Below, one piece after another: positions 1-51,099 of a stretch of 51,099 nucleotides of DNA; the stretch's first letter is position 1; each line of letters opens with the position of its first letter. This DNA comes from an uncultured Pseudomonadota bacterium. Its GTDB lineage: Bacteria > Pseudomonadota > Alphaproteobacteria > Rs-D84. The notes under the pieces were generated by a model that was not told the DNA's origin, ran no database searches, and worked only from the letters and a program-made list of their open reading frames with translations. The stretch lies in assembly GCA_902774305.1 (NCBI GenBank), contig CACYHY010000001.1, positions 1 to 51,099 of the forward strand, given 5' to 3'. Made by a program: the position numbers and the translations under genes.

Positions 1-1652
1 GGGGTCAACATCACTTCACACAATACTGGTCCTTTTATTCCTAGCACATTTTGAATTTGCGAATCAAGTTTATATTTGTCACTGATTTTTACAGTTGGCA
101 AATCAAATGCTGCACCAACGCGTATAAAATCAGGAATCGATACACCACTGTCACGCGAACATGCCGTCATACGACCATTAAAGAAATTCTTTTGTGTCTG
201 TTGAATTGAAATATAACCATCATTATTCAAAACAAACAATTTAATCGGCAAATTATAATGACGCATAGTTTGTAATTCTTGCAAATTCATCATAATTGAA
301 CCATCACCCGCAAGGCAAATTGTATCACGACAATCATTTGCAAAGCACGCACCAATCGCTGCTGGTAAATCATACCCCATAGATGCATCACCACTGTTCC
401 AAATATAACGTTGACCTTTCTTGACTTGACCGACTTGGAAAGGCAATAAAAACGCAGTTCCATTTCCAGCAACAACAACGGCATCTTTATCAAATTGTTT
501 TACCAGTGTTTCAACAAATGCGTATGGTTCAATTGGATTATCGCCAACACGTGGTGCTTCGGATACTGGGGGATATTTTGCCTTGATATCGCGCGTCCAT
601 TGATTCCAACTTGTTTTTTCACGAGATTGTGTCGCGGCATCTAATTTTTTAATAAAATCTTTACAATCTGCGTTGATTTTTAATGCAGGTTTTAATGTAG
701 GTTTATCTAATTCTGCCGCGTCTATATCCACACAAACCAATTTTGCATTTTTAGCATAATTTTCCCAGTTATATGAAATTTGACGGATATTGTTACGCGA
801 TCCTACAGTCATAACTAAATCTGCATTTTGCAATGCAAAATTACCAGCACGATTCGCCACAGTCCCAATACGCGCAACAAAATTAGGATTATTTTCATCT
901 ATGGTATCAAAACCGTTCATCGTTGTCACAACTGGAATATTCAATTTTGCAACTAATTTTTCAAATTCATCCAAGGCACCAGATAAACGAATACCATGTC
1001 CAGCAACAAATAACGGACGTTCTGCTTGATTTATCATTTGCGCCAATTGTTTTACTTCCTTGTCAATATTTGGCAATTTTAATTCATCTTGTTCCGGATT
1101 ATATTCACGCAGTTTTGTTTCATCTATCATAGCTGCTTGCACATTCAATGGAATATCCAGCCATGTTGGTCCAAAACGTCCATGAGTTGCCAAATAAACC
1201 GCCCTATCCAGGTGATATTTAATATCGTATGGATCACGAACCATTTCTGCATATTTAGTCAAAGGTTTGACTACAGATATAATATCAACTTCTTGGTCAC
1301 CCAACTGACGCAATGGGATTTCTTTGCATGAATCCATTGTTGTTGAATGTTTTACCTGACCAGATAAATATAAAACAGGAACACTATCAGTCCATTGCCC
1401 CATAACACCATTCAACGCGTTTAATCCGCCAGGACCAGTAGTCACATTTACGACAGCTAACTTTTGATTAACACGCGCATAACCTTCGGCAGCAATTCCA
1501 CATGCCTGTTCATTATGATTGCACACATAATTCATATATTTGCCAACACTGTCATTCAAATGCATTGCACCACCACCAGACACCATAAACACGCAATCAG
1601 CGCCATATACATCACGCAATCTTTTCATAATATAATCAGAAACTTTTATCAT
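1..1652 (-). CDS. Acetolactate-synthase-like TPP-dependent enzyme (YerE-like), 3' end off the window
   Basis: The reading frame begins with ATG at 1652, has AGGA seven bases upstream, and stays open to the left edge, giving about 550 residues, so only the last few dozen can be missing. The N-terminus (MIKVSDYIMKRLRD) leads into the acetolactate-synthase pyrimidine domain with FMVSGGGAMH and the catalytic-type Glu in YVCNHNEQACGIAAEGYAR. The C-terminal TPP-binding motif is visible as GDGSIMMN followed about 25 residues later by NNDGY. Members of this family decarboxylate a 2-keto acid and transfer the resulting acyl carbanion. Yersinia YerE, a close relative in type, adds a two-carbon branch from pyruvate to C4 of CDP-4-keto-3,6-dideoxyglucose. 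It is the last visible gene of the rfbFGH operon, 16 bases after the HAD gene, so a sugar-modifying role is more likely than branched-chain amino-acid synthesis. That assignment is inference from context. Confidence 0.75.
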   Translation of the reverse strand, partial: MIKVSDYIMKRLRDVYGADCVFMVSGGGAMHLNDSVGKYMNYVCNHNEQACGIAAEGYARVNQKLAVVNVTTGPGGLNALNGVMGQWTDSVPVLYLSGQVKHSTTMDSCKEIPLRQLGDQEVDIISVVKPLTKYAEMVRDPYDIKYHLDRAVYLATHGRFGPTWLDIPLNVQAAMIDETKLREYNPEQDELKLPNIDKEVKQLAQMINQAERPLFVAGHGIRLSGALDEFEKLVAKLNIPVVTTMNGFDTIDENNPNFVARIGTVANRAGNFALQNADLVMTVGSRNNIRQISYNWENYAKNAKLVCVDIDAAELDKPTLKPALKINADCKDFIKKLDAATQSREKTSWNQWTRDIKAKYPPVSEAPRVGDNPIEPYAFVETLVKQFDKDAVVVAGNGTAFLLPFQVGQVKKGQRYIWNSGDASMGYDLPAAIGACFANDCRDTICLAGDGSIMMNLQELQTMRHYNLPIKLFVLNNDGYISIQQTQKNFFNGRMTACSRDSGVSIPDFIRVGAAFDLPTVKISDKYKLDSQIQNVLGIKGPVLCEVMLT

Positions 1653-1668
1653 AATTTCATCCTATGTT

Positions 1669-2436
1669 CTAAATTAATTTTAATAGTTCATTTAATTTAT
1701 TTACTTTATTGCATTTGTAATTACAAACAGCACCATTTGTCACCAAAACAGATTGAGAACCAGCAACCTCTGCCATTTTAATGTCACTTTCGTAAGTGTC
1801 ACCTATCATTAAAATGTTTTCTGGTTGTAATTTATATAATTTGGCAACGGTTTCCAGCATCAATATATTAGGTTTACCCAGAACTACAAAATCTGTTCTG
1901 TTAACAGTATGCAAAAACGCAGCCGCCACAGCACCAGCACCAGGAGTTAACACACCGTTATCACGTGGATAAACACGCTCCATATTCGCAATAATTATTT
2001 GACATGATGGAGTATAATATTTTAATGCCTCTTCCAAATAAGGTAATGTAAAATTATAATCATACCCAATAACAATTGCATCTGGATGTTCAGATTTTGG
2101 ATTGATTCCATTATCTTTCAATTCTTGGCACAAATTATTCGTCCCTATACACCAGACATCGTGAGTATTTTTTGTAACCAAATATTTCGCTATCAAATAA
2201 CTGGTATTTATGACTTCGTCTCGATTAAGATTTATTCCTAACTGACATAAACGTTGGTAAACTTGATATTGAGTCAATGCAGAGTTATTCGTTAAAAAAC
2301 ATATGCGTCCAAATTTTTTACGGGCGTAATCTATAACATCTTGCGCCCCTTCGGCTAATTGACGACTGCCAAAATATATTGTACCGTCCAAATCGAACGC
2401 AACACATTTTATAATATCTTGATTCAACACATTCAT
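1669..2436 (-). CDS. HAD-superfamily (NagD-like, class IIA) phosphatase
   Basis: This 255-residue protein has the HAD motif I nucleophile region FDLDGTIYFG near residue 15, motif II CFLTNNSA, a motif III Lys in VLGKPN, and motif IV MIGDTYESDI. The large cap between motifs II and III is typical of the NagD/class IIA subgroup, which removes phosphate from small phosphorylated metabolites such as sugar phosphates or phosphoglycolate. Its start overlaps the stop of the aldolase gene by one base (TAATG), so the two are translationally coupled. It lies inside a CDP-dideoxysugar operon, so it probably dephosphorylates a pathway intermediate, for example an aldol precursor. The substrate cannot be read from the sequence. 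Confidence 0.8.
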   Translation of the reverse strand: MNVLNQDIIKCVAFDLDGTIYFGSRQLAEGAQDVIDYARKKFGRICFLTNNSALTQYQVYQRLCQLGINLNRDEVINTSYLIAKYLVTKNTHDVWCIGTNNLCQELKDNGINPKSEHPDAIVIGYDYNFTLPYLEEALKYYTPSCQIIIANMERVYPRDNGVLTPGAGAVAAAFLHTVNRTDFVVLGKPNILMLETVAKLYKLQPENILMIGDTYESDIKMAEVAGSQSVLVTNGAVCNYKCNKVNKLNELLKLI

Positions 2437-3230
2437 TATTTTTGTCTCTGTATTAATCTGGATTGAATATCTTCTATGCGACGTTTATCTTCGTTCAACA
2501 TAGTTTCATAGTTTTTATCTTTGGCTTGCAACCACAATGACTCGAACTCCAAGGCTTTTTCAATTGCTATCCTGACATTATTTGAATATAAAACATCAGA
2601 ATTAAAGATAACATTTCTAGTTTCCAAACCATTTAAATGTATTTTTTTCAACCCTTTGAAAAAATCTATAGATTCGGCATTTACATTGCCACCAACAAAT
2701 AATTGTTTATTTGCCTGTTTGCATATATTTGCAAAATCAGTCGCAATTTTGAACATTGCGTCCGAATTAACAAAAGATTTCTTTTCGCCCATAGAGCCAA
2801 CAAAATCTGTACGCCCCAATACAAAACCAGATAACTTTTTTGCATATGGCGAAATTAACATGCTTTCAATATTTTTATAACCAGTGATTGTTTCTATATT
2901 AACCATAAAATGAGCATCGTTCATTTCGTCTTCGGTATAAATTTTTGATACAGCATCCGTAAATTTTTTCAATGCATATGCACTTTCTATCATTGGGGCA
3001 ACAATTTTATCGGCACCTAAAACCTTGGCATCACGAATATCGCGTTTAGCTTCGGCACCGCCAACCTTCATAGATACACCCACACCCGCCCTATATGCAA
3101 TAGAGGATATTGTTTGGGCCTGGTCCATGTTCAACCCCTCATCTTCAAAAGATATTTTGATTCCTGACAAATGGTATGATTCCTTCATTTCCTTTAATAA
3201 ATCATACATACGTCTTTCAAGTATATTCAT
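2436..3230 (-). CDS. HpcH/HpaI-type aldolase/citrate lyase family protein
   Basis: This 264-residue protein resembles the TIM-barrel HpcH/HpaI and citrate-lyase-beta family. Recognisable segments are KIVAPMIESA near the middle, VNIETITGY with the conserved Glu, and FVLGRTDFVGSMG with the Asp expected to help bind a divalent metal. Family members cleave or form carbon-carbon bonds with pyruvate- or acetyl-type enolates. The N-terminus (MNILERRMYDLLKEMKE) looks complete, and the ATG at 3230 lies one base after the preceding stop. An aldolase is not part of the known rfbFGH or yersiniose routes. Its position between a reductase-like gene and a HAD phosphatase suggests it makes, or attaches, a carbon extension of the sugar. 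The family call is fairly safe; the reaction is not known. Confidence 0.7.
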   Translation of the reverse strand: MNILERRMYDLLKEMKESYHLSGIKISFEDEGLNMDQAQTISSIAYRAGVGVSMKVGGAEAKRDIRDAKVLGADKIVAPMIESAYALKKFTDAVSKIYTEDEMNDAHFMVNIETITGYKNIESMLISPYAKKLSGFVLGRTDFVGSMGEKKSFVNSDAMFKIATDFANICKQANKQLFVGGNVNAESIDFFKGLKKIHLNGLETRNVIFNSDVLYSNNVRIAIEKALEFESLWLQAKDKNYETMLNEDKRRIEDIQSRLIQRQK

Positions 3231-3231
3231 T

Positions 3232-4116
3232 TTATCTATCCTTTTCCAACTTTTGTTTATCCAACATGTTAATATTTTGTGAATACCAATTATACAGTTC
3301 CGCTATTGCTTGCTCAACTGGTGTAAAATGTACATTCGGCATTTCAGTACGCAAACGAGTATTTGAACCGTAATAATCCAGTCCATAACCATTATTTGCA
3401 ATTTTGATATCTGAATTTCCTGATATTTTTGCAACATTATTCGCAATATCGCGCAATTCTACAAATCCATCAGGTGTAATATTATATGATTTGAACTTAG
3501 GTTCGTTTTCAATAAACCATTCCAAAATTGGCATCAAATCATTAACATACAAATAACTAAATCTGCGATTTTGACGCAATGTTATAGGCATATCAAACAA
3601 ACTTTTACAAATTGCATTTGAAATAAAACGAATTGAATAATCTTCGTGTTTACCAAATATCCCAAATATATTCAAATCATAAAAATTCGGCAGATTGTCT
3701 ATTTGTTTATGCACAATATATTTGGTAAAGCTATGTTCATCGACCCCCATATTTTTATAAATATCCGTTTCTGTGACACCTGCATTGTTTTGTGCGACAT
3801 CATAAATCGCACCAGATCCGAAATTTATAAACTTTCCAAATTTATCACGATTACGTTCCAAATTTTCAAACATACGAACATTTGTATATAATAAATTTGT
3901 TCTGTCTATCGCGGCTCTGTGGCTAGGTTTTACAGCTGTATGCAAAACAACATCGAAATATTTGTGTGCAAAAAAATTGTCCACAGATGCAGTATCTGCG
4001 ACATCCATTTCACGATGTGTCGGTGCAACAATATCATATTTATCTGATAAATATGATTCTTGTATATTGCGCCCTATAAAACCACTGCCACCGGTCAGCA
4101 ATATTTTCTTTTTCAT
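3232..4116 (-). CDS. NAD-dependent epimerase/dehydratase (extended SDR)
   Basis: The 294-residue product starts with MKKKILLTGGSGFIGRNI, a classic GxxGxxG Rossmann motif, and has a Ser in NFGSGAIYD followed by the Tyr/Lys pair in KYIVHK, the YxxxK catalytic signature of short-chain dehydrogenases. The family epimerises, dehydrates or reduces nucleotide sugars using NAD(P)H. It begins three bases after the rfbH stop and ends one base before the aldolase start, so it belongs to the operon. By analogy with YerF, which reduces the branched ketone in yersiniose synthesis, it may reduce a keto group of the CDP-sugar. It could equally be a 4-reductase or epimerase. Family is sure, substrate open. 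Confidence 0.82.
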   Translation of the reverse strand: MKKKILLTGGSGFIGRNIQESYLSDKYDIVAPTHREMDVADTASVDNFFAHKYFDVVLHTAVKPSHRAAIDRTNLLYTNVRMFENLERNRDKFGKFINFGSGAIYDVAQNNAGVTETDIYKNMGVDEHSFTKYIVHKQIDNLPNFYDLNIFGIFGKHEDYSIRFISNAICKSLFDMPITLRQNRRFSYLYVNDLMPILEWFIENEPKFKSYNITPDGFVELRDIANNVAKISGNSDIKIANNGYGLDYYGSNTRLRTEMPNVHFTPVEQAIAELYNWYSQNINMLDKQKLEKDR

Positions 4117-4119
4117 CGA

Positions 4120-5490
4120 CTATCTCGTTTTTTGATTAATAAAATCATGAATTACAGATGATGTTTTTTCCATGTCTTGTGTTGTATTATTTTGTGCAAC
4201 ACCAACCCAGAAAGTATTATGCATAATAAAATCAGCACCTGGTAATTTTACATAATCCGCTTCCGTTAAATCACGAGAATTTTGCACAGGTCCATTACCA
4301 ACACGCACAGCAACATCATTGTTTTTCAATATTGGTTGACGTAATATGTTGCCAGCAAATAAATTACGTGTCCCAATACCATTTTGTTCCAAATAAGGAA
4401 CCATTTCTTGTTTTGTAAATGGCGCTTCTGGTTTGACAGAAATTAAATACCCAAACCAAGAAGGTGTACATTTGTCCGCAATTTTTGGCAAAATTAAATA
4501 ATCTTGCAAATCAGCCAAATTTTTATTCAATACTTCCGCATTTTTACGGCGCATATCCAAGAAAGAATCTAACTTACCTAATTGAGCCAAACCGATTGCT
4601 GCTTGCCAATCTGTAACCTTTAAATTATAACCTATATTGGAATATACATACTTATGGTCATAACCATGTGGTAAAGCGCCATATTGTAAGTCAAAACGTT
4701 TATGACATGTATTATCTGTTCCTGGATTGCAGTAACAATCACGTCCCCAGTCGCGGAAAGACAATACAGCCTTACGGATTTTTGGATTATTTGTTATAAC
4801 CGCACCACCTTCACCCATTGTGATATGATGAGCAGGATAAAATGAGAAAGTGCCAATATTACCGATTGTTCCGGCATATTTATCATTCCATTTTGCACCC
4901 AAGGCATCACAACTGTCTTCGATAACGAACAAATTATGACGCGCTGCAATATCCATTATTGCATCCATATCATACATATTACCCAAAGTATGCGCCAAGA
5001 ATATTGCACGTGTTTTTGGCGATATTGCAGGTTCAATATCTTCTATTTTGATATTATAAGTTCCAATTTCGCTATCGACAAAAACCGGCACTAAACCATT
5101 TTGGATAATAGGCGTCACAGTTGTTGGGAAACCAGCCGCCACAGATATCACTTCATCACCTTTTTTTAATGCATCTTTACCTAAAATTGGTGATGTTAAC
5201 GCAGACATAGCCAATAAATTTGCAGACGACCCTGAATTACATGTCATTGCATATTTTTCACCTAACTTATTAGCAAAACTTTTTTCAAATTCATTATTAA
5301 AACGACCTGCGGTTAACCACATATCCAAAGATGCATCTATCATATTAGCCAATTCTTCGGCACCCAAATTTTTACCAGATGCAGGGATATACTTTTTTTC
5401 TGTATTCAATTTCTCTTGTCTGTCTAAATCGGCATATTCCGCTGCCAATTTCTTCATTTCTGCACGAATTTGTTCTTTTGTTTTGGCCAT
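4120..5490 (-). CDS. rfbH: CDP-6-deoxy-L-threo-D-glycero-4-hexulose-3-dehydratase (E1)
   Basis: This is a PMP-dependent enzyme of the aspartate-aminotransferase fold that removes the C3 hydroxyl of CDP-4-keto-6-deoxyglucose. The signature FSFYPAHHITMGEGGAV carries His where aminotransferases have the PLP-binding Lys, which is diagnostic for E1. Cys residues in DCYCNPGTDNTCHKRF fit its [2Fe-2S] cluster. I start at ATG 5490 (MAKTKEQIRAEMKKL), with GGAG eight bases upstream and one base after the rfbG stop; an in-frame start at 5526 lies inside rfbG. At 456 residues it is slightly longer than usual. The enzyme normally needs an E3 reductase (RfbI/YerD type), and none is visible in this window. 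Confidence 0.93.
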   Translation of the reverse strand: MAKTKEQIRAEMKKLAAEYADLDRQEKLNTEKKYIPASGKNLGAEELANMIDASLDMWLTAGRFNNEFEKSFANKLGEKYAMTCNSGSSANLLAMSALTSPILGKDALKKGDEVISVAAGFPTTVTPIIQNGLVPVFVDSEIGTYNIKIEDIEPAISPKTRAIFLAHTLGNMYDMDAIMDIAARHNLFVIEDSCDALGAKWNDKYAGTIGNIGTFSFYPAHHITMGEGGAVITNNPKIRKAVLSFRDWGRDCYCNPGTDNTCHKRFDLQYGALPHGYDHKYVYSNIGYNLKVTDWQAAIGLAQLGKLDSFLDMRRKNAEVLNKNLADLQDYLILPKIADKCTPSWFGYLISVKPEAPFTKQEMVPYLEQNGIGTRNLFAGNILRQPILKNNDVAVRVGNGPVQNSRDLTEADYVKLPGADFIMHNTFWVGVAQNNTTQDMEKTSSVIHDFINQKTR

Positions 5491-5491
5491 T

Positions 5492-6580
5492 TTATCTACT
5501 CCATTGTATTTGTTTTGCACGCGCATCGTTAATAAAATTGTTTATCTGATTTCGTGTGTACATCAACATATCTTCGTTTGAATAATAGGCTTTGTACCAA
5601 CGCGTTGTTTCAGTAATTGCATGTTTTGCATCCCACACAGGCAAAAAGCCTAATTCCTTTTTTGCCTTGGTAATATCTAATTGCAACAAGTTAGCTTCAT
5701 GTAAACCATCGCCATTTCCAACAACAACACGGCCATTGCCCCAAACATCAGCGACCTGTTGTGCAACATCGGCGACACGCACAGGTGTGCCGTATTCAGG
5801 TCCAAAATTATAACCTGTTGCATATTTATCACCGCTTTCTAATAATTTTTGTCCCAACAACATATAGCCCGCCAAAGGTTCTAATACATGTTGCCAAGGA
5901 CGGGTTGCATAAGGATTTCTGATTTCGACAATCTTGTCAGATTGAAAAGCTTTTATACAATCTGGGACCAATCTATCCTGTGCCCAATCACCACCACCGA
6001 TAACATTTCCAGCACGCGCGGTTGCCAATGCATACGGTTTCCCATCGGACAAGAAAGAACGTCTATATGAAGAACTTAAAATTTCAGAACATCCCTTGGA
6101 CGAAGAATACATATCGTATCCTCCAAAAGGTTCATCTTCTTTATATCCTTCTACTTTTTCTTTATTTTCATAACATTTATCAGTGGTAACATTTACAAAT
6201 GCACGAACGGACGATGTTTTACGCGCCGCCTCTAATACATTCAACGTTCCAATAACATTTGTTTTATATGTTAAAACAGGTTCAGAATATGACAAACGAA
6301 CAATAGGTTGTGCCGCCAAATGGAAAACAATATCAGGTTGATATTTTGCAAAACATCTATTCAATTCATCTGCATCACAAATATCCGCAATAATGCTGGC
6401 ATCTAATTTTTTATCCAGATTCAATACGTTGTACATTTTTTCTGCACTATCTGGCAACAAAGAATATCCAACAACATTTGCACCTAAGTTTTTTAACCAA
6501 AAAGACAACCAAGATCCTTTAAATCCTGCATGTCCTGTCACCAATACAGTTTTACCATCATAAATATTATTGAAAGCCAT
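5492..6580 (-). CDS. rfbG: CDP-glucose 4,6-dehydratase
   Basis: The enzyme converts CDP-glucose to CDP-4-keto-6-deoxyglucose with bound NAD. The 362-residue protein shows the Rossmann motif VTGHAGFKGSWL at the N-terminus and the SDR catalytic stretch YDMYSSSKGCSE (YxxxK). The middle contains ARAGNVIGGGDWAQDR and TRPWQHVLEPLAGY, both strongly conserved in this family. The chosen start is ATG 6580 (MAFNNIYDGKTV), two bases after the rfbF stop; the longer frame from 6640 only adds residues inside rfbF. Length is as expected for RfbG. It sits between rfbF and rfbH in the standard order. Confidence 0.95.
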   Translation of the reverse strand: MAFNNIYDGKTVLVTGHAGFKGSWLSFWLKNLGANVVGYSLLPDSAEKMYNVLNLDKKLDASIIADICDADELNRCFAKYQPDIVFHLAAQPIVRLSYSEPVLTYKTNVIGTLNVLEAARKTSSVRAFVNVTTDKCYENKEKVEGYKEDEPFGGYDMYSSSKGCSEILSSSYRRSFLSDGKPYALATARAGNVIGGGDWAQDRLVPDCIKAFQSDKIVEIRNPYATRPWQHVLEPLAGYMLLGQKLLESGDKYATGYNFGPEYGTPVRVADVAQQVADVWGNGRVVVGNGDGLHEANLLQLDITKAKKELGFLPVWDAKHAITETTRWYKAYYSNEDMLMYTRNQINNFINDARAKQIQWSR

Positions 6581-6582
6581 GA

Positions 6583-7377
6583 TTATCGTACCTTTTGTTG
6601 TCTGTCCCACAATCTCCACGGAGCTTTGTTTTCGTCCCACAGTTTGTTCAAATCTTGTTTATCTTTCAACATATCCATTGGGCGCCAAAAACCGTAATGT
6701 TTAAACATTCCTAATTTGCCGTCTTTTGCCAATCCGCGTAATGGTTCTTGTTCCCAAATTGCAGAATCTGTATCTGGAATATAATTGAACACCTGTGGTT
6801 CACAAACAAAGAACCCTCCGTTTATCCATTTATCTTCGTTTTTAGGTTTTTCTTGGAAACTAGTGACAGTACCATCCGCCAATGCTTCAACCATACCAAA
6901 TCTGCCTTCGGGTTGGATTGCGGTCAATGTTGCATATTTTCCAGATTTTTTATGAAAATCTAATAAGTTATTTATATCAACATCACTGACCCCATCACCA
7001 TATGTCAGGAAAAATCTTTCGCCATTTAAATATTCTTTTGCATAACGGATACGACCACCTGTCATAGAATCTTTACCTGTGTTTAACACAGTAACACGCC
7101 ATGGCTCAGCACTGTTTTGATGAACAATTTGATTACCATTTTGTAAATCAATGGTCACATCAGAATTACGTAAGGCATAATTTGCAAAATAATCTTTAAT
7201 AACTTCTTGTTTATATCCGCCCAGAATAATAAAATCATTAAATCCATAATGAGAATATATTTTCATAATATGCCAAACGATTGGATATCCGCCGATTTCA
7301 ACCATTGGTTTTGGTTTAATAGATGTCTCTTCTCCTAATCTTGTACCAAGCCCCCCTGCCAAGATTACGACTTTCAC
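6583..7377 (-). CDS. rfbF: Glucose-1-phosphate cytidylyltransferase
   Basis: It makes CDP-glucose from CTP and glucose-1-phosphate, the first step of CDP-dideoxysugar synthesis. The N-terminal nucleotidyltransferase signature is clear (LAGGLGTRLGEETSIKPKPM), followed by EIGGYPIVWHIMKIYS and the YGDGVSDVD metal-binding stretch around residue 130. At 264 residues it is close to the family norm. The start is a GTG at 7377 that overlaps the TGA of the upstream glycosyltransferase in GTGA, with GGAG just upstream, so translation is coupled. MKVVILAGG is the usual N-terminus of the family, which supports this start. Confidence 0.95.
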   Translation of the reverse strand: MKVVILAGGLGTRLGEETSIKPKPMVEIGGYPIVWHIMKIYSHYGFNDFIILGGYKQEVIKDYFANYALRNSDVTIDLQNGNQIVHQNSAEPWRVTVLNTGKDSMTGGRIRYAKEYLNGERFFLTYGDGVSDVDINNLLDFHKKSGKYATLTAIQPEGRFGMVEALADGTVTSFQEKPKNEDKWINGGFFVCEPQVFNYIPDTDSAIWEQEPLRGLAKDGKLGMFKHYGFWRPMDMLKDKQDLNKLWDENKAPWRLWDRQQKVR

Positions 7378-8483
7378 TTTAATACTCCTTTAGTTCTGTA
7401 AAAATAATCTCTATAAAACTTTGGTGTCAAAACACGAAAAATTCTACGCGCAACCAGTTTCAATAATTTACCGAAACTGATTTTTTTAAATTCTGTATTC
7501 AAGAAACAGCGCAAAGCCGGTAATTCTTTATACAATTTTCTAAATTCAGCAATAGTAAAACCAAATCTCTGTTCAACATCAGCACGAAATTCATCATCAT
7601 TCATCAAATCATGTATTTTCAGGTATCCAGAAATGGCAAATGACACGTTTTTGCCCTGTAAATGATGCAAAGCAACAATTAATGGGAAATATTTTTTATC
7701 TTTTTGTGTCAAACTTTTAGAATACTCGACATCATCACACACAGATTTAACCAGTTTTACATCACCAATTTTGTAAAATACATCTGCCAGTTTAATCATT
7801 TCTAACAAAGAACAATTACCAAAGATTCGAGACACCTGACCATTATGTATACGATAAGAAACTAATTTTTTATTTATTCTTTGCATATTATAACCAGCAC
7901 ACAACAGTTCCACCCATAAAGACACATCTAAAAACATGATAAAACTTCTATCGATAGCGATATTTTCCAACACACTTTTTTTCATCATCACAGTTGGATA
8001 CTTAACATAGTTATCCCCCCTAGAGAAACTTTTTAATAAATTATCAAAACAAACTTGTGTGATGTGCGATTTGCGGTTTATGTTTTTACCTTGTAAATTT
8101 ATAAAATCTATATCAGAACAAACACAACCAACATCTGGATGTTTTTCCATATAATTAAATAAAGTCCCCAGACAATCCTTATGCAATATATCATCCGCAC
8201 AACAGAATTTAACATATTTGCCACGCGCCACAGCCAACATATCCTTGATTAAAATACCGCAACCGGCACCATAGTTGAATTTTTTGTCGATATGAATAAT
8301 TCTTTTATCATTGTATGAACGTGCAATTTCACGACAATTATCAGTTGTAGCATGATTTAATAAAATCAATTCAAAATCTTGAAAATCTTGATTTAACACA
8401 GCATCAATCGCGGAACGCAAAAAATCCGCGTCATTGTAATAAGATAAAAACACCGAAACACATGGTGCTTTTTTATTAGACAT
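7374..8483 (-). CDS. Family 2 glycosyltransferase
   Basis: The protein has the GT-A fold of glycosyltransferase family 2: VSVFLSYYNDADFLRSAID near the start, then FELILLNHATTDN, and an acidic DXD-like motif in KFCCADDILH. The C-terminal half (about residues 220 to 370) is basic and probably peripheral to the membrane. It would transfer a sugar from a nucleotide donor onto a growing surface glycan on the cytoplasmic side. It opens the operon that continues with rfbFGH, so the dideoxysugar made downstream may be its donor or neighbour in the glycan. I start at ATG 8483; a TTG three codons upstream (8492) is possible. Donor and acceptor are unknown. Confidence 0.85.
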   Translation of the reverse strand: MSNKKAPCVSVFLSYYNDADFLRSAIDAVLNQDFQDFELILLNHATTDNCREIARSYNDKRIIHIDKKFNYGAGCGILIKDMLAVARGKYVKFCCADDILHKDCLGTLFNYMEKHPDVGCVCSDIDFINLQGKNINRKSHITQVCFDNLLKSFSRGDNYVKYPTVMMKKSVLENIAIDRSFIMFLDVSLWVELLCAGYNMQRINKKLVSYRIHNGQVSRIFGNCSLLEMIKLADVFYKIGDVKLVKSVCDDVEYSKSLTQKDKKYFPLIVALHHLQGKNVSFAISGYLKIHDLMNDDEFRADVEQRFGFTIAEFRKLYKELPALRCFLNTEFKKISFGKLLKLVARRIFRVLTPKFYRDYFYRTKGVLK

Positions 8484-8790
8484 GTCACCCAACCCACGCT
8501 GTCGTTATTATTGGAACGATTGTTTTTAATCTTGTTATAAAACGAACTACTCTATCTATGCTGATTTTGCATAAAAAATGTGTCGTACAACACAAAAAAG
8601 CAACCGTTACATTGTATTATTACAACATAGAATAGAAAAACCAGAAAATCAACCTATTTTTTGTTATATTTATCAAAAGTTGAAATATTTAGCCGCATCT
8701 TTTCATTATTATCCACAACAATATATTTCTACAGAATTCAGTGCAACAACCGAGCATTTGCAATATATAGGTATAAATCTATAAAAATAC
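8484..8790. other. Intergenic region with a near-palindrome (8579-8594)
   Basis: No convincing gene is seen in this stretch between the divergent sugar operon and the 883-residue protein. The one plus-strand frame, 8578-8784, lacks a ribosome-binding site. At 8579-8594 lies TGTGTCGTACAACACA, which matches its own reverse complement at 14 of 16 positions and is centred on GTAC. It could be an operator for the sugar operon, whose promoter should lie between it and 8483 on the minus strand. A weak minus -10 candidate (TATAAC) is present there. Confidence 0.4.
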
Positions 8791-8820
8791 TTGACAAAAC
8801 AACAAATTGTATACTATAAT
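8791..8820 (+). promoter_or_regulatory. Consensus sigma-70 promoter for the 883-residue protein
   Basis: TTGACA at 8791-8796 and TATAAT at 8815-8820 are both exact consensus hexamers, separated by 18 bases. A transcript would begin near 8827, leaving a leader of about 23 bases with AGG eight bases before the ATG at 8850. Confidence 0.8.
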
Positions 8821-8849
8821 TTTCCCCGAAAAGAACCTAGGTAAAACAA

Positions 8850-11501
8850 ATGGCACAAGATAAAGATTCTTTTGATAAAAAACCGTTTTCCGACACACCT
8901 ATTGTGCCATCTGCTGTGAATATACCTAAAAAATTTGGGGTAACCGATTATACTTCCATATTAAACAATGCTTTTTCGCAACCGAATTCCGATTCAGATA
9001 ATTTTGACAAAAGCAGCTCTATGGTCGAAATAGAATTTCCTGATGATTTACCTGCGGATATGGCTGCATTATTTCTTATTTTGGTTGGTGCCACCCCTGC
9101 TGCACCTACTAACGACAAAAGTCTTTTAGGCGCAGATTATGCTAATGGATATATGTTGGTGGCCAACAAACAAGTAACTGAAAGTTTTATAAACAAATAC
9201 AAAACACCCGATGATTTAAATGACGATCCTGTTCTGTTGCAATTTTATGCAGCATTAGTCAAATGCAAATCCAAAATCAAGTTACGTCCATGGAACCATC
9301 GTAAATCTAATGAATTTTTACAAGTGTTGGATAATGCTTATGCAAGCAACCGATATATATTTGATAGATTCAATGCTATTCCGAATTGGTATGCCCCAAT
9401 ACACGACAAGATAAACTTTATGTGCACTTTGTGTTCAGACATTTTCCGTATCGACAAACTTTCCCCAAAAAATGCTAGAAAAGAAGAAATTTTCAAACAT
9501 TTTATATTGATGGAAATTGAAAGAATTAAAAATGCACCAACTGCTGTTGAACAAGATGTTTTGCTGGATAAATTTATGCATAGTATTGTTATTGAAACAA
9601 CTATACTGCAACGCAAATGGAATGAATTTTATTTTACTTCACTGGGTAAATTAAAGATGTCCAAACCTTTATCAATGATGGTTGTTTTGGACGATGGTTC
9701 ACACGCAGACTTTTTCAAGTTAGATAAAGACAAATCTTATCGTATTATGAACCATGTCAATGTTGCTAAAATAAATCAATTTGTTGATTTTTCGAATATT
9801 GATGTTGATGGTGGTTTTGGTTGTTCCAAAGCAAAAGTGCCCATTATACTTCCAAAAAGCATATACAATTTGTTAGATTGTTCTCAGTGTTGCGATAATT
9901 TTATAACACCGGAAACTCGTTTTCCAACAGGCACTTGTGTTATCGACCTTACCTGCACTATAAAAAGTTTTACAGATTTAAAAAATCTTAATTTACCAGA
10001 ATCTGTAAACCAGATTGTGCTGGCAAAATCTTTGATAAATTCTGTTCTGAAAGATCCTGCAAAATTAGCTGAGTTTAAAAGTTTCGAAGAAAAGTATCCG
10101 AATATAAAAATTGTAGCAACAATAAATGACAAATCATTGCAGGAAATGTTAGCACCAGCAAAACCTGTTGACACCAAACCGGTTACACCAAAGGCAGAAC
10201 CTAAAATTGCTGAAACAAAAACTGTTATTCCTGCAAAAACATCCGAATGGCTGACTCGTAAAGAAGTCTTGGCTTTGATTGAACAGGATTCTGAATTTAG
10301 CAACATTGAAGGATTGGACAGATTTATTAAACGTGCAATAAATTCAAGTGCAATTATAAAAAAAGAAAACAAAACACAAGAAGATGGCGCTGTTGTTTCT
10401 TGCGTACACATAAATTGCGTACCAACAATCAAACAAACTGTTTTGCAAATCATTGAAGAAGATACAAAACGTGCAAAACCAAAACAAATTGTAAATGATG
10501 TAACCCCAGAAGAAGCACCAAAAGCAAAAAAAGCAAAGAAACAAAAACCAGTAAAAATTGCTAAATTCATTTCACAAAAAGTTTGGAATGATATTAAAAA
10601 CTCATGCAATGATAGTGCTCATTTGATATGTTCTGTATTGGAACATATCAATAAAGTTAACATTGATTTTACAAAAGAAAAAGTAGTGGCTGGGCCTGTT
10701 AAATACATTGATAAAAACGGTAAAATTCAGGTTGTTCCAACATTACACATAGAAGACATCTGTGCAATAACACAAAGCATTGGAAACAGATATACTGGTA
10801 AACGCATTATTTGGACTATGAATTCTCATGACAACATCTTGGTTGCAATACGTTTTATGGAAACACATGCTGACAACACAAATGATGCCAAAGAATACAA
10901 AGAAACACGTAAATATGCAGCAAAAGTTCAAAATACTGATGGCGAAAATATTACTCGTGATTTTGTCGTTGCCCAAGGTTATTTAAATGTTGCTGATTTA
11001 TTGAAACAATATAAACCAACAAAAACAGAGGAAAAAACGGAAGAAAAACAACCAGTAAAAACTGTGAAACAAACAGACACAAAAGAAGAACCAAAAACGC
11101 CTGTTGTTGAACCTGCAACAGAAACGGTGACTCGTGTAAAACATTCACACAAAAAAACTACACAGACTGATGATTTATTACCAAAACAATCTGTAAAAAC
11201 TGTTAAACAAACAGAACAAGAATCATCTGTACAAACAGATGCAGAACAAACCAAAGCGACCGTTGTCGAACCAACAACAGAACCGGCAGTTCGTGCGAAA
11301 CGTCCACGAATAAGAACCACACAAGCTGAAGTTAAATCATTAGAAGCCGAAATAGCCGCATTTATTGAAGGTTTGGATAACAAAATTAAAACGCTTTCTA
11401 TACGAATGGGTAAACAAAAAGATGATCCTAAAAAACAATTAGAAACATTAAAAGAAATAGAACATTACATACAAGAAAAAATAAATTTACAAAGAGAATA
11501 A
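8850..11501 (+). CDS. Unknown 883-residue cytoplasmic protein with charged repeat linker
   Basis: I do not recognise this protein. It has no signal peptide or membrane segment. Residues 1 to about 430 look globular, with many aromatic residues. A second segment near residues 465-540 (EWLTRKEVLALIEQ and following) could be a small helical or winged-helix-like domain, and a third near 575-710 looks globular. Residues about 715 to 830 are a low-complexity Lys/Glu/Thr/Val linker with recurring KTVKQT and VVEP-type words. The last 55 residues form a predicted coiled coil (EVKSLEAEIAAFIEGLDNK). It stands alone between a consensus promoter and a hairpin terminator, and is divergent from the sugar operon. 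The layout suggests a scaffold or regulator, but no function can be assigned. Confidence 0.85.
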   Translation: MAQDKDSFDKKPFSDTPIVPSAVNIPKKFGVTDYTSILNNAFSQPNSDSDNFDKSSSMVEIEFPDDLPADMAALFLILVGATPAAPTNDKSLLGADYANGYMLVANKQVTESFINKYKTPDDLNDDPVLLQFYAALVKCKSKIKLRPWNHRKSNEFLQVLDNAYASNRYIFDRFNAIPNWYAPIHDKINFMCTLCSDIFRIDKLSPKNARKEEIFKHFILMEIERIKNAPTAVEQDVLLDKFMHSIVIETTILQRKWNEFYFTSLGKLKMSKPLSMMVVLDDGSHADFFKLDKDKSYRIMNHVNVAKINQFVDFSNIDVDGGFGCSKAKVPIILPKSIYNLLDCSQCCDNFITPETRFPTGTCVIDLTCTIKSFTDLKNLNLPESVNQIVLAKSLINSVLKDPAKLAEFKSFEEKYPNIKIVATINDKSLQEMLAPAKPVDTKPVTPKAEPKIAETKTVIPAKTSEWLTRKEVLALIEQDSEFSNIEGLDRFIKRAINSSAIIKKENKTQEDGAVVSCVHINCVPTIKQTVLQIIEEDTKRAKPKQIVNDVTPEEAPKAKKAKKQKPVKIAKFISQKVWNDIKNSCNDSAHLICSVLEHINKVNIDFTKEKVVAGPVKYIDKNGKIQVVPTLHIEDICAITQSIGNRYTGKRIIWTMNSHDNILVAIRFMETHADNTNDAKEYKETRKYAAKVQNTDGENITRDFVVAQGYLNVADLLKQYKPTKTEEKTEEKQPVKTVKQTDTKEEPKTPVVEPATETVTRVKHSHKKTTQTDDLLPKQSVKTVKQTEQESSVQTDAEQTKATVVEPTTEPAVRAKRPRIRTTQAEVKSLEAEIAAFIEGLDNKIKTLSIRMGKQKDDPKKQLETLKEIEHYIQEKINLQRE

Positions 11502-11504
11502 AAC

Positions 11505-11530
11505 ACCGCCCAATCGGGCGGTATTTTGTT
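11505..11530. terminator. Bidirectional intrinsic terminator
   Basis: ACCGCCC (11505-11511) and GGGCGGT (11516-11522) form a perfect seven-pair stem with an AATC loop. A T-rich tract follows on both strands, so it can serve the 883-residue protein and the convergent membrane protein gene at 11545. Confidence 0.85.
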
Positions 11531-11544
11531 CGTGGCAAAACAAA

Positions 11545-12009
11545 CTATTTACGATTTTTTTTAGTTTTATTTTTAGGTTGTTTTTCTTCTTCTAAATCCC
11601 AAGCCGCACTTTCTGGGATAATTGCCTGCAACATTTCACGAAACTTTGGATTTTTTGCCATGTAATAACGAATACCATATAATGATGCAACAGTGATATA
11701 ATGTTCAATATCTTCACGTGTAACGTTGTCTGCCAATCTATCCCGCAACCCATCCAATATATCTATTAACGCACCGCGCGCACGATGAAAAAATCTATTA
11801 CGATATGCATGACATATTGTTTCTATCCACATCCATATCAACGATACTAAACCAGGAATAATAATACATGCTGCAAAATACCGGAACCAATCATGACACG
11901 CAGTTGTCCCCAACATCATTGTGCACATATATTGGCAATGCAACAACATAACAGCAAATATTTCATAAACAAATAATATCGTGATATAAATTTTTGGTTT
12001 TAATAACAT
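11545..12009 (-). CDS. Small membrane protein of unknown function
   Basis: The 154-residue product has two hydrophobic segments, about residues 7-25 and 45-65. They are followed by a soluble helical domain rich in charged residues (LIDILDGLRDRLADN, then YITVASLYGIRYYMAKNPKF) and a very basic C-terminal tail. The topology predicts a cytoplasmic domain of about 85 residues. The ATG at 12009 is preceded by a purine-rich AGGGGG-type ribosome site. It stands alone between two terminators. I recognise no family. The helical domain could bind a protein partner or nucleic acid, but nothing in the sequence decides this. Confidence 0.75.
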   Translation of the reverse strand: MLLKPKIYITILFVYEIFAVMLLHCQYMCTMMLGTTACHDWFRYFAACIIIPGLVSLIWMWIETICHAYRNRFFHRARGALIDILDGLRDRLADNVTREDIEHYITVASLYGIRYYMAKNPKFREMLQAIIPESAAWDLEEEKQPKNKTKKNRK

Positions 12010-12080
12010 TTGCGCCCCCTTAACCTATTTACCAATATTGTGACACAAATGCATATCATCCGCATCAAGAACGAAAACCT

Positions 12081-12118
12081 AAAAAAATACCCCAATAAAA
12101 TCGGGGCACTTTTTTTTT
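12081..12118 (-). terminator. Intrinsic terminator after cvpA
   Basis: On the minus strand GCCCCGATTTTATTGGGG forms a stem of four to five G-C-rich pairs, followed by TATTTTTTTA. It lies directly beyond the cvpA stop at 12130 and separates that operon from the membrane-protein gene. Confidence 0.8.
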
Positions 12119-12129
12119 ATAAATTAAAA

Positions 12130-12909
12130 TTATTCCGCATCTGCATTATCGTTATTTGCGCGGGCGGATGTTTCAATTTGTAACAACTGATTTTCCAACG
12201 CAGTGCGTTCAGATGATTTATATCCTGTATCTGCATCAGGTTTTACAGTTGGCGCAGGTTTACCCTCGGATTTTTTATCTGATGCACTATCTTTACTGCG
12301 TGCTTCACCATTTTTAATTTCATTTGCCGCAGATACCGCAGGACTGATTAAATTCTTATAAATCTCGTCTGCTTGTTTTGTACCCTCAATATCACGTGCC
12401 AATAATTTATTTTCAGCACCAGGCACAAACCAATCATCTAATTTAACCGCAGTCATTTGCATTATTGGACGTGTACGCGCATTTTCAATCCATTCTGGCA
12501 TACGTGGCACATCAGAATAATACCACAACCCAATCCAATATACGATGCCCATAACAACAATTCCACGGATAATACCGAATATGACACCCAAAGTATGATC
12601 GGTTACATTCATCATAGATTCTTGTATTCTGTCGCGTAATTTTTGATTTACGAAACCAACCAACAACAATATTACAAAGAATACTACAAAATATGATGCA
12701 ACCAATGTCACAACCGTAGAATCTGGTAATTTGAACCATGATTGAAACACACCATCCAACCAAGGTGATGCAAAACGTGCAGCAATAGCCGCAGCCACCC
12801 ATGACAGTGTTGCGATAGTTTCATATACACCACCACGTATTGTTGCCCATACGGTTGATGCTAACAATACGATGATGTATACATAATCTAAACTGGTTAA
12901 ATCAAACAT
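12130..12909 (-). CDS. cvpA: CvpA family membrane protein
   Basis: The 259-residue protein begins MFDLTSLDYVYIIVLL and has four hydrophobic segments in the first 145 residues, with the family features WATIRGGVYETIATLSWV and GVIFGIIRGIVVMG. CvpA proteins are inner-membrane proteins linked to colicin V export and to envelope homeostasis. The last 85 residues are a hydrophilic Lys/Ala/Asp-rich tail without obvious fold, longer than in E. coli CvpA. It lies 18 bases after the CPHC thioredoxin-like gene and shares its promoter at 13533-13561. Alphaproteobacterial cvpA often lies near radA or purF, which are not here. Confidence 0.88.
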   Translation of the reverse strand: MFDLTSLDYVYIIVLLASTVWATIRGGVYETIATLSWVAAAIAARFASPWLDGVFQSWFKLPDSTVVTLVASYFVVFFVILLLVGFVNQKLRDRIQESMMNVTDHTLGVIFGIIRGIVVMGIVYWIGLWYYSDVPRMPEWIENARTRPIMQMTAVKLDDWFVPGAENKLLARDIEGTKQADEIYKNLISPAVSAANEIKNGEARSKDSASDKKSEGKPAPTVKPDADTGYKSSERTALENQLLQIETSARANNDNADAE

Positions 12910-12927
12910 AGTTCAAAACCCCGATTT

Positions 12928-13509
12928 TTATTTTTTGGATTTTTTACGAGATACTGTAACCCCTAATACCAACAAAGCAAATATAACAATCGCCCATGTC
13001 CATGATGTTACATTGCTGGATAAATCATCAGTTTTTTTTTCAGCACTTTCGTCTGATGCAGGCATAAAATATTCTGTCACAGTTGCAACTGGGGTTGGGT
13101 GTTCAGAACGATATTTATCACCGTCTGCAGCAATTGCTTTTTTAACATCCGCAGCAGATTTTTTGGCATCATCACCCAAATCAACTTCTATGGCAGCACG
13201 TAATTCATCAGCCATAGATTCACCAAAACCTTGGAAACATTTTTCGCCAATCTTAATAACTGGAACACCACCAGATGAAAAATCACAGCTTTTCAGCACA
13301 TCCATAAACAATGCACGATGTTCTGGAACTGTCACATCCACAGTTGTTACAGTTATTGTTGGATATTCATAGATAAAATTATTGTTTGTAAAATCCTTGG
13401 CATGATGACAATGTGGACATGTTGGTGAATAGTAAATTGTCATATCTGCCGCAGGTGCAGCACCAACAAAACACAAACCTAATAAAGCTGATAAAACTGT
13501 TTTTTTCAT
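12928..13509 (-). CDS. Exported thioredoxin-fold protein (CPHC) with C-terminal membrane anchor
   Basis: A Sec signal (MKKTVLSALLGLCFVGAAPA) precedes a glutaredoxin/thioredoxin-like domain with the active site YYSPTCPHCHHAKDF near residue 30 and a cis-Pro segment GGVPVIKIG near residue 85. The CPHC dipeptide is the same as in DsbA. After residue 135 comes a low-complexity linker, then a single membrane segment (SWTWAIVIFALLVLGVTV) and a basic end. The predicted form is therefore a periplasmic redox domain anchored by its C-terminus. It probably oxidises or isomerises disulfides in exported proteins, and several Cys-rich exported proteins are encoded elsewhere in the window. Partner and direction of electron flow are inferred. 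Confidence 0.8.
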   Translation of the reverse strand: MKKTVLSALLGLCFVGAAPAADMTIYYSPTCPHCHHAKDFTNNNFIYEYPTITVTTVDVTVPEHRALFMDVLKSCDFSSGGVPVIKIGEKCFQGFGESMADELRAAIEVDLGDDAKKSAADVKKAIAADGDKYRSEHPTPVATVTEYFMPASDESAEKKTDDLSSNVTSWTWAIVIFALLVLGVTVSRKKSKK

Positions 13510-13532
13510 AATTTCTCCTTTTCAATGATTAG

Positions 13533-13561
13533 ATTATAGAAATATGAAGCAAATCGTGCAA
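13533..13561 (-). promoter_or_regulatory. Promoter of the CPHC protein-cvpA operon
   Basis: Reading the minus strand, TTGCAC (13561-13556) and TATAAT (13538-13533) are 17 bases apart. The transcript would carry AAGGAGAA just before the ATG at 13509. Confidence 0.7.
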
Positions 13562-13590
13562 GATAATTTTATGAAAAAATTATATTTATT

Positions 13591-13887
13591 TTATCTGGAA
13601 TTCATTAAACGTACATCATCAAATTCTGGATGGCCAGCAAAAACATTTTGAACCGATGGGCATATAGTTAAAATCTTGCGGTGTTGTATGCGCGCCAATT
13701 CCACTACGCGACTTACCAGATTTAATGCTATTGGCAATTTTTGATAATCATTTTCTACGAATGTATGATCTATCATTAACTTGTCTATGCCGATTTTTAC
13801 AAAAGTTATTTCAGCAATATTTTCGCCATTACATTTGGCACAGAAACCACATCCATCTGGCAAAATTTCATATTCAATTTTGTTCAT
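13591..13887 (-). CDS. Small GNAT-family acetyltransferase-like protein (COG2388 type)
   Basis: This 98-residue protein matches the compact YjdJ/COG2388 group of predicted acetyltransferases. Features are GENIAEITFVKIGIDKLMIDHTFV in two adjoining beta strands, then VVELARIQHRKILTICPSV, and the terminal HPEFDDV, which corresponds to the HPEY/F-D end of this group. An unusual CGFCAKC cluster near residue 15 might bind a metal. Proteins of this type bind acetyl-CoA but have poorly known substrates. The ATG at 13887 has AAGGGT upstream. It lies between ldh and the CPHC gene with its own intergenic space. Confidence 0.7.
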   Translation of the reverse strand: MNKIEYEILPDGCGFCAKCNGENIAEITFVKIGIDKLMIDHTFVENDYQKLPIALNLVSRVVELARIQHRKILTICPSVQNVFAGHPEFDDVRLMNSR

Positions 13888-13956
13888 AGCAACACCCTTG
13901 GGTTATGGGTTTACTATAAACACAATACTATATGTAATAAATACGATTAAAATCCA

Positions 13957-14880
13957 TTACAGACTTTTATAATTTCTGTAAATTGTACGACCAGATGCAC
14001 GCAAAGCTTCGGATTCCGCAGCAGACAGCTTTGGCATTAAAACACGTACGACACCATTTTCACCAACAATAGTCGGCAAAGACATTGCTAGGTTTTTTTT
14101 CGGGTTGCAAGTACTGACTGTCAAAATACGTTTTTCATCATTGATTATACAACGCAATAAATCATTTACAGCTGCTGCGATTCCATCCCATGTTGCACCA
14201 CGACCTTGAATAATTTCATATGCAGCATTATGAACACGATGTTCGATAGTTTTGCGTGTTGTTTGTGGCAAACTTAATTTCATAGTGCGACAAAAATCAT
14301 TTAGTGGAATAGCCCCCACTGTCGCAGATTCCCAATTCACAACCGAAGAATCACCATGTTCGCCCAAAACGTATGCATTTATTGACATTGGTGACACGTC
14401 CAATTGACGCGCCAATATAGTGCGCAAACGTGCAGAATCCAACATAGTTCCAGTTCCAATCACGCGTTCAGTTGGCAGTCCAGACAAATCACGTGCCAAC
14501 ATAACCATTACATCCAATGGGTTTGTCACAACAATAATTTTAACTTTCTTTGGATCAACATTTGCCATGACACGTGGGATAATGTCCGCGATAACATTTG
14601 CATTAGCGGCTAATAAATCTGTACGTGTTTGACCAGGTTTTTGATTTGCCCCCGCCGCAATTACAACAATTTCAGACCCTTTGATTTCGCGATAATTGCT
14701 GGCGGCAGTAATTTTAACATCAAATGAAAAAACCGCAGCATGTCCCAAATCCGCCGCCGCTGCACGCGCACGCACACCATCCCTGTCGAACAAAACCATT
14801 TCATGCACCAGACCTGTACTTTTAATTGCGGTTGCAACCGCAGCACCAACCGAACCAACACCAATAATCGCGACTTTCAT
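13957..14880 (-). CDS. ldh: L-lactate dehydrogenase
   Basis: It interconverts pyruvate and L-lactate with NADH. The start is ATG 14880 (MKVAIIGVGSVGAAVATA), with GAGGAG upstream; the frame is open further upstream but lacks support. The Rossmann motif GVGSVG is followed by AGANQKPGQTR. The Gln in the specificity loop is typical of lactate dehydrogenases, whereas malate dehydrogenases carry Arg there. GTGTMLDSARLR and the catalytic His in VLGEHGDSSV are clear. At 307 residues the length is normal. It has its own extended -10 promoter just behind the proS terminator. A fermentative role in an oxygen-poor niche is a reasonable inference. Confidence 0.9.
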   Translation of the reverse strand: MKVAIIGVGSVGAAVATAIKSTGLVHEMVLFDRDGVRARAAAADLGHAAVFSFDVKITAASNYREIKGSEIVVIAAGANQKPGQTRTDLLAANANVIADIIPRVMANVDPKKVKIIVVTNPLDVMVMLARDLSGLPTERVIGTGTMLDSARLRTILARQLDVSPMSINAYVLGEHGDSSVVNWESATVGAIPLNDFCRTMKLSLPQTTRKTIEHRVHNAAYEIIQGRGATWDGIAAAVNDLLRCIINDEKRILTVSTCNPKKNLAMSLPTIVGENGVVRVLMPKLSAAESEALRASGRTIYRNYKSL

Positions 14881-14902
14881 ATTAATCTCCTCTGTTGGTT
14901 TT

Positions 14903-14911
14903 ATTATATCA
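14903..14911 (-). promoter_or_regulatory. Extended -10 promoter for ldh
   Basis: TGATATAAT on the minus strand (14911-14903) is an extended -10 element (TGn plus TATAAT) without a clear -35. It lies 12 bases beyond the proS terminator stem and upstream of the ldh ATG at 14880. The same nine bases occur before plsX and before the outer-membrane protein at 20803. Confidence 0.6.
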
Positions 14912-14922
14912 AATAACACTAT

Positions 14923-14954
14923 AAAAAAACAGGGATTTTCATCCCTGTTTTTTT
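14923..14954 (-). terminator. Intrinsic terminator overlapping the proS stop codon
   Basis: AAAAAAACAGGGAT (14923-14936) pairs perfectly with ATCCCTGTTTTTTT (14941-14954) around a four-base loop. The outer stem includes part of the proS stop codon (14953-14955), so the ribosome finishing proS would cover one arm. Confidence 0.9.
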
Positions 14955-16389
14955 AATAAGATTTCGCAACATAGACATATGTATCATCATCTGGATCCAA
15001 ACAGCGACGTGAAATTTTATATTTCTCCATTAAACCTTCAAATTCATCATTCAATGTTAAACCATATTTTATTTTGAAAAATCCGGTCGTACCTGCTGCT
15101 AATTCTTTTTCCAAATCAGTCAATGTCGCAACAGCGTGTATTTGTTCATCACGGCGTTTTAATGCACGTTCATACATTTCAGATTGCATTGTTGTCATAA
15201 TATCAGCCGCAGAGGCAATCAATTCATCAACTGTAATCGTGCGTTTTGATTCTTTGCCAATATCACGGCGCGTAATTGTGACGGTACCATCATCCATTTC
15301 ACGGCTACCTATTTCAACACGCAGTGGCACACCGCGTTTAATCCATTTCCACATTTTGTCAGGGGCGCGCATATCAGATGTATCAACCAATACACGTAAA
15401 CCTGTTTCACGCAATTTATCACCCAATTTTTCAGCGTACGCGTTTAATGTTTCTGTATTTTCTTCACGAACAACCGGGATAATCACAATTTGATAAGGCG
15501 CAATCAATGGTGGCAAAACCAAACCATCATCATCAGAGTGAATCATAAACAAACCGCCCATCATACGTGTTGAAGTTCCCCAACTGGTTGTCCAACCGTA
15601 CTGTAACTTACCGTCAGTTCCAAGGTATTGAATATTAAATGATTTTGCAAAATGCTGTCCCAAATCATGTGATGTACCAGCCTGCAATGCTTTACCATCT
15701 TGCATAATTTGTTCAACAGTGTATGTATGATCAGCACCAGCAAATCTTTCTTCGGGCGTTTTTTCGCCAGCAATTACAGGGGCAGCTAAGACTTCACGCA
15801 TATAATCTTCATACATTTTATGCATTTTACGCGCATCAGCATTTGCTTCTTCGTGTGTAGCAAAAACATTATGACCTTCTTGCCAATTAAATTCAGATGT
15901 GCGTAAAAACATACGTGGACGCATTTCCCAGCGCATAACATTTACCCATTGATTCAATTTCAATGGCAAATCACGCCAAGACTGAACCCAACGTGACATC
16001 GCTTCGCCAATGATTGTTTCAGAAGTTGGACGAATAACATACGGTTCTGTTAGTTCTGCTTCTGGGTCCGGTTGCAAAACACCGTCAATCATTTTCAAAC
16101 GATAATGTGTAACAACAGCTGCCTCTTTTGCAAAACCAGCCACATGTTCGGCTTCTTTATTAAAATATGCGATTGGTATCAACAATGGAAAGTTTGCGTT
16201 TTGGACACCATTGGCCTTAATCCGTTTATCCATTTCATCACGCATTAATTCCCATATAGCCCATCCATAAGGTTTAATAGTCATACAACCACGCACAGGT
16301 GCGTTTTCTGCTAAATCTGCGGCAACTATTAAATTTTGATACCATTCACTAAAATTTTCTTCCCTCGTTGGTGTTATTGCTGTTTTCAT
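14953..16389 (-). CDS. proS: Prolyl-tRNA synthetase, archaeal/eukaryotic type
   Basis: It charges tRNA-Pro with proline. The 478-residue length, the absence of an editing insertion and the sequence belong to the short ProS3 class found in archaea, eukaryotes and some bacteria. Class II motif 2 appears as WEMRPRMFLRTSEFNWQEGH and motif 3 as the stretch after GWTTSWGTSTRMMGG. The early segments RGCMTIKPYGWAIWE and TEPYVIRPTSET are typical of the class, and the protein ends in a free C-terminal Tyr (VYVAKSY), as archaeal-type enzymes do. It begins three bases after the olsA stop, so it is read as the end of the ornithine-lipid operon. Most alphaproteobacteria have a different, bacterial-type ProRS, so lateral acquisition is likely. 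Confidence 0.93.
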   Translation of the reverse strand: MKTAITPTREENFSEWYQNLIVAADLAENAPVRGCMTIKPYGWAIWELMRDEMDKRIKANGVQNANFPLLIPIAYFNKEAEHVAGFAKEAAVVTHYRLKMIDGVLQPDPEAELTEPYVIRPTSETIIGEAMSRWVQSWRDLPLKLNQWVNVMRWEMRPRMFLRTSEFNWQEGHNVFATHEEANADARKMHKMYEDYMREVLAAPVIAGEKTPEERFAGADHTYTVEQIMQDGKALQAGTSHDLGQHFAKSFNIQYLGTDGKLQYGWTTSWGTSTRMMGGLFMIHSDDDGLVLPPLIAPYQIVIIPVVREENTETLNAYAEKLGDKLRETGLRVLVDTSDMRAPDKMWKWIKRGVPLRVEIGSREMDDGTVTITRRDIGKESKRTITVDELIASAADIMTTMQSEMYERALKRRDEQIHAVATLTDLEKELAAGTTGFFKIKYGLTLNDEFEGLMEKYKISRRCLDPDDDTYVYVAKSY

Positions 16390-16392
16390 TTT

Positions 16393-17238
16393 CTATCTCT
16401 TTTTTATCTCTTTATCTTTTAATTCCATATATTTGTTTGATACGATTTCGTGTAATTTTTTTGCAATTTCTTTTCTGTCCATACCCTTGACGGGCACAGG
16501 ATCCAGCGCAGTTATATGAACAGTTATTCCACCCAAACGTGCAACGTGAAATATTTGTCCAAATGCACTGCGTTCAACCTCGCATTTTGGACCAGTATCT
16601 TGCTTCGCATTATCAAAATATGCATAATCATTTGCCAAGACCTGATCATTTACGCATTTATTACGTTTAGTACGATATGTTATAACAAGTGGCTGTATAG
16701 TCAAATCTGGCATTTCTTCAGCAATATTAAACAATGAAGATTTGAATTCTTTCACATATGCGCCATTTGTTGTGGTTCCTTCTGGGAACAATACAACCGG
16801 ATAAGACGCGGTATGCATTTGTTTTGACACGACCTCTAAAGCCTCGGCCGCATGCGAAGGACGTCTATCAACAAACACAACACCAAACTTTTTTGCAATC
16901 CATCCAACCAATGGATAACTGGCAATATCTATTTTTCCGACAAAAGAACAACCATATCCGATTGGTGCACTAAAAAATTCAAATACAGAAATATGATTAG
17001 CAACACAAAGTAACGGACGCGCCTTGGATAATTTTCCGTGTGTATGAACAGTAACACCAGCGGCCTTGCCAATTGTCCACATAAAAAAGCGCATATATTT
17101 TACAGAAAAACGACCAATTGGTATCAACATTATAATAGGCACATGCAACAATACAATTATGACAAACAATGCAGCACGCACTAATGCGATTGCATTTTCG
17201 AATATATTAGTCTTGCACTTATCCGCCATTACTTTCAT
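16393..17238 (-). CDS. olsA: Lyso-ornithine lipid / 1-acylglycerol-3-phosphate acyltransferase (PlsC family)
   Basis: This 281-residue membrane protein has two N-terminal hydrophobic stretches and the PlsC acyltransferase blocks: block I VANHISVFEFFSAP, block II GVVFVDRRPS, block III VVLFPEGTTTNG. In block I the usual HX4D is HX4E, a conservative change of the catalytic acid. It starts in a TAATG overlap with olsB; an alternative ATG lies three codons inside. In the ornithine-lipid pathway OlsB forms an amide on ornithine and OlsA adds the second acyl chain by O-acylation. The tight coupling to olsB is the main reason to prefer OlsA over a general phosphatidic-acid synthase, though it could do both. 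Confidence 0.83.
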   Translation of the reverse strand: MKVMADKCKTNIFENAIALVRAALFVIIVLLHVPIIMLIPIGRFSVKYMRFFMWTIGKAAGVTVHTHGKLSKARPLLCVANHISVFEFFSAPIGYGCSFVGKIDIASYPLVGWIAKKFGVVFVDRRPSHAAEALEVVSKQMHTASYPVVLFPEGTTTNGAYVKEFKSSLFNIAEEMPDLTIQPLVITYRTKRNKCVNDQVLANDYAYFDNAKQDTGPKCEVERSAFGQIFHVARLGGITVHITALDPVPVKGMDRKEIAKKLHEIVSNKYMELKDKEIKKR

Positions 17239-18209
17239 TATTCAGCCTTTTCTTCTTCATCTTCTGCTGGTTTATCTTGGATAAATTCTGCATCAGCCGC
17301 ATCTTCACGCAGTAAAAATCCGAATACAGAACGAACAACACGCATTGCACCCTTGGCCGGTGATGTTATAATTTTACCCAATGTTTGAATAAAGTTTGAT
17401 GGCAATTCAAAATCTTCGCCTTCGAAACTTTCATCGGTTCCAAAGAAATGTTTTCTGTACACCGCATCCATATTTTTAGTCTGCAACATAACAAATACAT
17501 CGTATGAATTAAATGGCTTATCAATAAACACACCACGCCCAAATGTCGCATTTATACGTAAATACCCCTTTACCAATGGTGTCATTTGACGCATAGCCTC
17601 GGCTTTATCAACAAAAACCTCTGGCAAGATATTCATACGAGTTAATTTTGGATTAACACCTTCGACCAATTTAGTTGTATCCACAGTTGCACGCAGACGT
17701 GATGGCGACAAATGATTATAATATAAATACGAAATCGCCTGAGCCGACATAGCAGGATTTGTACCAGCCCAAGATGCGACACCAAACACTATACCAATTT
17801 TGTTACGCACGATATATTCGCCCAATCCAACCCACAATAAACGCATAACCAGCGCATTATCACGATATGCCGGATCCACACATGCACGTGACATTTCAGC
17901 AATATTCGCACCAGATTTTTTAATCTTGGAAATATCAAATTCAGATTCTGTATAAAAACCGCCCATTTTTTCAGCAGCATCACGGTTGATAATACGATAT
18001 GTTCCAACCACTTTGCCTTGGTGAAACACAGCCAAATATTCAGCAAATCTGTCGTAAGAATCATATTCTTCGCGTAAATTCTTTTGTTCTTCGGTGGCAG
18101 ATGCACCCTCTTCCTCAACAAAAACAGCATAACGCAACGCACGCACTTGGCGGCGTTCTTCTTTGGTACGAGTAAAACGAACTTCGAAATCACGAACTTT
18201 TATAGCCAT
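17238..18209 (-). CDS. olsB: L-ornithine N(alpha)-acyltransferase
   Basis: The protein belongs to the GNAT/autoinducer-synthase-like family that transfers a 3-hydroxyacyl chain from ACP to ornithine, making lyso-ornithine lipid. Typical segments are FEVRFTRTKEERRQVRALRY with AVFVEEEG following, GTYRIINRDAAEKMGGFY, and AEMSRACVDPAYR with LRATV further on. It is 323 residues long; the final 25 residues are an acidic Glu/Ala tail absent from many homologues. It is coupled to olsA and lies 66 bases downstream of mltB. Ornithine lipids replace phospholipids under phosphate limitation or stress in many alphaproteobacteria. Confidence 0.9.
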   Translation of the reverse strand: MAIKVRDFEVRFTRTKEERRQVRALRYAVFVEEEGASATEEQKNLREEYDSYDRFAEYLAVFHQGKVVGTYRIINRDAAEKMGGFYTESEFDISKIKKSGANIAEMSRACVDPAYRDNALVMRLLWVGLGEYIVRNKIGIVFGVASWAGTNPAMSAQAISYLYYNHLSPSRLRATVDTTKLVEGVNPKLTRMNILPEVFVDKAEAMRQMTPLVKGYLRINATFGRGVFIDKPFNSYDVFVMLQTKNMDAVYRKHFFGTDESFEGEDFELPSNFIQTLGKIITSPAKGAMRVVRSVFGFLLREDAADAEFIQDKPAEDEEEKAE

Positions 18210-18275
18210 TTCTTTTTTATCCTTTTATAACGATACATAAAAGGGTAGCAAAGAAAAAGCCCCATATCAACAGTT

Positions 18276-19310
18276 TTATTTTAATTTTTCAGATAACTCG
18301 TGTATTGCAATTGCATACCAATTAGAATTATTCCAACGCTTTATACGATAGAAATTTGGATATGTTAAATATGCCACTTTGACTGATTGCATTTCCACAT
18401 CATTATCGGGGGATGCAACCAAACTGGATACGGTGTCATCATTGCTATCTGCGACCAATCCAACAACTGTATCCGATGCAACCAATGGGGTTCCATCCGC
18501 ATTTAATATTCCCATTTCCGCCCATTCAGAAATAGCACGTTTTTTATCCCCATTTATTAAATCAGAATCAAAATCTGACGGTATTAAAACTTTGCGTGCA
18601 ATTTGTTCTTCTGGATTCCAGCCCAGTTTGTTTAAGTAGTTTCCAGCACTGAACATAGCATCACTAATATTATTTATAATATCTATTTTTCCGTCACCAT
18701 TACCATCGGCACCATATTGTGACAATGTTGTTGGAATAAACTGGAAATGTCCCATCGCGCCAGCCCAACTGCCATAAATATTGTTTATATCCAGTTGATT
18801 TTTATCCGCCGTTTTCATCAGAGATAATAATTGTTTTGTGAAAAATTCTTCACGGCGACCATCATACATCAATGTAAAAAACGCATCTTTTAATCTGTAT
18901 GCTTTTTTTACACCACCATAATTAGATTCCATACCCCAAAAAGCCAAAATAACATGTTTCGGCACACCATATTTTGTATATGTCTTACCAAGTAATGTCG
19001 GGTATTTTTTAGACATGTAATGACCTGATTTTACACGTTCAGAACTGACAGTACGCGACAAATAATCCTTCAGAGTCAACTTAAATTCAGATTGATTTTT
19101 ATCGTTATAAACAATCCTTGGAATAAACACCGGATTCTTTAATGTGGCATCAATCGTTTCAGACGATATGTTATTTTTAGTTGCCGATGCACGAACAGAA
19201 TTTTGTAATTCATTCCATCTGTCAAAATCAAAACTTCCGCGTGTTGCAAAAGCAGATTCACACCCACAGGCAAACATTGCGCCAAATAAAAGAACGCTAA
19301 ACTTCTTCAT
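18276..19310 (-). CDS. mltB: Lytic murein transglycosylase, MltB family
   Basis: An exported 344-residue enzyme that cleaves peptidoglycan between MurNAc and GlcNAc with formation of 1,6-anhydroMurNAc. A signal peptide (about residues 1-22) leads into the SLT_2-type domain. The catalytic Glu is E128 in FWGMESNYGG, and the supporting motifs are GSWAGAMGHFQFIPTTL and ADGNGDGKIDI. It lies 23 bases after the outer-membrane protein gene and probably shares its transcript. The signal contains two Cys residues, but I do not see a convincing lipobox, so it may be soluble rather than a lipoprotein. Confidence 0.92.
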   Translation of the reverse strand: MKKFSVLLFGAMFACGCESAFATRGSFDFDRWNELQNSVRASATKNNISSETIDATLKNPVFIPRIVYNDKNQSEFKLTLKDYLSRTVSSERVKSGHYMSKKYPTLLGKTYTKYGVPKHVILAFWGMESNYGGVKKAYRLKDAFFTLMYDGRREEFFTKQLLSLMKTADKNQLDINNIYGSWAGAMGHFQFIPTTLSQYGADGNGDGKIDIINNISDAMFSAGNYLNKLGWNPEEQIARKVLIPSDFDSDLINGDKKRAISEWAEMGILNADGTPLVASDTVVGLVADSNDDTVSSLVASPDNDVEMQSVKVAYLTYPNFYRIKRWNNSNWYAIAIHELSEKLK

Positions 19311-19333
19311 TTCCTAACCCCATATCAACTATA

Positions 19334-20803
19334 TTAAAAAGCATATTTAAGGCCCAGATGCAAGCCAAATGATTGCCAAGTTGCTTCTTTTAACGCATCT
19401 GTCTCGTGTGAAGTATATGCAGGATGTTCTATCACTTCAATATCCCATTCTGATTCATTTTCAGGTCTTGGTACGGCAACATACTCGTTGTATGCAGCCC
19501 AGTAAATTTCACCACCAATGTTGCCAACATGGAAATAATTTGTATCTGCCTTTAATGACAACTGTAATCTATTAGACAATTTCAAGATATATTCCATTTC
19601 CAAAGAATATGCCAATGCGCCATTATTTCCTTCATCCAAGAAACTTGGGTGTTGTTGCCAATCTGTACGATTTGGCCAAATACCTTCGGATGAATATTTT
19701 GGCATACTGATTTGACCGTATAAACGCAATTTATCCGTCAAGGTCATTTGTTTTTCAATTTCCAAACCAACATAAAAACCAGACCATGTTGTGTTATATT
19801 CGTGTGTTTTTCCAGAAACTAAAATAGGACCATCGCCACCAATCACAACACATTCATCATACATTACACCCCATGGAATTATTGACTCTGGATCCGTATT
19901 AATATAATCCGATATTGACAAGAAACCATTTGCAATATTTGCAACTTTAATTTGTTCTGGTGACACACAAACCTGATAATAATCATCTACATATGCCTCG
20001 GCCTGATCAATTGGAACAGCAAAATATTCGTCCAAATTCTGAGGATTACCAAAAACATAATCGCCATCCGCAGTCATAAGGGGAATATATACACCTGGGT
20101 TTGGATAATAGTGATTAGACATCTGGAGGTTATGTTTGAAAATTTCATACCCGATTATAGGTGTTAATTTCCATCCACCAATATCCCAGATATTACGTGC
20201 ACCAATACCAAAACGCATATGATGACTGTCACCACTTTGATCACCAATAGAAATTGTAAATATACCTTCGGTTGGTCTGGCGTCATCATATGGGCGTAAA
20301 TCGTAATCCATAGAAAGTCCCCCAGATGCCAAACTGCCGTATGTATATTCACCAAATGCCATCAAATCAAAATTACGTAAAGTAAAATTATAACGACCAC
20401 CAACTGTAAATTCGTTATAAACCATATCATCCCATTCCAAAACAGAATTTACAGATGTTGTAAATTGAAAATCTGCAAAGCGACGGTTATAACCGCCATA
20501 AACGGAAAAACCATTATCAGATGCCGTTGGGGTCGCTATACCATTTGTTGTCATTGTTCCAGCATAAGATGCCACAGGTTGCGCACTTGGCACACGATAT
20601 GTGTATACATTGGACCCGACAACCTGCTTTGAACCTGATGAACCAACATAATTAGTATAACCATTACTTTGGTAATTTGCATACGCAGCACGGTTCATGG
20701 ATGTGGCTGATGTTTGATAATATGAAGGCACACCTTCGTTACTGGCCAACGCAGGAAACGACGCACAGATTCCCAACAAAAACGCGATATAATCCTTCCT
20801 CAT
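19334..20803 (-). CDS. Outer-membrane beta-barrel protein of unknown function
   Basis: A signal peptide (MRKDYIAFLLGICASFPALA) precedes a 75-residue Ser/Thr/Tyr/Asn-rich linker, then about 390 residues of alternating amphipathic strands (for example FSVYGGYNRRFADFQFTTSV, FTVGGRYNFTLRNFDLMAFG). The last strand ends in GLKYAF, with the C-terminal Phe recognised by the BAM machinery. One long loop near residues 275-335 holds two Cys residues that could form a disulfide. The family is not recognisable; it resembles porin or autotransporter-like barrels only in general. It leads an apparent operon with mltB, olsB, olsA and proS. The start lacks a Shine-Dalgarno sequence and sits only about 12 bases after the predicted transcription start. 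Confidence 0.8.
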   Translation of the reverse strand: MRKDYIAFLLGICASFPALASNEGVPSYYQTSATSMNRAAYANYQSNGYTNYVGSSGSKQVVGSNVYTYRVPSAQPVASYAGTMTTNGIATPTASDNGFSVYGGYNRRFADFQFTTSVNSVLEWDDMVYNEFTVGGRYNFTLRNFDLMAFGEYTYGSLASGGLSMDYDLRPYDDARPTEGIFTISIGDQSGDSHHMRFGIGARNIWDIGGWKLTPIIGYEIFKHNLQMSNHYYPNPGVYIPLMTADGDYVFGNPQNLDEYFAVPIDQAEAYVDDYYQVCVSPEQIKVANIANGFLSISDYINTDPESIIPWGVMYDECVVIGGDGPILVSGKTHEYNTTWSGFYVGLEIEKQMTLTDKLRLYGQISMPKYSSEGIWPNRTDWQQHPSFLDEGNNGALAYSLEMEYILKLSNRLQLSLKADTNYFHVGNIGGEIYWAAYNEYVAVPRPENESEWDIEVIEHPAYTSHETDALKEATWQSFGLHLGLKYAF

Positions 20804-20821
20804 ATAATTCTATATGGGATA

Positions 20822-20830
20822 ATTATATCA
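20822..20830 (-). promoter_or_regulatory. Extended -10 promoter of the outer-membrane protein operon
   Basis: TGATATAAT on the minus strand (20830-20822), in the context TTTGTGATATAATTAT, is an extended -10 with no clear -35. Initiation would fall near 20815, leaving a leader of about 12 bases before ATG 20803. Confidence 0.6.
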
Positions 20831-20901
20831 CAAAAACAATTTATAGAAAAGTGTTTTATGATTTGCTGGATTTTTTTATTTAATGTTCTAGTATCATACT
20901 C

Positions 20902-21954
20902 ATGAATAATCCGCATAACATTTATATTCATGTACCTTTTTGCATTTCAAAATGCAATTATTGTGCTTTTTTCTCGTCTGCTATTGCACCAGATTGGGAA
21001 TCTTATGCCAAAGGCATTTGTTCAGAAATAGATTTTTGGGCTAACAAGTTAGGTTGTATAAGTGTTCCAACCGTATTTTTTGGTGGGGGTACACCCAGTT
21101 TAATGCCAATTTCTGTATTTGAATCTATTATAAAACACTTGCACAGTAAATTTGATTTATCACAATGCACTGAAATCACATTGGAATCAAACCCAGGAAC
21201 ACTAACAAACGAAAAACTTGCGGACTTTGTTTCTGGGGGTGTAACCAGATTATCGGTTGGCATACAATCTTTTGACGATGACGAATTAAAATTCTTGGGA
21301 CGCCGCCACGATGCAAAAACAGCCCTATCCCTTTTGGAATCTGCACAAAAATTTGATATCAGACTCAGCGGTGATTTTATTTATGGATTGCCTGGACACA
21401 ATGTAAAAAATATTATTTCATTATGTGATAAAATAAACAAAATTGGATTAAAACACGCATCGCTTTACGAACTTACAATTGAACAAAACACACCTTTTGG
21501 ACGTATGAATCTGGATATGCCCAGTAATGATGAAATGGCGGATATGTATTTGGCAATTGCTGACAACTTACAAATTCCACGCTATGAAGTTTCAAATTAT
21601 GCATTTCCAGGATACGAATGCAGGCACAATCAAAATATATGGGACGGCGATGCATATATTGGACTGGGAAACGGCGCCAAGGGACGTATTTTTATGAAAA
21701 ATTCTTGGTTTGAACAATCTGGGGGCGATATACAATATTCTGCACTTTCAGATTCAGAACGTGCCACAGAACGCATTATAACAGGTCTGCGCACGACACG
21801 CGGTGTCACATTAGATAACACAGTAAAAAATCTAGTTGATATAGATTTCGTAAATGCTCATAATGACCTGGTGAACATAAAAAACAATCGTTTAATTACA
21901 ACTGATTCTGGAATATTAGTTTTGGACGATTTGTTGACTAATTTGATAAGGTAG
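20902..21954 (+). CDS. hemW: Radical SAM protein HemW (heme chaperone-like)
   Basis: The 350-residue protein carries the radical SAM cluster motif CISKCNYC at residues 14-21 near the N-terminus, after IYIHVPF. It lacks the extra Cys that follows in the true oxygen-independent coproporphyrinogen oxidase HemN, so the HemW branch is preferred. Other family segments are VFFGGGTPSLMP, RLSVGIQSF with ELKFLGRRHDA, and FIYGLPGH. HemW binds and delivers heme to respiratory proteins. The start has no visible Shine-Dalgarno sequence. The gene ends five bases before the M13 peptidase gene, so the two are co-transcribed. Confidence 0.9.
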   Translation: MNNPHNIYIHVPFCISKCNYCAFFSSAIAPDWESYAKGICSEIDFWANKLGCISVPTVFFGGGTPSLMPISVFESIIKHLHSKFDLSQCTEITLESNPGTLTNEKLADFVSGGVTRLSVGIQSFDDDELKFLGRRHDAKTALSLLESAQKFDIRLSGDFIYGLPGHNVKNIISLCDKINKIGLKHASLYELTIEQNTPFGRMNLDMPSNDEMADMYLAIADNLQIPRYEVSNYAFPGYECRHNQNIWDGDAYIGLGNGAKGRIFMKNSWFEQSGGDIQYSALSDSERATERIITGLRTTRGVTLDNTVKNLVDIDFVNAHNDLVNIKNNRLITTDSGILVLDDLLTNLIR

Positions 21955-21959
21955 TAAAC

Positions 21960-23939
21960 ATGAAACATACTGTGTTAAATATTATTGGAATTTGTGCTGT
22001 TATCGTCAGCATCACAACTGCAATTTTTTTAGCGAAGGAGAAAACAATGCAAACGGGTATTAATTTGAAAGATATGGATATGACAACAATTCCTGGTGAT
22101 GATTTTTACGATTTTGCAACACTGGGATGGCGCAATGCACATCCAATTCCAAATGATTATGCACGTTATGGATCTTTTGATGTATTACGTGAAGAAAACG
22201 ATAAACGCGTGCGCCAGATTGCAGAAACAGATACCGGAAAAATCGGCAAATTGTATAAAATTGCAATGGATGAAAAAAAGTTAAATGCCGATGGTGTCAA
22301 ACCTGTTCAAAAATATATTGCTGAAATAGATGCAATAAAAACACGTGATGAATTACCTGCATTTTTAGGAAAATTGCATTCATTCAGTGGTGGGTTCTTC
22401 AGTGACGGCGTGGCATTGGATGAAAAAGATACAGAACACTATCTGTACAACATTGGTCAAGGCGGCATTGGTTTGTCGCGTGATTATTATTTTGATGACG
22501 ATGCTAAATCCAAACAAGTTCGCGAAAAATACATTGAATATATGACAAAACAAATGGAAAACTTTGGCATACCGGTGGATGCAAAAAAACTTTATGCATT
22601 GGAAGAACGTATGGCAAAATCTTTCTATAAAAAAGAAAAATTACGTGATCCAATCGCAAACTATCATAAAATGCCAATCGCACAATTACGCGCAGAATTG
22701 TCCAACTTTGATTGGGACAAATATTTTGCTGCACGTGGCATCGCACCAAATTTTGTAAATGTAAATCAAATTGAACCTGTAAAAGAATCCATCAAAATTA
22801 TTAATGATACAGATTTAGAATTGTTAAAAACATATTTAAAATGGCGTTTGATAGATTCTGCAGATGGTTTTTTGGATGACACAACATATGATATTGCTTT
22901 CGATTTTAGTAAATTTTTATCAGGACAAGACGAAAAGAAACCACGTTGGAAACGCGCAGTCGCTATGATTGATGGCAGTCTGGGTGAAGAAATTGGAAAA
23001 TTGTATACAAAAAAATACTTTCCAGAATCCGCAAAAAAACGTATGCAAAATTTAGTAAAAAATTTGCAATCAGCATTAGAATTACGCATCCAAGGATTAG
23101 AGTGGATGTCAGACGACACAAAAAAACAAGCGTTGGAAAAATTACATACATTCCGTGCAAAAATCGGATATCCAGATGTATGGCGTGATTATTCTAAATT
23201 AGAAATTAACGATGATTCTTTATATGACAATATGGTTCGTGTTTCTAAATTCGAAGACCGTTTTTGGTTGGATAAAATCGAAAAAGAAAAAGATCCAAAT
23301 ATTTGGTTTATGAATGCTCACGAGGTTAATGCGTACTATGATCCAACATCAAATGAAATTTGTTTCCCTGCAGGAATTCTGCAATATCCGTTCTTTGATA
23401 TGGATGCCGATGATGCATTTAATTATGGTGCAATCGGTAGTGTTATTGGTCACGAAATGACACACGGTTATGACGACCAAGGACGCCACTTTGATAAAGA
23501 CGGTAATATGCATGATTGGTGGACAGAAGCGGACGCAAAATCATTCACAACGCGTGCAAATGTGTTGCGTGACTTTTTCAACAATATACTTGTTGCCCCA
23601 GACACACATGCAAATGGCGAATTTACATTGGGTGAAAACCTTGCAGACTATGGTGGCATAACCGTTGCTTATACAGCATACTCAAATTTTGGCACACACA
23701 GCGGTGATGCAGATGGAATGACAGACAAACAAAGATTCTTTATTGCATATGCCATGACCGAAGCCGGCAATATTCGTGATGCGGAAATATTGCGCCGCAC
23801 CAAAATGGATGAACACTCTTTGTCGCGTTGGCGTGTAAATGGCATATTACCACACATTGACGCGTGGTATTCTGCATTTGATGTCACAGATAAAAACAAG
23901 TTATATGTTGCACCAGAAAAAAGAGTAAAAATTTGGTAA
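21960..23939 (+). CDS. M13-family (neprilysin/PepO-like) zinc metallopeptidase
   Basis: The 659-residue protein has an N-terminal hydrophobic segment (LNIIGICAVIVSITTAIFL) that acts as signal anchor or cleaved signal. The rest is the full M13 fold. The zinc site is HEMTH at residues 498-502 in GSVIGHEMTHGYDDQG; the third ligand Glu is in GENLADYGG. The substrate-contact motif NAYYDPTSNEICFPAGIL matches the family signature. It should act in the periplasm on peptides. It follows hemW by five bases and ends at a strong terminator. The pairing with hemW is not one I know to be functional. Confidence 0.93.
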   Translation: MKHTVLNIIGICAVIVSITTAIFLAKEKTMQTGINLKDMDMTTIPGDDFYDFATLGWRNAHPIPNDYARYGSFDVLREENDKRVRQIAETDTGKIGKLYKIAMDEKKLNADGVKPVQKYIAEIDAIKTRDELPAFLGKLHSFSGGFFSDGVALDEKDTEHYLYNIGQGGIGLSRDYYFDDDAKSKQVREKYIEYMTKQMENFGIPVDAKKLYALEERMAKSFYKKEKLRDPIANYHKMPIAQLRAELSNFDWDKYFAARGIAPNFVNVNQIEPVKESIKIINDTDLELLKTYLKWRLIDSADGFLDDTTYDIAFDFSKFLSGQDEKKPRWKRAVAMIDGSLGEEIGKLYTKKYFPESAKKRMQNLVKNLQSALELRIQGLEWMSDDTKKQALEKLHTFRAKIGYPDVWRDYSKLEINDDSLYDNMVRVSKFEDRFWLDKIEKEKDPNIWFMNAHEVNAYYDPTSNEICFPAGILQYPFFDMDADDAFNYGAIGSVIGHEMTHGYDDQGRHFDKDGNMHDWWTEADAKSFTTRANVLRDFFNNILVAPDTHANGEFTLGENLADYGGITVAYTAYSNFGTHSGDADGMTDKQRFFIAYAMTEAGNIRDAEILRRTKMDEHSLSRWRVNGILPHIDAWYSAFDVTDKNKLYVAPEKRVKIW

Positions 23940-23941
23940 AA

Positions 23942-23970
23942 AAATTCGCCCAAACGGGCGATTTTTTTTT
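23942..23970. terminator. Bidirectional intrinsic terminator between the peptidase gene and ihfA
   Basis: TCGCCC (23946-23951) pairs with GGGCGA (23956-23961), followed by nine T on the plus strand and preceded by an A run that gives T on the minus strand. The T tract runs into the ihfA stop codon. Confidence 0.88.
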
Positions 23971-24259
23971 AATCTTTATTTCCAACACGTTTACGAAATT
24001 CTGTACTGGGACGAAATGCTGCAACACGACGTGCAGATATAACAGCAGGCACACCAGTCTTTGGATTACGACCAATACGCGCAGATTTTGTTAAAATTTT
24101 GAATGTACCAAAGCCAGAAAACTTAACATCTTCACCATTAGCCAAAGATTCACTAATTTCTTCGAATACAATATCAACCATTTTGTAAGCATCTGTTGCA
24201 GTCAAACCAAAACGATTACGCAAAGCCGCTGCTAAATCATTACGAGTTATTGTTGCCAT
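23969..24259 (-). CDS. ihfA: HU/IHF-family DNA-bending protein, IHF-alpha-like
   Basis: The 96-residue protein carries the complete HU/IHF fold. KFSGFGTFKI and the DNA-contact arm GRNPKTGVPAVISARRV are typical, with the intercalating Pro in NPKTG. The tail AAFRPSTEFRKRVGN resembles IHF alpha (TFRPGQKLKSRV) more than HU. IHF alpha bends DNA as a heterodimer with IHF beta. The beta subunit gene is not in the window, so a homodimeric HU role cannot be excluded. The start has AAGGG upstream. Confidence 0.82.
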   Translation of the reverse strand: MATITRNDLAAALRNRFGLTATDAYKMVDIVFEEISESLANGEDVKFSGFGTFKILTKSARIGRNPKTGVPAVISARRVAAFRPSTEFRKRVGNKD

Positions 24260-24288
24260 TTCAAATTTCCCTTTGTTTTTTCGTGATT

Positions 24289-24316
24289 ATTATACAAAAG
24301 GACTTTTAAAAAGCAA
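24289..24316 (-). promoter_or_regulatory. Promoter of ihfA
   Basis: On the minus strand TTGCTT (24316-24311) and TATAAT (24294-24289) are separated by 16 bases. The transcript starts about 25 bases before the ATG at 24259. Confidence 0.65.
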
Positions 24317-24342
24317 CATTTATTTGTTTTTTATTTGATATG

Positions 24343-24370
24343 TTGATTTTATTTTTTATTCGTATAAAAT
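24343..24370 (+). promoter_or_regulatory. Probable promoter of tRNA-Arg and the Cys-rich membrane protein
   Basis: TTGATT (24343-24348) and TAAAAT (24365-24370) lie 16 bases apart, predicting initiation near 24377, just ahead of the tRNA at 24381. Confidence 0.55.
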
Positions 24371-24380
24371 CCGTATATCT

Positions 24381-24456
24381 GTCCTCATAGTTCAATTGGA
24401 TAGAACGGGGGTTTCCTAAACCTCTGATGCAGGTTCGATTCCTGCTGGGGACACCA
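24381..24456 (+). tRNA. tRNA-Arg (anticodon CCT)
   Basis: All four arms fold. The acceptor GTCCTCA pairs with TGGGGAC, and the D-stem is GTTC/GAAC. The anticodon stem GGGGT/ACCTC closes the loop TTCCTAA, giving anticodon CCT. The T-arm is GCAGG/CCTGC with loop TTCGATT. Discriminator A and an encoded CCA end at 24456. It decodes AGG. A protein gene begins 31 bases downstream and seems to be on the same transcript. Confidence 0.95.
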
Positions 24457-24487
24457 CGATTTTCAGGCATCAGCAAAGAGGAATAAA

Positions 24488-24820
24488 ATGAAAAACAAAG
24501 CCGTTAAAATTGGTATTATTGCAACTATTTTACCGCACTTGTTTTGTTGTGTGCTGCCAATCATATTGTCTGTTATCAGTTTATTTGCCCCAGAGGTTGC
24601 TCATTCGTCCAATTTTATGCCAGAATGGTTGGAACCATGGCTCTTTGTATTTTCTGCGTTGATGTTGGGATTGTCTTGGCTTTTGGTAATACGCGAATGT
24701 CCATGTAACTGTGATAACTGTCACCAAAATACCAGTCATAAACCACAAAAAATTGTGTTGTCGGTTGTAACTATTTTGTTCATTTTAAGTATTATTCTGC
24801 ACATTATTTCGCATAATTAA
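24488..24820 (+). CDS. Small Cys-rich membrane protein, possible metal handling
   Basis: The 110-residue protein has three hydrophobic segments (about residues 7-33, 48-67 and 89-107). The first contains HLFCCVLP, a vicinal Cys pair next to a Pro, as seen in mercury transporters of the MerT/MerF/MerC type. The loop before the third segment is ECPCNCDNCHQNTSH, with four Cys and two His, a likely metal-binding patch. Overall similarity to Mer proteins is not strong enough for a named call. The ATG has AGAGGAAT upstream and lies 31 bases after the encoded CCA of tRNA-Arg, so it is probably released by tRNA processing from the same transcript. Confidence 0.75.
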   Translation: MKNKAVKIGIIATILPHLFCCVLPIILSVISLFAPEVAHSSNFMPEWLEPWLFVFSALMLGLSWLLVIRECPCNCDNCHQNTSHKPQKIVLSVVTILFILSIILHIISHN

Positions 24821-24837
24821 AAAATATTTAGGTTTTC

Positions 24838-24872
24838 CAAGGGGCAAGATATTATTTCTGCCCTATTTTTTT
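24838..24872 (+). terminator. Intrinsic terminator
   Basis: GGGCA and TGCCC (with weaker inner pairs) enclose a loop of about a dozen bases and are followed by TATTTTTTTT. It closes the tRNA-Arg transcript. Confidence 0.75.
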
Positions 24873-24875
24873 TAT

Positions 24876-24904
24876 TTGTTTTATAGCCCAAAATATGATA
24901 AAAT
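24876..24904 (+). promoter_or_regulatory. Promoter of the Cys-repeat exported protein
   Basis: TTGTTT (24876-24881) and TAAAAT (24899-24904) are 17 bases apart. AGGAG at 24917-24921 serves the ATG at 24932. The word TATGATAAAAT also occurs in the mraZ promoter. Confidence 0.5.
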
Positions 24905-24931
24905 ATTTGTAAAAGTAGGAGTGAGTTTGCT

Positions 24932-27181
24932 ATGAAAAGATTAGTAGTAGTTCTTAGTAGTTTGTTGGTTTTACCGGCCTTTGCCGAAGTTGCACCATCG
25001 TATTACGATGCCGACATCGTTTTTTCAGATATTGAATTGAATGACGTTGATACCGGTGCAGTTGAAAGCGAACCTGTTGTTGAAACAGCTACGGAAAAAG
25101 AAACCGTAAAGAAACCTACCAGTGTTTCTGGACGCAATATTGGTACGGCAGGCGCGACACGTATTGCTGCGGCACGTTCCAGTGTCAGAACGCCTGCAAC
25201 CAGATCTACTTCTACACGTTCTCGTAGCATTTCTGTACGCAGCGGTGCCACCCCTGTACGTACATCCAGTGTATCAACACGTCGTACTGCGAATACAGGC
25301 AACCAAGCCAGAGCCACCAAGGCACGTGCAGCAACTATCACAACCACAACGCCGTTGTATAACGAAAACCCTGTTGTTCAGCCACGTAATTCGGGTTCAT
25401 CTGTTCGTGCATCTGTTACAACACGTAATTCTACTATGCGTGCTGCTACCGTTTCTTCGACTGGTAATGTCACACCAACAGCAGAATCTGCTATGGACAC
25501 AACCGCAGAGTTAGATACAATCAAATCTTTGACAGAATATTGTCAGGCACAATATGCTTCATGTATGGATAATTACTGTAACGTATTGGATGACAACCAA
25601 GGGCGTTGCTCTTGTTCTAAAAATATTGCAAATTATGAAAAAACCGAACTTGCTTTGCAAAGTGCGACAGAAGCATTACAAGATGTTGCACGTAGCATCC
25701 AATATATCGGATTGTCTGCAGACCAAATATCAACGTTGTTCACAGAAACCGAAGCAGAATTAACAATGAAAGATTCCAAAGATAATTCTGCTATACGTTC
25801 TAGTTTGGATAAAGTGAGAAAAATGATTGTTGATGTTAAATCAAACACAAATGCAGCAAACGATACCAGCAGTGCTATAAACTTTGATTTATCTGGATTG
25901 CTAGATTTCAGCATCGACAGCACTGGCTTTGATTTATCTTCATTCTTGGGCACAACATCCAACACAAACAGCATTTCAAATCAACGCGGTGAATCTTTAT
26001 ACAAAACAGCAACCGCACGTTGTAAAGCATCTGTGTTAAATTCTTGCACAGCCCAAGGTGTTGATGCAGCAGTTATAACAAATTCTTATGATTTGGAAAT
26101 CGACAAATCTTGCTTGGCATACGAACGTGCTTTGACAGATTCTAACAAACAAATGACACAAACTGTGGCTAATGCAAAAGAAGTTCTGAAAAAGGCTCGT
26201 TTGATGGTTGCCCAAAACAAAAACTCATATGATTTGCGTGGATGTGTCAGTGCATTGGAATCATGTATGCAGGATGATTATGTATGCGGCAGTGATTATT
26301 CCAGCTGCTTGGATCCAACTGGTCAATTTATCTTTAACGGCAGTGTCGTGATTGGTAGTATGCCTGGAAATAATACAGAAGGCACAGATATCAGCTCTAA
26401 CTATTCACATGATAACCTGTTCAGCACATGGGATGTCAGCAAGAGTGATAGCAGAAACCCTTGGAAAACCATTGACCCTAACAATTCTGATTATATCACA
26501 TTGGTTGACTATATAAACGCGACCGTGACCGATAAAGCTGCACAAAGCTCTTCTGAAAAAATGTCTGCATACCTGCAGAACAAAATCGGTTGGCATGACA
26601 GCAAAGCTAACAAAGATTATGGTATGTGCATGTCTGTCTTGAATAAATGTCAAGATTATACATATAATTCAAAGGGTAAATATGATCCAGAAAACGAAGT
26701 TATTAAACGTTTCTTGCAACGTGCTTTGGTTCAAATAAAAACAACCCAAGACGAATTACTGGCTGAATATGCCGAAGATTGTATCAGTGATGTATCCAGC
26801 TGTTTGTCTTCAAACAACTATGACTCTGCAAACCCAGAAAACACAAAGAGCAGAACAGCAATCAATGCTTGCTATTCTCAGATAAAGACTTGTATGTCTG
26901 TGAACGGTAATATGTATGGTGCTATAGCTCCAGATACTTTGAAAACTTGGGTAACTGGGACATACGGAAACATTGAAACAATTGAAGATACTGCCGGTAT
27001 ATCAACTGTATGTAGTCAAATTACAGACCAAGCAGAATGTGGCGGCGTTAGTGCAAGCACAAGCGCATATTGTGTTGATCCTTCCACAGGAACAGGTCAA
27101 ATGTTAACCGGTATTTGTGAATGGGATACCAGTGGCGATACACCTGTTTGCGTGGCAAAGTCTGGTAAATCTTGCAATTAA
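24932..27181 (+). CDS. Large exported Cys-repeat protein of unknown function
   Basis: I do not recognise the family. The 749 residues start with a Sec signal (MKRLVVVLSSLLVLPAFA). Residues about 40-185 are a Ser/Thr/Arg/Ala-rich, low-complexity, probably disordered and basic region. From residue 195 a Cys pattern recurs: YCQAQYASCMDNYC, then GCVSALESCMQDDYVC, MCMSVLNKCQD, DCISDVSSCLSS and ACYSQIKTCMS, each C-x6-C or close to it, in helical context. A C-terminal Cys-rich module (about 690-749) ends SGKSCN. This implies several disulfides and a periplasmic or surface location, where the CPHC protein at 12928 could act. It is a single-gene transcript with its own promoter, ribosome site and terminator. 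Confidence 0.85.
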   Translation: MKRLVVVLSSLLVLPAFAEVAPSYYDADIVFSDIELNDVDTGAVESEPVVETATEKETVKKPTSVSGRNIGTAGATRIAAARSSVRTPATRSTSTRSRSISVRSGATPVRTSSVSTRRTANTGNQARATKARAATITTTTPLYNENPVVQPRNSGSSVRASVTTRNSTMRAATVSSTGNVTPTAESAMDTTAELDTIKSLTEYCQAQYASCMDNYCNVLDDNQGRCSCSKNIANYEKTELALQSATEALQDVARSIQYIGLSADQISTLFTETEAELTMKDSKDNSAIRSSLDKVRKMIVDVKSNTNAANDTSSAINFDLSGLLDFSIDSTGFDLSSFLGTTSNTNSISNQRGESLYKTATARCKASVLNSCTAQGVDAAVITNSYDLEIDKSCLAYERALTDSNKQMTQTVANAKEVLKKARLMVAQNKNSYDLRGCVSALESCMQDDYVCGSDYSSCLDPTGQFIFNGSVVIGSMPGNNTEGTDISSNYSHDNLFSTWDVSKSDSRNPWKTIDPNNSDYITLVDYINATVTDKAAQSSSEKMSAYLQNKIGWHDSKANKDYGMCMSVLNKCQDYTYNSKGKYDPENEVIKRFLQRALVQIKTTQDELLAEYAEDCISDVSSCLSSNNYDSANPENTKSRTAINACYSQIKTCMSVNGNMYGAIAPDTLKTWVTGTYGNIETIEDTAGISTVCSQITDQAECGGVSASTSAYCVDPSTGTGQMLTGICEWDTSGDTPVCVAKSGKSCN

Positions 27182-27201
27182 TATCAATTGTTATGAATTA
27201 T

Positions 27202-27230
27202 AAAAACCCCAAATTTGGGGTTTTTATTTT
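27202..27230. terminator. Bidirectional palindromic terminator
   Basis: AAAAACCCCAAATTTGGGGTTTTT (24 bases, 27202-27225) is a perfect palindrome flanked by A and T tracts. It can terminate both the Cys-repeat gene and mraZ. Confidence 0.88.
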
Positions 27231-27669
27231 ATCTTTTTTTTGATTTTGGCATATGCAGATTTTTTAATGATTTTTCCTGAGTAATGCGAAATTCATCCGG
27301 ATTCCATATTTGAAAACTGTTTCCACGACCAACAAATACAGCCTTGTTTTTTATACCTGCGTACTTTAACAAATCATTTGGTATAACAATACGACCTGTT
27401 ACATCAAATTGCAACGGTCTGGCATTTGCAAATAATACCGCACTAAAATCGTCCAAAGCATTGTCAAAAACACCTTTTTTACTGGATGCGTCCGCAAGTT
27501 GTTCCATGCGTGACATTGATAAACCTTCGATGCATTTATTTGTAAAAGACCGATATAAAACAACACCGGAAAAAATATCATTATTTAATGCCGCACGATA
27601 CGATGCAGGCACAGAAACACGTCCTTTGGCATCGATACGATTTTCATAAGAAGAAAGAAATAATGACAT
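27229..27669 (-). CDS. mraZ: Transcriptional regulator MraZ
   Basis: The 146-residue protein has the two AbrB-like MraZ repeats: SSYENRIDAKGRVSVPASYR at the start and ARPLQFDVTGRIVIPNDLL near residue 85. The family binds DNA as a ring of subunits upstream of the division and cell-wall (dcw) cluster and represses it. In most bacteria mraZ is the first gene of dcw and is followed by rsmH (mraW) and fts genes. Here nothing follows; the gene runs into a palindromic terminator and a convergent gene. I do not see the usual GTGGG direct repeats upstream, only single GGG words. Confidence 0.93.
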   Translation of the reverse strand: MSLFLSSYENRIDAKGRVSVPASYRAALNNDIFSGVVLYRSFTNKCIEGLSMSRMEQLADASSKKGVFDNALDDFSAVLFANARPLQFDVTGRIVIPNDLLKYAGIKNKAVFVGRGNSFQIWNPDEFRITQEKSLKNLHMPKSKKR

Positions 27670-27722
27670 TTTTATCCCATAAAGTTCTTGGTATTCAATA
27701 ATTTTTTTTGAACTTCAAATAA

Positions 27723-27751
27723 ATTTTATCATATACCCGGTTCAGAGTCAA
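27723..27751 (-). promoter_or_regulatory. Promoter of mraZ
   Basis: On the minus strand TTGACT (27751-27746) and TAAAAT (27728-27723) have 17-base spacing, in the context TATGATAAAAT. The leader to ATG 27669 is about 48 bases. Confidence 0.6.
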
Positions 27752-27842
27752 TGACAAACCATAATCAAATCGTGGGTTTTTATGGTTTTTTATGACAAAT
27801 TAAACTTTTTTAAAATATTTTTAAAATAATTATATTTTTCTC

Positions 27843-27872
27843 TTGACGAGCGATTCGTTTTTATTCTAAGAT
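27843..27872 (+). promoter_or_regulatory. Promoter of the small protein gene with structured leader
   Basis: TTGACG (27843-27848) and TAAGAT (27867-27872) are 18 bases apart. Initiation near 27879 would create a leader of about 165 bases before ATG 28046. It is divergent from the mraZ promoter about 90 bases away. Confidence 0.6.
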
Positions 27873-27894
27873 GTTTGTATAGACAAAGGGAATA

Positions 27895-27940
27895 TGTTTG
27901 TTTTTGCCAAAAACCCTTGATCACCCGGCAAAAACAAACA
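27895..27940 (+). promoter_or_regulatory. Perfect 14-bp inverted repeat in a long 5' leader
   Basis: TGTTTGTTTTTGCC (27895-27908) is the exact reverse complement of GGCAAAAACAAACA (27927-27940), separated by an 18-base loop. It would form a stable hairpin about 16 bases after the predicted RNA start. No T tract follows on either strand, so it is not an ordinary terminator. It may be a 5' stabilising stem, a protein-binding site or part of a regulatory leader. Confidence 0.7.
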
Positions 27941-28045
27941 AAAAACCTAGTCGAACAACCACTCGATGACTCGCGATTTGTAAATACTTATGTAAATACA
28001 GCAAAGGCCATCTTGTTAACCCCAAAGAAAGGAGGGACCCACACA

Positions 28046-28378
28046 ATGCAAAAGAATATCAAGCAAATTATGATTGCTTTGGATCAAGTGTTGAACACCA
28101 CCGTTTGGGTAAATCAAGATAGACAAATCATCTCGTTAAGTGATGAATTGCATATTGGACACAACAATGCACCACGTTCTATTGAGGATTTGCCACGTTC
28201 TTCTTTGGTTGGCGCCTATGTTTCTTTGCAAATCAGAACAGATAATTTTGATGTCGCAGCAGAAACATTGGAAACACATGATTTGGCTTTGAAAGTCAAA
28301 GAAATGGTGTTTGCCGAAGCCAAGAAAATTATGGACAACGACGTTGAAAGTTCTGAAAAACACGTAAGAGCAGCTTAA
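28046..28378 (+). CDS. Small conserved-looking protein of unknown function
   Basis: The start at ATG 28046 (MQKNIKQIMIALDQVL) is fixed by AAAGGAGGG at 28028-28036, the strongest ribosome site I saw in the window; the frame is open further upstream but that part belongs to the leader. The 110-residue product has no signal or membrane segment. It appears alpha/beta with a beta-rich centre (TTVWVNQDRQIISLSDEL, then SLVGAYVSLQIRTDNF) and a long C-terminal helix (ALKVKEMVFAEAKKIM). I recognise no family. The very strong ribosome site, the structured long leader and two hairpins after the stop suggest an abundant, post-transcriptionally controlled protein. Confidence 0.8.
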   Translation: MQKNIKQIMIALDQVLNTTVWVNQDRQIISLSDELHIGHNNAPRSIEDLPRSSLVGAYVSLQIRTDNFDVAAETLETHDLALKVKEMVFAEAKKIMDNDVESSEKHVRAA

Positions 28379-28384
28379 AAAAGT

Positions 28385-28400
28385 TTCCGGGAGACCGGAA
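28385..28400 (+). other. Hairpin with GAGA tetraloop after the stop codon
   Basis: TTCCGG, loop GAGA, CCGGAA form a six-pair stem capped by a GNRA tetraloop. It is followed by the purine tract GGAGAGGAGAA and then by a second hairpin, the terminator. It may protect the transcript's 3' end or be part of a small RNA. Confidence 0.6.
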
Positions 28401-28412
28401 GGAGAGGAGAAG

Positions 28413-28444
28413 CCGCCAACAAGTAATTGTTGGCGGTTTTTTTG
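28413..28444 (+). terminator. Intrinsic terminator with GTAA tetraloop
   Basis: CCGCCAACAA (28413-28422) and TTGTTGGCGG (28427-28436) pair perfectly over ten bases around a GTAA (GNRA) loop, followed by eight T. Confidence 0.93.
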
Positions 28445-28445
28445 T

Positions 28446-28640
28446 TTATCTATCTCTGTGTTTTGGCAGCATCATACTGCATTTTTCTGGTTTCATACCA
28501 CTGGCTTCTAAAATTTTCATCAAACGCGCACGAGATTCTATCCAATGCGCTTTATCTGGATTTGTTTGGGTTTGTTTTTTAGATGTTTGATGTTTTGGGG
28601 CTGTTTTATTTTTGTGCCACGTGGCAACTTTCTTTTTCAT
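28446..28640 (-). CDS. Small basic protein of unknown function
   Basis: A 64-residue, strongly basic product (MKKKVATWHKNKTAPKHQ at the start). ATG 28640 is well placed after AAAGGAAAG, and a TATAAT-like -10 lies about 30 bases upstream on the minus strand (near 28667-28672). The N-terminal half is Lys/Thr/Gln-rich and probably disordered; the C-terminal half is a short helix (SRARLMKILEASGM). It could bind RNA or DNA. There is no known homologue I can name. It is retained because of the ribosome site and its fit between two terminators. Confidence 0.6.
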   Translation of the reverse strand: MKKKVATWHKNKTAPKHQTSKKQTQTNPDKAHWIESRARLMKILEASGMKPEKCSMMLPKHRDR

Positions 28641-28720
28641 TTTTCTTTCCTTTGGTTGTATACAGATATTATACCCCGGACATCCATTGTTTTATATCTG
28701 CTTATCAACCTAGGAAAAAG

Positions 28721-28748
28721 AAAAACGCCCAAAATTCTGGGCGTTTTT
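28721..28748 (-). terminator. Intrinsic terminator after plsX
   Basis: AAAAACGCCC (28721-28730) pairs with GGGCGTTTTT (28739-28748) around an eight-base loop, with T tracts on both strands. Confidence 0.88.
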
Positions 28749-28766
28749 ACAATATTAGGAAAACAT

Positions 28767-29816
28767 TTATTTATTCAATTCATCACGTATTCCAGATACC
28801 GATGCCGCACGTTCACTGATAACACTATTAAAATCAGCATTACTAAGTTCAACAGCATAACGAATGGCATTTGCAAACGCCAATGCATCACTATTTCCAT
28901 GGGTTTTAACAGAAAATCCATTTAACCCCAAGAATGTTGCACCAGCATAAGAACGTGGATCAATTTTATGTTTCAATCTTTTGAATACATGCACCAAGAA
29001 AAATGCACCAATCATAGCCAGAAAAGATTTCTTGAAATTTTCAACGATAACGCGTTTTATTAATTTTGCGGTACCTTCTACTGTTTTTAACACAATATTG
29101 CCTGTAAAGCCGTCTGTAACGACAACCTGAACCTTTCCAGCACTGATATCTGTTGCCTCAACAAAACCAACATATTCATATGGCAATTCATCACGATGTT
29201 CGTTCAAAACATGATTTAATTGCTGCAGAGTTTCATTACCTTTGGTTTCTTCGGTTCCAATATTCAAAATACCAACACGTGGACGTGGCATATGTCCAAT
29301 AACATCAGCATAAACACTGCCTAAAATAGCAAAATCAAACAGGTTTTGCGCATCACATTGAACGTTAGCCCCCAAATCCAACACAACCACACGTGAATCA
29401 CCGCCACCGGATGGCAGCATTGTTGTAATTGCAGGACGAGATATTCCATCTATCGTTTTTAATGCCAATTTCGACAAAGACATTAAAACACCTGTGTTTC
29501 CAGCACTGACCACAGCCGAAGAATTACCCAAACGGACATCTTTTATTGCCATAAACATAGATGTTCCATCTGCATGACGGATAACATCACGAACTTTATC
29601 AGTACCCTGAATTACATCTGGGGCATCAACAACCGTGCAATTACGTTTAACACGAGGGAACTTAGCTAGTAATTTATTTAATACTGCTTTTTTACCAAAT
29701 ATACGAAAATGAATCTGACCTTCACCATATTGATACAAAAATTGGTTGATGCCACCCAGCACCACTTTTGGTCCTTTATCACCACCAAATGCATCTATGG
29801 ATATAAATTTTGTCAT
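28767..29816 (-). CDS. plsX: Phosphate acyltransferase PlsX
   Basis: It makes acyl-phosphate from acyl-ACP for phospholipid synthesis, acting at the inner face of the membrane. The 349-residue protein begins MTKFISIDAFGGDKGPKVVL and contains the family segments SAGNTGVLMSLSKLAL, LDLGANVQCDAQNL and VTDGFTGNIVLKTVEGTA. Length and layout are normal. It follows rpmF as in most proteobacteria. Unusually, a strong terminator separates the two, and the only good -10 element lies in that terminator's loop, so plsX may rely on its own promoter. AAGGAA precedes the ATG. Confidence 0.95.
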   Translation of the reverse strand: MTKFISIDAFGGDKGPKVVLGGINQFLYQYGEGQIHFRIFGKKAVLNKLLAKFPRVKRNCTVVDAPDVIQGTDKVRDVIRHADGTSMFMAIKDVRLGNSSAVVSAGNTGVLMSLSKLALKTIDGISRPAITTMLPSGGGDSRVVVLDLGANVQCDAQNLFDFAILGSVYADVIGHMPRPRVGILNIGTEETKGNETLQQLNHVLNEHRDELPYEYVGFVEATDISAGKVQVVVTDGFTGNIVLKTVEGTAKLIKRVIVENFKKSFLAMIGAFFLVHVFKRLKHKIDPRSYAGATFLGLNGFSVKTHGNSDALAFANAIRYAVELSNADFNSVISERAASVSGIRDELNK

Positions 29817-29828
29817 GCTTCATTCCTT

Positions 29829-29882
29829 AAAAAAAGGCAGATTTCATAATCCCAATTATATCACAGGATTATTAAATCTGCC
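29829..29882 (-). terminator. Terminator between rpmF and plsX with an extended -10 element in its loop
   Basis: On the minus strand GGCAGATTT (29882-29874) pairs with AAATCTGCC (29844-29836), with further inner pairing between AATAATCC and GGGATTAT, followed by seven T. The unpaired top contains TGATATAAT (29863-29855), an extended -10. Transcription initiating there would start inside the right arm and run into plsX, while transcripts from rpmF would be halted. Confidence 0.8.
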
Positions 29883-29902
29883 ATGTTTATTTTTTCGGTT
29901 TA

Positions 29903-30052
29903 TTATTTTGCACCACATGCAGGACAAACATGATGTGGGCGTTTCTTTTCGCCACATGCCTTGCATACACCGACCGGCATCACACTCAAAGCATCGTGTG
30001 AACGACGTTGTGCGCTGCGTGCTTTACTTGTTTTACTTCTTGGTGTTGCCAT
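29903..30052 (-). CDS. rpmF: 50S ribosomal protein L32
   Basis: This short gene encodes 49 residues beginning MATPRSKTSKARSAQRRSHD, the normal L32 N-terminus. Two zinc-type Cys pairs follow, CKAC and CPAC, in GVCKACGEKKRPHHVCPACG. Both pairs are intact, so this is the zinc-binding form. It lies between rpoC and plsX, and its own promoter is visible upstream at 30084-30111. Confidence 0.95.
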   Translation of the reverse strand: MATPRSKTSKARSAQRRSHDALSVMPVGVCKACGEKKRPHHVCPACGAK

Positions 30053-30083
30053 TTTATAATCCTTTTTATATTAAACTTGTTAT

Positions 30084-30111
30084 ATTTTATTCAATTATTC
30101 CCAGATTGCAA
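30084..30111 (-). promoter_or_regulatory. Probable promoter of rpmF
   Basis: On the minus strand TTGCAA (30111-30106) and TAAAAT (30089-30084) are 16 bases apart, just beyond the rpoC terminator hairpin. Confidence 0.5.
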
Positions 30112-30121
30112 GGAAAAGTTA

Positions 30122-30152
30122 TTCTTGGATTGGCATCCTGCCAATCCAAGAA
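30122..30152 (-). terminator. Very stable hairpin after rpoC
   Basis: TTCTTGGATTGGCA (30122-30135) and TGCCAATCCAAGAA (30139-30152) pair perfectly over 14 bases with a three-base loop. On the minus strand it is followed by TAACTTTT, a short T tract, so it probably ends the rpo operon. Confidence 0.8.
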
Positions 30153-30159
30153 ACATTCC

Positions 30160-33100
30160 TTAGATGTCCAGCAATTGCTGGTGTTCACCACCTTCGCGTG
30201 CAATCTTTTCAGCACGTTCTTCTTCCTTGGCAATTGCACGAACACGGCGTACATAGGCACCTGTTCCAATTGGAATCAAACGACCAACAATCAAGTTTTC
30301 GTTGATACCAACCAATTTATCGGTAGAACCGTTAATAGCAGCATCCACCAAAACCTTGGTTGTCTGTTGGAACGATGCGTTCGAGATAAATGAACGTGAT
30401 GTCAATGATGCACGTGTCAAACCAACCAAGACTTGTGAAGCTTCGGCAGGTCTGCCACCATCGTGTACCACGCGAGCATTTTCTTCTTCGAAATCAACAC
30501 GGTCAACAACCGAGCCCATCAAGAAGCCTGTATCACCAGGATTCGCAATTTCAACACGACGTGTCATTTCACGTATCAAAATTTCGATATGTTTGTCGTT
30601 AATTGTCACGCCCTGTAAACGATAAACTTGTTGAACTTGGTCAACCATAAATGTTGCCAAAGCTTTTTGACCCAAGATACGCAAAATATCTTGAGGCACA
30701 GGTTCACCATCAACCAATTTTTCAGCCTTTTTAACAACATCACCGCTGCGGACTAACAAATTTGTACCCTTTGGCACAGCATATTCTACTGGTGCAGTGC
30801 CATCAGTTGGTTCAATACGAATAATGATTTTAGATTTTGCATCTTCTAATTCGATTGTACCATCAACTTCGGCCAACAATGCTGGGTTTGCAGGACGGCG
30901 AACTTCCAACAATTCTTCGACTCGTGGAAGACCACCGGTAATATCGCCCGTCTTTTTCGCTTGCACTGGAATACGAGCCAAAATATCACCTGCTGAAACC
31001 TTGTCACCATTTGCAACATTCAATACAGAATACACTGGCAACATATATTCAGCAATCTTTTTACCACCCAGTGATATCACTTCGCCCTTGTCATTCACCA
31101 ATGTAATGGAAGGATTCAAAGCTTTCTTGGTATTTGTTTTCCAGTTGATTACCTTGCGTGATGTAATTCCTGTTGTTCCATCAATTTCTTCTTGGAAGGA
31201 AACATTTTCAATCAGGTCATTGAAGCAAACAGTTCCATCTTTTTCTGCGATAATATCGTTAGAATATGGATCCCATTCTGCAACCTTGGCACCTTTTTCA
31301 ACCTTGTCACCTTCGTTAACAATCAACTTTGATGCGTATGGCAAAGCACAACTGAACAATTTGTTATCTTTGTCATCAACCACAGCAATTTCACCGTTAC
31401 GAGACAAAACAACTACACGACCAGATTTATTTGTAATTGTGTTTACACCAATCAATTTAATCTTACCGGCAATTGGCATTTCAATAAAGTGACTTTCAGC
31501 ACTACTTTCAGCAATACCACCAATGTGGAAGGTACGCAAAGTCAACTGAGTTCCAGGTTCACCAATTGATTGTCCAGCAACCACACCCACAGGTTCGCCA
31601 ACATGTACCAGCGCATTGCGTGACAAATCCATACCATAACATTTTGCACACAAACCGTCAGATTGACATGTTAACACACTGCGGACATCCACAGATGGCA
31701 ATCCACATTCATTGATAATCTTGGATGCAGATTTTGTAACCAAATCGCCTTCTTTAACGATGACTTCTTTTGTCATTGGATTGACAATATCATGTGCCGC
31801 TGTACGACCCAACACAACATCACCCAATGGCACAACCAATGTAGAACCTTGGTACACTGGTTTAGCAGTGATAAATTCATGTGTTCCACAATCGTGTTCT
31901 GTAATAACTGTATTTTGAGCCAATTCAACCAAACGACGTGTCAAATAACCAGCGGTTGCAGTCTTCAAAGCCGTATCTGACATACCTTTACGAGCACCGT
32001 GAGTAGATGTAAAGTATTCAGACATGGTCAAACCTTCTTTAAAGTTCGAAATAATTGGAACTTCAATAATTGAACCGTCTGGCTTCTGCATCATACCACG
32101 CATACCTGCCAACTGCTGAATCTGACCTTTGGAACCACGGGCACCGGATAATGCCATCATGTACACAGAATTCCAATTATCACCAGTTGTTTTACCCAAT
32201 GTAGCATATGCCAAATCACCTAACTTGTCGGTTGTTTTTTGCCACAAGTCAATCAATTTATTGTGACGTTCACCACCGGACAGCAAACCGTTTTGATATT
32301 GATCTTCGATTTCTTCGGCTGCTTTATTTGCATTGGCAATCATTGTTTTCTTTTCTTCTGGAATAACAATATCGTTAAATCCAATAGAAATACCACTGCG
32401 TGCAGCTTGTTCAAATCCAGTATCTTTCAAAGCGTCAGCCAATAAAATCATTGCCTTGTCGCCACAACGTTCATATGTTGTTGCCAACAATTTTTCGATT
32501 TCTTTCTTTGGCATAACTTTGTTCACCAAATCAAATGGCATATTTTCTGTCTTTGGTAACAATTCACCTAAAATCATACGACCAGCCGTAGTTGCATATG
32601 TTTTACCATTCACACGTGCATAAATTGGTGTGTGTAATGTAATGATTTTGTTTTCCAAAGCCAATTTAACTTCATCCATGCCAGAGAAACGTGGTGATTT
32701 CTTTTCATCATGCTCACCGTTTATCAAAGAGATGTAGTAAATACCCAAAACCATGTCTTGTGATGGAACAGTCATAGGATCACCACTGGCTGGTGACAAC
32801 ACGTTATTTGTGGACAACATCAATGTACGTGCTTCCAATTGTGCTTCCAATGAAATTGGTACGTGCACAGACATCTGGTCACCGTCAAAGTCAGCATTGA
32901 ATCCTTTGCAGACCAATGGGTGCAAACGAATTGCTTTACCTTCAATCAAAACTGGTTCAAATGCAATCAGTGACAATCTGTGCAAAGATGGAGCACGGTT
33001 TAACAACACAGGATGTTGATAAATAACTTTTTCCAAAATTTCCCAAACAATGTCTTCGCCATTTTCGACCATCTTACGTGCGGTTTTCAAAGTATTTGCA

Positions 33101-34272
33101 TAACCACCGGCCAATAAACGCGCGAACACAAATGGCTTAAATAAATCCAATGCCATTGTTTTTGGCAAACCAACTTGGTGCATACGAAGTGTTGGTCCCG
33201 GTGTAATAACTGAACGACCAGAATAATCCACACGTTTACCCAACATATTCATACGGAAACGACCAGATTTACCACGTAAAGAATCAGATAATGATTTCAA
33301 AGGACGACGGTTTTGAGAAACCATTGGACGTGCTTTATGTCCGTTATCGAACAATGAATCAACCGCTTCTTGCAACATACGTTTTTCATTACGAATAATG
33401 ATATCAGGCGCATGCATTTCCATAAATCTTTTCAAACGATTGTTACGAATGATAACACGACGATACAAATCGTTTAAGTCAGATGCAGCAACATGTCCCG
33501 CATCCAATGTAACCAACGGACGCATATCTGGTGGAATCACAGGCAAAACATCCGGCAACATCCATGCTGGTTCTGTTTTAGATTCCAAGAAAGATTCAAC
33601 CAATTTTAATTGTTTGATTAACAATTTGCGTTTCTGTTCAGATTTTGTGTCAGCCAATTCAGCACGCAAACGTGTACGTTCATCACCCATATCCAAATTT
33701 GCGATAATGCTACGAATACCTTCGGCACCGATGCCAACACGGAATGAATCTGCACCAAATTCTTCAACTTTGGCCTGATATTCATCTTCGCTGATAACAT
33801 CATACAATTTCAACGATGTTAAGCCAGGTTCAATAACGATGTATGCATCGTATGAAATAACCTGCTCTAACTTCTTTTGTGGTAAATTGTTCAATAAAAC
33901 AGCAATTTTACCTTCGCGTAAGAACCAAGTGTGAGCCACAGGCATAGCCAATTTGATATGTCCCATGCGTTCACGACGAACAGATGAAGGTCCAACTTCT
34001 ACATGACACTTTTCGCAGATAATACCACGATTTTTAATACGTTTATATTTTCCGCAAGCGCATTCAAAATCTTTAACAGGTCCGAAGATTTCTTGGCAGA
34101 ACAATCCTTCGGGTTCTGGTTTCAAAGAATGATAGTTGATAGTTTCTGGCTTTTTTACTTCACCATGTGACCAAGAAAGAATTTCTTCGGGACTGGCAAT
34201 AGTAATGCGCAAAGCATCAAACTGTTCTTTGGTTTCGATTTGTCCAAATATCTTTTGCAACATATTTGTCAT
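30160..34272 (-). CDS. rpoC: RNA polymerase beta' subunit
   Basis: A 1370-residue catalytic subunit. The active-site motif NADFDGDQM is present in [16 protein letters not shown]. The N-terminal zinc site [19 protein letters not shown] and the second zinc site around [10 protein letters not shown] are intact. The bridge-helix and trigger-loop region ([19 protein letters not shown], later [20 protein letters not shown]) is canonical. The ATG at 34272 follows GGAGC. It follows rpoB by 82 bases. A long perfect hairpin lies after the stop, and rpsL/rpsG, which often follow rpoC, are absent. Confidence 0.97.
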   Translation of the reverse strand: [1370 protein letters not shown]

Positions 34273-34354
34273 TTATTTTGCTCCTTTAAGTCGCTTTAAA
34301 GTGCTGTTGGTATGTGAACCAGATGAAAGCGATACACCCAGTTCACATCCCAAT

Positions 34355-37300
34355 TTAATCTAATTTCTTTGGTGTCATTGCCAAACCTAATCCACGCAAT
34401 TCGCGAACGAACACGTTAAAGGCTTCTGGCGTACCGGTTTGGATATCGTTGCTGCCCGATATGATAGCTTCATACATCTTGTTACGGCCAGTAATATCGT
34501 CGGATTTAACCGTCAACATTTCACGTAACAAGTGCGCAGCACCGTGGGCCTCTAATGCCCATACTTCCATTTCACCAAGTCTCTGACCACCCATGTGGGC
34601 TTTACCAGACAAAGGCTGTTGTGTAACCAATGAATAACTGCCCACAGAACGTGCGTGAATCTTTTCATCCACAAAGTGGTGCAATTTCAACATATACATA
34701 ACACCAACAGTAACTGGACGTGCAAACTTTTCGCCTGTCATACCGTCATACAATGTAAATTGACCTGTTTCTGGTAATTTAGCCAATTTCAGCATTGCCT
34801 TAATATCTTCTGGGCTTGCACCGTCAAATGTTGGTGTTGCAAAAGGCACACCATCACGCAACAATGCGGCTTCGGCACGAACATCAGTGTCTGTCATTTT
34901 TTCTAACTTTTCAGCCACTTCTTTACCGTAAATCTTGCCCATGATATTGCGCAAGTCATCAGTCACAGCGCGTTTCTGTTTGACTTCGTCCAAAACTTCG
35001 CCAATCTGCTGACCCAAAGAACGTGCCGCCATACCAAGGTGAGTTTCCAAAATCTGACCAATATTCATACGTGAAGGCACACCCAATGGATTTAAAACGA
35101 TATCAACAGGTGTTCCGTCTTCCATGTATGGCATATCTTCGATTGGAACAACACGGGATACGATACCCTTGTTTCCGTGACGACCAGCCATTTTGTCACC
35201 AGGCTGCAATTTCATTTTGTGTGCAATGTACACTTTGACTTCTTTCAAAACACCAGCATTCAACGAATTGCTTTCTGTCACTTTTGCAACTTCTGCATCG
35301 GCCTTTTCATTCAATTGTGCCAATTTGATATTGTGTTGTTCGCACAATTCAGCAATCTTGGCTTGAACTTCTTTGTTTTTAACAGCCAATTTCTTGAAGT
35401 CGCACGCTTTGATACCTTCAAATACTTCGCTTGTCAATTTCTTGCCAACGAAAGGTTTCAAACTGCCTGTGCCACTTTCAATTGTTTCATTTTCAGCCAA
35501 TTGGAATATTTGATCAGCAAAACCTTTTTCGATAATTGCGATTTCTTCGCTTCTATCTTTATTAATTTTTGCAATCTTTTCCAATTCAATCATCTGTGTA
35601 CGTTCGTCTTTTTTAACACCATGACGTGTCAAGACGTTAACACCAATAACTGTTCCTTCTTCGTTTGGACCAACACGCAAAGATGTATCTTTTACGTTCA
35701 AAGCCTTTTCACCAAAGATGTTGCGCAACAAAGCTTCTTCTGGGGTTAACAATGTTTCTGATTTAGGAGAAACACGACCAACCAAAATATCACCTTGTTT
35801 CACGCGGGCACCAACATAAATGATACCGGATTCGTCCAAGTTTTTAACAGATTCTTCACTAACGTTTGGAATATCACGAGTGAAACTTTCTGGTCCTAAT
35901 TGTGTATCACGAACTTTGAATTCTTTTTCAACGATTTTTACAGATGTAAATGCGTCTTCACGAGAAATACGTTCGGAAATCACAATAGCGTCTTCGTAGT
36001 TATATCCGCGCCATGGCACGAATGCAACCAACACGTTACGACCCAATGCCAATTCACCATAATTCATAGAAGAACCGTCAGCAATGATGTCGCCCGCAGA
36101 TACACGGTCACCAACTTTGACTAATGGTTTTTGGTGAATGATTGTTTCACTGTTAGAACGTTCAAATTTTTCCAAATTGTAAATATCAACACCCGTCACA
36201 ACGTTACGTGAATTCATACATTTAACCACAATACGGTTTGCATCCACAGATTCAACAACACCACTGTGTTTTGCAACCTTACCTGTTCTGGAATCACGCG
36301 CCACTTCGCGTTCAATACCAGTTCCAACCAATGGGGCCTGAACACGCAATAAAGGCACGCCCTGACGTTGCATGTTTGAACCCATCAAAGCACGGTTAGC
36401 GTCGTCATTTTCCACAAATGGAATAAGTCCCGTTGCAATTGACACCACCTGACGTGGTTCAACGTCGATTAAATCAATTTCACCCTTTGGAACCATTGTA
36501 AATTCGCCGTCAACACGCGCAGTTACAACATCAATAGCCAACTTACCATCTGATGTTGTTGGTGTGTTTCCTTGGGCGATTTTGTGTCCCATTTCTTCGT
36601 CAGCGGTCAAGTACACAATTTTATTTGTAACTTTACCATCTTTAACTTCATAGTATGGTGTTGTGATAAAGCCATATTGATTCACACGTGCATAAGATGC
36701 CAAGTGGTTAATCAAACCAATGTTCGCACCTTCTGGTGTGTGAATTGGGCATAAACGACCATAGTGTGTTGGATGAACGTCTCGGACATCGATACCAGCA
36801 CGTTCACGATTCAATCCACCAGGACCCAACGCAGAAATACGACGTTTGTGTTCCAATTCTGACAATGGATTATACGCATCCATAAATTGAGACAACTGAG
36901 ATGTTCCCAAAAATTCTGCGACCAAAGAAGACAATGGTTTTACATTGATAACATCTTGTGGTTGCATATTTGCAATATTTGGAGAAGACAAACTTTCACG
37001 AACAAGACGTTCAATACGCAACATACCTGTACGGAATGTTTGTTCCAACAATTCGCCAACCGCACGAACACGACGATTAGACAAGTTATCAATATCATCA
37101 ATTGTATCTTTGTGATCGATAATATTTGTTAAAGTTTTCAATACAGCCAAGAAATCAGCCTTGGTCAACAAACGTTCATCTTCTGGACGTTTACCAGAAT
37201 CAATTTTCAAACGTTTATTCATTTTGAAACGACCAACCGCAGACAAATCATAATATGCGGCATCAAAGCCTTGGCGCAAGAACAAGCCTAACGCCGCTTC

Positions 37301-38491
37301 AACTGTTGGACGTTCGCCTGGTCTGATAACATTATAAATTTCAATCAATGCATCTTCACGATTTGTAATTTTATCTGCAGCTAATGTATTGCGCATATGT
37401 GCAGTAACTGTTGTATTATCAATCGCGATTATTGAAATCTTTTTAACACCCATTTTATCCAAATCAGACAAAATTTCTTCGGTGATTTCTGTACCAGCTG
37501 GATATACTACTTCGCCAGCCTGTGTGATTGGTTCAAATAAATATTCACCAACCAAAGATTCTGTATTGATACCGAACTGTTTGGCCGCAGCAGTCAATTT
37601 AGCAAAACGTTTTGCAGACAATCTGTCGCCTTTATTTGCTAATTCTTTGCCGCCTTTTACTGCCAACAAATCGTAATTCAAACGATATTTATCTAAACCT
37701 TCAAATACAGCTGTATCGCCAACCCAAACCTTGCCATCAAATGATAATGGAATAGATTTATAAAATGCCGACAAAATTTCAGTATCAGACATACCACGAA
37801 CATTTGCTTTGCGTGGATCAGATGCCCATTTCTTTTCATCTTCGGCACATGGCAAACAACGTAACAATACTGTGGCTGGAATCTTGCGGCGGCGATCTAT
37901 ACGAACATAAATCACACCCTTGGATTCTTCAAAATCAATCCATGAACCATGTTCTGGAATAATACGCGCAGTATATGTGATTGGATTGCCAGCGATTTTG
38001 GCTTCTTTGGTTGTTGCAAAAACAACACCTTGGGCACGATGCATTTGTGAAACGATAACACGTTCAACACCTGCAGCGATAAAGCTACCGCGTTCTGTCA
38101 TTAATGGTACTTCGCCCATAAATATTTCTTGATCTTTGATATCGCGCAATGTTTTTTTGCCGTCTTCTGCAATATCCCACAAAATCAATCTGAGTTTCAC
38201 TTTTAATCTGCGTGAGTATGTCAGATTGCGCAACATACATTCTTTTACATTATATACAGGTTTTTCCAGTGTATATTCGACAAATTCCAAGTCCGCGATT
38301 CCAGCATAATCTTTGATTGGAAACATAGATTTGAAAACAGCCTGCAAACCCTTATTTTCACGACTTTGTGGGTCAACATCGGCCTGCAAAAAGTCTTTAT
38401 AAGAGTTATACTGTATTTCAACTAAATCGGGAAGTGGAGTTTGCAAAAAACTTTTGCCAAAAGATTTTCTAAATTTCTGGATGACTGCCAT
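34355..38491 (-). CDS. rpoB: RNA polymerase beta subunit
   Basis: The 1378-residue subunit starts at ATG 38491 (MAVIQKFRKSFGKS) with AAGGA nine bases upstream; a longer in-frame start at 38590 overlaps a hairpin and is rejected. The rifampicin-pocket segment GTSQLSQFMDAYNPLSELEH, then KRRISALGPGG, keeps the Asp, His and Ser most often mutated in resistance. In the following RLCPIHTPEGANIGLI the usual Glu before TPEG is His, and the usual Pro or Gln before NIGLI is Ala. C-terminal catalytic residues in KMAGRHGNKG and GGQRLGEMEVWALEAHGAA are normal. Confidence 0.97.
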   Translation of the reverse strand: MAVIQKFRKSFGKSFLQTPLPDLVEIQYNSYKDFLQADVDPQSRENKGLQAVFKSMFPIKDYAGIADLEFVEYTLEKPVYNVKECMLRNLTYSRRLKVKLRLILWDIAEDGKKTLRDIKDQEIFMGEVPLMTERGSFIAAGVERVIVSQMHRAQGVVFATTKEAKIAGNPITYTARIIPEHGSWIDFEESKGVIYVRIDRRRKIPATVLLRCLPCAEDEKKWASDPRKANVRGMSDTEILSAFYKSIPLSFDGKVWVGDTAVFEGLDKYRLNYDLLAVKGGKELANKGDRLSAKRFAKLTAAAKQFGINTESLVGEYLFEPITQAGEVVYPAGTEITEEILSDLDKMGVKKISIIAIDNTTVTAHMRNTLAADKITNREDALIEIYNVIRPGERPTVEAALGLFLRQGFDAAYYDLSAVGRFKMNKRLKIDSGKRPEDERLLTKADFLAVLKTLTNIIDHKDTIDDIDNLSNRRVRAVGELLEQTFRTGMLRIERLVRESLSSPNIANMQPQDVINVKPLSSLVAEFLGTSQLSQFMDAYNPLSELEHKRRISALGPGGLNRERAGIDVRDVHPTHYGRLCPIHTPEGANIGLINHLASYARVNQYGFITTPYYEVKDGKVTNKIVYLTADEEMGHKIAQGNTPTTSDGKLAIDVVTARVDGEFTMVPKGEIDLIDVEPRQVVSIATGLIPFVENDDANRALMGSNMQRQGVPLLRVQAPLVGTGIEREVARDSRTGKVAKHSGVVESVDANRIVVKCMNSRNVVTGVDIYNLEKFERSNSETIIHQKPLVKVGDRVSAGDIIADGSSMNYGELALGRNVLVAFVPWRGYNYEDAIVISERISREDAFTSVKIVEKEFKVRDTQLGPESFTRDIPNVSEESVKNLDESGIIYVGARVKQGDILVGRVSPKSETLLTPEEALLRNIFGEKALNVKDTSLRVGPNEEGTVIGVNVLTRHGVKKDERTQMIELEKIAKINKDRSEEIAIIEKGFADQIFQLAENETIESGTGSLKPFVGKKLTSEVFEGIKACDFKKLAVKNKEVQAKIAELCEQHNIKLAQLNEKADAEVAKVTESNSLNAGVLKEVKVYIAHKMKLQPGDKMAGRHGNKGIVSRVVPIEDMPYMEDGTPVDIVLNPLGVPSRMNIGQILETHLGMAARSLGQQIGEVLDEVKQKRAVTDDLRNIMGKIYGKEVAEKLEKMTDTDVRAEAALLRDGVPFATPTFDGASPEDIKAMLKLAKLPETGQFTLYDGMTGEKFARPVTVGVMYMLKLHHFVDEKIHARSVGSYSLVTQQPLSGKAHMGGQRLGEMEVWALEAHGAAHLLREMLTVKSDDITGRNKMYEAIISGSNDIQTGTPEAFNVFVRELRGLGLAMTPKKLD

Positions 38492-38555
38492 GGGTATAAA
38501 TCCTTTTTTTTCGTGCGTTTTGCAAACAAAAATGTTTGTGTGTCTTTTTCGCCCT

Positions 38556-38587
38556 GAACCCGCCAAGAAAAAAATTCCGGCGGGTTC
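38556..38587 (-). promoter_or_regulatory. Hairpin between rplL and rpoB
   Basis: GAACCCGCC (38556-38564) and GGCGGGTTC (38579-38587) form a nine-pair stem with a 14-base loop. No T tract follows on the minus strand, so an attenuator or RNase processing site, as in E. coli rplL-rpoB, is more likely than a terminator. Confidence 0.6.
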
Positions 38588-38632
38588 CAAGCAAATCGTA
38601 ATATACTGTACGATTATCAGTTTTTGTAAAAA

Positions 38633-38998
38633 TTATTTCATTTCTACTTTTGCGCCAGCGGCTTCTAATGTAGCTTTCATTTTTTCAGCTTCATCTTTAG
38701 CAACCGCTTCTTTGATGGCTTTTGGTGCAGATTCGACCAAAGCTTTCGCTTCGCCCAAACCTAAACCTGTGATATCTTTCACAGCCTTGATAACAGCCAA
38801 TTTGTTTGCACCAGCTTCAGCCAATACAACATCAAATTCTGTTTTTTCTTCGGCAGCAGCCGCAGCAGGACCAGCAGCAACTGCAACAGCAGCAGCAGCG
38901 CTAACGCCCCATGTTTCTTCTAATGCTTTGGACAGTTCAACAGCTTCCAAAACAGTCAATTTTGACAATTCTTCAACTAATTTTTGAATGTCTGCCAT
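38633..38998 (-). CDS. rplL: 50S ribosomal protein L7/L12
   Basis: The 121-residue stalk protein has the N-terminal dimerisation helices ([22 protein letters not shown]), an Ala/Val-rich hinge, and the C-terminal factor-binding domain with [19 protein letters not shown], then [12 protein letters not shown]. Length and composition are normal. It follows rplJ by 26 bases and has its own ribosome site. Confidence 0.96.
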
Positions 38999-39024
38999 TT
39001 TTTACTCCTTATGAGTTTAAGATT

Positions 39025-39504
39025 TTAATTTTCTTTTTTTCCATACTCTGCTGAAACACGTGCCAAGCGCGATGCAGGTTCGACCAAGATACGCGCAATA
39101 GTACCACGGATTTCCAACAGGGAAGGAAGCTTGGATAATTGCACAATGTCATCTACACCCAAAACATCTGCATCCATTTTACCGCCAACGATTGTCAAGT
39201 TTGGATGTTCATCTGCAAACTTGGCCAATACTTTGGTAACCGCCAATGCGTCTGTTGCAATTGCAACCGCAGTTGGACGTTTCATCAAATCAGATACAGG
39301 TGCGAAATCGGTATCAGCTAATGCCAATTTCATCAAACGGTTTTTAACAACTTTGAACAATGATACCAATGGACGTAATTCATTACGTAATACTTCCATT
39401 TCTTTCACTGTCAAACCATGGTTTTCAACAACGAAAACACCGTTTGCGGATTTCAAGGATGACTGCAACGCTGAAATCAAATCTGATTTTTCTTCGCGTC
39501 TCAT
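39025..39504 (-). CDS. rplJ: 50S ribosomal protein L10
   Basis: The 159-residue protein begins MRREEKSDLISALQSSLKSA and shows the L10 features VFVVENHGLTVKEMEVLRNE, FKVVKNRLMKLAL and the C-terminal helix that binds L7/L12 dimers (ASRLARVSAEYGKKEN). L10 anchors the stalk on 23S rRNA and, with L7/L12, usually represses its own operon by binding the mRNA leader. The 180-base leader upstream (39505-39684) contains paired segments compatible with that. Confidence 0.95.
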   Translation of the reverse strand: MRREEKSDLISALQSSLKSANGVFVVENHGLTVKEMEVLRNELRPLVSLFKVVKNRLMKLALADTDFAPVSDLMKRPTAVAIATDALAVTKVLAKFADEHPNLTIVGGKMDADVLGVDDIVQLSKLPSLLEIRGTIARILVEPASRLARVSAEYGKKEN

Positions 39505-39684
39505 CTATATACCCTTACTTCTTCTTTTGTTTAACTTATCCATCCATGCTTCCATGGGTGGGGCTCTTTTCTTCCTGCCCCAAAGAATCTTCTTTGTCTA
39601 TGATGGAAATTAAGTGTTGCCACACCATCAGTCTTGGACAGAAATAGCAAAAATGCTTCTGGTTTATTCAACCAGAAACATTTA
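39505..39684 (-). promoter_or_regulatory. rplJ leader: attenuator hairpin plus probable L10 leader
   Basis: Just after rplA, the minus strand forms a 13-pair stem with one wobble (39652-39664 with 39670-39682), followed by five T: a partial terminator. Nearer rplJ are GGGGC/GCCCC-type pairs (TGGGGC 39559-39564 with GCCCCA 39577-39582) and a CCATG/CATGG stem with a four-base loop (39544-39557). Ribosomal protein L10 leaders occupy this position in many bacteria. The fold is read by eye and not scored against the family model. Confidence 0.6.
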
Positions 39685-40362
39685 TTATTTTACATCAACC
39701 TTCAGGCCAGCGCCTTGAGTTGTTGCAACGCTGCAACCCAAAATGTATTGTCCTTTTGCGGATGCAGGTTTAACTTTTTTCAACTGGTCAATCAATGCAT
39801 TTGCGTTTTCAACCAATTTGTCTGTTGCAAAAGACATTTTACCAATGCCAGCATGAATAATTCCGCTTTTATCAGCACGATATTCAATTTGTCCGGCTTT
39901 GGCTGTTTTAACAGCTTCGGCAACATTTGTTGTAACAGTTCCCAATTTTGGATTTGGCATCAAACCTTTTGGACCCAAAACACGGGCAACTTTTGACATC
40001 TTTGGCATCATATCAGGTGTCGCAATTACACGATCAAAGTCGATATTGCCTTCGGCAACTTTTGCAATCAAATCTTCGCCACCGACAACATCAGCACCAG
40101 CCTTTTTGGCTTCGTCTTGACTGTTTTCAGTAAATACTGCAACGCGGACTGTTTTACCTGTACCATTTGGCAAGGACAACATACCACGAATGTTTTGATC
40201 GTTTTTAGTTACATCAATGCCCAGACGTATTGCAATTTCCAATGTTTCATCGAACTTTTTGGAACAATGTGGACGCAATGTTTCAACAGCTTCGGAAATA
40301 GAATATACTTTTTCTTTATCCAACGCAGTTGCTAATTGTTTTTGTCTTTTTGTCTGTTTCAT
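39685..40362 (-). CDS. rplA: 50S ribosomal protein L1
   Basis: The start at ATG 40362 (MKQTKRQKQLATALDK) has GGAGGA upstream; a longer frame from 40398 overlaps rplK and is rejected. The 225-residue protein includes the L1 hallmarks RVARVLGPKGLMPNPKLGTV and FDRVIATPDMM. L1 forms the E-site stalk and normally represses translation of rplK-rplA by binding the mRNA. It begins two bases after rplK. Confidence 0.96.
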   Translation of the reverse strand: MKQTKRQKQLATALDKEKVYSISEAVETLRPHCSKKFDETLEIAIRLGIDVTKNDQNIRGMLSLPNGTGKTVRVAVFTENSQDEAKKAGADVVGGEDLIAKVAEGNIDFDRVIATPDMMPKMSKVARVLGPKGLMPNPKLGTVTTNVAEAVKTAKAGQIEYRADKSGIIHAGIGKMSFATDKLVENANALIDQLKKVKPASAKGQYILGCSVATTQGAGLKVDVK

Positions 40363-40364
40363 GA

Positions 40365-40796
40365 TTAATCCTCCACCTTTACGCCCATAGAACGGCACTG
40401 ACCTGCAACAATATTCATAGCAGATTCAATGGTAGAGCAATTCAAATCAGGCATTTTGCTTTCTGCAATTTGTTTAACTTGATCACGTGTAATGGTCCCG
40501 ACAAATTCACGACCTGGTTTGTGTGATCCTGATTTCAACTTTAATGCATCTTTAATGAAATATGACACAGGTGGTAATTTCATAATGAATTCGAAACTAC
40601 GATCTGTATAAACAGTAATAATACATGGAATTGGCATTCCAGGCTTTTTATCTGCTGTTTGGTCATTAAATTGCTTACAGAATTCGGCGATATTAACACC
40701 CGCCGCACCCAACGCTGGTCCAATAGGAGGAGCTGGGTTTGCTTGTTTTGCAGGGACGACTAATTTAACAATCCCTTTTACTTCTTTTTTTGCCAT
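40365..40796 (-). CDS. rplK: 50S ribosomal protein L11
   Basis: The 143-residue protein shows the L11 N-terminal signature [20 protein letters not shown] and the C-terminal RNA-binding part with [14 protein letters not shown] and [14 protein letters not shown]. It organises the GTPase-associated centre of the ribosome. It lies 102 bases after nusG, and that gap is filled with hairpins. The order nusG, rplK, rplA is standard. Confidence 0.96.
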
Positions 40797-40826
40797 TTGT
40801 TTTACCTCTTTTTTTCAAAGTAATTT

Positions 40827-40900
40827 CCGTGGTACGATATGGCCATCTGCCACGGGTTTATAACACGATTTTTCGTGTTTTAATCAGGAACACCCTGATT
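40827..40900 (-). promoter_or_regulatory. Three consecutive hairpins between nusG and rplK
   Basis: On the minus strand, in order after nusG: AATCAGG/CCTGATT (40900-40882, five-base loop, overlapping the nusG stop), AACACGA/TCGTGTT (40879-40862, four-base loop), and CCGTGG/CCACGG (40855-40827, containing the palindrome ATGGCCAT). None has a T tract. An L1-binding autoregulatory leader for rplKA is the obvious candidate. Confidence 0.55.
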
Positions 40901-41432
40901 AAACTCTTTCAACCTGACTAAAGTCAAGTTCCATACCAGTTTCGCGTCCGAACACCAATACAGTAACATTCATCTTTTGTTTCACATTATCAACTTCGGA
41001 TACAACACCATTAAAGCCAGAGAACGGTCCATCGATAACATGAACTTCTTGCCCTGCTTCGTATGTAATATCTTCTGGAACTTTAGCACCTTCTTCAACT
41101 TGTTTTAATAAGCGACGTGCTTCTTCTTCGCTAACTGGAATTGGTTTATTTTTTGCACCCAAGAACATAACAACCAAAGGCATCAACTTAATTAATGAAA
41201 ATGTTTCATTATTCAAAACCATTTGGACAACGATATATCCTGGGAAAAATTTCTTTTCAGAAACAACACGTTTTCCACCCTTGATTTCAGCAACTTCACG
41301 CGTTGGAACCAAGATTTCACCAAAGTATGCATTCAAACGACGTTTATCAATCTGTTCACGCAAATTGCGAGCAACCTTGTCTTCACATCCTGTATGAACA
41401 TTTACAACAAACCACTGCATTTTATCTTCCAT
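40899..41432 (-). CDS. nusG: Transcription termination/antitermination factor NusG
   Basis: NusG binds RNA polymerase beta' and couples transcription with translation and Rho. I start at ATG 41432 because AAAGGA lies seven bases upstream; a GTG two codons earlier and an ATG at 41420 (MQWFVVNVHTGCEDKVA) are alternatives. The NGN domain is clear (PGYIVVQMVLNNETFSLIK near residue 65), and the C-terminal KOW domain contains GQEVHVIDGPFSGFNGVV. It follows secE by 22 bases. Total length of 177 residues is normal. Confidence 0.95.
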   Translation of the reverse strand: MEDKMQWFVVNVHTGCEDKVARNLREQIDKRRLNAYFGEILVPTREVAEIKGGKRVVSEKKFFPGYIVVQMVLNNETFSLIKLMPLVVMFLGAKNKPIPVSEEEARRLLKQVEEGAKVPEDITYEAGQEVHVIDGPFSGFNGVVSEVDNVKQKMNVTVLVFGRETGMELDFSQVERV

Positions 41433-41454
41433 TTCCACATCCTTTGATATTTAA

Positions 41455-41634
41455 TTAGAAAATCCAGTTTACAAGGGCGTTCAAAATACTATCAACAACA
41501 AAGAAAAACAGCGCTGTCAAGCCTGAAAAAATCAAAATCATAATAGTAGAACGAATTACAGTGTCGCGTGATGGCCAGACAATCTTGAACCATTCAGATC
41601 GCACAGATTTTATATATTCAAATACTTTTTTCAT
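41455..41634 (-). CDS. secE: Preprotein translocase subunit SecE
   Basis: A 59-residue protein read directly from the minus strand: MKKVFEYIKSVRSEWFKIVW, then PSRDTVIRSTIMI and a single membrane segment (ILIFSGLTALFFFVVDSIL). The W-x-K-x-x-W-P-S amphipathic-helix signature and one C-terminal membrane helix are typical of the short bacterial SecE. It lies between tRNA-Trp and nusG, as in most bacteria, and joins SecY and SecG in the translocon. It has only a weak ribosome site. Confidence 0.93.
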   Translation of the reverse strand: MKKVFEYIKSVRSEWFKIVWPSRDTVIRSTIMILIFSGLTALFFFVVDSILNALVNWIF

Positions 41635-41694
41635 AAAACAGCCACTTTTTTCAATGTGTTACATCGATTATATCAACACAAATCCGACATTTTC

Positions 41695-41768
41695 TGGCAG
41701 GGGCTAAAGGAATCGAACCCTTATCCGCGGTTTTGGAGACCGATATTCTACCGTTGAACTAAGCCCCT
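41695..41768 (-). tRNA. tRNA-Trp (anticodon CCA)
   Basis: On the minus strand, acceptor AGGGGCT pairs with AGCCCCT. The D-stem is GTTC/GAAT, the anticodon arm has loop CTCCAAA giving anticodon CCA, and the T-arm is AAGGG/CCTTT-like with TTCGATT. Discriminator G and an encoded CCA end at 41695. One mismatch occurs at the outermost pair of the anticodon stem. It begins the tRNA-Trp, secE, nusG transcript. Confidence 0.93.
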
Positions 41769-41811
41769 TGTACCCCTTGATTTTTGCGTGATAAAACCAA
41801 TATTCTTGGGT

Positions 41812-41839
41812 ATGCTAGCACACGCCAAACAAAAATCAA
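41812..41839 (-). promoter_or_regulatory. Promoter of the tRNA-Trp, secE, nusG operon
   Basis: On the minus strand TTGATT (41839-41834) and TAGCAT (41817-41812), preceded by TGC as an extended -10, are 16 bases apart. Initiation near 41806 puts the mature tRNA 38 bases downstream. The rest of the gap up to 42026 is AT-rich, with no gene seen. Confidence 0.65.
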
Positions 41840-42026
41840 GCGAAAATATTATAAAGATTTAATTATTTTTACGCAAGCGAAAACTTTGGTTTTGTTTTTT
41901 TAATTTTTTTCGTTTTTGTATTGCTGTTTAATTTTTTTTAATTTTTTGTTTTTATATCACTTTTTTTACTTGCGTATGCTGTGTAAATTTTTCTACAATC
42001 ACTTTGATAAAAGGGAGAGGAAACCT

Positions 42027-42719
42027 TTGCAAGAACGCATAGAACCGCCAATTTTGATATCCAGACTGATGACCTTTGTAATGGCCACTTCATTGGTCGT
42101 GCTGTTTGTATTGGTTTTTACATTGGATAAAATGTTCCCTTTGAACCGTCCACAAGTGTTTGTTTTATCAACACAATCATTAGAGGATAAACAGCTGACT
42201 TTGACTGAATTTCCTACTGATGACGCGTTTTTAGAGCAATATAACAAACAATTTATCTTGAATTATGTACGGGAACGCAATGAAATTACGCCTGATTTGG
42301 CCATTATGCGTGCAAAATGGGCGAACAGCCCAAGTGGCAGCATAAAAGCACGTTCTACGGATGCTGTGTTTGGCGAATTTGCAGATTCTGATATGGTAAA
42401 TGCGGTGTATCAAGTTTCAGATGAGCCTTTTAACATCACTTGCACTGTTGATTTTCCATTGAATTATCCGGTTGTTCTGCAAACAGGTACTACTGATACA
42501 TATACCGTTAGTTTTTCGTATCGTTGCAGTTATGGTCCAATGGGGGAACAGCAATATGAACGTCTGGTTAAATTGCGTATCAAGTTAGAATCAACCGCAA
42601 AAAGTGCTATGCGGTGGGTTGAACGCATGGAAAACCCACTTGGTGTACGTGTAAGCAGTTATGAAACCACAGATGGAACACAGGATCCTCTGAATTGGGG
42701 TCAACATATCGAAGAATAA
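42027..42719 (+). CDS. virB8: VirB8-like type IV secretion protein
   Basis: The protein has a short cytoplasmic N-terminus, one membrane helix (LMTFVMATSLVVLFVLVFTL) and a periplasmic NTF2-like domain, the VirB8 plan. FLEQYNKQFILNYVRERNEI corresponds to the conserved YVxxREgY-type helix, and the C-terminal strands (VSFSYRCSYG, YERLVKLRIKLE) fit the sheet. I place the start at TTG 42027 because GGGAGAGG lies six bases upstream; an ATG at 41976 lacks a ribosome site. VirB8 forms part of the inner-membrane complex of type IV systems and contacts VirB9 and VirB10, which follow directly. Similarity is structural rather than strong in sequence. Confidence 0.8.
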   Translation: MQERIEPPILISRLMTFVMATSLVVLFVLVFTLDKMFPLNRPQVFVLSTQSLEDKQLTLTEFPTDDAFLEQYNKQFILNYVRERNEITPDLAIMRAKWANSPSGSIKARSTDAVFGEFADSDMVNAVYQVSDEPFNITCTVDFPLNYPVVLQTGTTDTYTVSFSYRCSYGPMGEQQYERLVKLRIKLESTAKSAMRWVERMENPLGVRVSSYETTDGTQDPLNWGQHIEE

Positions 42720-42742
42720 AAAAGTAAAAAAGGAAGGAAGCA

Positions 42743-44257
42743 ATGTTAAAAATTTTGAAATTAAGCGGATTGGTATGTGTGCTGATGTTATCGTCAGCAA
42801 CTGTTGCTTTTGGTGCCCAGGCTGCTTGGGAAAATCCGTCTGCAAATATGGCGGCAGGCAGTATTAAACCTGGATACGCACAACTTTCTTGGTCCCAAGG
42901 AACTGTATTACCACTAAAATTGCGTGGCGGTATGGTTACAATGGTTACATTACCAAATGGTGAACAAATTTCTGATGCTGTTATCGGTGATACAGGTTTG
43001 TTCGACATCAATGTAACCCAAGGTGATAGGGTTTTGTACATCACACCAAAGGATAATTCAGCAGAATCTGATACAAACTTGATTGTATTGGGTCAATCTG
43101 GAAATAAATACATATTCTATTTGACCAGTTCTGGTGGCACAGAATCTTCAGAAATATCATATTCACAAGTTGATATCGTTTTAGACAATGGCGCATCTGT
43201 GGGAACAGGCAATGCATCTGCGAGCAAATCTGTTGGCGGTATGGGTTCTATATTCAAAAAATCAAGTCCCACAACCAGCACAGTTGGCGTTGATGGCGAA
43301 GATTATGCATGGATTAAATCTATGAAAATTGACCCTTCGGAATTCAGATTTGATTTGGATATCTTTGTTCCAAATCCTGATGATTATGTTATCGCCCCAG
43401 AACGTGTATGGCGTGATAAAATCTTTACATACATTGACTTTGGCGACAAGGTTATTTCTATGACACAACGTCCAGTTGTTTCATTGATGATTGAAGGCGG
43501 TGAATCCCCTGTTGGTTTCCGCACAGATGGTCAAGATGGTCGTTTGTTGATTGTAGAGGCTGTTGGTGATATGGTTCTGCGTAGTGGTCAAAGAATTGTC
43601 TGTATAAAAAAACGTGCAAAACCTTTCTTGATTGCAGATACAGCATCTGTTATGGCTCTGGCCGAGGCAAATGTTGCACAGAGTATGATGTCTGGACAAT
43701 CTTTGAATAACATTGCATATTCCAATGATATGTCTGCTATAAATGGTGCCGCAATGGATTACAGTGCAACACCAATGTATATGTCTGATACAGCGAACCC
43801 AATGGGAACAGGTGTATATATGCCAGCTGGTTATGGCGTCCCAAGTTCTCAGATGTACGGTTCATCCAGTGGCGGAATTTCTATGATTCCAACAAAACGT
43901 GAAACTGCGGGTTCTTACCTGCCCCAGACGAATATCCCGCTGATTACATCTAATCAAGCTGGTGTTGCTGTAGAACTGGCATCTGATACATCTGTAAAAG
44001 CGTTGGACGATTATTGGGCAGAATTGTTAACTAAATTTACAGGTGATGGTGGTAACGGTTTATTAACACCTTATCAAAATAGTGTATTCTATGCAGTTGA
44101 TTCCCAAGGTGTTGGCGATTTAGGTTCTGGTTCATCTACTGCAAAATTATATCGTCTGCGCATTGGACCAATTGCTGATGTTGATACGGCACAAACTTTG
44201 TGTGATAAGTTAATGAAGTTCCAAGTTTCTGGCTGTCGCGTTGTCAGAATCCAGTAA
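42743..44257 (+). CDS. virB9: VirB9-like outer-membrane-complex protein with C-terminal SPOR-like domain
   Basis: A signal peptide (ending about AFGAQA) leads to an N-terminal beta domain. The VirB9/CagX core lies around residues 185-300: APERVWRDKIFTYIDFGDKV, then GRLLIVEAVGDMVLRSGQRI with VCIK, matching the family's conserved C-terminal lobe. VirB9 is part of the periplasmic and outer-membrane ring that binds VirB7 and VirB10. Residues 300-420 are a Met/Ser/Gly-rich linker. The last 80 residues end in LYRLRIGPIADVDTAQTLCD, which closely fits the second half of a SPOR domain, known to bind denuded peptidoglycan. VirB9 proteins do not usually carry SPOR. The gene starts 23 bases after virB8. 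Confidence 0.82.
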   Translation: MLKILKLSGLVCVLMLSSATVAFGAQAAWENPSANMAAGSIKPGYAQLSWSQGTVLPLKLRGGMVTMVTLPNGEQISDAVIGDTGLFDINVTQGDRVLYITPKDNSAESDTNLIVLGQSGNKYIFYLTSSGGTESSEISYSQVDIVLDNGASVGTGNASASKSVGGMGSIFKKSSPTTSTVGVDGEDYAWIKSMKIDPSEFRFDLDIFVPNPDDYVIAPERVWRDKIFTYIDFGDKVISMTQRPVVSLMIEGGESPVGFRTDGQDGRLLIVEAVGDMVLRSGQRIVCIKKRAKPFLIADTASVMALAEANVAQSMMSGQSLNNIAYSNDMSAINGAAMDYSATPMYMSDTANPMGTGVYMPAGYGVPSSQMYGSSSGGISMIPTKRETAGSYLPQTNIPLITSNQAGVAVELASDTSVKALDDYWAELLTKFTGDGGNGLLTPYQNSVFYAVDSQGVGDLGSGSSTAKLYRLRIGPIADVDTAQTLCDKLMKFQVSGCRVVRIQ

Positions 44258-44290
44258 TGTCATCGTGTATAAAAAAATGGATAGAAAGAT

Positions 44291-46768
44291 ATGGTAAGTA
44301 AGGTAAAAGATAAATTAAAAGAAACATTGGATGCAACGCCCAAGGCGATTCGCTGGATGCTGTTGGCTGCGGCATTCATTGTGGTTTTAATTTTGTTGTT
44401 CTTGTTGATAAACAAACCAAAGACTGTTGATAATCCTGGCATTCATGCAGATAAAGAAATTAAACTGACTATTACACCGGCCAGTGCTGATTTTTCAAAC
44501 ACCCAAGTTGGTGGGAAAAAAGATCAAACCTTCAAAATATCTGCGACAGATGACGCAATCATTGACGATGTTGTTATCAAGGATTCTGTTACAGGTTTTA
44601 ATATAAAACAGAACAATTGTCGTAATTGGAATGTTAACAAAGATATAGCATGTAAAGTTAATGTTACTTTTGCACCTGCTAATGCCGATATATCTGGCGA
44701 TGTTGTGTTAGAGGTCAACTGGCATGATAATGGGGATTCACGTGATGTAAATCCAAAAACAGAAACAATTACTATTCCTGTTAGCGCTGTTGGTGCAGCA
44801 GTAAAACCAAAGCCAGAACCAGAACCTGAACCTGAACCAGAACCAGAACCCGAACCAGAACCGGAACCAGAGCCAGAGGATGACATTGATTCAGATTCTG
44901 ATTTTGACTTGGATTCCGAACCAGAACCAATTATCGGTGGCAATGAAAATATTTTCAACCAACCTGAACAAGAAAAAAAACCTGTTGAAACACCTAAACG
45001 CAAAGCACCAGAAAAGTGTTCTGATTTTGCGATGCCAGGATATAGTCCATCAGGTGTCCATATTGGTTGGATAAAACCGAAAAATGGTCGTTATGAATTT
45101 CATCCATTTTCTGATACGGATTGCAATAAGCCAACAGGAATTTACAATCCTGATACAGGTATAATCACCAGCATTGATGGCAAGGGTACAAAAATTGGTA
45201 CAGATGCCGATCATCGTGGTGCCACAGTTAATTTGAATTCGTTGCCAAAATTAAAATCAAAACCGGGTAATGTGGCGACACGTTCTTCATCTTCATATCA
45301 ACCAAGTGGAATGGGAAACTTGCGTGGCACATGGACTGAAACAGGTGGTGGAATACATTTAATAAAGAACAATGTTAACGAAGAAGCCTTAAAAGGAACC
45401 GCATCGGAATCAGAATCAGTGTATTCCAGTATGCCGTATGACAGAACCTTTATATTACGTCAATTCAAACCAATTCCAGCAACAATTGTGTCCGAGGTTC
45501 GTGCTGATCCGTCTGTTTATAACTGCGACAGTAGCGGTAATTGCAAAGGTAGTGGTATTCCTGTACGTGCAACCGTGGACAGAAATGTTTATTCCGACAA
45601 TGGTCGCACAGTTATTATCCCAACCGGAACATTATTGATGGGGTATTTGACAGGTGAACTGCCAGGGCCATATAAATCTATAGGACGTATGAAAATAAAT
45701 TGGTACCAATTTATCCGTCCAGATGGTGTAGAATTTAATTTTGGTGGCAAAGGTCAAGACCCTTATTCTGCTGATTCCCAAGGACGCGTCGGCGTTCCAG
45801 GATATGGCAGTACCGACTATGTTGAACAAATGGTTATGCCATTATTGACGGCGATTATCCCAGCTGCGGTAAATATGATTGCACCAATTGCTGATACATT
45901 TGTAAATCAAATTGATTTGGATAATAATACAGTTGTGCAATCTGGTACCGTACGTTCATCAGAATTGGCCAAGAACGAGGTTATTTCAGCTTGGAATAGA
46001 GTTGCACAAAAGTTAATGGTTGATGCATTAGATAACACAGTTCCACCATTTTCAATTGCAGCAGGAACACGTATTACAGTATATTCCCCAGTTGATTTAA
46101 TCGCCACATGTGGTGATAAAGATGGCGAAAATGCTGGCAAGAAATGCGCCATACATGAATTCGGAAGCAAACAACGTCGCGAATGGAAAACCGTACAGGA
46201 AGAAAGTGAATTAACCGCGAACTATGACGATGCTTCTTGGACAGGTCAGGTTCGTTCGTTTGCTTTGGATGGATATTGTTCCGAACCAGATGAAAAGACT
46301 GGTATCCGCGGTGTTGATAAAAGCAAAATCGGAGACCTGCAACAAGCTGGATATGATTACAGAACGGTTTTGGCATATTGTCAATCTTTGGCATATCAAG
46401 CAAAGAATCAAGCCAAATATGAAACTTACTATCAGAATAAATTAGACAATGGTATCCAAGGTGTTGATAAAGACGGAAATGCTATCAAGTTAGAGAAAGG
46501 ATCCACAGAATATAACCAACAGATTCTGGGATTACAATATGCCAAGGATGCAGATGGTAATGATACAGACATTATCAAAAATCCATTTGAAAAAACTTCA
46601 TCTGGGGCTGGTTCTGAACCAGTGGGCAGTTTGGACTGTGATGGTCAGGCACCTGATCAATACGGTTGCTGTCCTGGTGAAACATATACAGAATTACCTG
46701 AACAAGGTGGATTCTTCTGTTGCCCAGATGGTGGTGGTGATTGCTTCCCGCCGCTGGACTTAGATTAG
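44291..46768 (+). CDS. virB10: VirB10-like type IV secretion protein with accessory domains
   Basis: The 825-residue protein starts with a cytoplasmic stretch and a membrane helix (residues 21-41). Residues 56-166 look like an Ig-like, ASH/choice-of-anchor-type beta domain (ITPASADFSNTQVGGKKDQT). Residues 173-196 are a Pro-Glu repeat. The VirB10/TrbI core spans about 385-605: MPYDRTFILRQFKPIPATIV, ATVDRNVYSDNGRTVIIPTG, and a hydrophobic antenna-like pair around 513-538, ending AAGTRITVYSPVDL. A 220-residue extension follows, ending in a Cys-rich tail (GCCPGETY, FFCCPDGGGDCFPP). VirB10 spans both membranes and transmits energy to the outer pore. Length is about twice that of Agrobacterium VirB10. 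A terminator follows. Confidence 0.85.
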   Translation: MVSKVKDKLKETLDATPKAIRWMLLAAAFIVVLILLFLLINKPKTVDNPGIHADKEIKLTITPASADFSNTQVGGKKDQTFKISATDDAIIDDVVIKDSVTGFNIKQNNCRNWNVNKDIACKVNVTFAPANADISGDVVLEVNWHDNGDSRDVNPKTETITIPVSAVGAAVKPKPEPEPEPEPEPEPEPEPEPEPEDDIDSDSDFDLDSEPEPIIGGNENIFNQPEQEKKPVETPKRKAPEKCSDFAMPGYSPSGVHIGWIKPKNGRYEFHPFSDTDCNKPTGIYNPDTGIITSIDGKGTKIGTDADHRGATVNLNSLPKLKSKPGNVATRSSSSYQPSGMGNLRGTWTETGGGIHLIKNNVNEEALKGTASESESVYSSMPYDRTFILRQFKPIPATIVSEVRADPSVYNCDSSGNCKGSGIPVRATVDRNVYSDNGRTVIIPTGTLLMGYLTGELPGPYKSIGRMKINWYQFIRPDGVEFNFGGKGQDPYSADSQGRVGVPGYGSTDYVEQMVMPLLTAIIPAAVNMIAPIADTFVNQIDLDNNTVVQSGTVRSSELAKNEVISAWNRVAQKLMVDALDNTVPPFSIAAGTRITVYSPVDLIATCGDKDGENAGKKCAIHEFGSKQRREWKTVQEESELTANYDDASWTGQVRSFALDGYCSEPDEKTGIRGVDKSKIGDLQQAGYDYRTVLAYCQSLAYQAKNQAKYETYYQNKLDNGIQGVDKDGNAIKLEKGSTEYNQQILGLQYAKDADGNDTDIIKNPFEKTSSGAGSEPVGSLDCDGQAPDQYGCCPGETYTELPEQGGFFCCPDGGGDCFPPLDLD
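44813..44878 (+). repeat. Hexanucleotide tandem repeat encoding Pro-Glu
   Basis: About eleven degenerate copies of CCAGAA (with CCTGAA, CCCGAA and CCGGAA variants) encode the Pro-Glu rod of VirB10. Third positions vary between copies, which lowers slippage but keeps the protein repeat. Confidence 0.85.
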
Positions 46769-46790
46769 TTTTGTGATATAAACAAAATAA

Positions 46791-46820
46791 AAAACACACA
46801 TCGTTTGATGTGTGTTTTTT
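46791..46820 (+). terminator. Intrinsic terminator after virB10
   Basis: AAAACACACATC (46791-46802) pairs perfectly with GATGTGTGTTTT (46807-46818) around GTTT, with a T tract extending to 46821. It ends the virB8-9-10 transcript. Confidence 0.92.
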
Positions 46821-46850
46821 TATTAACAATTGAAAGCATTTATTATTTTG

Positions 46851-46905
46851 TCGATTCGATGTTGAATAGGAAAATATTGCTAAATAATTTATTTTTCGAT
46901 TCGAT
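46851..46905 (+). repeat. Direct repeat TCGATTCGAT, possible operator
   Basis: TCGATTCGAT occurs at 46851-46860 and 46896-46905, 45 bases apart start to start, each preceded by a T-rich stretch. Both copies lie upstream of the promoter at 46928. The spacing is close to four helical turns, which suits cooperative binding, but this is a guess. Confidence 0.5.
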
Positions 46906-46927
46906 AGTCAACTTTAAGTTGTAATAT

Positions 46928-46957
46928 TTGGCAAATACTACCGCTTTCTTTTATAAC
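46928..46957 (+). promoter_or_regulatory. Promoter of the 46983-47683 gene pair
   Basis: TTGGCA (46928-46933) and TATAAC (46952-46957) are 18 bases apart. AAAGGAGAA precedes the ATG at 46983. Confidence 0.6.
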
Positions 46958-46982
46958 AATATTAAATATAAAGGAGAAAAAA

Positions 46983-47327
46983 ATGAATGAATTACAACAA
47001 ACATACGATAACACTGAAAAATTCCACAGTGCAGAACAAATGTGGTTTTGGTTTTTATATTCTAAATCTATGCAATCTGGATTTATAAATGGTCATCGCC
47101 CAGGTTCCAGAAAAGTCTGTGAATTATTAGATGTAGAAACAATGATTACTAAACTATTTCTATCCGGTCAATTAACCGAAGAACAATTGGCTGTTATGAA
47201 AAAATTTGGTGATAAAAGACGCGCACCGCACCAATATATTTGGGCAGAAAATCACGCCGCATATTTATGGAAATGTGCAATGGAAGTATTGGAAAGCGCT
47301 GCACGTAAAAATAATTGGATTGCTTAA
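46983..47327 (+). CDS. Small helical protein of unknown function
   Basis: The 114-residue product is probably all-helical and cytoplasmic. Notable are an aromatic segment MWFWFLYSKSMQSGFI near residue 20, RPGSRKVCELLDVETMITKLF, and a basic loop FGDKRRAPHQ near residue 80 followed by HAAYLWKCAMEVLE. There is no signal, membrane helix or catalytic motif I recognise. A strong ribosome site (AAAGGAG) supports the start. The next gene begins 14 bases after the stop, so the two form an operon, and the pair may act together. Confidence 0.78.
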   Translation: MNELQQTYDNTEKFHSAEQMWFWFLYSKSMQSGFINGHRPGSRKVCELLDVETMITKLFLSGQLTEEQLAVMKKFGDKRRAPHQYIWAENHAAYLWKCAMEVLESAARKNNWIA

Positions 47328-47341
47328 CAGTGGGGTAAAAA

Positions 47342-47683
47342 ATGGTTATTATTGGTTTTTCTGATAAAACATCTAAAACAGTTGTTCGGTTACTATGCGG
47401 ACATTTTAAGCATTGCGTAATAATTGAAAAAAACAAACGCAAATTTGTTTTACATCAATTTGTAAAAAGAAATAATGTCCAGCATATAGTGGTCACCGAA
47501 CATGGTATAGCCCAACTGGAATTGAACGGTTGGGTTTTTATTTACATAGATTCACAACCAAAAAATTTTAATCCACACAAATTAACCTGTGTTAATTATG
47601 TAAAGCATGCCATGGGATTACGAAACATATGGATTCAAACCCCAAATGCTTTGTATAAATATATTAAAAAAAATCTGACATAA
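47342..47683 (+). CDS. Small protein with possible permuted NlpC/P60-like (papain-fold) arrangement
   Basis: The 113-residue product begins MVIIGFSDKTSKTVVRLLCG. A His-containing strand (CGHFKHCVIIEKN, residues 19-31) comes first and a Cys at the start of a helix later (KLTCVNYVKHAMGL, near residue 82). In circularly permuted NlpC/P60 and LRAT-like hydrolases the catalytic His precedes the Cys in this way (H on a strand, then C at a helix start), so a thiol hydrolase or amidase is conceivable. The protein is short and the match is only a pattern. It has no signal peptide. It is the second gene of the pair with 46983, and its stop codon lies in the terminator hairpin loop. Confidence 0.7.
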   Translation: MVIIGFSDKTSKTVVRLLCGHFKHCVIIEKNKRKFVLHQFVKRNNVQHIVVTEHGIAQLELNGWVFIYIDSQPKNFNPHKLTCVNYVKHAMGLRNIWIQTPNALYKYIKKNLT

Positions 47684-47696
47684 TTGTCAGATTTTT
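47669..47696. terminator. Bidirectional terminator overlapping two stop codons
   Basis: AAAAATCTGACA (47669-47680) pairs perfectly with TGTCAGATTTTT (47685-47696) around TAAT. The loop holds the stop codon of the plus-strand gene, and the right arm reaches the bamB stop at 47695. Confidence 0.88.
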
Positions 47697-48423
47697 ATAA
47701 CTCTTTACCTGTTATTGCATCGAATCGCTGCTTACCAACATTTATCACTTTTTTATCATATACAGGGGCTTTGACCTTTTCTAATTCAGCACGCCAATAT
47801 ATTGCCCCATCTGATAAACGAATCGCATATAACGCATTATCTAAACCTGAAACATAGGCAACATTTTTAAGCAAAACAAATGGATGCCTTGTTCCAATTG
47901 GTGTGCACCATTTTTTATTACCATTGGATGTATTTATTTTGCAAAATGCGTTTCCCATACCACCAACATATAACCATGTGCCATCAATCACCAGTGGCGC
48001 AACAATATCCACAGTGGCGGCACCACCTGTCATATTTGATTGACTGTACACATCAACCATCCATTCAATATTGCGTGATTTAGGCGCGACTTTCACAACA
48101 TCACCAGTATTTAATCCTGCATAAACATACCCAGAATCACACACAGGGTGCGTTTCAACATCAACAGAATTAGGCGCAGGGAAACCAACAAAAATCCTGC
48201 GGTCTCCATCACGAATCGTGTTTGTACTATCAATTGTATAATTACATTCAGAAACCTTGCGTTCTGGAACGGCGTCCGGCAAATCAGGAACATCCGTATT
48301 CAAAATATTTTGATTTGTACCAGTATCAAATATAGACGTCCGCACACCTGGCAAAATTGGGTCATGACTGTCACAACCAGCCAGTATTAAAATGCTACAA
48401 AATAATAATACATACCTGCGCAT
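47695..48423 (-). CDS. bamB: BamB-like PQQ-propeller lipoprotein, short form
   Basis: A lipoprotein signal with lipobox LILAGC (Cys at residue 16) leads to an N-terminal segment DPILPGVRTSIFD, as in alphaproteobacterial BamB. Then come PQQ-type beta-propeller repeats (VYAGLNTGDVVKVAPKSRNI, LYVGGMGNAFCKINTSNGNK, AYVSGLDNALYAIRLSDGAI). BamB supports outer-membrane protein insertion with BamA. The usual protein is near 390 residues with eight blades; this one has 242 residues and perhaps four. It lies 16 bases after a YfgM-like gene, as in other proteobacteria, which favours BamB despite its size. der (engA), often next to bamB, is absent. Confidence 0.72.
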   Translation of the reverse strand: MRRYVLLFCSILILAGCDSHDPILPGVRTSIFDTGTNQNILNTDVPDLPDAVPERKVSECNYTIDSTNTIRDGDRRIFVGFPAPNSVDVETHPVCDSGYVYAGLNTGDVVKVAPKSRNIEWMVDVYSQSNMTGGAATVDIVAPLVIDGTWLYVGGMGNAFCKINTSNGNKKWCTPIGTRHPFVLLKNVAYVSGLDNALYAIRLSDGAIYWRAELEKVKAPVYDKKVINVGKQRFDAITGKEL

Positions 48424-48439
48424 GAATTTTATTCCATAA

Positions 48440-49105
48440 TTATCTTAATGTTTGTGCAACCCCATAGATTTCAGCAGGACAATCAGTATCAGCGATAATT
48501 TTATCCAACCATTTGTTTGCTGTTTCAACATCACCCGAAGCCAAATATTTCTGGGCAATTGTCAACATTGCTGTATAATAAAATGGTGATGATTTTGTAT
48601 TCAAATCAGATAAGTATTTTTCAACCTCGGCTGCTGTCATTTTATCACCTTTGACACCAACAACATGCAAACGTGCTAAATCACGAAAATCACGAGTAGC
48701 CCCATGTTCAGCCAATTGTTCCAACTTTTTTATATCTTTATTTTCGTCCATTGTATAAGATTGGAACAATGCTAAATCTGCATTTGCACCACGACCATTT
48801 TCACCAATGGATGCCAAAGCTTTGACATCTGTTTTTTCCAATGCAGTTTCATAATTTACGGCCATTGCCATCTGATTCGCACGATATGTACGAACACCAA
48901 TTTGATAACCTGCAACAACAATCAACAGCGCCAAAGCCCCACAAACCATCTGTTTATAGTATTTTTTGAAAAATGCGATTGTTTTCTCGTTATTCACATC
49001 TTCCCACACTTCGCGATAAAGTGCATCTTCGGCGTAATCTTCGCGGGTTTTCTTTTGTGGTACTGCTGGTTTCAAATTTTGTTTTCTTGCAAGGATGTTT
49101 GCCAT
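48440..49105 (-). CDS. YfgM-like tetratricopeptide membrane protein
   Basis: The 221-residue protein has a basic cytoplasmic N-terminus (about 50 residues), one membrane helix (MVCGALALLIVVAGYQIGV, near residues 53-71) and a periplasmic helical-repeat domain of TPR character (YTAMLTIAQKYLASGDVETA, then ANKWLDKIIAD). That plan is shared with YfgM, the periplasmic chaperone partner of the Sec translocon, whose gene usually precedes bamB. It follows AGGAGA at a suitable distance. Its promoter seems to overlap the rpoH promoter head to head. Confidence 0.78.
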   Translation of the reverse strand: MANILARKQNLKPAVPQKKTREDYAEDALYREVWEDVNNEKTIAFFKKYYKQMVCGALALLIVVAGYQIGVRTYRANQMAMAVNYETALEKTDVKALASIGENGRGANADLALFQSYTMDENKDIKKLEQLAEHGATRDFRDLARLHVVGVKGDKMTAAEVEKYLSDLNTKSSPFYYTAMLTIAQKYLASGDVETANKWLDKIIADTDCPAEIYGVAQTLR

Positions 49106-49120
49106 TTTTTATCTCCTGTC

Positions 49121-49173
49121 TTGATAATTCTTATTTTATGGTATACTATAAAAGTTATGAAAAAGCAAATCAA
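49121..49173. promoter_or_regulatory. Overlapping divergent promoters for rpoH and yfgM-bamB
   Basis: For rpoH, a -10 TATACT lies at 49142-49147 with TTGATA at 49121-49126 (15-base spacing, short) or TCTTGA at 49119. For the minus strand, TTGATT (49173-49168) and TATAGT (49150-49145) are 17 bases apart. The two -10 elements share three bases, and the minus -35 lies inside rpoH codons 4 to 6. A plus transcript would begin within about four bases of the rpoH ATG. Confidence 0.6.
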
Positions 49174-50074
49174 GAATACTTTACCAGCCACACAAAATAC
49201 CAGTATCATTGCTGCACGCGGTGTCAGTGATGAATCGGGCTTGGCGCAGTATATACAAAGCATACAAAAATACCCAATACTATCTGCCGAAGAAGAGTAT
49301 GAATTTGCAACTCAATGGACAAAACATCACGATTCGGTTGCTGCTGAAAAATTGGTCGCCAGCCATCTGCGTCTGGTTGTATCGGTCGCTTACGATTTTA
49401 AAAATTATGGTGTGCCGGTTGCCGATTTAATTGCATCGGGAAATATGGGTTTAATGCAAGCATTACAGAAATTTGACCCAGAACGCGGGTTTCGTTTTTC
49501 TACATATGCTATGTTTTGGATTAAGGCTGAAATTTATGAAACAATTCTGAATAACTGGTCGATTGTGAAAATTGGAACATCTGCGAATCAAAAACGCGTA
49601 TTCTTTAATCTGGCACGTGCAAAGCGCGCGCTGGGGATTATGGACAACAACCTGAACAACGAACAAACAAAGCAGATTGCAGACTTTTTGAATGTGTCTG
49701 AATCCGATGTGTCGCGTATGTCCACGCGTATTGGTGCGCGTGATGTATCATTAAACGCACCAGCGCACAATGATCCAGATGCACATGATATTTTATCAAA
49801 TTTATCAGACGACAAAATCGGTATCGAAGACAGCATAGAACAACTGGAATTCAAAAAACGTGGCTATGAATTATTACGTAAACATTTAGCCGATTTATCC
49901 GAACGCGATCGTGAGATATTGACAGCACGCAGGTTATCTGAACCGGTGGCAACATTGGAATCTTTATCACAAAAATACGGCATTTCGCGCGAACGCGTAC
50001 GCCAAATAGAAGAACGCGCATATAATAAATTGCGTGAAGCAATTTTGAAAGATGCAGATGGGGGGAATAAATGA
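49157..50074 (+). CDS. rpoH: RNA polymerase heat-shock sigma factor (sigma-32)
   Basis: The 305-residue sigma factor starts at ATG 49157 (MKKQIKNTLPATQNTSIIAA); the frame is open upstream to 48902, but that part is antisense to the YfgM-like gene. Region 1.2/2 is clear (LAQYIQSIQKYPILSAEEEY, SHLRLVVSVAYDFKNYGVPV, FDPERGFRFSTYAMFWIKAE). The RpoH box QKRVFFNLARAKRALG is diagnostic. Region 4.2 ends with YGISRERVRQIEERAYNKLR. It directs chaperone and protease genes. No ribosome site precedes the start, which may be leaderless. Its stop overlaps the next start in ATGA. Confidence 0.95.
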   Translation: MKKQIKNTLPATQNTSIIAARGVSDESGLAQYIQSIQKYPILSAEEEYEFATQWTKHHDSVAAEKLVASHLRLVVSVAYDFKNYGVPVADLIASGNMGLMQALQKFDPERGFRFSTYAMFWIKAEIYETILNNWSIVKIGTSANQKRVFFNLARAKRALGIMDNNLNNEQTKQIADFLNVSESDVSRMSTRIGARDVSLNAPAHNDPDAHDILSNLSDDKIGIEDSIEQLEFKKRGYELLRKHLADLSERDREILTARRLSEPVATLESLSQKYGISRERVRQIEERAYNKLREAILKDADGGNK

Positions 50075-51090
50075 GAAAAATTGCCTTAATAACCACAATT
50101 TTAACACTCACAACAATGGAATCTGCAAATGCTTTGCAATACGCAACTGGGCGCAGTGCATTAAAATTCAACGCTATGGGAACTGCCGGTGTTTTTGAAC
50201 CAAAATTCAAAGATACTTTATTCTTGGGCGATTTTGATTTACGTCTGCAATATAATTATGCTGTTGCACGTGGTCAAACACTGGGGCTTGTTTATGATTG
50301 GGATGCCGAAGCATTGGGCAACAATGATTATTCACACGATGCATTTGCATTGTGGGAAATACGCGATGTCGGAAGATTAGAAGTTGGACTTACTGAATCT
50401 GTGGCACATAAACTGGGGGTTGGTCTGCCAGATGTAGGTGGTCTGCGTATAAATCACAAACCTTTGTTTTATAAAAAGATTTCACCACGCGGTAATGTTA
50501 TACCAGATACAAGTGTAACATCTGGTCATAATTCACCACGCGTGAATTTGGTATCTGTACCAACAAATATTGGTCAATATGGTATATCAGTGGCGGCATT
50601 TGGTGGTGATTTTGATTATTCTGTGGATGGCGGTGTTAAATTTAGATTTCCAAACGGTAAATTAAAGTCAGCTGTATCTTTGGGTGCATCATTTATGGAT
50701 AAACCGCATAAGTACAGTTCAACAACATATACCCCAGATATAACTGCGGATTGGCGCGCCCAAGGTTCAATCGGGTATAATTTACAATATAACAGTTGGA
50801 TTTGGGGAACATCTATTTTAGGAATATATGATAAAAACCCGATTGGTACAGCAGGGGATGGTATATCTGCTGGTACCGGTGTCAGTTACGATATTTTGAA
50901 TTATTCGTTGTCTTTGACATATATGTATTCACATACAGGCATTTGGCACGATGATATGAAAAAATATGTTGAGCATAATGTAATATCTTCATTCAGATAC
51001 AAATATAATGAAAATCTGGAAGTATGGACATCAATCGGACTTACCACTAAAACACCATATATATCAACGGCAATGAAGTTAGCATTTTAA
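50071..51090 (+). CDS. Outer-membrane porin-like beta-barrel protein
   Basis: A signal peptide (MRKIALITTILTLTTMESANA) precedes about 318 residues of alternating strands such as GDFDLRLQYNYAVARGQTLG, YGISVAAFGGDFDYSVDGGV and SLSLTYMYSH. The final strand TAMKLAF ends in Phe, the BAM recognition residue, so it is an outer-membrane barrel, perhaps of 14-16 strands. I recognise no named porin family. The start overlaps the rpoH stop by four bases (ATGA), so translation is coupled and the barrel should rise with sigma-32. No terminator is seen before the window ends nine bases later. Confidence 0.8.
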   Translation: MRKIALITTILTLTTMESANALQYATGRSALKFNAMGTAGVFEPKFKDTLFLGDFDLRLQYNYAVARGQTLGLVYDWDAEALGNNDYSHDAFALWEIRDVGRLEVGLTESVAHKLGVGLPDVGGLRINHKPLFYKKISPRGNVIPDTSVTSGHNSPRVNLVSVPTNIGQYGISVAAFGGDFDYSVDGGVKFRFPNGKLKSAVSLGASFMDKPHKYSSTTYTPDITADWRAQGSIGYNLQYNSWIWGTSILGIYDKNPIGTAGDGISAGTGVSYDILNYSLSLTYMYSHTGIWHDDMKKYVEHNVISSFRYKYNENLEVWTSIGLTTKTPYISTAMKLAF

Positions 51091-51099
51091 CATAAAAAA

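Follow-up and report, generated by a model that had tools for sequence, protein, structure and literature searches.

This locus raises the question of why a putative ring subunit of a type IV secretion system (T4SS) should end in a domain resembling a peptidoglycan-binding module, and what that domain would do there. The window, that is, the whole stretch of DNA analyzed, comprises 51,099 nucleotides of a 0.94 Mb assembly that is 94% complete. The closest named homologues come from Candidatus Enterousia and from uncultured Alphaproteobacteria of animal guts, and the source is a Candidatus Enterousia-like alphaproteobacterium. The features of the locus are as follows.

41916..42719, + strand: virB8, directly upstream of virB9 (Pfam VirB8, E 1.4e-9); start uncertain, TTG at 41916 or ATG at 41976
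42743..44257, + strand: gene of the virB9-SPOR fusion (504 aa), from its ATG start through the stop codon
42743..42817, + strand: signal-peptide-like N-terminus, residues 1-25 (approximate), a hydrophobic stretch with the end VAFGA
42881..43612, + strand: VirB9/CagX core, residues 47-290 (Pfam CagX, E 1.3e-20)
43634..43957, + strand: Met/Ser/Gly-rich linker, residues 298-405, approximately 110 residues
43961..44254, + strand: complete SPOR domain, residues 407-504, approximately 98 residues (Pfam, AlphaFold, Foldseek, VIA-align)
Residues 407-415, 418-432, 448-454, 468-477, 480-492 and 499-503: strands and helices of the SPOR model
43973..43975, + strand: Glu411, aligned by the structural alignment offset with Gln270 of RlpA, the glycan-reading residue
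44153..44161, + strand: Arg471 to Arg473, at the place of Arg309 and Arg311 of RlpA (basic patch)
44201..44203, + strand: Cys487, invariant, putative partner of Cys498
44234..44236, + strand: Cys498, invariant, putative partner of Cys487
44291..46768, + strand: virB10, directly downstream of virB9, 825 aa (Pfam TrbI, E 7e-15)

The encoded protein shares with the VirB9/TrbG/CagX family (PF03524) the signal-peptide-like start, the CagX core and the position between virB8 and virB10. The CagX score of the core was 74.5 bits and passed the cut-off of 34.2, and the NCBIfam VirB9 equivalog TIGR02781 was matched with 52 bits (E 7e-14), below the equivalog cut-off of 217.7. Judged by these profile scores, the protein is a divergent VirB9 outside the classical TIGR02781 equivalog. 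Its N-terminus is probably a signal peptide, and the protein would accordingly be exported. Homologues in the genus were 66-83% identical. What distinguishes the protein from known members of the family is the linker of approximately 110 residues and the C-terminal SPOR domain, the latter being lacking in the related VirB9s examined outside its clade. The linker was Met/Ser/Gly-rich, as the preliminary description had it; residues 299-321 were nearly invariant within the genus, the remainder was variable, and the pLDDT of the linker in the AlphaFold model was mostly below 40. In the SPOR domain, Cys487 and Cys498 would probably pair as an α2-β4 disulfide.

The T4SS core and ATPases (VirB8, VirB9, VirB10, VirB4, VirB11 and VirD4) were all encoded in the genome, with loci scattered across contigs; VirB4, VirD4, a VirB11-type ATPase, called from a T2SSE match and its sequence, and a VirB3-like open reading frame were present on contigs other than that of the window. 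No Pfam TrbL match for VirB6/TrbL was found in the 94% complete genome, and this component may be divergent. The best explanation of the VirB9 in the window is that it is an outer-membrane core ring subunit of a chromosomal T4SS. Several further observations were made on secretion genes. A small lipoprotein gene (L144:392-982, - strand) is the divergent neighbor of the VirB11-type ATPase gene, and its product may be an accessory component of this system. A PilB/GspE-type ATPase has as its neighbors a membrane protein of the GspF/PilC type and an exported coiled-coil protein (L143:394-3850, - strand), which suggests that the small genome also encodes a type IV pilus or a type II-like system. 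In the VirB10 of the window, a choice-of-anchor-D/Ig-like domain, whose NCBIfam choice_anch_D match was below its cut-off, and a long (PE)n linker precede the TrbI domain. In two other families, huge virB10 genes adjoin the tailed virB9 (L130:518-9031, - strand, 2838 aa; L129:5267-9106, - strand, 1280 aa), and beta-flower repeats (19 and 9 stretches, respectively; 'VVDANGNVIGRVLPDGT') fill the region before the TrbI domain; a repeat-built VirB10 of such length is striking.

The preliminary description had proposed a VirB9 fused to a SPOR-like C-terminal domain, and this was borne out by profile matching, structure prediction and structural comparison. The full-length query matched Pfam SPOR (PF05036) at residues 465-498 with E 7e-4 and 20.2 bits, just short of the cut-off of 21 (profile positions 39-73 of 76), while the tail alone scored 24.4 bits (E 3.7e-5), above that cut-off. 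All 12 divergent VirB9 tails compared with Pfam SPOR matched it (best E 4.2e-9), and the tail of one relative covered nearly the whole profile (10-76 of 76). The tail had been described as the second half of a SPOR domain; SPOR it is, but the domain is complete, as β1 ('GVAVELASD'), α1 ('VKALDDYWAELL') and β2 ('VFYAVD') were also found, and the match of the query to Pfam is weak because the α1-β2-β3 region is lengthened. Structure prediction, proposed for residues 420-504, was run on residues 401-504 with 37 sequences of one genus, a shallow alignment, and gave a β-α-β-β-α-β topology with a mean pLDDT of 77. In the full-length model of VirB9, everything after residue 155 other than the SPOR domain was poorly predicted.

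Foldseek placed the SPOR domain of RlpA (6i09 and 6i05) at the top for this tail model, with a probability of 1.00 and a TM-score of 0.74 by target length. With VIA-align, all 76 residues of 6i05 were aligned (Z 9.3, rmsd 2.1); rank 1 was 6ozd, an exported protein of Burkholderia, with a tied Z of 9.4, and the SPOR domains of CwlC (Z 6.8) and DedD (Z 5.7) were ranked 4 and 5. The RlpA SPOR domain thus ranked clearly ahead of most of the solved structures. The link came from fold comparison only, as a search of the PDB sequences with a profile of the tail (hmmsearch) returned nothing relevant; a PHROGs search also gave no match. A chance match in a low-complexity tail, to which the full-length query's Pfam score just below the curated cut-off might point, is extremely improbable and was refuted by the matches of 12 of 12 divergent tails together with the agreeing fold from AlphaFold, Foldseek and VIA-align, among whose hits RlpA stands out. 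The fusion and its SPOR fold are, on profile matches and the predicted model, well supported.

A VirB9 match was found in 106 of 148 related genomes. Tails were at least 57% identical across the genus and 22-40% identical to those of other families. Tailed VirB9s were spread over 13 family-level groups within Alphaproteobacteria, six from the same order (f1-f6) and seven others from the class (f8, f27, f37, f53, f56, f78 and f95), in assemblies of 0.5-2.3 Mb, and the tail was absent from 11 VirB9s in nine other families. In a tree of the VirB9 core, rooted at its midpoint only and with a long branch between tailed and untailed proteins, the tailed VirB9s formed one side of a single branch with a support of 100/100, a pattern consistent with one fusion event. 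The retention of the tail over 13 families and in one clade argues for a kept function. In a phylum draw of 398 genomes, tailed VirB9 was not found outside the genus, and on plasmids, matches were to the VirB9 core only, with no tail; spread beyond Alphaproteobacteria is unproven. Several genomes of the same genus that are rated 96-99% complete (G022, G044, G057 and G061) had no VirB9 match, and the secretion system may have been lost in some species of the genus.

Since the tail is a SPOR domain, the residues with which SPOR domains contact glycan were compared. In RlpA, the side chains of Q270, R302 and R309 touch denuded glycan, R311 belongs to the basic patch and F274 makes a stacking contact with a sugar; Q251 and R285 of FtsN correspond to Q270 and R309, and Q351 of DamX to Q270 (PMC6895207). 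Among the side chains that read denuded glycan, this Gln is the only one that is highly conserved; it is the preferred and not an obligatory residue of the SPOR family (PMC6895207). In the structural alignment, model residue 7 corresponded to RlpA 266 (offset 141 in protein numbering) and model residue 103 to RlpA 341 (offset 162), with gaps in the middle of the domain only, such that E411 corresponded to Q270, S414 to A273, D415 to F274, R471 to R309 and R473 to R311; the sequence motifs agreed.

At the place of Q270, the 116 VirB9 tails had Glu in 115 cases and Asp in one, with 112 Glu and the Asp counted by script and three more read by eye. Among SPOR domains of the same class that are not on VirB9, chosen by profile and not as a random sample, Gln was present in 45 of 48 and an acidic residue in none; the contrast was complete. 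The genome of the window itself has a Gln-type SPOR domain in an RlpA-like protein (L138). Gln occurred in all 28 such domains of near relatives, and the 20 class-wide domains (13 by the pattern of the script, the remainder by eye) had Gln in 17, His in two and Arg in one. At the place of F274, the usual phenylalanine is lost in VirB9 tails and the residue is not aromatic. The β3 arginines were mostly kept: R473 was retained, and R471 was replaced by His in some families. For Arg302, no conserved basic counterpart was present in the hairpin of the tail. An acid at the place of Q270 should repel the muramic lactyl carboxylate that is bound by Gln and the arginines. As Gln is only preferred in the family, its loss lowers the claim of binding but not that of the fold. 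Judged from these alignments, the SPOR domain of VirB9 is constrained but re-tuned, and a binding face that is strictly kept yet altered points to a constrained function differing from that of septal SPOR proteins.

As established for VirB/pKM101-type cores, VirB9 subunits assemble in large numbers into a ring, and general knowledge of VirB9 would place the domain in the periplasm. Because the ring consists of many subunits, each ending in a flexible linker and a complete SPOR domain, it would display many SPOR copies in the periplasm, and multivalent contact with the cell wall may anchor or space the secretion core in peptidoglycan. With the Gln always acidic, the Phe lost and the basic β3 positions mostly kept, the re-tuned face would probably read peptidoglycan differently from FtsN, DamX and RlpA, and its target need not be septal. 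Such a many-copy peptidoglycan contact of the secretion ring is in our view the likeliest role, held with about even confidence; it would agree with the SPOR fold, the conservation across 13 families and an exported ring protein encoded between virB8 and virB10. Against it, the replacement of Gln and Phe might reflect a loss of peptidoglycan binding in favor of protein docking, and the predicted fold comes from the shallow one-genus alignment, with a pLDDT of only 77.

Protein docking ranks next and is held tentatively. Glycan binding would have been lost, and the RNP-like SPOR fold would serve as a docking module in the core, for example, toward VirB10 or a lipoprotein. The key glycan contacts are replaced in every copy and yet the domain is strictly retained; an acid and a Trp in it are invariant, and its carrier is always the VirB9 of a single T4SS clade. 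However, the proposed binding face has mostly preserved its β3 arginine positions, and the α1 Trp is shared by many of the class's Gln-type SPOR domains and therefore says nothing for docking.

Canonical septal targeting is less likely again and somewhat disfavored by the residue comparison. The preliminary description had suggested that the tail places the machine at division sites; the tail would bind amidase-denuded septal glycan and bring the machine to division sites or new poles. The SPOR proteins characterized so far all have roles in division or morphogenesis (PMC6895207), the SPOR fold and two mostly kept β3 arginine positions would suit such binding, and as an AmiC-type amidase is encoded in the genome, denuded glycan is probably present. 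What speaks against this step is the acid, present in all 116 VirB9 tails whereas 45 of 48 other SPOR domains have Gln, together with the non-aromatic residue at the Phe position and the missing conserved basic counterpart of Arg302; the SPOR identity stands, while the extension to denuded septal glycan does not fare well. It is also conceivable, although improbable, that the fixed Gln-to-Glu change switched the specificity, perhaps to glycan that is de-N-acetylated, whose free amine an acid would suit, or modified in some other way, and that the domain tethers the machine to a particular zone of the wall. On this reading, a clade of alphaproteobacterial T4SSs would have a wall-reading ring, with such a SPOR domain on every VirB9 subunit.

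Compared with known SPOR domains (RlpA 6i05 and 6i09, FtsN, DamX, DedD and CwlC; PF05036), the VirB9 tail has the same β-α-β-β-α-β fold, C-terminal position after a disordered linker and mostly kept Arg309 and Arg311 positions. It differs in Glu or Asp at Gln270, the loss of Phe274, a longer hairpin and a carrier that is a secretion subunit instead of a division protein. A profile of VirB9 with its tail picked up dozens of non-VirB9 proteins of the class through the tail alone, and all 20 examined were SPOR domains. The Gln-type alphaproteobacterial domains (L207-L226) resemble the tail in length, the α1 Trp in many of them, an RLRVGP-like β3 and the cysteine pair; they differ in keeping Gln (17/20) and in not being VirB9. 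Such proteins are, by this likeness, the likely source family of the tail. The Dot/Icm core has peptidoglycan-binding accessory proteins, such as the OmpA-like DotK, and the working principle, a peptidoglycan-binding module that holds a secretion core to the wall, would be the same; in that core, the module is a protein of its own with a different fold, whereas the SPOR domain of the window is part of the VirB9 subunit itself.

The literature search, which left most subscription journals outside, found no paper in which VirB9 and a SPOR domain are joined in this way, and secretion goes unmentioned in a survey of Enterousia genomes from 2025 (PMC12306168). The ring protein and the fold are known; the widely conserved combination and the fixed residue change are new. 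A SPOR domain fused to a ring subunit and kept in 13 family-level groups of small-genome Alphaproteobacteria offers a direct handle on how T4SS cores cross and are held in peptidoglycan and on what gives some of them fixed positions in the cell. The fixed acidic residue is a natural experiment on the range of SPOR recognition.
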